Source of the DNA: Fragilariopsis cylindrus CCMP1102
Lineage: Eukaryota; Bacillariophyta; Bacillariophyceae; Bacillariales; Bacillariaceae
DNA length: 64,000 bases
Reading direction: 5' to 3'
Assembly: GCA_900095095.1 (NCBI GenBank)
Contig: FMBT01000452.1
Span: 26,169-90,168, forward strand
Part shown: positions 1 to 64,000 of the stretch, in pieces
How positions within the stretch are numbered: the stretch's first letter is position 1
How the letters are laid out: every line of letters begins with the position of its first letter
Made by a program: the position numbers and the translations under genes
Notes under the pieces: generated by a model
Seen by the model: the letters and a program-made list of their open reading frames with translations, nothing else
Databases searched by the model: none
What the model was told of the DNA's origin: nothing

Positions 1-626
1 TAAGGTAAATACTATATATATTACGGCAGCTAGCAACGTATTAATTCTTCTGTTTCGTTCTCGTTTTCGTTTTCCAGTAATAATAGTCGGCGGTTTGCTT
101 CTTGTTTATATTTTTTTTATGCTACTACTGCCCAAGGCCTGAAAAGAGAGAAGATTTGAGCGATCTGAGCGAAGTTGAGCAAGTTGAGCGACGCACGAAA
201 GAGCGAAGATGTGAATGTTACCACGTACTATTACTACTGTATGTAAAGTAAGTACCGTACTGTACTAGTAGTACAGTATGTGATGTGAAGGAACTTTCCA
301 CAAAAAGATCAAAATAATATACACGACTCGACTGACTAACTCACTCAACTCAATTGATGATACAAATAAATCTTTATTGACTGGTCATGATTAAGTTGTA
401 TCTTCAACAAACAGAAATACGACTTATTGAGAATAAATAAATAAAAAATAATCATTCTCATTCCTACAAAAGCAAAGCATCGTAGCTATACCTAGTACAG
501 TACACGGCAGTAGAATAGATTAGAGTAATACTGTTGCAATACATTCGAAGTCAAGTACAGTATAGTACAGCACAGCACAGCTCAAGTACAGCACAAGTTC
601 AGTACAATCATTAGTAGTACATTATT
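1..626. other. intergenic / upstream region
   Basis: No convincing coding sequence is visible. The stretch is rich in variants of GTACTGTAC and GTACAGTA, notably around 235-285 and 490-610, just before the ATG at 627. It probably contains the promoter and 5' UTR of the next gene. Confidence 0.6.
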
Positions 627-2282
627 ATGGCAATGCTAAACAAACGACATCCTAATAATAATGCTGATGCTGCCGGCGACATTGACAATCATAATGATAA
701 TGTAGTGGTTTTAATAGACCAGCAGGATGATGATGACAATAATAATGATAAGAATAAGGCATTACGATCGTCGTCATCGTCGTATAATAAACGTCTGATG
801 AAAATTGGTTTTATTAGTTGTTGTTGTTTTATACTAATTTTACTAACGACCATGAATAGTAATAAAGGTGATGAAAGAATAATTATAGTACAATCGTCTT
901 CAACTCATGGACTTCGAAAATATCCATCCCCTACTCAAAATAAAAATAATTTGTATAACTACGAACCATCCATATTAGAAAGTTATATTGTAAATAATGG
1001 ACGTAGTAATATAAATATGGAATATGATCGTCAAATAGTAAGTATAAATACAAATACAAATAACGACGACGACAAACCTGATAACGAAGTACGTCCATTA
1101 TCATTATCGTCATTACTTTCCTACTACTTCCTACCATCATTCATTAGGAAGAAGTTGAATGATTATTATAATAGTATTGATTATAATAAATTATCCTCTA
1201 ATTTACCAAGTGGTTGTGAACTATGGACAAATCCACAAATCACCACCCCCAAAATATATAAAGCATTACAAAAGTATCGGAAACAATTACAAGATTATAC
1301 TATTGATACAAAACAATTTCAAAGGAAGTTTACTACTAATAATAATGGTGATCAGGGTAATAATGGTGTTGGTAGTGGTGACGGTGAGGGTAGGGGTTAT
1401 TATGATTTGAGAGATTATTTTACGGAGGATGATTATCCTCATAATCCAAATAATAATAGTCTAAATTACAATGATGCTACTTGTGATTCCATATATGATA
1501 TTCATCCTCTGAGTCAGATATTTCGCAATCCATCATTCTTATCCAAATCCAGTGATGGAATATATATGGAACCATTTTTACCACCATTACGGAGTCCGGA
1601 ACTGTGTTATAATGAACAGAAACATGGACAGGAACATGATGAGAGTACTGCTTTAGATTATCACCATTTATTAGATATGGATTATTTAATACATGATTTT
1701 GTCAATATCTGTAAAAAACGTATCCATAAATATAGTCGTACTATATTTATTGATATGGGTGCATCCTTGCAATATCATATTGATGATCATAGTTCGAAAG
1801 AATTGGAATTACCACCCACATTACAATTATTAAATTTATATTCGAAATTTGGTATACAATTTGATCATATATATGGCTATGAGTATACTATAATGGATCC
1901 AAATTTAGTGTATAATGTTCACATACCTAATAAATATAAAGCAGCCTATCATTGGTATAATATTGGTGTCTCATCTAATATAACATCCTATACCAATCCA
2001 TTACGTTTAATATTAGATACGTATAATAAAGAAACGGATTTTATTGTAATAAAATTAGATATTGATACCCCCACCATTGAAATTCAATTATCAAAATTAT
2101 TATTAGAGATACCTGAATTAACAAAACTTGTCGATATCTTTTATTTTGAACATCATATTGCCATGAAAGAATTAAGTGCAGCATGGAAATCTACAATGAT
2201 TAATTCTGGATCGATACAAGATTCCATGGAATTTTTTACTTCATTACGTGAACATAATATATTAGCACATTATTGGATATAA
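627..2282 (+). CDS. FkbM-type methyltransferase-like, single-pass membrane protein
   Basis: This is one uninterrupted exon of 551 aa starting at the first ATG. An Asn/Asp-rich N-terminus is followed by one hydrophobic segment at about residues 59-76, which suggests a type II membrane protein of the endomembrane system. A low-complexity linker leads to a conserved C-terminal domain at about 370-551. That domain begins with TIFIDMGAS, a glycine-containing loop like the SAM-binding motif I of methyltransferases. It continues with YGYEYT, IVIKLDIDTPTIE and FYFEHH, the pattern I associate with FkbM-like domains in algal proteins. The substrate is unknown. Membership of the FkbM fold is inferred from motif order; the reading frame and membrane anchor are seen directly. 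No neighbour suggests a pathway. Confidence 0.75.
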   Translation: MAMLNKRHPNNNADAAGDIDNHNDNVVVLIDQQDDDDNNNDKNKALRSSSSSYNKRLMKIGFISCCCFILILLTTMNSNKGDERIIIVQSSSTHGLRKYPSPTQNKNNLYNYEPSILESYIVNNGRSNINMEYDRQIVSINTNTNNDDDKPDNEVRPLSLSSLLSYYFLPSFIRKKLNDYYNSIDYNKLSSNLPSGCELWTNPQITTPKIYKALQKYRKQLQDYTIDTKQFQRKFTTNNNGDQGNNGVGSGDGEGRGYYDLRDYFTEDDYPHNPNNNSLNYNDATCDSIYDIHPLSQIFRNPSFLSKSSDGIYMEPFLPPLRSPELCYNEQKHGQEHDESTALDYHHLLDMDYLIHDFVNICKKRIHKYSRTIFIDMGASLQYHIDDHSSKELELPPTLQLLNLYSKFGIQFDHIYGYEYTIMDPNLVYNVHIPNKYKAAYHWYNIGVSSNITSYTNPLRLILDTYNKETDFIVIKLDIDTPTIEIQLSKLLLEIPELTKLVDIFYFEHHIAMKELSAAWKSTMINSGSIQDSMEFFTSLREHNILAHYWI

Positions 2283-2676
2283 AAAGACTATAAAATAGTA
2301 TGGACAATACAAAAAAAAGCAACACATCAACAAAGTACTGTAAAATATAAAATAGTTACACTAAACGATACATACGAAAATAAAGTAGAAAGCATACAGT
2401 ACAGTGCAGTACATTCCTACAACATATACAGTACTGTACATGTCCACCGCCAAGCAAGGGGCTTTTTCCGTTAGTAAAAAAACCAATAAAACTATTTAGT
2501 TCTAAAATCTCCTCTTGTTTCAGTAAAGAATCCGAATGAATGAATCGAATCGAAAGAATCGAATGAATGAATATCAATCATCGAATTCATTACTTTATGT
2601 ATGTATGTATGTATGTATGCATGCATGCATTGTATGTAGGTAGGTAGGTAGGTAGGTAGGTAGGTATGTATGTATG

Positions 2677-2707
<31 letters not shown>

Positions 2708-3327
2708 CGTAATAATATTATATGCATTATTTTTGTTTCTCTCCGGAAAGATCTGTTTGGCGGCATGCACGGGCGGGCCGCGCATCTATTAGGGAGGACG
2801 ACAGGGCGTAGTATCGAGAAAAATTATATGAACAGTACATACATTGTCATTCTTTGGAAGTACAGCTCATTTTTTCCCGCCATCACATAATTTTTTTGAA
2901 TTTCTATATTTCACATCTGGCTGCAACTACTATTTGTACAATGTAGTTCCTACTGTGTAGCTAGTAGCGTGCATCGATCAATATATCCTAGTATCTTCAC
3001 ATCAAGCAAGCAAGCAAGCAAGCAACCGATCAGATCAGTTAATTGTACTGTACTTGACTTGACTTGTGCATTATTTAAACAAATAAATACAGTAATCATA
3101 TTGTTTGTCGTCGTACTGTTCTGTTCGTTCTGTTCCGTAACTGAGTAGCGAGAGTAATTCGTTCATTCATTCATTCACCCGCGAAAGAAAATCCATCATA
3201 AGCAAGAAGCGCATCAACTTCACATGACTGCCTGCACCTTAATCTTCCCCTTCTCTTTCTCTACTACAGTACTAGTAGGATTGCATCGCGAAGCGAATAA
3301 ACAACAATATAACATTATAGTATCATA
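2283..3327. other. intergenic region with tetranucleotide microsatellites
   Basis: No gene is seen. Tracts of TATG and GTAG units lie around 2598-2705, and a CAAG tract lies at 3003-3025. Some GTAC-rich palindromic motifs occur near 2395-2435 and 3045-3060. The last few hundred bases probably hold the promoter of the CCCH gene. Confidence 0.6.
2598..2705. repeat. TATG / GTAG compound microsatellite
   Basis: Tandem tetranucleotide units: TATG/GTAT, then GTAG for about 30 bases, then TATG again. The tract is essentially uninterrupted. Confidence 0.95.
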
Positions 3328-6300
3328 ATGGTACGACCAATCATAATCCCAAGGCATCAATCATCAACATCAACATCAACATCAGCATGGTCGCCGTCAT
3401 CGTTGTCATCGTTGCCGTCGCAACAGCAGCGACAGCATCAGCAGCTCGGTAGACATGATGGCGATGATGGTGCTACTACTGGAAGCATTACGGAAAGAAG
3501 AAGTAGTACTAGAAACAACAATATACATCCTTTTAATAATATTTACCATCATCGTCGTCGTCAGTGGCAGGATAATAATAATAATAATAATAGTAGTAGT
3601 GTTGATGACTGTACTAGTAGTAACGGGAGTAGTAGAAGCAGTAATAATGATAGTTATAATACTGTTGGTAATATTATGATTCCAGGTATACGTAGACATG
3701 GACAACAACCACGACATTCTTCTTCTTCTTTGAACAACAATCATCAAACTATAGCTACTCTCGAACATTTACAACAGCCACTTCTATATGATGATCAACA
3801 AAAGGTAGATCAGGATAATCCTACTAAATTGGTTCTACAACCCCGACAACGACCGATGACGATGATAACTGCTCAACAACAACAACTTTATTCAACTCCA
3901 GAAAAGAAGCAAAAGGAAAACAAGATGAACAGTATTAGTAGTAGTAACGTCCGATATGCTGTGTACACACAAAATAAAAACTCTAAACAGAATAATAAGA
4001 AAAGTAAGAAAAGTAAGAAAAAGAAAAAATCTTCACCATCATCTGTCATATCAATTTCTAATAATCCACTAGATTTCATCTTGGAGGAAGGAGAAGAATT
4101 TGAAGATGAAACTACCGATGATGATAATGATGATGACAATGACAATGATGACAATGATGACAATGATGACAATGATGACAATGATGACAATGATGACAAT
4201 GATGATGATGATGAAGGAACAGGAGATCTTGCTGTCTTTGATTCAGAAGAATCAGTAGTTAGTTCAGTATTTAGTTCAATGTTTAAAGATCTTGAAGATG
4301 GTGATAATGAAGATGAAGATGAAGAAGCCGAAGTAGAAGAAGAAGCTAAAGAAATAGAAATAGAGACAGCAGCTGCAGCAGTGGCAGCAGGAAGAGTCCT
4401 CCAAACAACGGAGGCGACGAAGGCGACGAAATATCGTAATAGTACTGGGTGTACTACTACACGTAGGAAGAAAAACGTATGTACATCAATGTTTCCAAAT
4501 CATCAGAAAGAAGAAGATATTGAAGAAGAAGAATTTTTCTATAAGTACGATGATGTTGATGATTTTGATGTAGAACGATTATCAGATGCATTTGGTAGTA
4601 GTACATTTGGTAGTACAATCAACCATGTTGATGAAGAAAGTTATAAACAAGAATTTGATTGTTGGGATACAAGAGCAACAACATTTCCAGGAATGATGAA
4701 TGGTGTACATCAAAAGGAACAATTTTCTATTGCTGCTGGTGCTAGTGGTGCTGTTGGTGGTGCTAGTGGTGCAGATATTATAGCAACAACAACAACAACA
4801 TTTTTAGGAATGATGAATGATATTCATTATGATGAACAATTTGCTATTGCTAGTGGTGGTGCTGGTGCTGGTGCTACTGGTAATAGTAGTAGTAGTGTAG
4901 CACCAATAACACCAACAACATTACAAAAACAAGAAGAACAAAGGGAACGTACAAACATCAATAATCTTCCTACTCGTGATAATAATCATGACAATTGCAA
5001 GTATAATAACAATAACAATAATAATAATACTTCGCTTCATCTTCCAATGCATAAAATATTAAAAACGGCTGCATACAAAAGTCGTTTAGGTTCACCTTTA
5101 CATCAACATCAAGTTTATAAAAATCAAACTCAACAGAAAACTCCTAGGCCATGTCGTTTCTTTTTCCGGCAAGGTTCTTGTCGATACGGTGAAAATTGTC
5201 GATTTAGTCATGTAGTAGAAACGGGACAAAATCAACAGCAGCAGCATAGTCGAGATAAAAAAACACCGAGTGCTCAACAGCATCAATTACAACAACATCA
5301 ATTGTTGCAACCACCACATGTTACTAATAGTATTTCGACAACAGAACGATCGTTATTTTTTCCATCATCGTCACCGATTATGATAACTCCACCATCATCT
5401 TCATCATACTCACATCAGCAGCATCAGCAACAGCAGCAACATCAACATCAACCAACATTATCATCATCATTGTTCAACAACTTTAGTTCTTCGTCATTGC
5501 CGCCGAATATGCCATCATTGTATCCACGACCGTCACCACTGCTATGTGTAGAAGTAGAACAACAACAACTACGACATCGTCGTGGTAGTGGTGGTGAAAC
5601 TACTCCTACTCTTCTAATGAATGATCGATATGATAAATATAAACAAATGAATCGAATAAATTCTAAACTTAATAATAATAATGATAAACAACATAACATG
5701 CTACTACTTTCACGTCAAAATCAACAATTACGTCATCAGAATGAGAATGAGAATGACAATGACAACGAGAATCACAATCACAATGAAAATGACATTGACA
5801 ATAAAAACAATGATGCATTTAATATTGCAGAGGAAGAATTATTAAATGATATCCAACATTCATTTGATGTTGTTGAAAAACTTCAAATGAAAATCAATTT
5901 AGCAAAGCAACATCATAATGCATGTATAGTAAGACATCAAAATGCATGCTCAAAACGTAATATAGAAGTTGAATCGTATGCTGTACAAACATTACATCTT
6001 GAAATAATTAATAAATATATTGGAACAAATGAAAAAGCACGTCAATTGTTATTGTTGGATGATGATTTTTTTTTTAATAATGGTGGTGGTGGTGGTACGA
6101 CGTCGTCATCAATCTTAAATTCAAGTTTTGCTAGTACACAACCAGGATTGATCAAACCGGGGATACGTCATAGTATAAAAAATAATAGTAATGATAATCA
6201 TCATCAGCAGGAACAGGAACAGGAACAGGAAAATAATGAGAATACAAATAATAATATAAAAATTGATAATCCATATGGAGATAAATCTGTTGAAGAATTA

Positions 6301-6573
6301 CGTGTAATAAAAAATCGTTTAATTATGATAAAAGATTTATTTACAAATGCTCAACAACAGCAACAGCAACAGCAACAGCAACAAAATGATTCAAAAGATT
6401 CATCAGTATCATTATCAGAAGAAGAAGACAAGGATAAGGATAAGGATAAGGATAAGAAACAGCAGCAGCAGCAATCACTAAATAAACAACAACAGACGGG
6501 GGATGATTCACAAATAAGGATCGAAAATGCAACATCCAAATACATTTTATTTAGGAATCGTAATTTAATATAG
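3328..6573 (+). CDS. Low-complexity protein with one CCCH zinc finger
   Basis: Single exon of 1081 aa from a clear ATG. Most of the protein is low complexity (Ser, Asn, Gln, His). It includes an Asp-Asn-Asp repeat at about residues 265-297, an acidic stretch to about 345, and a poly-Gln run near 1009-1018. The one recognisable domain is a canonical C-x8-C-x5-C-x3-H zinc finger, with Cys609, Cys618, Cys624 and His628. Such fingers usually bind RNA, so a post-transcriptional regulator is a reasonable inference. A charged, possibly helical region lies at about 840-900 and another near 985-1005. The trinucleotide repeats should be polymorphic in length. The frame is intact despite these repeats. 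Confidence 0.8.
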   Translation: MVRPIIIPRHQSSTSTSTSAWSPSSLSSLPSQQQRQHQQLGRHDGDDGATTGSITERRSSTRNNNIHPFNNIYHHRRRQWQDNNNNNNSSSVDDCTSSNGSSRSSNNDSYNTVGNIMIPGIRRHGQQPRHSSSSLNNNHQTIATLEHLQQPLLYDDQQKVDQDNPTKLVLQPRQRPMTMITAQQQQLYSTPEKKQKENKMNSISSSNVRYAVYTQNKNSKQNNKKSKKSKKKKKSSPSSVISISNNPLDFILEEGEEFEDETTDDDNDDDNDNDDNDDNDDNDDNDDNDDNDDDDEGTGDLAVFDSEESVVSSVFSSMFKDLEDGDNEDEDEEAEVEEEAKEIEIETAAAAVAAGRVLQTTEATKATKYRNSTGCTTTRRKKNVCTSMFPNHQKEEDIEEEEFFYKYDDVDDFDVERLSDAFGSSTFGSTINHVDEESYKQEFDCWDTRATTFPGMMNGVHQKEQFSIAAGASGAVGGASGADIIATTTTTFLGMMNDIHYDEQFAIASGGAGAGATGNSSSSVAPITPTTLQKQEEQRERTNINNLPTRDNNHDNCKYNNNNNNNNTSLHLPMHKILKTAAYKSRLGSPLHQHQVYKNQTQQKTPRPCRFFFRQGSCRYGENCRFSHVVETGQNQQQQHSRDKKTPSAQQHQLQQHQLLQPPHVTNSISTTERSLFFPSSSPIMITPPSSSSYSHQQHQQQQQHQHQPTLSSSLFNNFSSSSLPPNMPSLYPRPSPLLCVEVEQQQLRHRRGSGGETTPTLLMNDRYDKYKQMNRINSKLNNNNDKQHNMLLLSRQNQQLRHQNENENDNDNENHNHNENDIDNKNNDAFNIAEEELLNDIQHSFDVVEKLQMKINLAKQHHNACIVRHQNACSKRNIEVESYAVQTLHLEIINKYIGTNEKARQLLLLDDDFFFNNGGGGGTTSSSILNSSFASTQPGLIKPGIRHSIKNNSNDNHHQQEQEQEQENNENTNNNIKIDNPYGDKSVEELRVIKNRLIMIKDLFTNAQQQQQQQQQQQNDSKDSSVSLSEEEDKDKDKDKDKKQQQQQSLNKQQQTGDDSQIRIENATSKYILFRNRNLI

Positions 6574-6680
6574 CTATAACATAATAATGCACACATTCAT
6601 CAAACAGCACATTGCAGTGCAGTGTAGTACTGTACTTTACAGGAAACTCATATCCATATACAACTTGTAGGAACAGCGCA

Positions 6681-6760
6681 TAGTCTAGCATAGTCTAGCA
6701 TAGTCTAGCACAGTCTAGCATAGTCTAGCACAGTCTAGCATAGTCTAGCACAGTCTAGCA
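6681..6760. repeat. Eight tandem 10-bp units
   Basis: Eight consecutive copies of YAGTCTAGCA with no length variation, in the order T,T,T,C,T,C,T,C at the first base. It lies about 110 bp after the stop of the CCCH gene, in its presumed 3' flank. Confidence 0.97.
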
Positions 6761-7029
6761 TAGGATATTACTGTATGGGATGAATATTTTTTTTGATTAT
6801 ATCATTATATATATGTAGATCCTTTCGATTCCTCAAAAGAGATAACGATTTTGCCGTAGCAACCGATTATTGAGATTATCTTAAGACGCGACACAAGAAA
6901 CATGATTATAAATCTCCCCAAATTAGCATAGAGGGGGCCCCGAAAATAAATGTATTCAGGGACAAAAAAATGTATTTGGGGACAAAATATTACATACAAA
7001 AATATTGTATATGTACTACACTAGTACTA

Positions 7030-9293
7030 TTAAGTCGGGTGCACTAACATCCACATAGTATACTAGAACATTGTGGTTGTTGAATAAACTGCATTCCGCT
7101 TTTAAGGCAGGCACAAACAAATAACAAGACTTTTGATCAAAATGAACCACAAAATATCTCATTTGAAAGAGTTGCAACAGACAACACCAGCAGGATTAGG
7201 TGCATAAGCATTCACATAGTGTATCAAAACATTGTGTTTGCCTTCTACAACTTTTCTGTTCATGTGGTTGAGGAATAAAATTTGTTTTACTATTGTTGCA
7301 TGCACAAAAATAAAGAGGTTTTTGATCAGAAATGAACAACAAAATATCTTATTTGAAAGGGTTCCATAGGACAACACTAGATGGGTGAGGGGTGCAAGCA
7401 TTCACATAGTGTATCAAAACATTGTGTTTGCCTTCTACAACTTTTCTGTTCCTGTGGTTGAGGAATAAAATTTGTTTTACTATTGTTGCATGCACAAAAA
7501 TAAAGAGGTTTTTGATCAGAAATGAACAACAAAATATCTTATTTGAAAGGGTTCCATAGGACAACACCAGATGGGTGCGGGGTGCAAGCATTCACATAGT
7601 GTATCAAAACATTGTGTTTGCCTTCTACAACTTTTCTGTTCATGTGGTTGAGGAATGAAATTTGTTTTACTGTTGTTGCACGCAGAAAAATTAAAAGCTT
7701 TTTAATCAGAAATGAACAACAAAATATCTCATTTGAAAGAGTTGCATAGGACATTACCTTCTTTGTCAGGTGCATAAGCATTCACATAGTGCACTAGAAC
7801 ATTATGTACTAGAACATTGTTTGTGCCTCCTACAACTTTTCTGTCCATGTGGCTACTGAATAAATTCAGTTTTGCTTTTGTGACAGGCACAAAAAGAACA
7901 ACATGATGTTTGATCAGAAATATTGAACAGCAGAATATCTCAGTTGAAAGGGTTACAGAGGACAACACCAAATGGGTTGGGTGCACTAACATCCAAATAG
8001 TGTATTAGAACATTGTGTGTGCCTCCTACTACTTTTCTGTTCATGTGGTTGTGGAATTAAATTCATTACTCTGTTATGGTAAGCACATAACCAGAACATG
8101 ATTTTGGATCAGAAATAATGAACAACAAAATATCTCATTTGAAATGGTTACAGAGGACAACACCAGATGGGCTGGGTGCACAAACATCTACATAGTTTAC
8201 TAGAACATTGTGTTTCCCTCCTACCATTGCTCCATTCCTGGTGGTTCATCATCACTTGACTAAAGTAATTCTGATTGGTATCATTATTTATTTGTATCTC
8301 AAAAATTCTCCTTAGGTTCTACAACCAGCATGGTGCACCAGAATACCACCCAGTCATTTATCTCATTCCCATAGGGGATGAACCAAGGGTTATGATCCCT
8401 CATACATACCTTATTCTTGCCTCCAGAACACAAACATTGCATCTTGGCCAACATGGTTTGAACACCCAGATACCTTCCATATATATATATATATATGGGC
8501 AAAACAGACCAACAATACCTTGAACATTTACCATATTGGTGGTGTGGTGGGGCAGGGAACAATAGAATAGACATAAAATGTACACATTGCAAACATTTTT
8601 GAGACGCTACCGCGCCCATACCAGGTATGCTGAGTCCCAAATAACAAAGCTAGTCATCAAACTAACTCATTAAGGTTTTGGACTATATCATTGCTGTAGG
8701 TAACCATAGATATATTTGGATGTCACTGGTCAAAACCCACCTCTATTAAAACACACAATTTCCTTAAGTGCCAAGTGCGCGTGTAATCAAGGCCGTATTG
8801 CACCTAATAACCATGAAAGGTTATATGGAGCTCATCATTATACCTATGGGTACAAGATCCAACTATTGCTTAGGACTGTAGGGAGGTTAGGAAGGTGTCA
8901 GTATTTGCTAAGCCCCAAAAGGGTCATTTAGGTCCCAAAAGAGGTTTTCCCCTCTAGTGCCCACATCAGCATGGTCCTGCCATAGCTTGCCAAGTTTTTA
9001 TTGCCTTTGGTGTATATGGTCAACCCTATGTGCTTACTTTGGGATAATTAATCCCCCCCCGATGGGCCATTTTCCCATGTCCTAGGCTGCATCACCACAC
9101 CCTTTAGCACCTTCAAGTGTGAAGAACACATACCTAGCGCCCCAAAGTCCCGTCCAGGTATCCACCCTATGCATATTAAGTTCAGATTATACCATCAAAT
9201 TGGGACTTTATACATGCTAGGATGGGTTAGAATGCCAGAAAGTGGACTGGTACAGGTAGCTAGCAATTACCACAGGACATGATTTAGTTTATC
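7030..9293 (+). mobile_element. Repeat element copy 1 (satellite core plus non-coding arm)
   Basis: The left part is a ~190-bp satellite array. The right part (about 8215-9230) is collinear with 33825-34960 in the same orientation, including a shared AT-rich block and shared gene-less spacer. It ends near 9293 with CATGATTTAGTTTAT, which matches the putative termini of the other two copies near 32367 and 56871. No transposase is present, so it would be non-autonomous. I do not see a clear left terminus, so the start is approximate. Minus-strand ORFs of ~80 aa recur only because the repeat recurs. Confidence 0.7.
7040..8200 (+). repeat. ~190-bp satellite array, copy 1
   Basis: Six to seven diverged head-to-tail monomers of about 190 bp; one near 7750-7960 is longer, about 211 bp. 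The best marker is GGACAACACCAGATGGG, with matches or variants near 7180, 7371, 7560, 7961 and 8155. Monomers also share GAACATTGTGTTTGCCTYCTAC and a TTTGATCAGAAATGAACAAC-like segment. The same satellite recurs at 32590-33800, 49390-50044 and 55935-56370, always in this orientation. Confidence 0.93.
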
Positions 9294-9440
9294 GCCTTAT
9301 TTAAAATAAAAACTAAATACGTACAAGTCTGTCCCTTTTGACTAGAAAATAAAGTGCTACCAAAAAAAAGTCACAGTGTTTTTAACTAATTAAAAAGCCT
9401 AAAAAAGTTAAAGTGTGCTGTTAATCCTGCTGATATTGTA

Positions 9441-9482
9441 ATTGCTATTGCTATTGCTATTGCTATTGCTATTGCTATTGCT
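9441..9482. repeat. ATTGCT hexanucleotide microsatellite
   Basis: About seven tandem ATTGCT units just downstream of the stop codon of the minus-strand dioxygenase gene. Confidence 0.95.
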
Positions 9483-9501
9483 GCAACTGTTACTGTTATT
9501 G

Positions 9502-11292
9502 CTATTGTTTTAATGCATTGAATGAAATATCTAAAAATTGATCAATCAGTTTTGTTTGTTGCTTTTGTTTCTTTACTTGCTGCAGCACATCTTTATCATT
9601 ATCATTATCAATATCAATATCAACATATTTATTATTATCATTATCATTATCACTATCATTATGATTATTATTCTTACTACTATTACTAGCTGTCATATGT
9701 TCATGTAACATAATTTGTAATACATATCTACCAGGTGAACACAGACATTGAATTGATGTATCATTTAAATCGATACCAAAACCTAATCCATATGATAATG
9801 TATTACGTAATTCCGCTATCATTTGTATTTGGACAGTTGTTGTTGTCAACTGCTGCGAATGTTGTTGCTGTTGCTGTAGTTCTTGCATTTGTATCATTTG
9901 ACACAATACATCTTCAACAGTAGCAACCTCATTATTTGATTTAACGTTGTCGTCGTTGTCGTTGTCATCATCGTCTTCGCTGGTATTATTCTTGCTTGTA
10001 TTGGTATTGGTATTAGTATCAGAATTGTTATCTTTAAACAAAATATCAGTACGTAATACATATTTTGTACCAAATGATATTAATGGACAACCACGATGAT
10101 ATAAATCATGTTCAAATAATACTACTGACCTGCTTTTGGTATTATTTTACAACACTCTTTTGTTGATGTTGATGTTGTGGTGGAAGATGACGTAGTGTTA
10201 GAAGCTGCAGTCCTACCTGTATTATATATTTCATCCTCTTCTTTTGATAAAAATTCAGTTTCACCACCATTAAAATCTTTACCATTCCCATCATTTAAAT
10301 ACAATAGTACAGTAATGTAGCTACTACTAGTAGTACCTTGATTATCACTACCAATTTCTATTTCTGTGGTGGCATCAAAATGTGGTTGAAATTCATCATT
10401 GTCCCCCGCATCATATTTCAATACACGTAATCTTGGATTTAATCCTATTGGCATCGATATAGATTCACGTTTTATAAATTGAGTCATTCCATTTGATAGA
10501 CATGATATGTGGTATTGTTATTATCTTCATTGTTATCATCGTTGTTGTTATCATCCTGCTGTACTGCTTCACCATCACCATCCAGTGATGACGATAATAA
10601 TAGTATTGGTTGTAATCGTTTCCATAATAACTCTTCTACAATTGTTTTCGAATGAAATACAGCTAATTTATGTGGATTTGGACGTTCCAATTTCACTTCA
10701 AATTTAGTTTCACCATCTGGTGATGTATGCATTGCATGGGTATATATTGAAATGATCTTTATTATCTGAACTACTATTGGTACTACTCGAACTAGTTAAC
10801 TATTCGTATTACTATTCGAACTATTTCGAGCTTGAACTACTACTATTTGCAGCAACATTTATCAGTTGAAGACATTCCTCTTTTGTTAAAATATTTGTTA
10901 TTTCAAATGCAAAACAATCCTCTGGATTATAGTATTTTCGTGATACACCTTTCGAGTTGGGTAATTTATACGACGTGCCTGTGGACGACGAATAGGTAAT
11001 ACAGGATGACGATGAGGAAGGGTATTGCTACTACTGCTACTACTGATATCGCTTCTTACTGCTGGTGGGGTAGTGGTGCGTCGTAGTTGTTTTCTATATG
11101 TATTTCTTCTTCTAATTCTACCACTTCTTCTGCCATCGTCATAATAATTCCTCCTCCTCCACCGATGACGGAAGATAATCCAGATAAACCTAATATATCA
11201 AAAAGTGCAGCATCAGACGAAGAACATGATGACGTCGAAGTACTTGATGCAGTATCATCATTGAGGTCGTCGTCATTTTTAACGCATATCAT
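9502..11292 (-). CDS. Prolyl 4-hydroxylase-like 2OG-Fe(II) dioxygenase (frame broken)
   Basis: Conserved segments follow each other on the minus strand in several frames. After an Asp/Ser-rich N-terminus (ATG at 11292) come YYNPEDCFAFEI and LTKEECLQLI around 10850-10960. Next are PNPHKLAVFHSK (~10650), GLNPRLRVLKYDAGD (~10430), the metal motif PHFDA (His and Asp of HxD near 10374-10382), GGETEF (~10265) and HRGCPLISFGTKYVLRTDIL (~10050-10105). The last supplies the distal His and the basic residue expected to bind 2-oxoglutarate. This is the order of the prolyl 4-hydroxylase alpha-subunit-like fold. Frame breaks occur near 10131 (one extra G restores it), about 10490-10505, about 10740-10830 and near 10990-11050. 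Two of these lie in repeat-rich inserts. All iron and 2OG ligands are retained, so I favour sequence error over a pseudogene. Peptidyl-proline is the usual substrate; the actual one is unknown. Confidence 0.75.
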
Positions 11293-11834
11293 GGTGCTGT
11301 TATATTGTTCGTTATATTGTATTCTATGTATTGTGTCTTTGTGTCAAAATTCACTCATCTGACCGATCTCTCTTTCCATTCATATTTTTTGTTTGTCGTC
11401 GTTATATTATGATGATTGTTCGCGCCATGATTGGATAAGGGGATTTGGATTTGGATTGGTTGACTGACATACAGGGTACAGTAATCAACAAAACATTGCA
11501 GTCCCGTTTCGAACAAATAATAAAGACATCACTAAAAGCTCATCATTATTTTTGACATGTCTGTATTTGATTGATATTTATGTCATCATTGATTGATTGC
11601 TTTCACAACGCAAAGCAAAGCGAAGCGTCCCCCATCAATCGTGGTAAACGATACACACAAGAAGGAACAATCACTGCAACAATAATAGCATCAACAATAA
11701 CAACGTCACATCATATCATATCGTATCATACATACTATAGCTAGTTTGTTAGTCGTATGCATATGTAACAAGTAAAAAACGTTGGTCTATTGTCATTTCA
11801 AAATAACAGAACGATATCAAACAATACAATAACA
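11293..11834. other. divergent intergenic region
   Basis: It lies between the minus-strand dioxygenase and the plus-strand small protein and probably contains both promoters. I see no gene, only short repeated motifs such as ATCATATCATATCGTATCATA near 11710. Confidence 0.5.
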
Positions 11835-12098
11835 ATGGCGGCATCATCATCGACAATAACAAACAATAAAAATATCAGTAATAATAATAAAAATAATAAA
11901 GGAATAGTACGAAGGCATCATCAACAACCGAGACGACATGGACGAAGAAGTAATAGGAAGCAAATTAATGATAACAACACTACTAAAACTGATATCGATG
12001 AATATTCAAGATTCTTTGAAGTAGTTTGGATATTCTTTGCAATATGGTTACTGCATCATTGTTCTCTAACCAGTTGTAAAAACTTACTTGTCTATTAA
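11835..12098 (+). CDS. Small predicted membrane protein, unknown function
   Basis: 87 aa from the first ATG of the open frame at 11835. The Asn- and Arg-rich N-terminus (RRHHQQPRRHGRR) is followed by one hydrophobic segment, FFEVVWIFFAIWLLHHC, near the C-terminus. This could be a tail-anchored topology. I do not recognise the family. The frame could also be the first exon of a longer gene. Evidence is limited to the ATG, the open frame and the membrane segment. Confidence 0.4.
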   Translation: MAASSSTITNNKNISNNNKNNKGIVRRHHQQPRRHGRRSNRKQINDNNTTKTDIDEYSRFFEVVWIFFAIWLLHHCSLTSCKNLLVY

Positions 12099-12450
12099 AT
12101 GAAGAAAATGGTGTTGACTTTTGTTTCTTTCAGACGATTCATTGATTATATGATATAGTAGTGGTAGTTAGTGGTGGCGGTTAGTATACACATTATCATT
12201 ACCAAACATTATTTTCAGATTGCTTTTAGAACTAGAAGCTAACTACTCTGTAGTAGCAAGATTAAAACTTACTGTACCTACTGTACCACTAGAAAAAGTG
12301 CCATTATGAGATAAGAAGTAGTAGTATGCCAAGCCATTCATATTTTTTGCTGGGTTGTCTATATATAATATGTATATATTGACATAAAATAAATTGTACT
12401 GTTGACTGATGTTGCTATAATTTATTTATTTATCATCATTTATCTTATTA
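12099..12450. other. intergenic region between convergent genes
   Basis: No coding signal is seen on either strand. It serves as the 3' flank of both the small membrane protein and the RING gene. Confidence 0.5.
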
Positions 12451-14551
12451 TTATTTTGGTGATTCATTCATTTTCTTCCGTCCTGGTAGTAGTAAATCTT
12501 CTCTTAATTCTTTCTTCAGTTGAATTAATCCACACTCAATACAAAAATAGGTACCACATTTACGATTTGTACGTTCGGATATATATTTCGATTCCACTCT
12601 TGTGTTCTTCTTTTTCTTCTTTTCAACTTTATTGTTATTACGGTACCTAACTTGTCGTTCCTGTAGTACTGTTTCTATTTCTGTTGTTTCAGTAGTAGTT
12701 GACGTTGTTGTTGTTGTTCGAGTTGGCGTTGACGCTGCTGTTGACGTTGATATTATTATTGCTGTTGACGTTACTGACGGGTCGATCAATTGGTAACATA
12801 ATAATTCTACAACATGGACATACTTTTTTACGTAATAACCATTCACGAATACAATTATGATGAAATATGTGTGGACAATTTATTGTTGGTGATATACTGA
12901 TTTTATCACCTACTTTAAAAGATTCCATACATATACTACATGATGGTTTTGAGTGCAGGTCGATCCCTTCACTCTCATCATCATCATCATCATCATCACT
13001 TCCGTCAGGATAAGATAAGCAGTCGTCGTCGTCGTCTCTATCTTCATTAGAAGTAAGGACCAAAACGTCGTCGACGTCCTTCGTTGTTGGTGTACCATCA
13101 TCTGGTTCATCATCGTTATTTTTCTTAGTTGAGTGCTGCTGCTGCTGCTGCTGCTGCTGCTGAACCACCAACCGGTGATGGTGATGCTTATTTTTTTCCT
13201 TCATAATTTCCATTTTTGTTAATATCTGTACCCTCGTTAATAGTGGTTGATATTGTAGTGATTGTTGTCGTTGTATGATGCCATTCATTCGTTGTTCTTG
13301 TTGTTTGGAAATAATCTCTATACCACTACCAGTACCATCTCTTTCTAATCTTTTTCCTCTTTTCATAATACCAGCTGTCGCTGTTGCAATTGTTGAAGCA
13401 GCAGAAGCTGGCGTTGACTGTGACGCTGTTCGTGGTAAGTTGTTGTACGCAACCTCATTCCAATACTAGTACCATTATTATAACAATCAGCAGTACCAGA
13501 AATAGAATCGGAATCAATAGTACCATATTTGAGGGCATTCTTTTTTACTGTTACTATTTGTTCTAATATATCATCATCAGTATCAGTATCTCTTATTGGA
13601 TCTAGTTTACTGTGCAAAATTTCGATACCACACCTGTTTTCAACAACAACATCGGGGACTACTACTGCACACTCAATATCAGTGTCAATGTCACTGCCCC
13701 TACTATTATCACATCTACAACTACTACTGTCAGCAGAAGTCGATAAAGTCTCAAAACTTGTAGTAAGACAAATTGGAGGAAACGACAACGAGTCGTCGTC
13801 CAGACTAGTAGGCGTGTCAATAGTAGTATTATCTTTAAAATAATTCCTAATGAACTTTTACCATTTTTTTGACGACAATAATTTTGTATACATTCACATA
13901 TATCATCATGAGGTTGAATAGTCTTGATTGTGACAGTAATAGCAAAAACAAAAAAAAAAAACAGTATAGGTGAGTATTAAGAGAAGAATATACCATTGTT
14001 GAATTCAATGTTCGAAAAAGTCGATATAAAAGTCGATCTTTGGTTACATACGGTACATACCTTTTGTATTAACCATTTATCAATTGCATAATATCGACGT
14101 TCCATTAATTTTGATTGATTTTTATTATAATATTCGGAAATAATTTACGTTGAACATACTTTAAATAAGTAGGTTTATACATTAAATATAACATATTCAT
14201 GGCAAGTACAACAATTAATCCAATTAATGCAATCATAATTATTATATGATAATTTGTAGTATTTGTATTATTGGAATATGAATTATTTGTATTTGTATTT
14301 GTATTATTTGACGATGAGGATGATGCAGTAATATTCATCATTACATCGTCATTGTAACTACTGTTGTAATAAAAATCAGCATCATCAATAAGCTGATCGT
14401 TGCGACGACGATTAATACCTCCTCTCAAGTATGACGAAGCAGGTCGTCCGTGAAAACCATTGGCCAGATAATAATAATCACTATTATCAGCATCATTACT
14501 ACTGGTAGTAGTATCTTCGTCTGCAGTAATTGCAGCAAATGAGCTCTCCAT
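12451..14551 (-). CDS. Membrane-anchored RING-H2 E3 ubiquitin ligase (frame broken)
   Basis: I join several minus-strand pieces into one gene. The first ATG is at 14551. The N-terminal piece (14105-14551) has an acidic/Asn-rich region and one membrane helix, IIIMIALIGLIVVLAMNMLY. Adding one A to the A4 run near 14110 continues the frame into MERRYYAIDKWLIQK. A 138-bp intron (13923-14060, GT-AG on the minus strand) follows, then DDICECIQNYCRQKNGK. After low-complexity sequence with a break near 13450 comes a complete RING-H2 domain around 12790-12960. It begins CSICMESF, has the CPHIFHHNC core and ends CPCC, giving C-x2-C...C-x-H-x2-H-x2-C-x10-C-x2-C. A further shift in the Asn repeat leads to the tail CGTYFCIECGLIQLKKEL, which ends at 12451. 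RING-H2 domains recruit E2~ubiquitin; the membrane helix suggests action on membrane or secretory substrates. The joining is inference. Confidence 0.72.
13923..14060 (-). other. Intron of the RING-H2 gene
   Basis: The minus-strand donor follows ATACAAAAG and reads GTATGTACC. The acceptor ends in TCAAG before ACTATTCAACC. A purine/pyrimidine-biased stretch with an A12 run (plus strand) lies inside. The exons it separates both look coding. Confidence 0.65.
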
Positions 14552-15984
14552 CTTATTTTTTCTTTTTCTTTTTCTTCTTCTATCTAAACAACGTTGCCAG
14601 ATCTCACTCTTATTCAAAGAAGGGAGAGGGAGGTAAAGAGAGAGAACTGTTGGGTGGAAATAATATTATGGCTGGATGATGATACAGTATCAGTATTCGG
14701 TATAAAACTCAACATATAGGCGAAGGTTTATATTTGCGCGTCATAAAAATATATATTGTAACCAATCCAGTTATTGAGAAAGCTTCTTCACAGTCTCGTG
14801 TTCGCTTTTCGCTTCATTTATTTGACATGCTAACTGTATGTCACAAGGATTTATCTACTGTAACTGCTGTAGCCTAACTTAGTGTATCATATAATTGTTT
14901 TGTGTATCCGGGATTACTACTTTAAGTACAAGTAGTGGTATTGAATTGGCGCCGTGATTTGCATTCTAACGATTTAAAAAAAGTATGACGAGTCACACAT
15001 TGAGGTCGTGGAATACGCACTATTAGAGGATTTACCGTTAGGAATTAAATCCCGCGTAGCACGATACAAGAAAAATAGTTTCCGTTGGTTATTATTTAAC
15101 GTTCGTGGAGAGAAAGGTGGTGTGCGTGATGGATGAGTGCGCACCCCACTTCACAAAAAAGAAAAATATTATTATGACATGATCAACGACTGAAATCGCA
15201 GTTCTTGTCTTTTGTTTATTTTTTTTCAACGCCATTTTAATTTTTTACGTCTTTGTTTACAATCCAATATCGTTGTGCAGTAACTAACACCAGCCAGATC
15301 GTTTTCGTTAACAACCTTTGAGAAAGCAACAGGTTTCATGGGAGGACTTGAAGGTAGCACAAAACTTTTTTCCTGGTGTATGATTTTTGTGTTGCCTATT
15401 ATTGTCGAGTAATAGTATCAATATTCCTGACTTGTCACGATACCAACGATAATTGTTATTGGTTATGCTACTATGCTGTAATAGTGGTAATCGATTATCG
15501 ACATTGTATTCAATTTTCATAACTATATTTATTCTTGTATAAAAAATATTTATCATACATTCAATTCGCTTCAAAGCATAAAAGGAAGAATAATAATAGT
15601 AGAGAACGATTTCGATAATAACTACTACGTGTACAATAATAATTACGGGCAACAACAAAACAATTATAGTTCAATAGTAGTCGGGAGGACATACAGCAAA
15701 ACAGGATCAGTCAGTAGAAGAAGAAGGAGAAGAAGATCTAATACCGGTCTTTACTATTATTCCATCCTATTCTGATTTAAAAAATCAAATTGAATAATTA
15801 TTAGAAATGAAACATGGATATTTAAAACATCCTATGAATTATCAACAACATTGATGGTTTTGTCGACGACAGTTATGGTGGAGGACGATGTGACCAACGA
15901 CTATGGCGACGACGTTAATTCGAATAATAGAAAAAATACATCAACAGTAGGAGGACGAGAAATACAACAGAAACAGCAGCCAGC
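14552..15984. other. region without a convincing gene
   Basis: The first part is probably the promoter of the RING gene. From about 15720 an acidic, Glu-rich plus-strand segment (EEEGEEDLIPVFTIIPSYSDL) may be the N-terminal part of the exostosin-like gene, but stop codons interrupt it and I cannot place a start. A 116-codon minus-strand ORF at 15308-15658 has no recognisable feature. Confidence 0.4.
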
Positions 15985-17785
15985 AGCAGTATATTCGAAA
16001 ACGAGAAGTTGCGAATAAGAATATCATAAAATTAAAAGAATCAAATTATCTACCACCAAAAAGAAAACTGGAAAATAAAGTATTATGCCGTGAGGAATGT
16101 TGTGTGGAAACATCCTATATATCCACAAAACAAGATTCTACTAAATTATTAAATTGGAGAAATGATATACAAGATCTATCCGATATTATGATACAACAAT
16201 TTGATAATCAACATGCGACAGTACATTCCACGAATCTGTATGATGAAAGATTAATCAAATGTTTGATACCAGGTACTATTATTAGCGTCGATAATTTTGA
16301 AAAGTCCATCAATTATTTTTGGAAACAAATACGACCACAAATTACTGTACCATTATTTGTGTTGCTAAACCGGTGGTTCGGATAATAATTCACCCTATAT
16401 TAGTAAACATATACTGATAATCCGAGGAAGATTATACAACAATACCTAAGTGATCCATTATTAATACGATGGTATGGAATGAATCCATTATTACCATTAT
16501 CATTGCCATTGCCACCATCATCCATAGAAAGAGTCACTACTTCGAATAAATTCCGTCCATTATTATCAGGATTAAGTTATTTACATCCACAGGAACGTTA
16601 TTTATCCACTTATTTAAAATTAATTAATTATACAAATCCATTTTCATCCAACGTATATACAAAAATTATTTAACAGCACCGCTAGCACAAGAAATGATAA
16701 TAATAATATATATACAAAAGAATATACCAAAATAATACCAGTATATCGATTTTGATATTGATATTGATTTTGATCGAGATATATTTGTACATTTTGGACG
16801 GAAACGTAATCCAGTACGACAACATTTATGGAAAATACTTTGTCCTACTACAGGGTCAACAAAGGCCAATAAGAGTTCATCATCAGTTTCATCATGCAAT
16901 GAAGAAACAAATCATTTACCAATGCATGATATATATACAGATATGACATCATTATCATCGCAATACATAATTATAAATTTGGTATAAGTCCACCGGGTGC
17001 TGGTTATGATTGCTATCGTCATTATGAAATGTTATATTTAGGTATAATACCAATAATATGGGATAATCGACCAACACCACAAGATCAAGATCAAGACAAC
17101 AATAACAATGATAATGACCAATGACAATGACGATAATAATGATTTACATTATTTGTATAAAGATCTACCAGTTATATTATTAAATAATACATTTTCTCCT
17201 CGTAATATAAAAAATCGTAATGATATTATATTAGTTGTAAAAGATTTTTTAAATAGTGAAAAATTTCACTATAATTTAAAACATAATGTATATGCAAAAG
17301 GTTGGAAACGTTTATTCTTGAAGAGTAAACGTGATATAATATTGAATGATATTAATATTAAGACTACTGGTAGTGATGACAGTAGTAGTAGTACACCTAG
17401 TAGTAGTAGTAGCAGATACTACTATATTCATCGTAATAATAACAATACTGAAGATGGCAAAGAAAAGGAAGAATACTATGAAGCTTATAGGTACTTTTTA
17501 AATAGTAACAACAACAACAACGACAACAATAACGAAGGCGACGAGATTAAGAGCAATAATAATCGATCACCCTTTGGTAGTAATAGCAGTGACAACACCA
17601 CAGCAAAAACAACAACAACAACTAGTACTAGTACAACTACTACCACAGTAAAGAATCCAATATATTGCTATTACGCTGATGAGAATTGTGTAGTAACTGA
17701 TGCAACTACAGCTACAGCTACAGCTACAGCTGCAAGTGCTGATCAAGAATGGATTCATCGATGGAATAATAATAATGCATTATAA
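15985..17785 (+). CDS. Exostosin-like (GT47-type) glycosyltransferase (frame broken, 5' end uncertain)
   Basis: Coding pieces lie in order on the plus strand. The first holds LYDERLIKCLIPGT (~16240). Then come FVLL and TGGSDNNSPYISKH (~16360-16410, one-base shift), SDPLLIRWYGMNP (~16450-16490, second shift) and PLLSGLSYLHPQERYLSTY (~16560). After a further shift come DIFVHFGRKRNPVRQHLW (~16780) and the signature FGISPPGAGYDCYRHYEMLY-LGIIPIIWDN (~16980-17065). One more shift gives LYKDLPVILL and KGWKRLFL. The SPPGxGxDCYRxxExLYLGxIPI block is the most conserved part of exostosin-like transferases, which use nucleotide sugars in the Golgi. A Ser/Thr/Asn tail ends at 17785. No N-terminal membrane anchor was found, so the gene probably starts upstream. 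Breaks fall mostly next to short homopolymers. Confidence 0.7.
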
Positions 17786-18313
17786 TAGAAAATTCAGCTA
17801 AACAAATAAAATTGTTAATGCATACTCTTAGTGTGAAAGCTGGTGGCCATATAATGTTTTTACTTGTGGCTTCGGCGACTATTGTTTGATCATGTAAGCG
17901 TGATTGATTCATCGGCGAATGTCACCATTCACACCCTCCATTAGTTGAACCAGATGGCAACACACCTATACTACATTACAAACTGCTGCTAATACTATAG
18001 ATTTAGGGACTACCGTCGACATCTCCAGAAAACGCTAATTTTTAAAATAGTGCGTTGAGGACTATCATTATCAGGAGATCCACGAAGTTGTTGTTTGATT
18101 TGCTGCAGTGACGCCATAAAAGAGACCATACAACTATGCAGTAACAACATATAGAGAATACTGTTCAGAATTCCTTGAGACTTGTCATGTATAATATATG
18201 TTAAGTAAAGCGTACGATACTAATTGAACTATGAAATCTAGACTAACCACTGCCCTTGGAGATGGTAATAGTTAGGTTCAATAACAACCCAATCGCGTCC
18301 ACCGTACGGGGTT
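17786..18313. other. intergenic region with a gene fragment
   Basis: No full gene is seen. A short fragment at 18061-18115 resembles the N-terminal coding region of the downstream minus-strand secreted-protein gene; it is listed separately. Confidence 0.5.
18061..18115 (-). pseudogene. Fragment duplicated from the secreted-protein gene 18314-19050
   Basis: Read on the minus strand, the fragment matches the VTAANQQQLRGSADSD-coding region near 18925-18982 almost base for base. It carries an extra T in the GTTGTTTGATT stretch and then stops. It looks like a relic of a tandem duplication. Confidence 0.65.
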
Positions 18314-19050
18314 CTAAACAAAACAATCTTCTACTTTCCCTCCTGTGAGACTGATAACCGAGGCTTTTGTGTAAGCAGGCATCATGTAACAGTCGGGAGC
18401 TTCATATGTTGCATCTGGTAAGCCCTCAGTCTTTACCATAATTTTTCCTTCACGAAGACACAATAACTGTGGGGTTTCATGATAATGGATAGGGGCGCGT
18501 CCCCTTCTGGTCTACCAAGTCGGTAACCTGCGTAGGTGACGCCTTCGTATTCAAATTGACTGCTGGTCTGGCTAGAAACGGCAATCCCTGAGGTGTCTGT
18601 AACAATGTAGTTTGATGGATTGGTATTATTACTAATGAAGGTTGTTGTTCCTTCAGTTGCCGGCCATGTGCTGTATAATTTTTTGCCGTTAATTTCGTCA
18701 TAAGGTGGAGGTAGCAGCTTGCGACGTTCGTCGAGTGAGAGCTTTTGATTTGGGCATCGCCAACGACCATCTTTAGGATCTAACCTTGGTAGTGGGCAAC
18801 CTATACTTTCGTTTCCGTTGCTATAAGCTTCGAGTATGTTGTTGTTCGATACAGCGTTGGCTGTACCTGCAACAGCATCATTTGTAGTAACAGTTGGAGA
18901 AGAAGTCGGAGAAACAGTTGGAGAAACAGTATCACTATCAGCAGATCCACGAAGTTGTTGTTGATTTGCTGCAGTGACCCCATCTAGTAGAGATGAAGAG
19001 GCAAATGCTAATGCTAATGCGAGAACGATGCTATTAAATTTGAAGTTCAT
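18314..19050 (-). CDS. Small secreted protein, Thr/Ser-rich linker, unknown function (one frame break)
   Basis: The ATG at 19050 starts a signal peptide (SIVLALALAFASSSLLDGVTA). It is followed by an LRG motif, a SPTVSPTSSPTV linker and a Cys-containing globular part (GCPLPRLDPKDGRWRCP, LDERRKLLPPPYDE, EYEGVTYAGYRLGRPEGD). The frame closes at 18433. One added C in the CCCC run near 18472-18475 continues it as LLCLREGKIMVKTEG, then PDCYMMPAYTKASVI, to a TAG at 18314. I therefore extend the gene to 18314. The predicted product is about 245 aa, extracellular or in the secretory pathway. The family is not recognised. The other secreted protein, at 20632, also has an LRG just after the signal peptide. 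Confidence 0.7.
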
Positions 19051-19521
19051 ATTGCTGTCGATGTTTTTGATGTATAGGATATTATTTTGTTTTGTTTTGC
19101 TTTGCTTTTATTTGTTTGCGTTTTAATTTTATGAGAGAAGATATGATTTTTACATTAATTCGCTTCGGTCACTCGTGTGTTGTGTACCTTAAAAATTGAA
19201 TCGTCTCATTCATTCATAGCGGGTGCAGTTATTTTGGTCCCGTCGCGTCCCTTTTTTTTAAGCCTGTGCATATACATTATTCATCATACACTTTTTCGTC
19301 GCGTGAACTCTTCGCTTTTATCGTGTTAAAATCCCTATCGATAGCACGCGGTAAAGTTAAAGTACTGTAACATTCTCCATAGACTACATGGTATGTTTGT
19401 TTCTCGTTCAGTTATTCGTCGCGTCAATGTTTTGATCACTTTTTAAAGAGACCAGCATCTTTGCCTGTAATAGTATTCTCATGTACAGCTAGGCAGTATT
19501 TCGAAAATGAGGATTGATTCT

Positions 19522-20486
19522 AGATTCATTCCTTCACTTGCCTTTTTAATGGCGGATCGACCCCCAGTTCTATTTCTCTGGGAGCACTATTATAGTATCG
19601 TGCAGGTAAGCGATCTTAAATAGCTCCTCGCGATACTGGAATAGATTCATTCCTTCACTTGCCTTTTTAATGGCGGATCGACCCCCAGTTCTATTTCTCT
19701 GGGAGCACTATTATAGTATCGTGCAGGTGAGCGATCTTTATTAGCTCCTCATGATACTGGAATTGATTCATTCCTTCACTTGCCTTTTCAATGGCGGATC
19801 GACCCCCAGTTCTATTTTTCTGGGAGCACTATTATAGTATCGTGCAGGTGAGCGATCTTTATTAGCTCCTCGTGATACTGGAATTGATTCATTCCTTCAC
19901 TTGCCTGTGATACTGGAATTGATTCATTCCTTCACTTGCCTTTTCAATGGCGGATCGACCCCCAGTTCTATTTTTCTGGGAGCACTATTATAGTATCGTG
20001 CAGGTGAGCGATCTTTATTAACTCCTCATCGCGATACTGGATTGATTCATTCCTTCACTTGCCTGTGATACTGGAATTGATTCATTCCTTCACTTGCCTT
20101 TTTATTGGCGGTTCGACCCCCAGTTCTATTTCTCTGGGAGCACTATTTTAGTATCGTGCAGGTAAGCGATCTTTATTAGCTCCTCGTGTTACTGGAATTG
20201 ATTCATTCCTTCACTTGCCTGTGATACTGGAATTGATTCATTCCTTCACTTGCCTTTTTATTGGCGGATCGACCAACGGTTCTTTTTCTTGGGAGCACTA
20301 TTCTATCATGCAGTTAAGCGATCTTTATTAACTCCTCATCGCGATACTGGATTGATTCATTCCTTCACTTGCTTTTTCAATGGCGGATCGACCCATGGTT
20401 CTTTTTCTTGGGAGCACTATTCTATCATGCAGTTAAGCGATCTTTATTAGCTCCTCATCGCGATACTGGATTCATTCCTTCACTAT
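19522..20486 (+). repeat. Tandem array of ~121-bp units upstream of a secreted-protein gene
   Basis: About eight long units of roughly 115-122 bp contain GATTCATTCCTTCACTTGCC, GGCGGATCGACC, TCTGGGAGCACTATT and CAGGTRAGCGATCTTTATTA. Extra ~37-bp partial units (TGTGATACTGGAATTGATTC) are inserted near 19905, 20060 and 20220. The first units are nearly identical; the last two carry a shared deletion (TTCTTTTTCTTGGGAGC). The array ends about 150 bp before the ATG at 20632, so it could be regulatory or part of a 5' UTR. Confidence 0.95.
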
Positions 20487-20631
20487 CCCTTGTAATGGCT
20501 CACAAAAACAAAAAGTAATCAACAACAAAGCCTAATACAAAAACAACAATTAATAACAAACTAACAACCTCTCACAAAACTATAATACAACTACTACAAC
20601 AACAACAGCAAAAGCAATACCAAAAGCAACC

Positions 20632-21057
20632 ATGAAGCTCCTTCAATACTCCGTCCTATTTGTCCTCGGTTCCACTCTTCTTTTTTCCAACGGCGCTGCC
20701 GCCGCCCTACGCGGTGCTGCTTCCGATGCTGAAGATGAAGACGTGGCTGTTGCGTCCTATGCTCCGGTGCACATAAAGAATCTTACCCCTTACCGCGCCA
20801 CAGGGGTTGTCAGTTATTCTTCCGGGCCTTTCAAATGCAGCGATGACAGCTATGACGTTAAACCTCAGCCAGGAGAGTGGACGGGGCCCTCCAGGGGTAT
20901 ATGCTTGGTGCACCAAATTACAGCCACTGTCCACAACGTTACCGGATGTGATGGTGACGTCCTGGCAAAAAGTTACAGTTCAACGGGAACGGCCTATAGC
21001 CAATATGTGGTTATGCCGGTGGGCAAGTGCAAATTCCAGGCAACCCGTCTTTCGTAA
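20632..21057 (+). CDS. Small secreted protein with LRG motif, unknown function
   Basis: 141 aa from an ATG preceded by an A/C-rich leader (ACAACAACAGCAAAAGC). The signal peptide KLLQYSVLFVLGSTLLFSNGAAA is followed by ALRG and an acidic spacer. A compact domain follows (VHIKNLTPYRATGVVSYSS, CSDDSYDVKPQPGEWTG, PSRGICLVHQITATV) with four cysteines in the mature part, enough for two disulphides. Its base composition is clearly more GC-rich than its neighbours, which in such genomes often means high expression, or else transfer. The frame is intact. I do not recognise the fold. The 121-bp tandem array sits just upstream. Confidence 0.8.
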   Translation: MKLLQYSVLFVLGSTLLFSNGAAAALRGAASDAEDEDVAVASYAPVHIKNLTPYRATGVVSYSSGPFKCSDDSYDVKPQPGEWTGPSRGICLVHQITATVHNVTGCDGDVLAKSYSSTGTAYSQYVVMPVGKCKFQATRLS

Positions 21058-22107
21058 AATAAGAGTACGTGAGGATTTTCAAGAAACGACGACAGATGTT
21101 AATAGAAAAATAAACCAAAAAAGAAAATAAAAAGTAAAAACAATTGAGCCTAGAGTGGGATCCAGGCAAGAAAAAAACCCAAAAAGTTGATGAAAGAGTT
21201 AGAATGATGACTGCCCTCGCTATTTAATTGTAACACTAAATAGATTCTGCTGTTTTATTACAAATATATTTCTTTCTAGCCTCATCATCACATTAGAACA
21301 ACGACAATGATTGCGATGACAACGACGAGAAGTGTGCACGGATTTAATAACAATCATCACACGAGTAGTCAAGTACTACTTTAGGACCTAGTACTATTAG
21401 GTACAGGACTCGACTCAGAGTCCGTAAGTCGTAAGTAGCAATCTTGAATCTAGTAAGGATGGTGATGATTAAAAAGGTAGGTATTGTACTGAAATAGTCC
21501 CAAAAATAGTGCGCACTCACGCAGGCGATAAAAGAACAATAATATATATGTACTCCCTCCGTAAGTTTTAGATGAGTAAGTTTTATATTAACGCGAGTTT
21601 ACTAAGCTCTTATACTGGAATGAATACTTTCAACTTTCTGTCCGCCATATATTGGGGAAATCACGAAGAAAAATCCATATATTATTTTTGCGGAAACCAC
21701 GACGAAAAATCGATACGAAGACGAAGAAAACGTACAATGCGGCGGCTTTAAAATTGCCGGTAATATGTCAAAGTACCAACGGGACTTTCATAGGTCGATA
21801 TCTTATATGTTTTAGTGCGAAGTGTTGTGTAACTAGATCAAAACACAAACTGTTTCAAAAATTATAGTAGTATACCCAATTATTTTTCAATTTTAAACTA
21901 TTAAGCTATAGTTGCATTACATTACTCTTACTCTTACTGACAATGTTTGGGCAAAAAGCAACAGATAGTCAGTATCGTCGACAGTGTAGTAATATATAAT
22001 ATCTCACTACACAAATTCTTAAATGATTTTATTAATACAGCACATAATAAGGCAGAGACTATAATAATGATATTTCACCATACTGCACAGTATACCCAAT
22101 ATTTTTT
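21058..22107. other. intergenic region with a dispersed repeat
   Basis: No gene is accepted here. It contains one copy of a dispersed repeat (21550-21644). A 71-codon ORF at 21652-21867 lacks features. Confidence 0.5.
21550..21644 (+). repeat. Dispersed ~95-bp repeat, Stowaway-like left end
   Basis: Begins GTACTCCCTCCGTAAGTTTTA and ends AATACTTTCAACTTTCTGTCC. A second copy lies at 26652-26751 with about 80-85% identity by eye. The start resembles the CTCCCTCCGT terminus of plant Stowaway MITEs, but I see no matching inverted right end. Confidence 0.7.
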
Positions 22108-23489
22108 TCAGATATACATATATTGTATTGTAGGATGATTGGTATGTACATTGTGTTGGACTTTTTGTTGATAAGGACTATTATTATATGTCAATGCCTT
22201 TGACTTCGACTTCGATGACGGTGATGTCAATAATAATTCTGCTGGTTTCTTAGCTCGACGATGATGACGAGTATGACTACGATTACTTCTGGGTGTTGTT
22301 GCCGTGGTATAACTATTGACTTGATGATGCTTATTTCTATTATCGGAACGAGATCTTGTTGAAAGTGGTGATGTTGGTGGTGATGGTGGTGGTGATGATG
22401 ATGGTGGTGGTGAGAATGTAACACTTCTACCATTATTTGTTTTGTTCGTAATCCGTCTCCCATTCCGATAGACAAAGCATGATGGTGGAACAATTGTAGT
22501 ATCAGTAGTTGTTGAAATCTTTTTCCATTCGGATGTAATAGTTGTATCATCGTCGATATTATCGTCAGTATTTGTTGTAGTAGTAGTAGTATTACTATTC
22601 CAGCTCACTGGTGGAAATATTATCTCACCACTACTGATATTTTGTAACATAGTATCAGCAGGTGGTTGTTGTTGCTTATCTTGACGACGACGATCCATTC
22701 CTTTTCTGAGATAACTTTTGTTGGTAATATTGGGGATGAGGTTTTTGGTACTACTACGAACTGATTTTAAAAACTTTTTGACTTTGGACATTTTAGCTGC
22801 TGTAATGAATCGTCGCAGTAGTGATGATGATTGTTGTTCTTGTGTTGAAATATTCATACTGATGAAACTACCACTACTATTCGACTGTTCTTCTTTTTTT
22901 CGAGTACTATTATAGATGGCGATGGTGATGGTGGTGGTGTATTATAATACTCGATATTATCTTTCAATTTCTTCTGCTGAGGTTTCGTCCTCGTCATTCT
23001 TCTTCGTCGACTATCTTCGCCATTGTTTTTATTAGTTTTATCATTATCAGATAATGCTGCAGATGGTAGTGACTTCTTTCTTCTGCTTTTTCTGATCATG
23101 TTCCTCTTCTTTTCTTTGTTTTGAATACACGTCGTAGTAGTCGTTGGGTCGTACTCCTTTGTAATGTCCACTGTACTATGACGTCGTCGAAAGTTGGTAA
23201 TCTTTTTAACAAGTAGTTTATGAGTACTACTACTTGTAGTACTAACATTACTACTTTTTGATGCATTGCTATGGCATGAATTGTTATTTAATTTACTGAT
23301 ATTGTAGCAGTGTTTTTTGTTACTTTTACTACTTTTATTGTGTAATGAATTCCGTACATCAAGTTCTAACCATGTTGGTGGGGGTGGTGCTAATGATGAT
23401 TGACGAACACGAGGATGATGCTTTTTTTGCCTTTGTTGTCGTTGTTGTTGTCTTTCTTTTGATGCTGATGTTGACTTTGGTGGCATCAT
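22108..23489 (-). CDS. Basic low-complexity protein, unknown function (one frame break)
   Basis: Two minus-strand ORFs meet at 22854-22857 (ATGA overlap). Adding one A to the A7 run at 22894-22900 joins them into one frame of about 460 aa starting at ATG 23489. The product is rich in Ser, Lys, Arg and Asn, with basic clusters such as RKSRRKKSLPSAA and RRRRMTRTKPQQKK. Its SPPPSSSPPPSPPTSP stretch contains SP sites typical of proline-directed phosphorylation. The basic composition suggests a nuclear or nucleic-acid-binding protein, but no domain is recognisable. Confidence 0.55.
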
Positions 23490-23986
23490 ATTTTACTCGC
23501 ACTGTAGTTAATATTTTATTAGGCCTTTTCATACTATTTCTTTCTTCTTTGGATAATTATTTTATAGATTGATGAATTTTGGATAATAATAATAATAGTT
23601 ACAATAATGGCGAAGAATACTACGAATGAATGATCGAAGATCCATCTCAAGCCTTTTTATTTCAGTGTTGGCAAGACGCAAAAGTATCAACAAGATAATA
23701 AAAATAGTGACTGTTCGTAAAAAATAAATCAAGTTTCTTGGCATTTAGGAAAGAAGGGGGAGGGGCTATAATCTTGTGTGTCTCATACAAACAATAAATC
23801 TTAAACTTCTTGAGCTTGTATGTGCACTAGTATGGCGCGCGGTGCATTTTTGTGATACACTGAAACAACACATCATCCAAACCAGTCTTACTATACTTCG
23901 TAAAGGAAGGCGATAATAAATCAAAAATTCGAGCAGCAGCAGCAGCAGTAGAACAAGAAGAAAAAATAGTAGCGGTCGACGAAAAG
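23490..23986. other. divergent intergenic region
   Basis: This is the promoter region between the basic-protein gene and the sulfotransferase-like gene. The plus strand is open from about 23863 in the frame of the ATG at 23987, so the latter gene may start earlier or have an upstream exon. Confidence 0.45.
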
Positions 23987-26122
23987 ATGATATCGTCATC
24001 ATCATCATCATCATCATCATCATCGCCATTATCGTCTACTACTAGTACAATAAAATCATCACATCATCTTCACAACGACAACAAAAGCGACAACAAATAC
24101 GGAAACAAAATCAACTCCATCAAAATCAAAATAAATATACCTATTTTATCTATGGTCAAAATGGTGAACAACAATCAAATTGGATCTACAATGCACAATT
24201 TTTACATGTTGGTAAAGGTAAGCTTGGCATCGCAAGGCTTCAGGTAGCTCTTGGAAGAAAGATTTCGATTTATGTTTCCATTCTAAAATGTCGTTCTTCT
24301 TTCATCTTTTCTTTTCTCAACTTCTCACTTCTCACTTCTTTACATACGGTTTTTTGTCACCGTCACCGTCACCGTCATATTATATTATATAGCTGGTGGT
24401 GGTACAATAAGGGAACGTATTGAAAAATTAAATTTTAATATTGAATATAAACATAGTCCACTAGGAAGAAATTATACTCAAACAACAACAACAACAATGA
24501 TAGCATCAGCAGCAGCAACGACAGCGTCAACGCCAGCAGCAGCAGAAAATGAAAAAATGACAATGACAACACCAACAACCTATTTAATTGGTGTACGTGA
24601 TCCAATTGATCGTTATATATCCAATTTTTATTGGCAAGGATTAACATTATGTTTAGAAGAAAATGATACAGATAATTCAAATAATGATACAACTACAACT
24701 ACCACTACAATGAGTTATTATTATAACGATACACGTAAAAATGGTGAACCATTATCTACAGTCACACGGAAACCAAATAAATTTTGTCGATTACAAACGA
24801 AGAATATACCCACAAGCATAGATATATCAAATATGATACATATAAAATACAATAGTAATGCCAGCGAATTAGCGGAATCATTGTGTAGTACTACTGACGA
24901 TGCAATACAGGATATGAATATGTTATCACATGCCAAACATACATTATGGGATTGGTTACAAGTTACTGGGATACTTGTTAATCAACATGATGATACTACA
25001 AGTAATAGTAGTAGTAATCCTACTAAGATAAATAAGAATGTAAATGTGGCTGGTATGGTAGTAGAAAATGGATATGATTTTCTACAACAAATTGATGATA
25101 GTATTGAATATGCATTTACAAATAGTTTCAATTTACAACAGCAAAATTCTGATAATACTAATAATGACCAACAACATCAAAGTCGAAGTCAACGTCAACT
25201 AGTAGGTGATCATCATCATACTAATACTACTAATACTACTGCACATGATATAATGGAAATGAAACTATTCGATTTGAATAATAATCATGATGGTGATGGT
25301 AATTCCACAAAATCAAATAATGATTCAAAAAATAATGGAAATGGAAATCAAAGAAAAAAAGTGAAAGAACATTCGAGTTCCTCATCAAAGAAAGAAGTGT
25401 TACTAGATTATAGTGAGTTACCATGGATCCAAAAAATGCAACATCATCAACAGAATGGTTTATCCAAAAAAGGTGCATGTTGTTTAGCGAATCATTTTTA
25501 TTGGAAGGATTATCATATCTTATTCAAACCAACAAGTTTTAGCGCTAACGACGTTATTACCAGTACATTTCTGAGTGATCTCGTCTGTAATTATGGAACA
25601 AGATCTACCACAAGCACAAGTAATAATAATAGATCAGCTACTAATAAATCACAACTATGTATTGATGCATTAAATTCTATATCACAACGATATAAGAATC
25701 TTCAATGTAATAACGATAATGAAGAAGAAAATATAGAAGAAGAAGAAGAACAACAATATACTGATAGCGATAACGATAACGATAACGATAATGAAGAAAA
25801 TAATGATGCTGACGTTGATGTTACTATCAAAATTAACATTAAAGATAAAGAACATCAACGTCGACATGAAGTAGTAGACAAAAATAAGAATGATCTAACA
25901 ACAGCAACAATAGCAATAGTATCTGCATCAACGTCATCATCTCTATCAACAAAAGCAACATCATCACCATCAACATCAGCAGAAACAGTGATGATGAAAA
26001 CAACATTACATATATATTCATTTTTTCTAATAATTTTCATTCTATGGTTATATATGGTGAAACAATATATTCATAATATCAGTAGTAATAATCATCGCAA
26101 TAAGCCGCAGCAAAAAAGATAA
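23987..26122 (+). CDS. P-loop sulfotransferase-like protein with C-terminal membrane segment
   Basis: Two exons are separated by an intron at 24218-24392. Across the splice the sequence reads QFLHVGKAGGGTIRERIEKL, matching the 5'-phosphosulfate (PAPS)-binding loop. Downstream is LIGVRDPIDRYISNFYW (~24590), the 3'-phosphate-binding motif with its Arg and Ser. Together these indicate a carbohydrate-type sulfotransferase of the Golgi. Conserved pieces further on include HAKHTLWDWLQV and KKGACCLANHFYWKDYHILF. A Glu/Asp-rich region precedes one hydrophobic segment near the end, IYSFFLIIFILWLYMV. The exon 1 motif frame (YFIYGQNGEQQSNWIYN) has no ATG and differs from the frame of the ATG at 23987. 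Either a one-base error lies in the repeats at 24000-24100 or an upstream exon was missed. Confidence 0.72.
24218..24392 (+). other. Intron of the sulfotransferase-like gene
   Basis: The donor GTAAGC follows GTTGGTAAAG; the acceptor TATATAG precedes CTGGTGGTGGTAC. Removing it reconstitutes the GKAGGGT loop exactly. A GTCACC tandem tract lies near the acceptor. Confidence 0.9.
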
Positions 26123-26987
26123 ACCCCAGGAGAAGCAGCAAACACCACGCTACAATACTGGTCAACTTGAACACAATCACACTTTACTATTCCTATGATT
26201 TATAATATCTATACCATTATATGTTCTCGTGGAGGTTTTTTCTCTATTGCTACAACTTTTTAGTCTAAAAAATAATGTTACCTTTTCCTTCCTTTTTTTA
26301 TAGTGCTCTTCTCGTTGCACTTGAGATGTTGTTTTAACGAGCTATCAATACACAAAACACATATAACAATCTTAACGTAACAGCAAACTGAAGATTTATC
26401 ATCATCCTCGTCGTTAATGTAGCGATACTTAAGTATTTAAATTTCAAAGAAGAATTTTTATCACGAGTCAATAATTGTACACCAGCCAATACGTCGCTCA
26501 GTCAAAAAACAAAAATGTATTTATGGTAGTAAGTAATGCAAGGTAATTCTCCCTTTAATTATTTAAGTTCTCTGAGCTGTACTGTTGAACTGGTATTTTT
26601 GTAAGTCTAACAAAAATATTGATATATAATACAAAGCTAAATTTTACTTAATGTACTTTCTCCGTAAGTTTTAAATGATGTGTAAGTTATAATAACGCGA
26701 GTTTATTAAGCTCTTATGGACTGGGAATGAATACTTTCAACTTTCTGTCCGTTTAAAAGAACACGATTTTTCAAATTACTTAAAGTTATACTACCTCCCA
26801 CATTACGGAAACGCAACTTGTCCGCATAATATATATAACACACGAAGTGCGTTGTACAATAATAAAAATAAAATACACTAGTACAAAGTAGCCAATTCCA
26901 TTCAAAAACATTAGATTTCATTTTACTGATACAAAATCAAACAACGTACACTGTTGTATCACAAGTGAAAACCGCATAAAATCGAAG
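26123..26987. other. intergenic region
   Basis: No gene is seen. It contains the second copy of the dispersed repeat (26652-26751). Confidence 0.5.
26652..26751 (+). repeat. Dispersed ~95-bp repeat, second copy
   Basis: Starts TGTACTTTCTCCGTAAG and ends ACTTTCAACTTTCTGTCC, matching 21550-21644 over its length with small indels. Confidence 0.7.
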
Positions 26988-28965
26988 ATGAGTACTAACA
27001 ACGACTACAACGAAAAAAGGACAACAATAAATGCTACGATGACTACAATCCAGCAAACGACTATAATGATTATGATAATATGAATGGTATAAGTAGTGGC
27101 AGTGGTAGTAGTAGTGCAGATGATGATGGTGCTGTTACAACAACAGTAGGACTAAGTGCTGTAGATGAATTACTATCCAAAGAATTATTCCAAAATTTAT
27201 GTTTTCAAAAGGAGGAGGATTTTGATGATGAAATCAATGGAAAACGTTGTCATTATGATGCAATAAATGAAACATCTGAATTAATATCAACATCATTACT
27301 ACAACTATCCTATGAACTGGATGTTGTGATACCCAATCATGAAAAACGTGCCTATATATCATGTCAAGAACTAGACGAGAGAGCAAATGGATATTCTATT
27401 GCTGGTGATACTAGTAGTAGTACAGGAGTTGGTATAATTATCTCATCCTATATTAATAATATTGATTTTCGTTTACGTTTTTTACGATGTGAATTATTTG
27501 ATATCAAAAAAGCAGCAATGCGTATAGTGAGATTTCTGAATCTTGGTTTTGATTTATATGGTGAATCTATATTATTACGTCCACCTTTATTTAAAGATTT
27601 TAGTTCTACTGAAAAGGTACGTTACGCTTATTTGTTTACCGTACAATAAAGTACCAAGTTCTATATTGTTTACACAAAAAAAGATAACAAAAAGTGTGAT
27701 ACTGCAGTGCCGTATCTTATCATAATTGATATCTCTCTCTCTCACTCTATTCTTCTTTCTTTCTTAAAATATTGCACGATCGTCACGGAACTGTTTGTAT
27801 TGTAACGCATTTTTTCTCTAAAAGGCTGTATTCCGTAAAGGGTACGTGTACTATCTTCTTCCTTTCGTTCGTTCGTGATCTACGCTATTGTACAGTCCTC
27901 GTTCTTTTTTTCAATACAACTGTACTACTTTCTCTCATACTCATTCTATCTTTATTTTTATAACAATGTCTACTATCGTTATCGATATATATTATAGATT
28001 TTATCAACTTTTACCTTTTCGTTCCGAAGGTATTGGTCGACGTATATTGTTTATCAACCCCAACACTGAATGGGATACAATTGATCCTAAAATACGTGAT
28101 AAAATATTATTTTATATAATCTATCGTGTCGGATTACGCAATACTAGTATACAAAAAGAAGGTATTATTATTGTATCATGGATGGATTCGGCATTCAAAA
28201 TCTCCAATCATTCTATTAACCTACTTTCGGTACGAATAAGTGCCATACATATTTGTACAACTGATATACCATATCATGGTATACCACGATCTGTTGTTGG
28301 AATGATGATTGCACAAAATAGGTCACGAATTAAATTACATGCTGGTACGTTATATTATTACGTTATTGCGTTATTACGTTACATTATTGTTATTCTCCTT
28401 TGTGTTAACAGCTGTGTATATTCGTATTCGTATTATATTTCAAGTTATCAATGATTTTATCTAACACTTTTCAATTTATTTCTGCACAGGAAATGCAGAT
28501 GACTTGAAGTCTATTCTAAAAGGTTATTTAGGTTTTGTAAGTGAACACTTACCTATTACCGACACGGGCAATATTAAACAAAACTATTTTCGAAAAAGTT
28601 ATAAAATGCTTCATTTGTTGGAACAAGGTGGACCAGCAGCAGAAACATGCAAATGGATCGAATGTCCATCATTAACGGATGTATTATTCCAACAGGGTCG
28701 GTCACTTTCTCATACACCGGGAAATTCAAAGTTACTAGAATTAATAACGTCGTTAATAACTGGTGAAAGTAAAAATAAAAGATCCTCAATTCTACAGATA
28801 ATTTCAAAAATCAAACTGAATAATGGCGTGTTCTTAACTCATAATGAAAAGGGTTGGTGGGATGAAATTGATGATTTCGAGGCTTATAAAAGAATTGATT
28901 ATATTTTTATTAATCAAGGTAGGCCAGCTAGAAGAAAGAACGCACGCCACAATTTCATAAGCTAA
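26988..28965 (+). CDS. CRAL-TRIO domain protein with C-terminal DUF6824
   Basis: Three exons: 26988-27616, 27998-28344 and 28490-28965. Exon 1 needs one extra A in the GAAAAAAGG run near 27015; otherwise translation could start at the in-frame ATG 27080. It carries a CRAL-TRIO N-terminal helix region (FRLRFLRCELFDIKKAAMRI, VRFLNLGFDLYGE). Exon 2 holds the lipid-binding domain core, including PFRSEGIGRRILFINPN, KEGIIIVSWM and IHICTTDIPY. It starts with ATTTTAT, where one extra T restores the frame. Exon 3 contains the rest of that fold and then a DUF6824-like region (SLTDVLFQQGRSLSHTPGN, NGVFL, GWWDEIDD), a domain of unknown function common in diatoms. CRAL-TRIO proteins bind lipids or transfer them between membranes. 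The fusion suggests lipid sensing linked to regulation, but that is speculative. Confidence 0.78.
27617..27997 (+). other. Intron 1 of the CRAL-TRIO/DUF6824 gene
   Basis: The donor GTACGT follows CTACTGAAAAG; the acceptor ATTATAG precedes ATTTTATC. At 381 bp it is the longest simple intron in the window. Confidence 0.75.
28345..28489 (+). other. Intron 2 of the CRAL-TRIO/DUF6824 gene
   Basis: The donor GTACGT follows TACATGCTG; the acceptor TGCACAG precedes GAAATGCAG. Removal keeps the frame exactly (KLHAGNADDL). Confidence 0.88.
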
Positions 28966-29352
28966 AAAAGTTTCAGTACAGGAATAGCTTGAATAAGCGA
29001 CGCATTGCGCGCGTAATGGCTAGTAGAGAAAATTCTTCTTCGAAATTTAAATGCTTCATTCACTCTACATATGAATTCTATTCCTGTTTTTCCACCACAC
29101 AGTATCTAATAGACTGTCCATCGAGCGACAGAAAGTTGGAGCTATTAGTACTGTAGAACAACTATTTCTTTTCCAAAATTTAAATACTTTAGTATCGCTA
29201 CGTTGGATTTTCCTACATGAAAGAATTCACTGCTGTTTTTCCATCATACAGTAGCTAAGTTGATTGTCCATCGAGCGACAGAAAGTTGGAGCTATTAGTA
29301 CTGGGAGGAAACTTATTCCGGCGATTTAACTGTATCTTCTAATATATAACGT
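28966..29352. repeat. Intergenic region carrying a ~135-bp direct duplication
   Basis: Two diverged copies, at about 29030-29155 and 29165-29305, share AAATTTAAATRCTT, CTGTTTTTCCA and the end block GTCCATCGAGCGACAG. Both end in AAAGTTGGAGCTATTAGTACTG. They lie between two convergent genes. Confidence 0.8.
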
Positions 29353-30028
29353 TCATAAGTTGTGATTAAGCTGTAATTCCCCTTGATTAATTTGTCGTGC
29401 GTTTGGTTGACTTGTTGAACCTGAAACGCGGTGGCTTTGTAAGTTGGTCATCCGATGATGGGCACAATATTGCGCGTCGGAAACAACTTCATCATATCGT
29501 CTACCGTTGTTGCTAAGAATAATACCATCATAGATACACGCCTTGACCACATTTTTGTGTTGGAGCAGCTACTACACAATTGGCCGTTTTTATCGCACAA
29601 GCTACAGTAGCCGATGCTATATTCGGATGTGTTGGTGATGTGAAAATTAATATGTAGCTCCCACGGTTCCAAATCGTCTTCCTGCAAACTTATTAGATAC
29701 TCTAGTGTCCTCTGTTTTTTGCGAGAAATTGTCTGACTGCTTTTGCTATAATTGAAGCTGCCGTCGCCTCTAATCGTCGTCTTAGTTGAAAAATGATGCA
29801 ATCTTCGTTGTTGTCGTCAAGTTCTGTGATTTTGTACGAAATGATGAGGGTATACAGATCATGCAGTTTTGTTTTCATGTGCGGGCGTTGTGAAATTGCT
29901 TTACTGTTAAATATGCACCATGTGCGGTATACACGGTAATCAGAAATGCTGTAACACTGTAATACTAATGTAATTGATGTTGCTTTAACGTCGTTTCTGA
30001 GATACCGCGATATGGTCGTGCTAGTCAC
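29353..30028 (-). CDS. IQ-motif-like, Cys-cluster protein, unknown function (frame broken, 5' end uncertain)
   Basis: Three minus-strand pieces join when one A is added to the A6 run (29715-29720) and one to the A5 run (29552-29556). The joined product is about 225 aa. It has an IQ-like segment, AASIIAKAVRQFLAKKQR, of the kind that binds calmodulin. Next comes a cysteine knuckle, CSLCDKNGQLCSSC (C-x2-C-x6-C-x2-C), then VVKACIYDG, YCAHHR and a polar C-terminus. The open frame begins at a GTG at 30028 with a stop just upstream. A possible acceptor (ACTAG) precedes CACGACC, so an upstream exon is likely. Zinc binding is inferred from Cys spacing only. Confidence 0.55.
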
Positions 30029-30326
30029 GTTTCAGTATGTACACTATTACTCCTGTGTGATAAATTTTAGATAACTACTGAACATGCAAACGGAGAATTA
30101 CAATAACAACGTTATCTATAATTTATGGGTTATATTCTAAATGTTAGTCTCCAGATATTGACACACCTATTGTGACTGGACGTTACAATATCTGGGTTAT
30201 GCATTTAGTCTAAAGGCATAAGCCTTTTGGCTGAAAGCCTTTCAACATATATATATATACGTATCTCTCTCTCTATATATTTTTATATATATATATATAT
30301 ATACATATATATTCTATGGTGCACTT
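30029..30326. other. intergenic region with inverted repeat and TA-rich tract
   Basis: An imperfect inverted repeat pairs CTAAATG...CAGATATTG near 30131-30154 with CAATATCTGG...CATTTAG near 30189-30212. A smaller AAGCCTTTTGGCTGAAAGCCTTT segment follows. A TA-rich microsatellite occupies about 30248-30310. It may be the 3' end structure of the next minus-strand gene. Confidence 0.6.
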
Positions 30327-31979
30327 TTAGGACGAGAACGGTGGTGGTGGTATAATTCGTACTTTACGATTCGGTCCAGCATCTGGTGGACAGGTGACCA
30401 TAAATCGTTGTCCATTTGCATTGACAGTAAATTGCATACCAGGATAGATATTAGGTGGTATGGTGACTAAGAATGTTTTTGGTGTATGCGCGCCACTGGA
30501 TATAGAATTCCGATTCACATTCCGAACTTCGGGTGTCATCGGTACAGCACCACCCGATGTGGCAAACGAAAAGAAAAAGGCGTCCGTATCCAAGGAAGAA
30601 TACATGCTGTCATTGCTAGAAGAATGTACGCCCGAAATGTCAGCCGAACCCAGAATAGTGACTCCTTCGGAAGAGCCACCGACAATTGTTATTAGATCCG
30701 TGTATACCTTGTCGGTTCGAATCATTTGGTTAGTACTGCATCCTCGATGCAAATCTGCGCACTGAAATTTCACCGTCGCGCAATTAGCGCCATGCATTTC
30801 AATCTTTAGGAGCGGCACATTCCAGTTTTTCCTTTGAATGCCAACAATCACTCGCTGCAAAATTGATTTTGGAAAGGACACGATATTGACCTTGCCACTT
30901 CCTTTTGGTTGCAGACATCCAATCTGGCTACCATCATCCGATGTTGCCGTTAGATTATTCCTTGAAAGGAAAAAAGTAGACTTGTCTTCTACCGAGACGG
31001 ACATGTCAATCGCACAATGCCATCGCCAACCGAGACTCCACAGCTCTTGCAAAACACCACATACGAGCTTAGCAGAGGCAATGTTTTCCTCCGTCGTGTG
31101 TGGGTACCAAGGCCGACCAACACATTTGATTTGTCGGGAATCTTGAAAGTTATTCGTTGCACTGACGCCTCTTCTCCAGTGCTTGCGAACGGCACTCTCA
31201 AAGGCAGACCGCGACACCTCATCAGACGATCCAATGAGCCGAATCTTGTGCATGCGTTCTAGCGCGACGGCACAAAACTCGGACTTTGGTTGCTCGAACC
31301 CCAACCCATCACGAAAGAAGAGGAGTGAATCGGCATCATAGTCAGAGGTGGTACAGTCAAAGGGTACAACTCGAATCCATCCGTTGGATTCCATGTATCT
31401 CAACATACTGATAACAAGCTTGCATACATCAATGTGCTTTGAATTGCTTGTTTCCATGGCCATCCAAGGTCGACCATTTAGTTTATAGCCACGTAGGCCA
31501 TACTTGTTGTTCACGGATACACCGTACTTCCAGTTGGTGGAAAGAATTCGTCCGAAAGCTTCAATTTCAGATTCTGGTAGTTGAACGATGCGCACCTTGT
31601 CAACGTGACCCAGTTGAAGACAGGCGAGTTGTGTTTGCCGATCCTCGGGGTCCTTCTGAAAGAATAACGTCCCTGCCGAGGCGCCGACAATGTTAAGATC
31701 TGCGCAGCACAAAAGTTGCATATGTTGTCGTTGCATGGCTTTGACAAGATCTAAGAAAACCTGACGAGACAAGACACTCGCGCCTTGGTGATCAAACCAA
31801 ATGTTTTGCGATTGAAATTTCAATCGACAGCAATCGCCATTACGGAGTGTTTTCAGGGCCTTTTGAAGGTGTGGGTTCGAGACATGCTGAAAGAGCTCCC
31901 AATCAGATTTACCAAAGGGTTGAATCAAAGCCTTGCTCCCACTGTACCGATACAGTGAAATTGTCTGAACTTCTGGCAT
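30327..31979 (-). CDS. Three-repeat protein with C-terminal beta domain, unknown function
   Basis: Single intact exon of 550 aa (ATG at 31979). At least two well-marked internal repeats, and a weaker first one, share a W...GVS...N core, then GRPW, then an amphipathic helix and a GW segment. Examples are WKYGVSVNNKYGLRGYKLNG / RPWMAMET and WRRGVSATNNFQDSRQIKCVG / RPWYPHTTEENI. Each unit ends in a strand such as DADSLLFFRD or KSTFFLSR. The last ~45 residues form a separate piece (FLVTIPPNIYPGMQFTVNANG, QRFMVTCPPDAGPNRKVRII). No signal peptide or membrane segment is seen, so it is probably cytosolic. It is near 50% GC and free of the low-complexity tracts found in neighbours, which suggests a conserved or well-expressed gene. 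I do not know the family. Confidence 0.8.
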   Translation of the reverse strand: MPEVQTISLYRYSGSKALIQPFGKSDWELFQHVSNPHLQKALKTLRNGDCCRLKFQSQNIWFDHQGASVLSRQVFLDLVKAMQRQHMQLLCCADLNIVGASAGTLFFQKDPEDRQTQLACLQLGHVDKVRIVQLPESEIEAFGRILSTNWKYGVSVNNKYGLRGYKLNGRPWMAMETSNSKHIDVCKLVISMLRYMESNGWIRVVPFDCTTSDYDADSLLFFRDGLGFEQPKSEFCAVALERMHKIRLIGSSDEVSRSAFESAVRKHWRRGVSATNNFQDSRQIKCVGRPWYPHTTEENIASAKLVCGVLQELWSLGWRWHCAIDMSVSVEDKSTFFLSRNNLTATSDDGSQIGCLQPKGSGKVNIVSFPKSILQRVIVGIQRKNWNVPLLKIEMHGANCATVKFQCADLHRGCSTNQMIRTDKVYTDLITIVGGSSEGVTILGSADISGVHSSSNDSMYSSLDTDAFFFSFATSGGAVPMTPEVRNVNRNSISSGAHTPKTFLVTIPPNIYPGMQFTVNANGQRFMVTCPPDAGPNRKVRIIPPPPFSS

Positions 31980-32366
31980 TGCGTTTTAGAGTATAAAGGC
32001 GGACGTTGAAAGTTGGAAGAAAGAACTATTAGAAAAAGAGTGAGGAATCCCATCGTCAGTATTCTTCCTTCTTCTTCTTCTTCTTCTTAACTTCAATATC
32101 AATCGCTTGTTGCACATAAAAGTGGATTCTGTAAACAGTGATTTAGTTATGACCGTTATTTAAAACAGTTAAGTCGCCAAAAAAATTGTTGTCCGTAATT
32201 AAGTCTTGATACGTTTCCTTCCTGTAGAACAAAAATTTCTTTTCCAACACTACCGTAGTACCACTTTGTGCGTTACACCCCTCAAACAGTCATCATTTTT
32301 TTGAATTTTCGCGCCGGGTGAACTAGCGAAACGCATAAATAATTCTCCACGTGGAACTAGTCATTA
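31980..32366. other. intergenic region upstream of the three-repeat gene
   Basis: Contains a CTT-rich tract near 32068-32090 and no gene. The right edge is the start of repeat element copy 2. Confidence 0.5.
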
Positions 32367-35300
32367 ATATAAAGACTAAATCATGCCCACAATTTTACTA
32401 GTATTTTGTTAGTCTAGTATGTTATAACAACTTTAGCATCAAGTATATACACATAAATAGTCATTTTTTTGGAGAAAAAATAGGATAGGAAGTTTACAAT
32501 TGATCTATTGGTTGGAGAATAGTTATATTCCTTAGTCTTGTAAGCTTACTGGTATCTCATAACGTAGGCTCATACACAGCACACATTTTAGGGATTTAAA
32601 ATGTATGTGTACACACAACAAAATATCTCATTTGAAAGTATTACAGAGGACAACACATTCTGGACTGTGTGCACTAGCATTCTTATAGTATACTAGAAAA
32701 TTGTAGTTGCCTCCTACCACTTTTTTGTTCCTGTGGTTGTTGAATAAATTACAATCCGCTGTTGTGGAAGGTACACAAACAACAAGATTTTTGACCAAAA
32801 TGAACAACAATATATCTTATTTGAAAGTGTTGCAGAGGACTCACCTTCTGGGCCGTGTGCACTAGCATTCTTATAGTATATTAGAACATTGTAGTTGCCT
32901 CCTACCACTTTTTTGTTCCTGTGGTTGTTGAATAAATTACAATCCGCTGTTGTGGAAGGTACACAAACAACAAGATTTTTGACCAAAATGAACAACAATA
33001 TATCTTATTTCAAAGTATTGCAGAGGACAACACATTCTGGACTGTGTGCACTAGCATTCTTATAGTATATTAGAACATTGTAGTTGCCTCCTACCACTTT
33101 TCTGTTCCTGTGGTAGTTGAATAAATTACAATCAGCTGTTGTGGAAGGTACACAAACAACAAGATTTTTGACCAAAATGAACAACAGTATATCTTATTTC
33201 AAAGTATTACAGAGGACAACACATTCTGGGCCGTGTGCACTAGCATTCTTATAGTATATTAGAACATTGTAGTTGCCTCCTACCACTTTTCTGTTCCTGT
33301 GGTTGTTGAATAAATTACAATCCGCTGTTGTGGAAGGTACACAAACAACAAGATTTTTGACCAAAATGAACAACAATATATCTTATTTGAAAGTGTTGCA
33401 GAGGACTCACCTTCTGGGCCGTGTGCACTAGCATTCTTATAGTATATTAGAACATTGTAGTTGCCTCCTACCACTTTTTTGTTCCTGTGGTTGTTGAATA
33501 AATTACAATCCGCTGTTGTGGAAGGTACACAAACAACAAGATTTTTGACCAAAATGAACAACAATATATCTTATTTCAAAGTATTACAGAGGACAACACA
33601 TTCTGGACTGTGTGCACTAGCATTCTTATAGTATATTAGAACATTGTAGTTGCCTCCTACCACTTTTCTGTTCCTGTGGTAGTTGAATAAATTACAATCA
33701 GCTGTTGTGGAAGGTACACAAACAACAAGATTTTTGACCAAAATGAACAACAGTATATCTTATTTGAAAGTGTTGCAATGACCGTCTGGGCCGTGTGCGC
33801 AAAAATCCACAGAGTATTGTGTTTGCCTCCTACATTCCTGGTGGTTCATCATCACTTGACTAAAGTAATTCTGATTGGCATCATGTTTATCTAACAAATT
33901 CTCCAGTGGAGTTTGGTTATATTGGAATACTAAACAACTTTGAATAATCAGATGAATAACTTCTCCTTAGGTTCTAGAACCAGCATGGTGCACTAAAATA
34001 CCACCCAGTCATCCATCCTGTACCCATAGGGAATGAACCAAGGGTCATGATCCCTCATACATAACTTATTCTTGCCTCCAGAACACCAACATTGTATTTT
34101 GGCCAACATGTCATATTTCCATGCCCACAAGTACCATTCAGACATAGGCTGCCACAACATCAAAAAAAGGAATTGAACCATGGTTTCAACACCCAGATAC
34201 CTTCCATATATGCATATGGTCAAAATCAACCAACAATGCTTGGAACAGTTGGTGGGGCAGGGAACAATAGAATAGACATAAAATGGCCCAAAATGCACAC
34301 GTTGCAAACATGTTTGAGATGCTACCACGCCCATACCAGGTATGCTGAGTCCCAAATAAAACAGCTAGACATCAACCCAATTCACAAATGTTTTGGATTA
34401 TATCATTATTTTAGGTAACCATACATATATTTTGGGTGCCACGGGTCAAAACCCACCGCTACTAAAACACACAATTTCTCTAAGTGCCAAGTGCCTGTGT
34501 AATGAAGGCTGTGATGCACCATCAATATAGACCTAATAACCTTGAAAGATTATATGGAGCTCAGCATGATACCTATGGGTACAAGGTCCAACTATTGCTT
34601 TTTGAGGCTCTAGGGAGGTTAGGAAGGTGTCAGGGTCATTTAGGCCTCAAAACAGGTGTTTCCCCTTTAGCGCCCACATTAGCTTGGTCCTGCCCATAGC
34701 CTGCCAAGTTTATATTCCCTTTGGTGTATATGGTCATCTCCATGTGCTTACTTTGGGACAATTCATCTTTTTGTGAGTGTGTACTAGGTCACATACCTCC
34801 CCAAATGGGTCATTTTCCCATGTCCTAGGCTGTATCACAGATTTTACCACCTTCCAGTGTAGTGGGAAGAGCACATACCTAGCGCCCCAAAGTCCGGTCC
34901 AGGTATCCACCCTATACATACACCCAAAGTAACTGTACAAAAGTAATATGTGTGCAGCTGCTGTTCTATGTGTATCATTCTGCCAATAATGGTCTAGGAG
35001 GGAAGGCAAGGTAGGCAATATGTGGGATTTCTATTATATATATTATAGATGCTACCATCACTTTTTTCCCTATAAAATTAGTCAGCAACATTTCAAGCAT
35101 GCATAAGATAATAACAAGAGCCGCTGTAGAAAAGTAGTATCTGTGCAATTGTTGTTCTACATGTATCTTTTTATTTTAATGCAACAACCAACAGGATGTT
35201 ATTATATTGCAACCAACATTTTTAGTGAGTGTGATAGGGAGATGATGCATTGAAACACCAAACAACCATCTCCATACTCCTTTTGATAAGATCAATTGAT

Positions 35301-36200
35301 ACAGCTTGTATTTGTCACTGTCATTTCTATACATGAAAATAAGAAATAAACATGCCATCCCACACACAGTAAGATTACACAGGGTAGTAGGTATTTCTTA
35401 AACTATTAGTGCTGCACTTGTTCTGGATACACTCACATGACCACTAGTTGAATATAGTGTTGAAAATGCAAGTTGAAAGGTATATACTTTGGCTGACTTC
35501 AGTGGTTTATGTTTGGTTGTTCAGCTGCAGCAGTCACAACCCTAAAAAATGTAACAAGTAAAAATATCTCAAAAAACCAATCAAGGACCATACTTAAAAT
35601 AGTCGCTGTTGGCTGAATAGTGCTCCAACACAAATTTTGACAGATATTTCCAAACAAATACTCATAAAATATACTAACCCACCTAAAGCCAAAACCATAT
35701 GGGCATCTGGTCCATATGCAACACCTAGTGCAAAATTATTTCTAGTGGATTTTAGCTAAAATAGGGTATTTATTGGTTTTTGGTCCTTGACGAAGAAAAT
35801 AAACCCCTGTTCACCAATATCAACTTTCAGAAATGTGAAGATTAAACATATAATGGGTACCATAATTTTATTTTCCGGAAAGAGTTGTTCTAGCAAAAAT
35901 AATAGCCGCAACAAATTAACTAGTAACATGGTGCGTTAAAGGCTAGTCATTGTAAAGGAATGTGTGCATGAATTGAAAGATTTCCTACCACATATTTTGG
36001 AACCATTATTTGTTACACTTATGGTAAGGTAGAGGAACTCTCCCTGACTAAAAAGAAGCATTCTCTTGGAAGTTCTACCCTGCTTTGTGTCCTGAACAAG
36101 ATATCTCATAAAAAGATGATGTGTGCTGTGTGTGAGCCTACACTGTGAGATACCAGTAGGCTTAGGAGACTAAGGAATATAACATTCCTTCGATTTTCTA
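32367..36200 (+). mobile_element. Repeat element copy 2: inverted ends around a satellite core
   Basis: The left end begins ATAAAGACTAAATCATGCCC. Its reverse complement is the right end of copy 3 (near 56871) and resembles the right end of copy 1 (near 9293). The segment at 32530-32590 (TCCTTAGTC...CTTACTGGTATCTCA...GTAGGCTC..ACACAGCACACAT) is repeated in inverted orientation at 36120-36195, so the element has inverted ends. Between them lie a satellite array (32590-33800), an arm shared with copy 1 (33825-34960) and an arm at 35560-36100. That last arm is the reverse complement of 48400-49240. No transposase is present. The exact right boundary is uncertain. Confidence 0.72.
32590..33800 (+). 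repeat. ~189-bp satellite with 3-monomer higher-order repeat
   Basis: Six full monomers and a seventh diverged one occur at ~188-189 bp spacing. The marker GGACAACACATTCTGG or GGACTCACCTTCTGG is found near 32648, 32836, 33025, 33213, 33402 and 33590. Monomers 1-3 and 4-6 correspond one to one, with the GGACTCACC variant at positions 2 and 5. The higher-order period is therefore ~566 bp and the two blocks are almost identical. Confidence 0.93.
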
Positions 36201-36587
36201 AAATAAAATAATAATTTTTAGTGACACTTTAGTTCGTCGGTGATGGTTTTTATCTATCTAGTTGTTCCAAAATGGCAATATATTGGAACTTTGATAATAC
36301 CATTGTCTACAGCAGAAAAAATGTAAGATGGGCATGCATCTATGATGGAGGAAGGTTAAGCTCTACTTTACTCTACTGTACTCTACGTTGAATCAATCTA
36401 CGTAACGTAGAATTAATACTACTATTAGCAGTAATAGTAGAGTAGTTAGCTAAAGTAGGGTGATTATAGTAGAATTGGGTACTGTAATTTAATCTATAAA
36501 TAGAACTAGCTAGTTAGCTAGCTAGCTAGTTTGACGTATTGCATATATAATAGTCAGAGTTGCTTCACAATTAATTGCTTCACCATT
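36201..36587. other. intergenic region, short tandem motifs
   Basis: CTCTAC-type and TAGC-type short repeats lie near 36360-36390 and 36505-36530. No gene is seen before the stop of the next minus-strand gene. Confidence 0.5.
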
Positions 36588-38440
36588 TCACATCTTTTCA
36601 CAGTTGCTAAAGTATTTTGTTGACCCTTCTATTGTTGAACTACTACCATCAGTAGTACCAGTACCAGTACCAGTACTACCACAACAATCCCAATATCCAG
36701 ATGTATCATATATTGCATCTGAATCTAATATAAATTTCATTTCATTCTTAATTTTTGTGAGTCTTTTTTGTTTTTTCAGTACGTAATGCTAATTTTGCTT
36801 CTGCTGGATACGATAAAAATTCAATTGAATCCTTGGATATAATCCATTTTCCTTTATGATTATGATTATGATTATGAACATTATTATTAGGAACATTATT
36901 ATTACCGTTTTTGACATCATCATATTTGTCATCAGTAGTATCATGGTCATAATCATCAACGTTGCTGCTTATTATTATTGAGGAATCAAAAGAAGCACCG
37001 CATTTGATACACCGCTGATTGTCATCTTTCTTGTCTTTCTTTATATTGTTAGTAGTAGTAGTATTGCTATGCTGACCATTAGTCTTTTGCAGGTTTTTTA
37101 GATCCTTTAAGGATCGGCTTCTGCTGCTGTCCATTATTCTCTGGTTGCTGCTGCTGCTGTTGCCGCTGCTTTTTATTCTTATTATTATGCAATGACCATA
37201 ATTGATATACATATTTTTCCATCCGTTTCTTTTCTTCTAATAGAACATTATTTTGTATCATAATACGTGAAATACAATCATGTGTGGTATTGGCAGTAAT
37301 ATTAGTATTATTATTTGTTTTTGTTTTTACTTTTGGTGACGACGTTGGAGTTGACGTTGTTGTGTTAGTGTGAGTATTTTGCATTACTTCCTGATTGACA
37401 ATAGTTTCAATAGTATGAAATAATTCCTTTTGTGTTTGGAGTTGTATTCTTTCATATAAAATAATAAATAATGTTTCCCAAAAGACATGTTCTTTCATTC
37501 GTCCTGGTACTAATCTCATCCGTATTTTGGAGACATTCACTGATCTTGACGACGACGATTTTGATGATGACTCTAATATTCGTATACATAAACGTATTAA
37601 ATCAACATCATGATTATCATGATCATATCGTTGTTGTTGCTGGTCTTCCTTCTGTTGTTGTAGTGAAGAATTATTACCATTGCAGAAGTAGTTTGGCGAT
37701 GATGATGATAAATCATTCTTATTTTCATTCTCATTTCCTTCCTCTTGCTGCTCTACATTATCATTATTAATTACAGTCTTTTCAAATTCACGATATTTTT
37801 TGATTCGAGTAGCAGTGATTCGTATTTCATCATATAGCAATTGTTGTTGTTGTTGTGATAGATTTGAGTTGGTATTTGATGAGTTGGTAGTATTCGCTTT
37901 CTTAGAGGAGGACGACGACTGGTTGTATTTACTATTACTATTACTCAAAAGTACCTTCTTTAATTCATGATCTGATAAATTTTTGAATGTATCTTTCCAT
38001 TGTTTTGGTGTTGATATTGTCAATAATAATAATGGTGGTGGTAATGGTTGTAAACATTTTTGTTGTTTTTGTTTTTGTAGTAAATTTAAATCTGAATTTG
38101 AATTTTTACTTGTACTACTGGCGGTAGAAGAGGTAGGACCAGACGAAGAGGATGATGATGATGATGACGACGACGACGATGATGATGAAGATGATGAGGT
38201 TGAACAATCGTCTCCGTGACAAATTGATGTTGTTGAAGCAGTGGTATTATAGTTGTCAGCACCATTTTCATTCCTGAAATTATCCTTGACATCGCTGTCG
38301 TTGTCCATGTCCCTGTCACTGTCACTGCCATCTTCATCGTCTTCCTCAGGTATTGATGTCAACATGTTGTTCTTCTTATCATCATCGTCATCATCATCAT
38401 CGTTATCGACGACAATACAGGATGATACACTTTGACCCAT
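36588..38440 (-). CDS. Putatively N-myristoylated low-complexity protein with Cys motifs (frame broken)
   Basis: The ATG at 38440 gives MGQSVSSC. Gly2 and Ser6 match the N-myristoylation consensus, and Cys8 could be palmitoylated, so membrane attachment is likely. The first 453 codons are acidic and Ser/Asn/Gln-rich, with a more ordered part at about residues 280-400 (LIRLCIRILESS, RMRLVPGRMKEHVFWETLFI, HDCISRIMIQNNVLLEEKKR). The frame closes at 37079. A one-base change in the A6 run near 37095 continues it into CIKCGASFD and GKWIISKDSIEFLSYPAEAK. A second change in the A6 run near 36771 continues into MKFILDSDAIYDTSGYWDCC, ending at 36588. CIKCG and WDCCG could bind zinc. No known domain is seen. 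Confidence 0.62.
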
Positions 38441-39624
38441 TTGTTTGTTTGTTTGTTTGTTTGTTTGTTTGATAAAGATTGATTTCCTCTTGCTATCTTT
38501 TTGATAATAGACAAAAAAAAGATCTCTATCGATGCGCTTGATCTCTCTCTCTCTCTCCCTCTATAGCTTAGGTTAAAAGGCGGCAGTGATCTTTCTCTTT
38601 TTCTTCTTTTTTTCCTGCTTTTGGTTTTTGACGATAAAGATATAGTCAGGATGGTATCTTTTATTTTGCTTTGCTTTATTTTGATCTGATTTAATATATA
38701 ATTTAATTTATTCTATTTTATTCTGACGCTCTCGTACTATTGTTCAAGAAGGTTTGTTGGCGTTATTGGCGTTCGACATCTGCATTTAAAGTGTAACCAC
38801 CGAAACGAAATGACTACGAGACGTCGGCTACAACGTACGACAATAGCAACAGCACAAAACACCTTTTCAATAAAAGTTACTGTACATAAAAAAGGCGAAC
38901 GCGAAGTTTTGTTTCTTCTCTAAAATAAATTAGTTTCTTTTTTATAGGAAAATACTCTAATATTGACTAGTTCGACTCAAATATAGGACCTACTTTTAGC
39001 ACGACTAGGAAACTGCTTCACGATGCATGGCTTGAACTCCTCTATCCGGTACGTGGGCGGGAAATGATGCAAAGGACAGACCTCTTTTTTTTGAATATTG
39101 CATACTGTAATTATTATTTATATTACTGTACTACAGTATTCAACAGCTAATGGGCTACGCACTAGTACTGTACCATTGGCTACGGTACTCAGTTTCGCTC
39201 CACTCCTACTACTGTACTGTAACAATCATTAAAGTAAGTAGGTAGAGCAAACAAACGGACCCGCTTTTAAATATATTGGCTAAGTTTTGCTCCCACTCCT
39301 ACTACTGTACTGTAACAATTACTAAGTAGACATAGCAAAACGACCCGCTTCTAGATATATTGGCTAAGTTTTGCTCCCACTCCTACTACTGTACTGTAAC
39401 AACCATTAAGTAGGTAGAGCAAATGGTTCTGATTTTAGATTTATTAAGATTATAGTACTACTTTTACTGGTAGCCTATTAGTATTAATATGAATTTAACA
39501 TTTTATTTATATCGTATTTTACTGCGTCGTATCATCATTATAAGCATTGTCATCTTTATCATTGATCGAGATGAAAGATGAGGATATTATACTTGCCATG
39601 ACTTTGAATATACGACATCTATCT
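38441..39624. other. intergenic region
   Basis: A TTTG tetranucleotide tract lies immediately upstream of the ATG at 38440 (38441-38471). CT-rich tracts occur near 38538-38555. The 3-copy repeat at 39175-39425 is listed separately. No gene is seen. Confidence 0.5.
39175..39425 (+). repeat. Three tandem ~88-bp units
   Basis: Each unit contains CCACTCCTACTACTGTACTG, then TAACAAYYA, GTAGAGCAAA and a GACCCGCTTYTA-type segment, followed by ATATATTGGCTAAGTTTTGC. The copies are 85-90% identical by eye. Confidence 0.9.
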
Positions 39625-40461
39625 TCATTGGGAAAGAATGCTATCATTATTACCTATTGTTTCATCGTCATTATTGTTTCTCTCAAAAAAATGACTTGCC
39701 TTGAAACTAAATTGATGCTCAGGAAATTCATCTTCTAACAGAAACGATTCTTTATTATTGTTTGTGATATATCCTTCCAATAATGTGAATGTAGATGATA
39801 CTGATGGTAATAATGATTGACTACTAAAATAGTGATCGTCGTCGTTTTCTTCTTGTTGTTGTTCCAACACATATTCGTCATCTAACGAACGTACAAGTTG
39901 TCTTAGCTGTTCTCGTTGTATCGTTATTCTGGATTGTCTTTTTTGTTGTTGAAACATCTTTTTCTTAGCAACTAATGACTTACTCGTCCTTCTCGTCCTT
40001 ATTGCTCTCGTTTTTTCTTCCTTATTGGGCGTATATTTATTTGACGTGCTGATGCTATTGTTGTTGTTTCCTCCTTTTCGAAGTAATCGAATCGTATCAC
40101 GTATGGCATGACCAATTTTTTGATGTGCTTGCACGTCATTGAGTTCATACCATCGTTCGGTTTGAGTATCTACCTTCGTAAAACGTGCACCATTGTCACG
40201 GATTTGATCTAATATACCATCCACCACTTTAATCTTATCAGGACGTGATGTGGCTTCCTTATACACAGTAATATTGTCACGAATTACTTTCCCAAAAAAT
40301 TGATTGCCATAATGATTACTATATACATTCCCTCGACCACATAGTACATCGTTGTTGCTTGGTTCAAAGTCCACGGGTAACATATTGAGGGACGATCTTG
40401 AATCTTTATTCTTCATGATCATTTGCTTGTGATTTCGATTTTTATTAGTTGCGGTACACAT
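39625..40461 (-). CDS. DUF6824 domain protein
   Basis: Intact single exon of 278 aa. The domain occupies about residues 34-125. It opens with NDVLCGRGNVYSNHYGNQFF, the hallmark (D-V-L-x-G-R-G ... H-x-G-N) of the diatom DUF6824 family. It continues with an internal DGILDQIRDNGARF and ends with RWYELND...AHQKIGHAIRDTIR. The rest is basic, then Gln/Asn-rich, with a helical RITIQREQLRQLVRSLDDEY segment. The molecular role of DUF6824 is unknown; an intracellular regulatory role is often assumed because of the basic tails. The gene ends with TGA, which shows that TGA is read as stop here. A second copy of the domain in this window is fused to CRAL-TRIO at 26988-28965. Confidence 0.88.
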   Translation of the reverse strand: MCTATNKNRNHKQMIMKNKDSRSSLNMLPVDFEPSNNDVLCGRGNVYSNHYGNQFFGKVIRDNITVYKEATSRPDKIKVVDGILDQIRDNGARFTKVDTQTERWYELNDVQAHQKIGHAIRDTIRLLRKGGNNNNSISTSNKYTPNKEEKTRAIRTRRTSKSLVAKKKMFQQQKRQSRITIQREQLRQLVRSLDDEYVLEQQQEENDDDHYFSSQSLLPSVSSTFTLLEGYITNNNKESFLLEDEFPEHQFSFKASHFFERNNNDDETIGNNDSILSQ

Positions 40462-41843
40462 AATAATGTTTAATTGTCTAGAGCAGAGTCGTGGTTATTA
40501 TCAGTATCTTGCTTTATTTGTGTTGTAAAAAGAATATTGTGAGGAAGTTGTGAGGAAGTAGGAGATGTAATCTACAAAGTGTGTACAGTAATGATCTTGT
40601 GTGTCTAGCAGAGTCGTGGTTAATATCTTGAGATTTATTCGTGTTGCAAAGAATAATATATTGTGAGGAAGTAGGAAATGTTGCGACAGGAGTACTTCTT
40701 CTGAAGTACTGTATCAGGTGCCATTGTAATATACTGAGTCGCGCTACCATTCCGGCGAGATAACATCACGCAAGCGATAAAGAATGCTGGGTCACGTTTG
40801 TATGCACTATTTATTTAGAAGCAGCGCTGAGTCGATATTACGCGAAAAACACGATCCCAAAGCAATGTTTGCGCCTCACCGACAATTGTCCACAACAACC
40901 CGAACACTAAAAATGTTTTCTCTGCGAAACGGTTCAAATTGTCTAAATTCTCTCTCATTCTTTTACACTATCAAACGATCAGTAATCATTCATTATAGTC
41001 CGTAAACCCGAACACTAAAAATGTTCTCTGAGAAAATTCCGCGACAAATATTTTTTTTTAAAAATTTTCATTCGAAATCTCTTTGAAAGTAGCTGTGCGT
41101 TTCGTGAAAACAGCACTCAACCTGGATTGCTGATTGCGATGCACACGACTTCAAATAGCGGAATGCAATAGAATATAATTCGTCACTTACGTTTGCATAG
41201 CGCTTCAACGAAGGCGTATGGTATAAGTAGTGATTATTATTTGCGGCAGGATGAGATTACTAAATATAATTGAAATCACATAGATCCCGCCACTGGAACA
41301 TTTTCGGTTCTGCAACGCACCACACTAAGAGTAATTATCTTAATGCTCACGTAACATTCTGTATGCGGCATAAGTGACTAAATAGAAAGTAAGAAATACA
41401 GATTACTGTATCACAAGAACGTTTCAAGTGCTACGTGAACTACTAGCAGAATTTTTAAACCTAAAATAGGCACGTTACAGTACGTGATTTGTTTAGTAGC
41501 GGACCACCAATACTGCATAGACGGCATAATGCTATAAGAGAGCGAGCCATCGTTCGAAACCCATATTATGATTGTTTGCTTCGTGTTTCGTTCTTTTGAT
41601 TCCTCTTCTTTCAACATCCGCACATCACTTCTACCGTACTCCTATGCGTTAAACAAAGATACTTTTACTACTAGAACAAAATATATATAGATAGATAAAT
41701 AGCCACATAGAATCATGTAAGAATCAAACAACATCATCATCAACACGTCCGACTACGCCACCGAACGTATCGTCGTCGCAATAATCGACATCGACAAACA
41801 CCAACAGCACTAAATAAAAAGAAGACCAGTATAAATAGATAGA
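40462..41843. other. intergenic region with short duplications
   Basis: GCAGAGTCGTGGTTA...TTGTGAGGAAGT is present twice, at about 40484-40560 and 40609-40675. CCGAACACTAAAAATGTT is also duplicated, near 40899 and 41009. No gene is accepted in this stretch. Confidence 0.55.
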
Positions 41844-43104
41844 TTAGGTTGCTGCTGCTATCTTAATAGACAAAGAGGGTGGTAGACGAACAACGGTCTT
41901 TTTGCAGAAGATTCCAGATCCTCCACATTTTTCTGGAAAGAATCGACGTACGTCCTCTGTCATTGTTTGGAGTAATTGTGTCGCAAATTTTTCATTCCCT
42001 TGCACGGTGGGATGAATATAGTCTACAAAATCAGTTGTATTTGTAGTACAATCCAACCATGATTGAATATTACTATCATTGTTATTATCATCACTATCAT
42101 TATCTCCCGTCGTTTTGTAATATATTACCTTTGGATCACTCATGTCATTTACGGCCTGTTCAAGACCATTAACGATACCATTAATGATATCTAATTTAAC
42201 GTCGTCATTTTTATTTTCTAATATAGAACACGAATGTTGGATCGGTTCAATACATGCTATTAATGCATTTGGATACTTTGCACGAACGTCTTGAATGAAA
42301 GATAAATACCCTTCACGGAACTGTTGTTGAGTGGGATGACCATGAAAGAAATCATTGGTTCCAAGATTGATGGTAACCACATCCGCTTGCCAAGTTGAAA
42401 AATCCCACAGTGTAGGACAAGTAACTTGCCATTTATCCCAAAAATGACGACAGGACCATTCTAATGGCATTGTGACATCTGTTTGACCATGATCTAGAAT
42501 GGATATACCCGTCTTGGCGATGACGTTATAATCAGAAGTATTCCATGCATCTGCCATTGATCGGATATAGGTTTGGAAGACATCTTGATTTTCGATAGTT
42601 AAGGGATCATACGCAGAATTTGATGTGACTTTAATCCTGCTGTGATACTATCACCAATTGCTTCAAATCGTATCATTGTATTATCAGCATTCGGATCCTC
42701 CGCTTGTAATAGTTCACCTCCTCTATCCAGAGTAAGACCATAGATGATGGTGGTACCCCATGACGCTTCATTATTTCGACCACATCGAATGATATGTTCC
42801 TGTGTCGACACCAGATTGGATGCCACCTCGAAGTATTCGACCGAGTTGTCATGCAATAATTTTATTTCTTGCGGATTGTTATCAATCTGACAGGTATAAT
42901 ATAGACCAGAATAGGCAGATTTCATCCGTATCACGAGTTTGGAGGATCCACGAAAACGTACAATGAATGTACCTAACCCCATGAATGTTCCATTGATGAT
43001 GCAGTATCATCATCATCATCGTTATTGCGCCACCAACGACCACCGAAATGAACTTTGGTAAGATCATTATTATCCTCCATTATTACTGATTTTATTGATG
43101 ACAT
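41844..43104 (-). CDS. SGNH/GDSL esterase with N-terminal beta domain, CE2-like (frame broken)
   Basis: The ATG at 43104 starts a ~420-aa protein without an obvious signal peptide. The N-terminal ~140 residues (VHFGGRWWR, FIVRFRGSSKLVIRM, EVASNLVSTQEHIIRCGRNN) resemble the beta-sandwich that precedes the catalytic domain in CE2 acetyl esterases. The catalytic blocks follow: EAIGDSI (block I, nucleophile Ser), INLGTNDF (block III, Asn) and DYIHPT (block V, Asp and His). The SGNH catalytic set is therefore complete. The frame needs one G added at the G4 run (42977-42980) and one at GG (42636-42637). Deacetylation of carbohydrate is the usual CE2 reaction; the substrate here is unknown. It is transcribed away from trpD. 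Confidence 0.8.
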
Positions 43105-43980
43105 CGTAGTATAGTAGTGGGTTTCGCAATGTCTTTTCTTGCAATTTATTCAATTGATGTTTCAAAATTCAACGTAAGGTCATTGTTGCTATAATATGAA
43201 TCATACAAAAGTAGAATAAGATTATGTTCGGCAACATCGCTTATTACGAAGAATTGTTTCGTCGCGATTGGCGCTATCACGAAAGAAAGTGGGGACTTTG
43301 ATAGATAAATCTCAGAAACCGTTTCTATCTATAACATCGAAGTGCAGTAGAAAAAGAAAGCGATCGACAATTGACTTCTTGTCGACCTCAAATTCACAAT
43401 CCCGTATTTGCTCTCGATATATTACTATAAATAGAAACGCATAATATTATAATATTATAGGGTCTTTTTGTTATATAACAATATTGTGATAGCGTTTTCA
43501 AAGATCAACAACTATAATAATAATTGTAGCTTAATAATTAATAGTACGACGGCTTCGACGACGTCGACGCTTCCACCCTTTTTTGCGATCCTCCTCTTCT
43601 TTTCGTGTGTCTAACCTCCATCCGTACAGAAATTTTATTGAAGAGGAACCACGTTTCAAATTGAGCACTTCGACTCACTCGACTACCAGACTCGGCTCAC
43701 TCCATCTCCCTCTCGCTTTTCAACCTTGACCGCACAATTTTATTCTTTGTTTGTGGTGTGCGTTTCAAGAACTCCAACGCTTGCGTGATGTGAAGTAAAA
43801 GCAAGAATTGATGAATCTTGTCTGTTTTTATTCAAGATACGCGATACACGTTATATCTCTCTATCTCAATCGGATGTAAAAAACACAATCATCATTTAAA
43901 ACGAAGCAGCTACTCGACGACAGCAATAACAGTCACAACAAAACATCTCTCCCCCCCCTCTCCTTCTTCTCCTTCTTCAA
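43105..43980. promoter_or_regulatory. Divergent promoter region, esterase / trpD
   Basis: 876 bp lie between two divergently oriented ATGs. The region contains a TATAATATTATAATATTATAG tract near 43440 and a CT-rich stretch just before the trpD ATG. No gene is seen. The promoter role is inferred only from gene orientation. Confidence 0.5.
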
Positions 43981-45213
43981 ATGAGACTTAGTTTTTCTAG
44001 CTTTGCGACGGCATTATCATTATTCGTCGCTACTTCCTCTACTAGTAATACTGTCAATACAACCGCATTCTCTCCCGCTTCAAAGTCCTTCGTAACGAAA
44101 TATTCAACAACATCATCATCAGCATTAAATATGTCATCCACAAAAGGTGCAAGTTTAAAACCATATATTGAAACATTAATTGATGGTAAACGTCATTTAA
44201 GTGTCGATGAAACAAAAGAGGCATTTTCTGCTATATTAAAAGGTGCCGATGAAGTACAAGTGGGTTCCTTTTTAACGTTGTTACGAGCAAGAGGTGAAAA
44301 TCCAGATGAAATTGCTGGTGCAGTCGAGGCAATGAATGATGCCTGTAATGCTGTGGACTTAGGTGATATGAAATTATTAGACATTGTGGGTACTGGTGGT
44401 GATGGTGCGGATACCATTAATATATCCACAGCATCGACTGTATTATCGGCAGCCTGTGGTTGTATTGTAGCAAAAGCCGGAAATCGTTCTGTGAGTAGTG
44501 CCTGTGGTTCGGCGGATGTATTAGAAGCATTAGGTGTCAAAGTTGATTTAACACCATCACAGGTAATTGACTGTGTGAATTCCGTTGGTATTGCATTTAT
44601 GTTTGCACCAGTGAATCATCCATCCATGAAATATGTGGCACCGGTACGAAGTAAATTAGGTGTACGGACTGTCTTTAATATCTTAGGACCAATGACAAAT
44701 GCTGCTAGTGCGCAACGTGCTGTGATTGGTGTCTTCCATCCAGAATTAATGGAGTTAATGGCTGGTGCATTAAAAAAAGTGGGACGTGTGGATCATGCTG
44801 TTATTATACATGGTATTGGGTTAGATGAAATTTCACCATTAGGACCAGCAACATTACTTGAAATTAAAAATATAGCTGCGGATGGTGTATTACCAAAAGT
44901 ATATGAAACAAATACATTTGAATTTGATCCATTGGATATTGGTATACCACGATGTGAATTAATTGATTTAAAGGGTGGTGATCCAAAAGAAAATGCTGAA
45001 AAATTTGTCGATGTTCTGAAGGGTGGTGATCATACGGATGCCAAACGTGATTCGATTGTCTTAAATGCTGGAGTTGGTTGTTGGATCTATGGTTTATCGA
45101 ATAGTATTGAAGATGGATGTAAATTAGCACGAACTACTCTTGAATCAGGGAAAGCATCCGATTTATTACAAAAATGGATTACTGTTAGTCAAGAAATTGC
45201 TTCTAAAGAATAA
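43981..45213 (+). CDS. trpD: Anthranilate phosphoribosyltransferase, plastid-targeted
   Basis: Intact single exon of 410 aa. The enzyme transfers phosphoribose from PRPP to anthranilate, the second committed step of tryptophan synthesis. It has the family motifs GTGGDG (residues 137-142, PRPP/Mg binding), NIST (147-150) and GNRSVSSACGSADVLEALGV (167-186). The usual KHGNR or KQGNR is KAGNR here. GVRTVFNILGPMTNAA follows at about 239. The N-terminus is a signal-peptide-like segment, then TTAFSPAS. This resembles the ASAFAP motif with Phe at the cleavage site, used for import into secondary plastids, followed by a Ser/Thr-rich transit peptide. The length (about 360 aa mature) fits the family. 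Codon use is more constrained and the sequence has no low-complexity inserts. Confidence 0.96.
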   Translation: MRLSFSSFATALSLFVATSSTSNTVNTTAFSPASKSFVTKYSTTSSSALNMSSTKGASLKPYIETLIDGKRHLSVDETKEAFSAILKGADEVQVGSFLTLLRARGENPDEIAGAVEAMNDACNAVDLGDMKLLDIVGTGGDGADTINISTASTVLSAACGCIVAKAGNRSVSSACGSADVLEALGVKVDLTPSQVIDCVNSVGIAFMFAPVNHPSMKYVAPVRSKLGVRTVFNILGPMTNAASAQRAVIGVFHPELMELMAGALKKVGRVDHAVIIHGIGLDEISPLGPATLLEIKNIAADGVLPKVYETNTFEFDPLDIGIPRCELIDLKGGDPKENAEKFVDVLKGGDHTDAKRDSIVLNAGVGCWIYGLSNSIEDGCKLARTTLESGKASDLLQKWITVSQEIASKE

Positions 45214-45913
45214 AATAAACAATTAATTGTTGATGTTGTTTGATTTCTGCACGGTGTGTGCATGCATGCATGGTTTGTGGAAAACGAAGAAAAAGAAGAG
45301 ATAAATAACTTTCTAAAAATACGTATAAATAAAATACGATCTAATTTAATCTTTAATAATACTAGAGTAGGAGCTAGCTCTATTCGCAATAAAATTCGAA
45401 ATGCTTGTGTTTGTGTATGTCTTGTGTGTCGTGTTTGTGTGGATATCACTGAAAGCGAGTAAAACAATGTCGATTATAGTATAGCAACTAGGTATGTACC
45501 GTACTTCACAACATATTGTGAAGTAAGGATGTCTACTGTGGTTAATAGATATAAATAATTATTATTTATTAATTTTTTTGAAATTTTAATATTCAGCAGT
45601 GAAAACATTTTTTTCAGCCAGATATATGAATGAAGTTTGACCATTATGTCGTAGCAGTAGTGTATTTCGTTCCGTCTTCTTTTAATACCGTGTAGCCACC
45701 TACTGTATAGCTAGAATATTATTTGTTAGAACAAAAAAATCACGACGTCTTGTCTAGTCTGTTGCATGCCCCCCGATACTCACAATTCGTATCGACGTAC
45801 GTATATAGAGTCTCATATATTGTTTATCTCAATCGTAAGAACGAAGCAACTATCCACCATCATCGTCGTCCTCCCGTCCAAATTTTATTTTTAAATTCTA
45901 AGTTTTATTCTCA
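45214..45913. other. intergenic region between convergent genes
   Basis: No gene is accepted. GTGTGTCT-rich sequence near 45405-45450 and an AT-rich segment are visible. Confidence 0.5.
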
Positions 45914-46267
45914 TCATCCCGCTATATCCTTTCGTACTTCTTTTCCAAATGCTACAAAGAATCCTGGTATACCACGTAATGGACGCTGTGGTGGTTGCAA
46001 TGCACTATTTTTAGCTGCATTAATAGCTGCGTCTGCAGCACCCGCCGCCGCAGTACTACCTTCAGCAGCAGCAGCTTGTGCTTGTTGTTTTAAGACAATC
46101 TCTTCCAATGTTTTGGATATTTGATCGGTACCATGTTTATTCAATTCTTCATATTGTTTATTGGTACGGACCGCAAATTTTTGAAAGGTACGTGAATTGG
46201 ATAATCCTTTGACAATAATTTCGTTTGCCACATAATTCACCACTCTCGTAATAAATGCTGCACTCAT
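45914..46267 (-). CDS. Small conserved-looking protein, possibly mitochondrial
   Basis: 117 aa, intact, from ATG 46267. The N-terminus FITRVVNYVANEIIVKGLSN is an amphipathic or hydrophobic helix followed by SRTFQKFAVRTNKQYEEL. It resembles short plant and algal proteins of the VNEVLVxxLANSxxFQRFAVRT type, some of which are thought mitochondrial. A helical Ala/Gln-rich middle (KQQAQAAAAEGSTAAAG) precedes a conserved-looking C-terminus, RPLRGIPGFFVAFGKEVRKD. The function is unknown. The resemblance comes from memory of the pattern and was not searched. Confidence 0.75.
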   Translation of the reverse strand: MSAAFITRVVNYVANEIIVKGLSNSRTFQKFAVRTNKQYEELNKHGTDQISKTLEEIVLKQQAQAAAAEGSTAAAGAADAAINAAKNSALQPPQRPLRGIPGFFVAFGKEVRKDIAG

Positions 46268-46701
46268 TATTATATCTATTATTTTACTTCTATCCTATCC
46301 TATTCTATTGTATACTATACAAGATGTTGAATTATTATTGCTGTCTAGTTTGTTTATTGTTTGTTGTTGTACTGTTGTATTGAATTAATTCGATCGGGTG
46401 AGGAGAGGGACAATGAGTAAAAAAGGAAGGAGCAGAAAAAGGGACGGCAAGCAGGGAAATGGAATGGTTTCGAGTCGAGTGAGTCAGTCTTACTTGTGTT
46501 GGATCATTTTTATGAATACTGTACGTACAAATTTTCGTATTAAATAGAAGGTCAGTCTTTTCACAAACGACAATACGCGATTAAAAGGGGGCAGCTATCT
46601 AATATTATAATCTCCTAAAATATAAAGGGGTTGGAAAAGTAAAGAAAAAAGTGATTGGGCACTGATGGAATTTGTGAATGAATACATTTTTGTTTTAATT
46701 A

Positions 46702-46790
46702 ACTTGTTATTTAAAAGCTGCCGCGCTACTCCTCACCGTCTTGAAAAGACAAGTAAGTTAACAGTCAACCCGCCTATGATTAATCTATAT
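46702..46790 (+). repeat. Direct repeat, left copy
   Basis: Begins AACTTGTTATTTAAAAGCTG and continues with GCTACTCCTCACCGTCTTGA and AACCCGCCTATG. It pairs with 47770-47858. Confidence 0.8.
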
Positions 46791-47769
46791 TAATAGTACG
46801 CATTTAAGTAGGCACATCTCCAAATCTGTCATCGATGGACTGGTCCTCTACATCTAGTACTGGGTGAACTCTGCTAGTCGACCTCTTGTGAACATCCGAG
46901 TGAGTAACTTATCTACCTTGTATTTCTGTTTGTTTCAGTATTGGTGTGGGTGCTTTGCTGGTTGACCAATTCGATTTTGTCCTGGAGAATACATTAGTCA
47001 GTGGATTGTTTAGCATTTCCTTTGGGAGGTCATGTTTCCTTGTGAATACATGCCTAGTTACTTTTGTCTTTGCCGGCTTATCAGCAGTATAATGCCTCCA
47101 AATAATTTTTGTTTTAAACTGAGTTTTACTATAGGGGTTGTTTTAATTGTTCTAGACTAATGTAGAAGGTAAAATAAAGAGTGAGAATCCAGACTTTGTG
47201 AATGTGTTAGGTGTGTTAGACCTTGCTGGAAGGTTGGTACTACAATAAAGGTTGCTGGCGGTGGTCATCTTCTTCGCTGCTTCTTTTCCCATCGGGATTT
47301 GAGATATATGATGTCGTGATAATCAGGGGGGAGGATGGATAAAAATTAGGTGTAGGGTCAAGATGGGAGCGTCCAGGATCCACCAGTATAGAATTTACAG
47401 CATCATCGATGAGGGTAAGTGATAATCCAGATGGTAATAATGATGGTGACGGATCAGAAATTTCTTTTTCTTCTTCAAGTTCATGTCCACCATGCCATGA
47501 AGATTGGAGGATTTCTGAGCAGCAGTAACAGTAGATTAAAAAGGAATTAAACTTGAATTGTGATGTGATAGCAGTCTCGTCCCCTGTTGAAGTAGCTAAA
47601 CGTACAATTTTTGAGTGGAACAGTATTTCTTTTACCACGCACTACAAAAACAAAGAACTGCATGCAATATTATGATTTAAAAGACAGTTAAAATTTTCTA
47701 ACAACAACCATGAGTTGTGCGCAAGTTGCACAAACAGATAATACCTACTACTGCATGCATATGGTATAA

Positions 47770-47858
47770 AACTTGTTATTTAAAAGCTGCTGTACTGCTC
47801 CTCAGCGTCTTAGAAAGACAGAAGAGTCAGCAGTTAACCTGCCTATGTATGTATATGG
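47770..47858 (+). repeat. Direct repeat, right copy
   Basis: Matches 46702-46790 (AACTTGTTATTTAAAAGCTG, then GCTCCTCAGCGTCTTAGA and AACCTGCCTATG). Confidence 0.8.
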
Positions 47859-49389
47859 TAGCTAATTGCTATGCCAGGTGGTCAGGGACAGCCTACTGCC
47901 TGCCTACTTTATCATATAGTATAGTCATTAATAGACAATAAGTATATGTGAACCAACCACAGCAACATGAATGATGGAAACAGGTAGGCAATATGCAATG
48001 ATATCTTATAACGTCTAACAGGTAGGCAACCTGCAAGTCAAATGCACCCACAGTACATTATCAAAATGTGCACTGTACACATAATGATAATGTGAAAAAA
48101 CATGTACACATGTACACATCATCATCATATGACACAACAAGTTGAAGAATACATGTAGTGTACATATCATCATCATCATCATCATGTGTAACAACTTAAT
48201 GACAACATAACAGGCAGCCACCTGTTGCATCAGTTCTGTACAATTAGTACTCTGGTCACACACAAAAGGCAGTTCCTTTACCTTGGCCCTTGGGTAACAA
48301 ATAATGGTTCAAAAATTTGGTTTAGGCTATAATTCAGTTAATGCACACATCCATGTACAATGACTGACCTTTAACACAATGTGTTACTAGTTAATTTGTT
48401 GCAGCTATTATTTTTGCTAGACAAACATTTCCCAGTGAATAAAGGTATGGAACCCATTATATGCTCAATCAGCCCAAAACCTATTATTAGCTCAACTTGA
48501 CTCAAAAAACGTTTAGCGAGGTATACCATGTAAACCAGAGGCCAAATCAACAGTGGCTTTATGTGGGATACTTTGTCTTATGAGTATTTGTAACCTGTAA
48601 AAATTGGTGTGAGGGCGTTTTCCAACCAACAGTGACTATTTTAAATATTGTGGTCCTCGATCACTTTATATGAGATATCTTGTTCAGGACACAAAGCAGG
48701 GTAGAACTTCCAAGAACATGCTTCTTTTTTGTCAGGGAGAGTTCCTTTACCTAATCATGTGTGTAATAAATAATGGTTCAAACATATGCTGGAGGCGCTC
48801 CTTCAGTTCATGAACACATGCATGTACAATGACTAGCCTTTTAATAACGCACCATGTTACTAGTTAATTTTTTTATGGCTATTATTTTTGCTCAAAGAAC
48901 TTTTTTCCAGAAAATAAAGACATGGAACCCATTATATGTTTAATGCAGGACGACATTGGTGAACAGGGTTTTTCTTTCTTCGCAAAAAGCCAAAATCTGA
49001 ATTTGGGCCTATATTAGCTAAAATTAATTAAAAATTATTTTGCACAATGTGTACCATGTGAACCAGAGGCCCTACTAATGGAGGCTTTAGGTGGGTTAGT
49101 TAATTTTATGAGTATTTGTGTGGATGTTCACCTGTCAAAATTGGTGTGGGATCATTTTCCAACCAACAGTGACTATTTTAAGTTAAGTACAGTCCTTGAT
49201 TGGTTTTTTAATGAGTATTTTTGGAAAACAGGGGTAAACTGCAATTACATCCAAAATAATGGTGGGTTGGAATGATGATGCTTCCCATTCACAAGTAATA
49301 TTTCCTAGTGAAGACAGTGAATCAATTCTGTGTTCTAATTTACATGGTGGTATGTTTAGATAGTGAAATGTATGTATTTTGGACCACAT

Positions 49390-50044
49390 TTACAATTTTT
49401 TGATCAGAAATAATGAATACAAAATAGCTCAAGTAAAAGGGTTGCACAGGACAACACCAGATGGGTTGGGTGCACTAGCATCCACATAGTGTACTAGAAC
49501 ATTGTGTTTGCCTCCTACATGTTTTCTGTTCATGTGGTTGTGGAATGAAATTCATTTTGCTGGTGTGCATGTGGAAGGCACAAAAACACAAACACAACAA
49601 CAACATGATTTTTGATCAAAAGAATTGAATACAAAATATCTCAAGTAAAAGGGTTGCACAGGACAACACCAGATGGGTTGGGTGCACTTGCATCCACATA
49701 GTGTACTAGAGCATTGTGTTTGCCTCCTACAAGTTTCCTGTTCATGTGGGTGTGGAATGAAATTCATTTTGATGGTGTGCATGTGGAAGGCACAAAAACA
49801 ACAACATGATTTTTGATAAGTAATGAATACAAAATATCTCAAGTAAAAGGGTTGCACAGGACAACACCAGATGGGTCTGGTGCACTAGCATCCACATAGT
49901 GTACTAGAGCATTGTGTTTGCCTCCTACAAGTTTCCTGTTCATGTGGGTGTGGAATGAAATTCATTTTGCTGGTGTGCATGTGGAAGGCACAAAAACAAC
50001 AACATGATTTTTGATAAGTAATGAATACAAAATATCTCAAGTAA
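49390..50044 (+). repeat. Satellite array, copy 3 left part
   Basis: Three monomers of about 198-210 bp carry markers GGACAACACCAGATGGG near 49450, 49661 and 49859. It is cut by the transposon within a monomer and continues at 55935. Confidence 0.92.
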
Positions 50045-50147
50045 GGCGCGTTCCAGCTCGATGCGGCGGTTTGAGGGACACTCGCGACTCAAAATTTTGC
50101 TTCCGCGTGGAGGTATTTTTTGTTTGATTTTTCCACATGACGCGACA

Positions 50148-50285
50148 ATTATTTGTTTGCTTCCTTGAGAATTTAGTTTCGTGTCCTTCTTCACAACAAC
50201 GTCGAAGTAACAAAGTACCTGTGTTCGTCGACGTTGTTGTCAAGAAGGACACGAAACTAAATTCTCAAGAAAGCAAACAAATAAT
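50148..50285. repeat. Large near-perfect hairpin inside the left transposon end
   Basis: Arms 50148-50205 and 50228-50285 (58 nt each) are reverse complements with two mismatches, separated by a 22-nt loop. A CAAC/AACC tetranucleotide tract follows directly. It has no counterpart in the right end. Confidence 0.95.
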
Positions 50286-50811
50286 CAACCAACCAACCAA
50301 CCAACCAACCACATAGCTACCAACCAACCACATACAAGGTTGGGGTAGCATAAGAGACAAGCCATTACGAATTCGTTCTAAGTACAGTACAGTGCACATA
50401 CAAGTCGACAGACGCATCATCGGAGTGACACATCGGAGTACACTGTCGAGGTGCAAGATACAAGCGAAACGCGTTTCTTCTATTAAGGTATATACTAAGA
50501 TCCAAGCCAAGCCAAGCGACTAAGACAACAGCCAGTACAAGAGTGGGGGTAGCATAAGAGACAAGCCGTTTCGACTATCTTCTAATTACAGTACATCGCA
50601 CATACCACACGTAAGTATACCAAATTCGTACGCAGTAAGTGTTGTTCTGTTGATTCAAATTCGCGATATTCACCACCACTAACAAACGACTGGTTATTTT
50701 TTGTGTTTAATTCGACGTTGACAAATCAGAGCTACACTTCTTGTGTTTCAATAGGTCGACTCACACGGAAGGGTATTTAGAAGAACAGTATTTATAACAG
50801 TACGGCACGAG

Positions 50812-51080
50812 ACGCGAGTAAGTGATGCTACGTTAATCGACAGCATTCAATTATATTTTCACTAACAAAGTACTAGTTATTTCAAGTCGATTTTGATAAC
50901 TACTTCGAAATCGAGCGTCACTTCCTAATCAATCAGTACGCAGTACGACACACAGTACGGCACGAGACGCGAGTAAGTGTTGCTCGTTTGATTGACAGCA
51001 TTCAATTATGTTTGTACTAGCAAATTACTAGTTCTTTTGCGACATTTTTGATAACTACTTCGAAATCGAGCGTCATTTCT
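50812..51080 (+). repeat. Left subterminal repeats of the transposon (2 units)
   Basis: Two ~115-bp units each run from GACGCGAGTAAGTG, through GACAGCATTCAATTAT, to GATAACTACTTCGAAATCG and AGCGTCA. They are inverted with respect to the units at 55035-55630. Confidence 0.9.
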
Positions 51081-51284
51081 TTTCGATCCGTACGAGACGC
51101 GAGTACGGATCGAATCATTGTACGGTCTACTGCAACTGTCAATAGAAGACCTTATTCTGCTTCATCTTCTAACTCTTCTTCATCTTCCTCCTCTTCTGCT
51201 CTGATAGGATACGATCGTTCTTACGATCCTACGAAGCTTCCGGTGAGGTGCTCAGTATCTTACGATAGGATACGATCGTTCACA

Positions 51285-54200
51285 ATGAGTGGAATTACTA
51301 CCAAAAAGAAAGGACGCAGGAAAGCAGCCAAGGTGGTGGCTAATGCTGCAGTTGGGGTGACGGCGACTGCAGTTTCACAGAGTGAAAGTAACAAAAAAAG
51401 AGGACGACCAGCTAGAGATAACAGAAAGCCTCCACCGGCAACTGCTGCGCCACCTCCAGGTGCTTCACGACAATTGTTATTATCACCACCATCATTACTA
51501 TCACCGGCCTTTGCAGTGTCTGTATCATCATCTTTGACCTCCAGTTCCACTCCAAGGAGGAAGGTTGTTCTTCCTGCTGATACTGTTACAGGTAATGATC
51601 ATGAAAGTTCTCCAAGCAAGTTTCTATGTTTAGAACAAGAAGAATTGAAGGTAGACTTAGCCTGTGCTCTTGAAGTTTCGGCAGAGAATTTGGTAGAGAC
51701 TCTGACGTCTCTCTTGACTAAATTAAATGATACAGCTCCATCTTCAACAGCGGTGGCATCAGCGACTGCGACATCACCGACATCTCAACCTGTAGTATAC
51801 TCCGATTTTACCCGTCCGTCTTTAAACATTGCATTTGATGAAGATGCTTTCAAGGTTGCTGATCGATCCGATTATGCGGCAAGGAAGGGTAAGAATAGAG
51901 CTGTAAATAATTTAGTACAAACTATATTAGGTGAGCACTGTTCTAACCACTATTCACAACAACAACTAGTATTAGCATTGCACACTGCGTCTAAGGATCC
52001 GCGTGTTAGACCTTTTTTCAAAAGTGCAGGACTAGCAGACGTTGTAGATTTAGCAGCCATGCGTTTTCATCATGAACAAATCAATCGTATTTTGAAAACA
52101 ACAAACGACTCGAAAAAGAAAGGTAGTGGTACCGACGATGTACGCTCTTACGAACAATCTATTCTTTCAGCAATGGCCGAATCACCTATTTCCTCTAATC
52201 GCACAACATATGTTCCTACTCTTGCTTGTCGTACAAAATTGTTCCCCGATATTCCCCCGAGAACATTTGAAAAATCTATGAAGAGAGCCAAAATTCATCG
52301 CAAGAAGATGCGCGACAGTACTAATACTCTCTTCAGCCGTGTACTAAAACGTTTGGGGCGTAAGAAGGTGACACCTGAGTTACACATGGAGTTTTTACAC
52401 TGGTTGGACAAGCATCATATGGTCATACAGAGTCCGTTAGCTTCAGATACTTTATTGGTACCCGGCGGTAGCATTCGTGGGGTCAAGAAACGTGTAAACA
52501 AGATCTTACTTCAAATACCTGTCCGGGAGCTGCACAACGACTTAATAGATGCCGATCCCTTGATTGGTCTAGCTGGAGCACGTGATTGTAATGGAAAAAT
52601 TTTGATATCCGATACAAAATTGAGGGAATTGTTGCCGCCTCATTTACGAATGATGAGTGACCGTTATAAAATAATGTGTGGGTGCGAACCGTGTATTCAA
52701 ATGATCAACCTTCAACAGAGCTATAACCGGTTTATTTGTTACCGAATCAAGGATTTCAAGGAGATACGCGATGGTTTCAATCCAAGAACGAGGAGATATA
52801 TGGCGGCCGACGAAACCCTCAAGAAATACCAGGACAAGTTGCAGCCACAGGGAGAGGCTAGGTTTAAGACCGCCAAACTAGCGATGGTTTGTTGCTTGTG
52901 TGCTCCGCCTGATGACAGGTTCCAATCTCTTCATCAATTGGACTGTGTTACGGGCAAGTGCAACGCTTGTCCTGGATTCGACCGGCCTCCTGAAGAATTG
53001 ACTATGAACAATGATATTTCTTTCCATTTGTACGATGTCCTCCCGTCCTGCAGCATACACAACATGTTGCCAAAATTTCCGCCAGTGGTTGATGGGGAAC
53101 GACACGTCCAGACAAAATCCTGTGTTGAATGCGATTTGCTTTTGGAGGCGGACCCAAAGTATGTACGGGGTGGATTTTACAAAAGGAAATATTTAACCCA
53201 AAAAAAGTGTGGGTTCCAAGAATTCTTCACGGAATATTACCTCCCACATTTGAAAAAATATACTTACCACCGATTTTTGAAGATTATACTCAGCAAATCG
53301 AACATCGAAGACGTCCGTTTTAGTTGACTACAACCGGGCGAGGTTATTGGTTCACGAGATTACGCGGAACGCTTACTAATGAAATTCCACATGGAAATCC
53401 AGAGTGAACACTTCGGTCAGGGAAGAGATCTATCAATTGAGGGTAACGACATCAAATTTTATCCTGTTGGAGAAACAGAAACAACCTCGCATTTCTATTC
53501 CTTCCTGAAAGATTCGAAAATACAAAATGCTGCCACGACGGATAAACACATGGATCGCTTAATTAAAATCTTAAAAGAAAAAAAAGTCTTGAGTGAACGC
53601 TTATATGAAACAACCGATGGTTGTGGCGCTCAGTATCGATCAGCAACAGCGCTCTGGTTCTTATCAGGATTATCGACCAGACATAATATTGTAATTGATC
53701 GTTCGTTTGGTGCTCCCGGTCATGGTACGTTATTCTAAACTATTGTGTCTAAAATATGCTTTGCTTGGTTTTGTCATATCTAACTTTTATTTATTTTATT
53801 TCCATTGGTATTACAGGAAAAGGTATCGTGGACGGCGTTAACGGTACTGATAAAAACTTATTGATACGTTATTCTGCAAGGGAGCTGAAGCAAGCGATGG
53901 ATAGCATTGCCGAAGAAGATGCTGTCAATGACAAAAAACGTTTTGCAGCACATAGCGTAAACGAAATCGGTAAAGAATTTTCATTAGCTGAAGAATGTGC
54001 CCGACTGTTGCGTATCGGGAGATCCGGGGGGGTTAAATCGGGAGGAAAATCAGCAAAGAGAGAAAATTCGCGGGCCATCAAACACCACGAGTGGTTAGTG
54101 TGGAAAAAAGAAGATACAGTTTCGGAACTGAAATACAAAACTGTTGATTTTTCAAAGGAAGCGAAAGAAGCTGGTGGAACGTCAAACAAAAGATACCATG

Positions 54201-54922
54201 TATATTGCTGTCCTGAGTTGGGTACTGGTCGTGTTGCTTTAAGAAGAATTCCATGTGCTTGCGTAGCGTGTGATACTACTATTCGATTACCATGGCAAGT
54301 CGGTGTGAAGGCACCGAAACAACCAAGATTCGGTACGGTAGCCGACTGTCGATATCATAAAATACTGGGAGCACGAAATGAATGGGACGTTGTTAAATTA
54401 GCAGTCGATCACAGTAAAGCAAACTTAGACGACGTAGACACGGCGAGAGAAGAAATTCTTGTTTCGTTAAGTTCCAATATAGCAGCGAATATTGAAATTG
54501 GTGGATACGGTGCTATTGTAACAAGTGATCCTGAAGCTAGGGATGGATATTGGATGGTTGAATGGACAAGTGAATCATATACCTGTCAAGAAACAGGTAA
54601 GCTTGTATGTGATGGTTTCTACTTGAATGAAGTGAAAAGAGGTCCAAAATGGTGGACACCCAGTGGCCAAGCAGTAACTATTCCGTTATTCAATATTGTT
54701 ATGTCGGATGTAAAGATGGATCCAATTGAGGTGGGGAGGAATATGCCCTCATCATCTCATGTTAATAAGGTGCAATGCCTGGAAAAAGAAGCTCTGCGAG
54801 TAGAAGAAGAGAGCCATAGCTATATTTTTGACGAGATTTTTAGAAGAGAAACTCTAGAATATGAAACAAGACCAGAAGCAGTGGAAGATGATGAAGAGGA
54901 GTCAGAGGAAGGAGCAGAATAA
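51285..54922 (+). pseudogene. Sola-like transposase, one in-frame stop
   Basis: The first ATG in the open frame is at 51285. The frame also runs upstream, but only with non-ATG codons inside the transposon end. A basic, low-complexity N-terminus is followed by cysteine-bearing segments (CGCEPCIQM, CVTGKCNACPGF, KSCVECD) that may bind zinc. An in-frame TGA stands at 53325-53327. The same frame continues with SRDYAERL (likely first catalytic Asp), EIQSEHFG and TTDGCGAQYRSATALWFLSG (second Asp). An intron at 53725-53816 (92 bp) is removed to give GAPGHGKGIVDGVNGT. A C-terminal Cys-rich part (RIPCACVACDTTIRLPW) and an acidic tail end at 54922, inside the right subterminal region. Without the TGA it would be about 1180 aa. 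The TGA makes this copy probably inactive; a sequencing error is possible. Confidence 0.8.
53725..53816 (+). other. Intron of the transposase gene
   Basis: The donor GTACGT follows CCCGGTCATG; the acceptor TATTACAG precedes GAAAAGGTATCG. Removal creates the HGKG motif in frame. Confidence 0.9.
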
Positions 54923-55034
54923 GGTCTTCTATTGACAGTTGCAGTAGACTGTACGTACCATGATTCGATTCGTACCTTACAGTACAGTACAGTACAGTAC
55001 TGTATGTAGTACTTGCGTCTCGTACAGATCGATC

Positions 55035-55630
55035 TCAAGAAAAGAAATGACGCTCGATTTGGAAGTAGTTATCAAAAATGTCGGAAAAGCACTACTATTT
55101 TGCTAGTACGAACATAATTGAATGCTGTCGATTAACGTAGCATCACTTACTCGCGTCTTGTACCGTACTGTACGTCGTACTCGCGTCCTCGTATTGATCG
55201 ATCGCAAGAATTGATGCTCGATTTCGAAGCAGTTCACAACATCGACTGGAAATAACTAGTAGTTTGCTAGTACAAATATAATTGAATGCTGTCGATTAAC
55301 GTAGCATCACTTACTTCGACTTATTAATCGTACTGTGTGTCGTACTCGCGTCCTCGTATTGATCGATCGCGAGAATTGATGCTCGATTTCGAAGTAGTTA
55401 TCAAAATCGACTTGAAATAACAAGTACTTTGTTAGTGAAAATATAATTGAATGCTGTCGATTAACGGAGCATCATTTACTTCGACTTAATCATGTAAATA
55501 CCGTTTGAACGCAAGAAAACAAGCTCGATTTCGAAGCAGTTGTCAAGAATGTCGCAAAACAACTAGTATTTTGCTAGTACCAACATAATTGATCGCTGTC
55601 AATTAACAGAGCAAAATTTACCGCGTAAGG
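55035..55630 (-). repeat. Right subterminal repeats of the transposon (about 4 units)
   Basis: Units begin TGACGCTCGATTTCGAAGYAG or similar and continue ATAATTGAATGCTGTCGATTAA, at about 55045, 55210, 55378 and 55525. They are the reverse complement of the two left units. Confidence 0.88.
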
Positions 55631-55934
55631 AATTTTTTTAATCCCGTGATGCACTGTTTTCTTTTTTTTGATGACGTACGCTTGTACACGATATGGGGCA
55701 AATTCTACAGAGAGAAGTACTGGAGCTTTGCCGACACCACCTACACCTGTCGATGCGTCTTGATTCAATGCATGGATTATGATTGGTCAGTTATACGACC
55801 AATGAGCTTCTGTAGAAGCTAAAAATGCCCCCAATTGATAGTACTTCACTGCATAGCGCGTGTTGTAGAAAAGCGTCTGTCCGCAGATTGTCCTTTATTC
55901 CACAAAACAGCGCCGCGTTCAGCCGGAACGCGCC

Positions 55935-56370
55935 GTAAAAGGGTTGCACAGGACAACACCAGATGGATCTGGTGCACTAGCATCCACATAGTGTACTAGA
56001 GCATTGTGGTTGCCTCCTACAAGTTTCCTGTTCAATGGGTTGTGGAATGAAATTCATTTTGCTGGTGTGCATGTGGAAGGCACAAAAACAACAACATGAT
56101 TTTTGATAAGTAATGAATACAAAGTATCTCAAGTAAAAGCGTTGCACAGGACAACACCAGATGGATGGGTTGGGTGCACTAGCATCCACATAGTGTAGTA
56201 GAATATTTTGTTTGCCTCCTACAACTTTTCTGTTCATGTGGTTGTTGAATAAAAACTGGTTTGCTGTTGTTGCATGCACAAAAATAACAAGATTTTCGAT
56301 CAGAAATGAATACAAAATATCTCATTTGAAAGGGTTGCAGAGGACAACACCAGATGGGCCGGGTGTACTA
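55935..56370 (+). repeat. Satellite array, copy 3 right part
   Basis: Continues the monomer broken at 50044. Markers GGACAACACCAGATGG occur near 55953, 56145 and 56343, with spacing of about 190-198 bp. Confidence 0.92.
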
Positions 56371-56871
56371 GCATCCATTATATCTATACCTACAAGCTCC
56401 ACATAATGCTTAGGTTTCTATGGAGGTTATGAAGGTATAGGGTTGCATTAACCGCAAAAGGGGCCATTTAGGCCCAAAAACAGGGTTTTCCACTTTTGTG
56501 CGCACCTAAGCTGGATCATCAACACAAAGCACCAAGAATAAGATCCCTTTGGTATTTATGGCGCATTCTAATCTTATATTTTTGGATGATTCACCTTTTT
56601 GAGTGTACTGTATGTCCACAAAACCCTGCAAATGGGCAATTTTTGGGGGTTATTTGATCTGTGCTGTGTGTGAGCCTACATTATGAGATATCAATTAGTA
56701 GGCTTACAGGACTAAAAAACATAACAGTTCTCCATTCAATAGGTCAGTTGTAACTTCATTGTTTATTTCTCCAGAAATATGACTTTTTAGGTCTATATAC
56801 TTGATGCTAAAGCTGTTATTATATACCAGACTAACAAATACTGGTAAAATTTGGGCATGATTTAGTTTTTA

Positions 56872-57640
56872 TACTGGCATATTTGGGCATAATTTAGTTT
56901 TATATTCGTACATGGAATCATAACAAATAAGTACTGCTGTACGCATCATTTTTCATTATCTTCTTTTTCAAATCTTCTCTTTCCTATTTCGCGCTACCAC
57001 TACCTGTATTGTTAACGCGAGTAGACTGTTGTGATTTGAAAATTGGCGCTCGGGCAAACTACTGTTTTCAGCCTTAAATAGAAAATGTACTTCCCAAATC
57101 TTCAAAAACAAATCGTTTCGCTCATGGTTACTTCCAAACTACCATCACGTACAAATAGATCGGCAAACACAGCAAATAATCACTCCAAAGAAATCATCTA
57201 TAGTAAAGAAACTACCACACAAGAAACAATGTCAACATCGATTTTACCATTAGTAACTACAGCAGGCTACTTTCGATTGTCCTAGTATCGATGTTAGTTC
57301 CCTTTTTATTTCAGCAGCAAATTGTGTTGTTGGGAATGGGAATAGCATAAATGATTTAGACTTACTTCCAACTGATGGTCCAGGCTTGGGTGTTTCGGTG
57401 TACGAATCATCTACTGGTAACTATGTGCACTGCCTGTATTTGTTAACGTGAGTAGACTGTACTGCCTGACTGGAGACTCTAGAATTAAATCGAATGAATC
57501 AAAAAATGGAATCAAATCAAGTACTACTACCGGTATTCTAAATATTTTCATGGTCTTAATTTATGTTGTACAAATAGTTTTACATTACTATTTAATTGTA
57601 TTTAATTTGATTTATATCAAACATATAATCTTACAATCTA
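56872..57640. other. intergenic region with exon-like remnants
   Basis: A 27-bp direct repeat (CCTGTATTGTTAACGCGAG...) occurs near 57003-57030 and again, with two differences, near 57433-57461. Between them are an ORF with ATG at 57085 and a segment after TTTATTTCAG (57313) that reads like an exon: VVGNGNSINDLDLLPTDGPG. This could be a small two-exon gene or a gene remnant; no family is recognised. Confidence 0.4.
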
Positions 57641-58366
57641 TTAAGATAAAATATCATCTTGAATCTGTTCAACCAATATTGTTAGTAACTTAATTTGACG
57701 TTCACATATTGCTTGTCCTAAAATTGCAGTATTAGTATTATTGTTCCGACTTGTTGTAGTAGTCTTTGATTTTGTTTTCATCTCTAATGATAATGATGAT
57801 GGAAGTAATCCATTACCAATATATATCATTGTATTACTATATTGTAAATCATTACGACGAAGTGTATTAAATACAATATTATCTTTGGGATATCGACTTT
57901 TATAATTGATTGTCGTATACACCTTCTTTAGTTGCATATTTGCTTCTTTAATTAATGATATTGCTTTTTGTTCTAATTGATGCATTCGTTCTTGGTTAAT
58001 TTTTTCTTTTAATAGTGCAACACCACCCACAACTGAACCGTAGTTATTTCTTAGTTGTGAACGTTGATGGTATATTCTTGATTTATATTCAATATCATTT
58101 ACTTTTTCTAATAGTGTAATTGCTTTATTATATTTACGTTCGATGTTGATCATATTCCTTTGAAATTTTACTAGTGAAGTTAAACATTCCTGTAATAATT
58201 TTCTTGTTACCATTATTTGTTCTTGTTCTTTGTTATTATCATTATTGTCGCTGTTTTCGCAGCACATACCACAGCTGCCACTGAGATATAATGTTGTGAT
58301 ATCAGTTCCGGTAGCAGAGACGGAAGTTCTTATCTTGAGAGTTGATGATGATTCAAATTGAGACAT
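57641..58366 (-). CDS. Predicted coiled-coil protein, unknown function
   Basis: Intact 241-aa ORF with ATG 58366. After a Cys-containing N-terminal region (LSGSCGMCCEN) the protein is mostly helical and charged. QIMVTRKLLQECLTSLVKFQ and KYNKAITLLEKVND show heptad-like spacing, as does KEKINQERMHQLEQKAISLI. An Asn-rich loop precedes a final helix, ICERQIKLLTILVEQIQDD. No signal peptide or membrane segment is visible. The sustained coding-like composition, apart from one Asn run, supports a real gene, but there is no family assignment. Confidence 0.6.
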   Translation of the reverse strand: MSQFESSSTLKIRTSVSATGTDITTLYLSGSCGMCCENSDNNDNNKEQEQIMVTRKLLQECLTSLVKFQRNMINIERKYNKAITLLEKVNDIEYKSRIYHQRSQLRNNYGSVVGGVALLKEKINQERMHQLEQKAISLIKEANMQLKKVYTTINYKSRYPKDNIVFNTLRRNDLQYSNTMIYIGNGLLPSSLSLEMKTKSKTTTTSRNNNTNTAILGQAICERQIKLLTILVEQIQDDILS

Positions 58367-59784
58367 TGTGGTTGGTGATTTACAAAAACTATGTATCTGT
58401 GTAGGAGAAGCGGTTTTGTTTTGTCTTCTCTTGTATGCTTTGCATTCGATTTATTTTGTGAGAAAGCAAGACCGTCACGTGTGAAATCTAGTTCACGACG
58501 AGAGGAGTTCTACTATCATTCTAATCACTTTTTACTAGCCATGCAGTACAAAGTACAGGAGAGGCAAAGCGTGTATTCATCTCAAGCAGTTTTTTACGGT
58601 GGTCTAATCGTAGTACTGAAATCTATTCCTATTTTTGACATCCAAACCCACTTTACTTAATTAATAAGTGATCTCATTAAGTAGTCGTGCGTAAGCTGAC
58701 CGCGCATTCAGCCTATGCATTTTTCGCAAGTTCTCTTATGATTCGAGCTTAGTTTGTGTAGTACAGTACTAGTAGTGTATTCTAAGGCTGAATAGTGTCG
58801 CTCAAGCGAAGTCCAAAAAATAGAACAACACGAGCAAGCTTTCTGATTTTGAACAAATAAAAAATTACATTTTCATCTCAAAAAATAGAAAAACAATCAA
58901 AACAGAAAAGCAACCAAAACAAACAAAACCAAAATATCCAAAAAGAAGAAGATATAACAAAACCAAACTAAGGGAATAAACAATATACTGTAGCATGCAC
59001 TTTTTGTCTTCGTTCTGCGTGGTAAAAGAAAAATATCACTTGATAATCCCACTTTTAGCTTCAACAACAGGAGCCATATTACATTCGCTTCACAACTAGA
59101 GATATATGGTTCTATTTTGATAGCACGGTCATTCACTGGACGATTCATTCGATTTGTCGAATTGAGTGAGTCGATTCGATTAGAGAACAGGGCACAATAT
59201 GATGTGAGAATGGCTGTTTTTGGAGTCACGCGATGACAAAAAAGTGGCTCGAGGAGAATAGCGCTTCGTCTCTTGTCGAGTATAGGAAAATTCGCACTCG
59301 ACAGATATTTATAAAAAAACATTATGCAGTCATAAAAAGCGAACGATCGCATTAGCTATACTCGTTTCACTCGTACTGTAGTAACAAATAGACATCCTTT
59401 CTATTGTCGTTGATTTTATTGTCAACAATAACATTACGTATAAGTATTGTAGAACAATACATACATTGCACATCCAAATCACACATTCAATCATTCATTA
59501 CCAACATAATACGCCATAACTATAATACTGTACTGCAGTATCAATCCATTATCAACTCGTCACCTAGCTTTCGATCAATCATCGATCGGTATCTTCGACG
59601 ACATCGCCGTATTGCAGTACAGCGCTCAATAATAAGGAAATTGACTGTAACAATTTGATAGATGCGACGTGTGATACGATATATATTTTATCTCCCCTGA
59701 GATCAACGGCGCAACAATATATTTTAGCAGTAAAACAATTACCGAACGTGAGAGTGAGAGAGTCATCAAGAATACGGACGGAAG
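58367..59784. other. intergenic region
   Basis: No convincing gene is seen. A 151-codon minus-strand ORF at 58897-59352 has a hydrophobic end but no conserved look. The right part is the probable promoter of the ferric reductase-like gene. Confidence 0.45.
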
Positions 59785-60912
59785 ATGAAGACATCAATCT
59801 GTGAAGCTAACAAAATTGACAGAAATGAGACTAAGGATAAAACTTTACCATCACGCACATCTCCTTGGTGTGGACGCGTATCAACATCAGTATTACCAAA
59901 GATTAAAAAAATTGTATACCGATACAATAACATTGAATTTAAATGGTTAAAGTTCACTCAAATACTATGCGGTATCTATATACTAACTGTAACTTTTACA
60001 TATTCGGGAGCACTAGGTATATTTGGAGGTGCACGTGATCGGAAAACAAATTTATTGTTGATCCAAATAATGATGTAAATACTAGGAATGGAATTATTGA
60101 ATACAATGTCAATCCTTTATTTGATAGTAACGGTGATGGTGCTACAATTTCTCGTGCAATTGTTGCATCTTCAACAATACAAATGTTGCTATTAGGTCTA
60201 TCGGTACGTATCAATGCGGCGTCATTCGATTTTGTGTGGGCTTTACCTACATATTCTTTTTGGTCAGGACGTTTTTTGTTCCTCTTCTCATTGCTCATTT
60301 TTTACCTTCTTTTCTGATCATTTCATTAGAGATTTAGTGGATATTTTATGTATCCAGCGATTGTGTGCGTATTTTGGACGAAATTCCGTGCAGCACAAGC
60401 TTCCATTGATAAGACACCTCTACGTGTACTTTGTAATCAAGATACACATTGATTGCATGTTTATTGTGGATGGGTTATATTTATTGACAGTTGTTTGCAT
60501 GCAATATTCCATTTAATACGTTGGTCACTTCAAAGAAATCTCAAGAGATTACTATTCAATCATAATTCAGGTATAACAGGATCAATTGTTATTATATCAA
60601 CATTCATAATTGTTATCCCCATGACAGTATTGAAGAAGCAATTGAAATTTGAAATACGAAAATATGCACACTATTTCTTTTGGACATTTTGCATTGCGAT
60701 GTCATTTCATGCACCATATCAAGCAATAACTTCAAAAAACAACAACAGGTTTAGATGCCAGAGAAGATGATGATGATGACACCGATAACATTGATGGTGG
60801 TGGTGGTGGTCTCGTCAACAACGTCGATACGACGAACGACATCATCACTATTAACGGTGGCGATGGTAACGAGGACAAGAACAAGAACGAGTCACTGCGC
60901 GAACAGGCCTAA
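59785..60912 (+). CDS. Ferric reductase-like protein, N-terminal transmembrane half
   Basis: ATG at 59785. The first membrane segment is FTQILCGIYILTVTFTYSG. One A added to the A4 run at 60043-60046 continues the frame through NPLFDSNGDGATISRAIV. An intron at 60204-60329 (GTACGT...TTCATTAG) follows, then RFSGYFMYPAIVCVFWTKF and LRVLCNQDTH. An in-frame TGA appears where GAA (Glu) would be expected; an extra T plus a missing A explains it. Next come LHVYCGWVIFIDSCLHAIFH and YAHYFFWTFCIAMSFHAP. The paired His residues in these two helices are the expected b-heme ligands of the ferric reductase/NADPH oxidase family. The open frame runs into an Asp/Gly/Asn-rich stretch and stops at 60912, before the FAD and NAD(P)H domains. 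Those are found at 63123-64000 on the same strand. Confidence 0.78.
60204..60329 (+). other. Intron in the ferric reductase-like gene (5' half)
   Basis: The donor GTACGT follows GGTCTATCG; the acceptor TTCATTAG precedes AGATTTAGTGG. Removal keeps the frame (GLSRFSGYF). Confidence 0.85.
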
Positions 60913-61092
60913 GGAAAGAAACACAAGAATAGGAATTAGGAATAAGAATAAAGCTAACATTTTTTTTTATGATTAATATTACAAGTAACTCTTCTAGGGA
61001 TTTCTTTTTATTAAAAAAAATTACAATATTATCATTCCCAATCCCCGTATCCCTTCCTTTTATTTACGTATAGTTGTTTAATTCCCATTTAA

Positions 61093-62367
61093 TCATTCAT
61101 CTTTGTCGTCCATAGATGAATTTAGACTAGTGTTCAAAGATGTACACTCTGTATCGAAAGACGTATCTGTTTTAATAGAATACCTCTCAATAAAGCTTCG
61201 ATATTTGCCGACTGCACGAGGTTTTTGATCCACTTCGAGAGGTTTTTGATCCATCGATGCTGTAGAAAAAAAAGACATAATACCCGACTTCTTACTTTTT
61301 GTCTTCCTTGCAGCAATCAGTTCCTCTTCAAATTTTTCAAGGTCGTCGGAACGCTGTTGTAGGTAATCTGTCAACTCCACATCTGTCAAAATTGGGGTGG
61401 TAACTGTATCATATATTCTTGTTTCTGAATCAGTGAGGGAATAGTTCAATTCGACATCATATTGAAGTCGGAGGTACCAAATATATAAGTGATACCATTC
61501 AGGTTCATTATAATGTTCGAATGGTGTACCTTGAATCAGAGGCATCGCAGATAATGGTCGACGGGAAATACGATGCAATTCAGTTTCTAATAAAACATCC
61601 TTTTGCCGTTTCATACCATCATCTTGTCTAATCACAATGTTAGCGTAAACATCATCCTTGTCTTCTGGCTGCCCCGCTTTGCCACGTATTTTACACTCAG
61701 ATGAATTATCCTGCCATTCCTTGTTTTTCGTACATGTTCCATACAGCATGTTGAAACACCATTTGAGCTAAAATTAAATGAAAAATAATGGAATGAATAC
61801 ACCAAAAAAAAAATGAGCACACGTGTGATAGATGGAAGAATGGCTACAATTAACAAGAAAGACGACGTGAACTTACCGTACAACCTCTTCAATAAATGCA
61901 ATAATATTTTGTTGGTCGTTAAACTGTCTGGTTTTAGCCCAACTAAAGTAATGGTCGCTATCATATAAAACTCGAAATTGTGCCATAGCAACGCTCATTG
62001 CTTCCTGTTCGTCACCAGTTTCTTCTAAACAAGCAGCATACGTTGCCTGTACTCCTTCCCAAAGGAATGAACAAGCAATGTGACGGCATTCTCCTGATCC
62101 CTGATGCCCACATCCAAGATCGAGAAAACGATGTAGCATTATTTTATCCCTAACCATTCGATTCCTTTTTTGAATCTCCCCACTATCTAATTTTTTAATA
62201 TCGCCATAAATGGTACGTTCTGTTTTTAATAAAAATGGCAGCCAAACTTCATTTGGATTGTCTTCGCGCCATTCTTTTTGTAATCGTCCTGACCACCAAC
62301 TCAGACGTCTGTATTCAGTTTCTGTTTCAGGATTACGATTGAATTCATAACTACTATGGTGAACCAT
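61093..62367 (-). CDS. Two-exon protein of unknown function, antisense to the ferric reductase locus
   Basis: ATG at 62367, with an intron at 61768-61876 (109 bp, GT-AG on the minus strand). Exon 1 carries RRLSWWSGRLQKEW, NEVWLPFLLKTERTIYGDIK and a Cys/His-containing stretch, FLDLGCGHQGSGECRHIACS. It then continues with SWAKTRQFNDQQNIIAF. Exon 2 needs one extra A at its start (TTT at 61762-61764 on the plus strand) to read KWCFNMLYGTCTKN. It continues with PLIQGTPFEHYNEPEWYHLY and a charged, helical C-terminus with SGIMSFFSTASMDQKPLE. The product is about 388 aa. The composition is ordered, without the low-complexity runs of its neighbours, so the gene is very likely real. No membrane segment or known domain is recognised. 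Confidence 0.75.
61768..61876 (-). other. Intron of the antisense gene
   Basis: On the minus strand the donor GTAAGT follows GTTGTACG; the acceptor AATTTTAG precedes CTCAAATGG. Confidence 0.8.
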
Positions 62368-62540
62368 GGTTTTATTCTGGATGGCGGTGGAGGAGGAGGA
62401 GGAAACAGCAATGGTCTGTGATCGATTATTATGAATAGATTAGATTTAATTTGCTATGATTTGATATCCGAGTAATCAGTACACAGTAACCAGACAAAAT
62501 TTGATTAGGTCAGGTGTGGTTTTTGAAATGAAGAAATTTC

Positions 62541-62655
62541 TTTTTTGTTAGAGTTATAACACGAGATGTAGTTTTTATTTTTTTGTTAGCGTTATAACAC
62601 GAGATGTAGTTTTTATTTTTTTGTTAGCGTTATAACACGAGATGTAGTTTTTATC
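62541..62655 (+). repeat. Three tandem 39-40-bp units
   Basis: Units of TTTTTTGTTAGMGTTATAAC followed by ACGAGATGTAGTTTTTA, nearly identical. Confidence 0.95.
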
Positions 62656-62665
62656 GAAATAAATG

Positions 62666-62730
62666 ACAAAATGGTGTCAGTGCTTTCATTATTACTTAAG
62701 TATTATAGACGTACTGTGACACCATTTTGT
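62666..62730. repeat. Inverted repeat, 14-bp perfect arms
   Basis: ACAAAATGGTGTCA at 62666-62679 pairs with TGACACCATTTTGT at 62717-62730; the loop is 37 nt. Candidate operator, terminator-like hairpin or small MITE remnant. Confidence 0.9.
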
Positions 62731-63122
62731 GTATATAAAATTTTAAAAAAATTGAACCAAGATAGAACTAAGCTGGGCTATAATATATTGTCTAAGTAAA
62801 AGAGGTGCAATGTGGAGTATCGAGTTTGTGATGGTCAAGCTAAGTAAAAGAGGTGCTCACGCAAAATATCAAGAGAAAATGAGTTATTTCCCGATCACGA
62901 ATCAATCACGAGCCTGATTTGCCATCACCCAAAACGATTTCTTCTTCTCTCTTCTTCTTTATTCTTTCCATTTGACGATGGATGCTACGATGTGTAGAAT
63001 AGGTTTGATGATGGATGCTACGATGTGTAGAAAAGATCAATGAAAAACGAGAACACTGAAACGAGAACACTGAAAAGTGTAACAGTGACATCAATGAAAG
63101 TGAACACTGAAAAGTGTAACAG

Positions 63123-64000
63123 CTGATGCACAAATTGAATACGGTACGATTGATGATAATGATGGAAGACGACTACGACAAAAACGACGATCATTATCAA
63201 CCACAGCTAATGGTGGATTCTGTGCATTTATTTTCCCAATACTTATAATTTCATATGGCCTTGATGCATTATATGTGAAGTGTTTTATGTCAGAACGTAT
63301 CAATACTGTTAATTATAAAGTAATGCAAAGTGGTGTTGAATTGACAATGCCTGTATCTAAACGATTTCAAAATGGACTTATATCCGGTGGATATGGCTAT
63401 ATAATGCTTCCATGGAGTAAGTCATACGTCTTGTACAGATTGTTCTACAGTGAGGGTTGTTCCATTAAACCTAACGTTTTTCTATTCTTCTCTATTTAAA
63501 TAATATTTCAGTTGACAAGAATCAATGGCATGCTTTTTCATTGTACGAGAATCCACTTGATGCATCAATCCGTCATATGTTCATAGAAAAGAGGGGTGAT
63601 TGGACAACAAAACTGCACAAGAAAATCAATAGTTGTAGTACCACTTCAAGACCAGTATGGTTATCTGGACCATTTCCGTCCCCATATAACAATGCAATCA
63701 ATTTCGATAACATGATCCTAGTGGCAAGTGGAATTGGTAAGTAGATATTGAGACTGTGAAATTATTTGTCCTAATGATATCATGTAACTCATCTTCTCTT
63801 GTTGCATTGCATTACTCTTTACAGGGATAACACCGGCGTTGAGTGCTATCGAAGCGCATCGTGATTCACGTAGAATCAATTTGATTTGGGTTGTCCGTGA
63901 CGCTTCAATGTTAGTCTTCTTTTTAGAAAATGCAAAGCTAGATAAAAAAAGGTCTCAATTTAATCTTTTATACCGGCAAAGAATCCTTTACCAGACTCAA
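63123..64000 (+). CDS. Ferric reductase-like protein, C-terminal FAD/NAD(P)H half (runs off window)
   Basis: After a likely acceptor (GTGTAACAG at 63122) the frame reads RRLRQKRRSLSTTA and then the last membrane segment, GGFCAFIFPILIISYGLDAL. SGVELTMPVSKRF, SGGYGYIMLPW and (after an intron at 63417-63511) DKNQWHAFSLYENPLD form the FAD-binding barrel. RPVWLSGPFPSPYN and NMILVASGIG lead, after an intron at 63737-63824, into ITPALSAIEAH and INLIWVVRDASMLVFFLENA, the nucleotide-binding part. The HAFS and GxGxTP-like (GIGITP) motifs are those of ferric reductases and NADPH oxidases. These move electrons from NAD(P)H through FAD and heme across the membrane. An A7 run at 63944-63950 (one A too many) breaks the frame shortly before the window ends. 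There is no start codon for an independent gene upstream. Confidence 0.85.
63417..63511 (+). other. Intron in the ferric reductase-like gene (3' half, first)
   Basis: The donor GTAAGT follows CTTCCATGGA; the acceptor ATATTTCAG precedes TTGACAAG. The frame is kept (MLPWIDKNQ). Confidence 0.9.
63737..63824 (+). other. Intron in the ferric reductase-like gene (3' half, second)
   Basis: The donor GTAAGT follows GGAATTG; the acceptor CTTTACAG precedes GGATAACACC. Removal creates SGIGITPA. Confidence 0.9.

Follow-up and report, generated by a model that had tools for sequence, protein, structure and literature searches.

A ferric reductase gene copy in Fragilariopsis cylindrus, most likely a pseudogene, interrupted by a mosaic of gene fragments

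Introduction

Can a gene be split around another gene that runs in the opposite direction? A 64,000-nucleotide stretch of the genome of the diatom Fragilariopsis cylindrus (the window) raises this question near its 3' edge, where two halves of a ferric reductase-like gene flank an antisense gene. The first-pass annotation offered two readings. In the first, the halves are joined across an intron of ~2.2 kb that hosts a nested gene, a donor near 60866 being spliced in frame to an acceptor at 63122. In the second, a rearrangement broke the reductase and left a heme-only protein ending at 60912.

Here we compare the locus with the rest of its genome. The ferric reductase of the window's contig (C534) is very probably interrupted in exon 2 by a ~2.48-kb mosaic of genome-related DNA; this copy would be dead, and a counterpart on another contig (C723) intact. 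The structure looks like an insertion-disrupted gene copy of the ordinary kind, not a long intron with a nested gene.

Materials and Methods

The genome compared was a 67.9-Mb assembly of 818 contigs. The 3' edge of the window is the exact end of C534, so the 3' end of the reductase lies outside the contig. C723 was found by a DNA search of the window's own assembly with its flanking sequence; it is not among the matches listed in genome profile searches with Pfam families. Splice sites in C723 were chosen by hand. For its last intron, with the first donor the frame is 640 aa long and ends oddly; the second, which we adopted, gives a protein of 652 aa with an end that we take to be the form usual in ferric reductases. 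Splices across the interruption were enumerated by pairing GT donors from 60600 to the in-frame stop (n = 4) with AG acceptors at 60900-63259 (n = 118).

Results

The two halves of the reductase do lie in order on one strand, as first described. A Ferric_reduct-like segment at 60453-60770 (+) (E 1e-4, 22.8 bits, below the Pfam cut-off of 28) is followed by a FAD_binding_8 segment at 63475-63744 (+) (24.1 bits, above the cut-off of 22). The FAD half does not begin at 63123, however. Reductase sequence ends at ~60731 and resumes at 63207, and the stretch at 63120-63209 comes from another gene (Table 1).

Table 1. Features of the interrupted reductase locus, in window coordinates
Feature	Position	Strand	Remarks
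Reductase exon 1, C534	59785..60203	+	419 bp (C723 exon, 420 bp); from alignment with C723
Reductase intron 1 (GT...AG)	60204..60329	+	Place as in C723; sites picked by eye
Reductase exon 2, 5' part (heme/transmembrane)	60330..60731	+	Last 3 bases ambiguous; 94% to C723 together with upstream DNA
In-frame TGA	60450..60452	+	Arg codon in C723, Lys in the C70 paralogue
Insertion, ~2.48 kb	60732..63206	.	Absent from C723; BLAST boundaries give 2,475 bp, with up to 3 ambiguous bases
Insert piece 1a, Asn/Asp-rich gene fragment	60732..60911	+	180 bp; longer at C508, C577 and C59
Insert piece 1b, block of the antisense gene between its 3' and 5' flanks	60912..63119	-	Adjoins piece 1a in C171 too
Antisense gene exon 2	61093..61767	-	Lacks a base near 61721 that C171 has
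Antisense gene intron (GT...AG)	61768..61876	-	Same position in the C171 and C265 copies
Antisense gene exon 1	61877..62367	-	95% to C171, 42% to the C265 paralogue
Insert piece 2, probable M11 (gametolysin-like) peptidase gene	63120..63209	+	90 bp, of which the reductase match covers the final 3
Reductase exon 2, 3' part	63207..63416	+	94% to C723:5765-4975, measured through to 64000
Reductase exon 3 (FAD-binding part)	63512..63736	+	FAD_binding_8 match and C723 alignment
Reductase exon 4, cut by contig end	63825..64000	+	C723 alignment

What does an uninterrupted copy look like at this site? Window 59700-60731 corresponds to C723:6800-5764 with 94% identity, the match reaching left to 59607, and the right-hand flank, 63207-64000, matches C723 equally well. 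The two C723 matches adjoin with a 2-base overlap, and at the insertion site of C534 the counterpart reads ...CAAGCAATACCTAATGGTGG... Both halves of the reductase thus meet within a single uninterrupted exon, exon 2 of C723. The more distant paralogue C70, with 55% identity across 373 aligned residues, likewise has no break at the site. Because both copies run through it, window ~60732-63206 is read as an insertion, and the insert-free state is most likely ancestral.

The C723 reductase has five exons and an unbroken reading frame. Its predicted protein matches NAD_binding_6 (35.5 bits, cut-off 22.2) and FAD_binding_8 (27.2 bits, cut-off 22) in one chain; Ferric_reduct is matched with E 1.6e-4 and 22.1 bits, under the 28-bit cut-off. 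Eight solved sequences match the protein at E <= 0.001; putative ferric reductases (8cak, 5o0x) score best, and NOX/DUOX chains come next.

The copy in the window carries further lesions. With C723 as the alignment reference, exon 1 has a -1 frameshift at ~60049, and the premature TGA lies in the 5' part of exon 2. Exon 4 departs from C723 by 1 bp at two places, near 63944 and 63987, and such small indels could be sequencing errors. The reductase frame that enters the insert closes at a TGA at 60768-60770, so the donor proposed near 60866 lies beyond its stop. We reject the heme-only protein as well: the open reading frame with its end at 60912 is not in the reductase frame and belongs to the Asn/Asp-rich gene fragment. 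What survives of the rearrangement reading is the break itself, which the empty site supports. Sequence comparison shows that the site is empty in C723, that DNA is inserted there in C534 and that this copy carries lesions. With a frameshift, a nonsense codon and an insertion, the C534 reductase copy is, judged by its sequence, dead.

The insert is assembled from pieces of separate genes. Window 60721-63130, which takes in pieces 1a and 1b and a few bases shared with the neighbouring pieces, is 98.0% identical to C171. Piece 1a is part of an Asn/Asp-rich gene: window 60721-60911 has 73-74% identity to the gene at C508, C577 and C59. At C508 and C577 the open frame of the gene extends past the place at which the fragment stops. 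The C171 version is longer than that in the window (L027, 6020-5312) and is 79-87% identical to C508, C577 and C59. Piece 2 matches C26:56041-56133 and C563:22112-22204 at 94-95% and is absent from C171. Pfam gives no match for the open frame in which this piece lies; the assignment of piece 2 to an M11 peptidase gene comes from the Peptidase_M11 match (E 3.6e-7) of the downstream open frame at C26. C171 instead carries 124 bp of the same peptidase gene (96-97%), from just upstream of the part found in piece 2. The two peptidase pieces have a 9-bp sequence in common, CAGCTGATG, at which the C171 piece ends and the C534 piece restarts. Piece 2 runs in frame into the reductase, giving an open frame at 63104-63416 that might, formally, encode a new protein; the chance of such an in-frame run is one in three. 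At the reductase insertion site we found no duplication beyond 2 bases. Genome searches yielded no complete donor of the whole insert, and near-identical copies of the block occur at only two places among the matches listed.

The antisense gene is real and lies between the halves, as the two-exon gene first annotated at 61093-62367 did, but its two open reading frames do not join in frame in the window. The base missing near 61721 puts exon 2 out of frame after canonical splicing, and translation would end at 61632. In C171 the frame is kept at that point but shifts later, in a run of A; sequencing error could mimic such single-base differences in either copy. The C265 paralogue has 43% identity over 314 aligned positions and an intron at the same place. 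On these comparisons, the gene is a member of a real family. In Pfam, neither exon of the window copy has a match with E up to 1, and the spliced C265 paralogue has none with E up to 0.01. A search of viral_contigs with exon 1 lends no weight to a viral origin: of four stretches with the pattern, one encodes a match of 18-19 residues, which is too short. Origin as a processed retrogene was rejected, since the gene retains its intron and the site has no duplication beyond 2 bases.

Is C723 the other haplotype of the C534 locus, or a paralogous segment, so that the genome holds one broken and one intact duplicate? Highly diverged haplotypes have been reported for F. cylindrus (PMC5634323). C723 is collinear with window 55936-60731 and 63207-64000 at 91-94% identity, barring a 174-bp gap at 59433-59606; other contig pairs show similar values (92-97%). 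That ~5.5 kb align in order at this identity speaks against a paralogue, as does the finding that a reductase DNA query returns two near copies only among the matches listed, with C70 next at 68%. The divergence of 6-9%, on the other hand, lies at the upper end of the contig pairs measured: four other pairs, whose allelic status is an assumption, have identities of 92-93, 95.0, 96.0 and 96.9%, and a fifth (L034/L035, likewise assumed allelic), reached through a dispersed repeat, has 97.7 and 81.9% over two parts. The two regions also differ by more large indels, and at window 47830-50039 the identity to C723 is only 81%. Among the matches listed, a large part of window 47830-56900 has repeats elsewhere in the genome; with these repeats and the 81% identity, collinearity to the left of ~56.9 kb gives allelism weak support. 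We consider a paralogous C723 possible but unlikely. C723 is probably the other haplotype, as its alignment along the locus suggests.

How did the insert reach the reductase? The last junction of the insert points most simply to two steps. In the earlier step, the antisense-gene block would have been inserted into peptidase sequence with a 9-bp duplication; in the later one, the block and its right peptidase flank would have been copied into reductase exon 2. The insert may have arrived as filler DNA during break repair, not by the action of a transposase.

Mutator-like and Pack-MULE elements make target duplications of 8-10 bp. A gene-capturing DNA transposon, Mutator-like or Helitron-like, could have carried the insert, with the nine shared bases as the target duplication of its first landing, in the peptidase gene. 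Such a repeat is of the kind that a transposase leaves, although here it is pieced together across two loci, the peptidase sequence ending at the nine bases in C171 and resuming from them in C534; the block, too, is a mosaic of host gene scraps. The ends of the block tell a different story. They lack terminal inverted repeats: within L027:2950-6200 (C171), no gapless arm pair of at least 14 nt lies at the block ends, and the one inverted-repeat pair of three that spans the block (16 nt, 88%) reaches beyond it with one arm. One end of the block is ordinary gene sequence, the reductase site shows at most a 2-base repeat, and a near-identical block is listed at two places only. We regard transposon carriage as doubtful. 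More improbable still is a specific version in which a gene-capturing mobile element without terminal repeats left the 9-bp duplication, moved the intron-bearing gene and the peptidase scrap into the reductase and so made a new peptidase-reductase frame at 63104-63416.

Could unrelated sequence have been joined into the reductase by mis-assembly of C534? The locus does lie at a contig end. Two mis-joins within one contig would be required, however, and the reductase flanks carry lesions of their own. Nor is the insert a pasted copy of C171 or of C26 and C563, from which it differs by ~2% and 5-7%, respectively. Mis-assembly is thus very unlikely.

Least credible is an intron of 2.2-2.5 kb that hosts a nested antisense gene, with the reductase expressed by splicing: four donor/acceptor pairs (for example, 60749 with 63167) do give an open in-frame join, so that reading frame alone does not rule out splicing, but the exon is continuous in C723 and C70, the pieces of the insert match separate loci, the proposed donor lies past the in-frame stop at 60768, and the upstream lesions persist, the frameshift at ~60049 and the TGA at 60450 meaning that no splice across the insert restores the C534 reductase.

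Discussion

Two features of a pseudogene made by insertion were found at this locus: a homologue has the empty site, and the copy carries disabling lesions independent of the insert. The C534 reductase is most likely such a pseudogene, probably of one haplotype, made by inserted ectopic gene-bearing DNA.

When did the gene fail? The insert is 98% identical to C171 and the reductase 94% identical to C723. If rates are equal, the insertion would be younger than the split between C534 and C723. Over 475 of 476 reductase codons (one was dropped for a gap), the two copies differ by 32 silent and 27 residue-changing substitutions, the nonsense codon included; a few of the 27, at the frameshift and the junction, may be effects of alignment. 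By codon position, the differences number 21, 6 and 36. Much of the divergence would thus have arisen under constraint, and loss of function would be late.

Annotators should not treat the two halves or the 'nested gene' as normal genes at this locus. What seemed an exceptional gene structure is better described as an insertion: its empty site can be seen, the gene has an intact counterpart, and a relative of the inserted DNA can be traced. The locus is also a clear example of a gene-fragment mosaic common to several loci of this genome.

How does the locus compare with known systems? Gene-capturing transposons are described among Mutator-like elements (PMC6446971) and Helitrons (PMC4778049). 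The likeness lies in joined host gene fragments, to which the C534 locus adds the 9-bp repeat that we infer at an earlier site. The insert differs in its lack of terminal inverted repeats (gapless, at least 14 nt), its two near-identical places among those listed and its repeat of at most 2 bases.

With insertion-disrupted alleles or pseudogenes that have an intact counterpart, the locus has in common two diverged copies, one of them interrupted; the haplotype phase is here an inferred one. Finally, the gene itself is to be set beside the ferric reductase and NADPH oxidase-like flavocytochromes. The C534 copy is broken and the Ferric_reduct match of C723 falls below the cut-off, but C723 shares with these proteins both FAD_binding_8 and NAD_binding_6, each above its cut-off.

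Results

The contig that carries a close relative of the insert in the broken ferric reductase gene (C171) is also a mosaic at L027:5312-6149. There, a 124-bp piece, probably from an M11-peptidase gene, is joined directly to ~708 bp of the Asn/Asp-rich gene, which in turn adjoins the antisense-gene block. In the window, a dispersed repeat overlaps the end of the antisense gene. Beyond the window's own contig and C171, the repeat occurs at 31 further places among the matches listed (75-94%), a count obtained with a query that stopped at 61080; it reaches 61102 in all five loci examined. The antisense gene also has three tandem units in its 5' flank.

DNA comparison with C723, which holds the intact counterpart of the reductase gene, revealed two further differences. 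A segment upstream of the reductase is absent from C723, and a much longer one is apparently missing as well; the C723 matches on either side of the latter overlap each other by 384 bases. Most of this longer segment recurs in many other contigs at 78-92% identity, among the matches listed, and its sequence is probably that of a transposable element.

Window coordinates of the features
Feature	Position	Length
Probable transposable element	50040-55936	~5.9 kb
Segment upstream of reductase	59433-59606	174 bp
Dispersed repeat	60958-61102	~145 bp
Three tandem units	62541-62654	~38 bp each

The region of the longer Asn/Asp-rich gene is found in three versions, L049 (C508), L050 (C577) and L051 (C59). 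C577 and C59 are 99.8% identical, and C508 is 94% identical to C577; these sequences suggest that some loci are present in the assembly in more than two versions.
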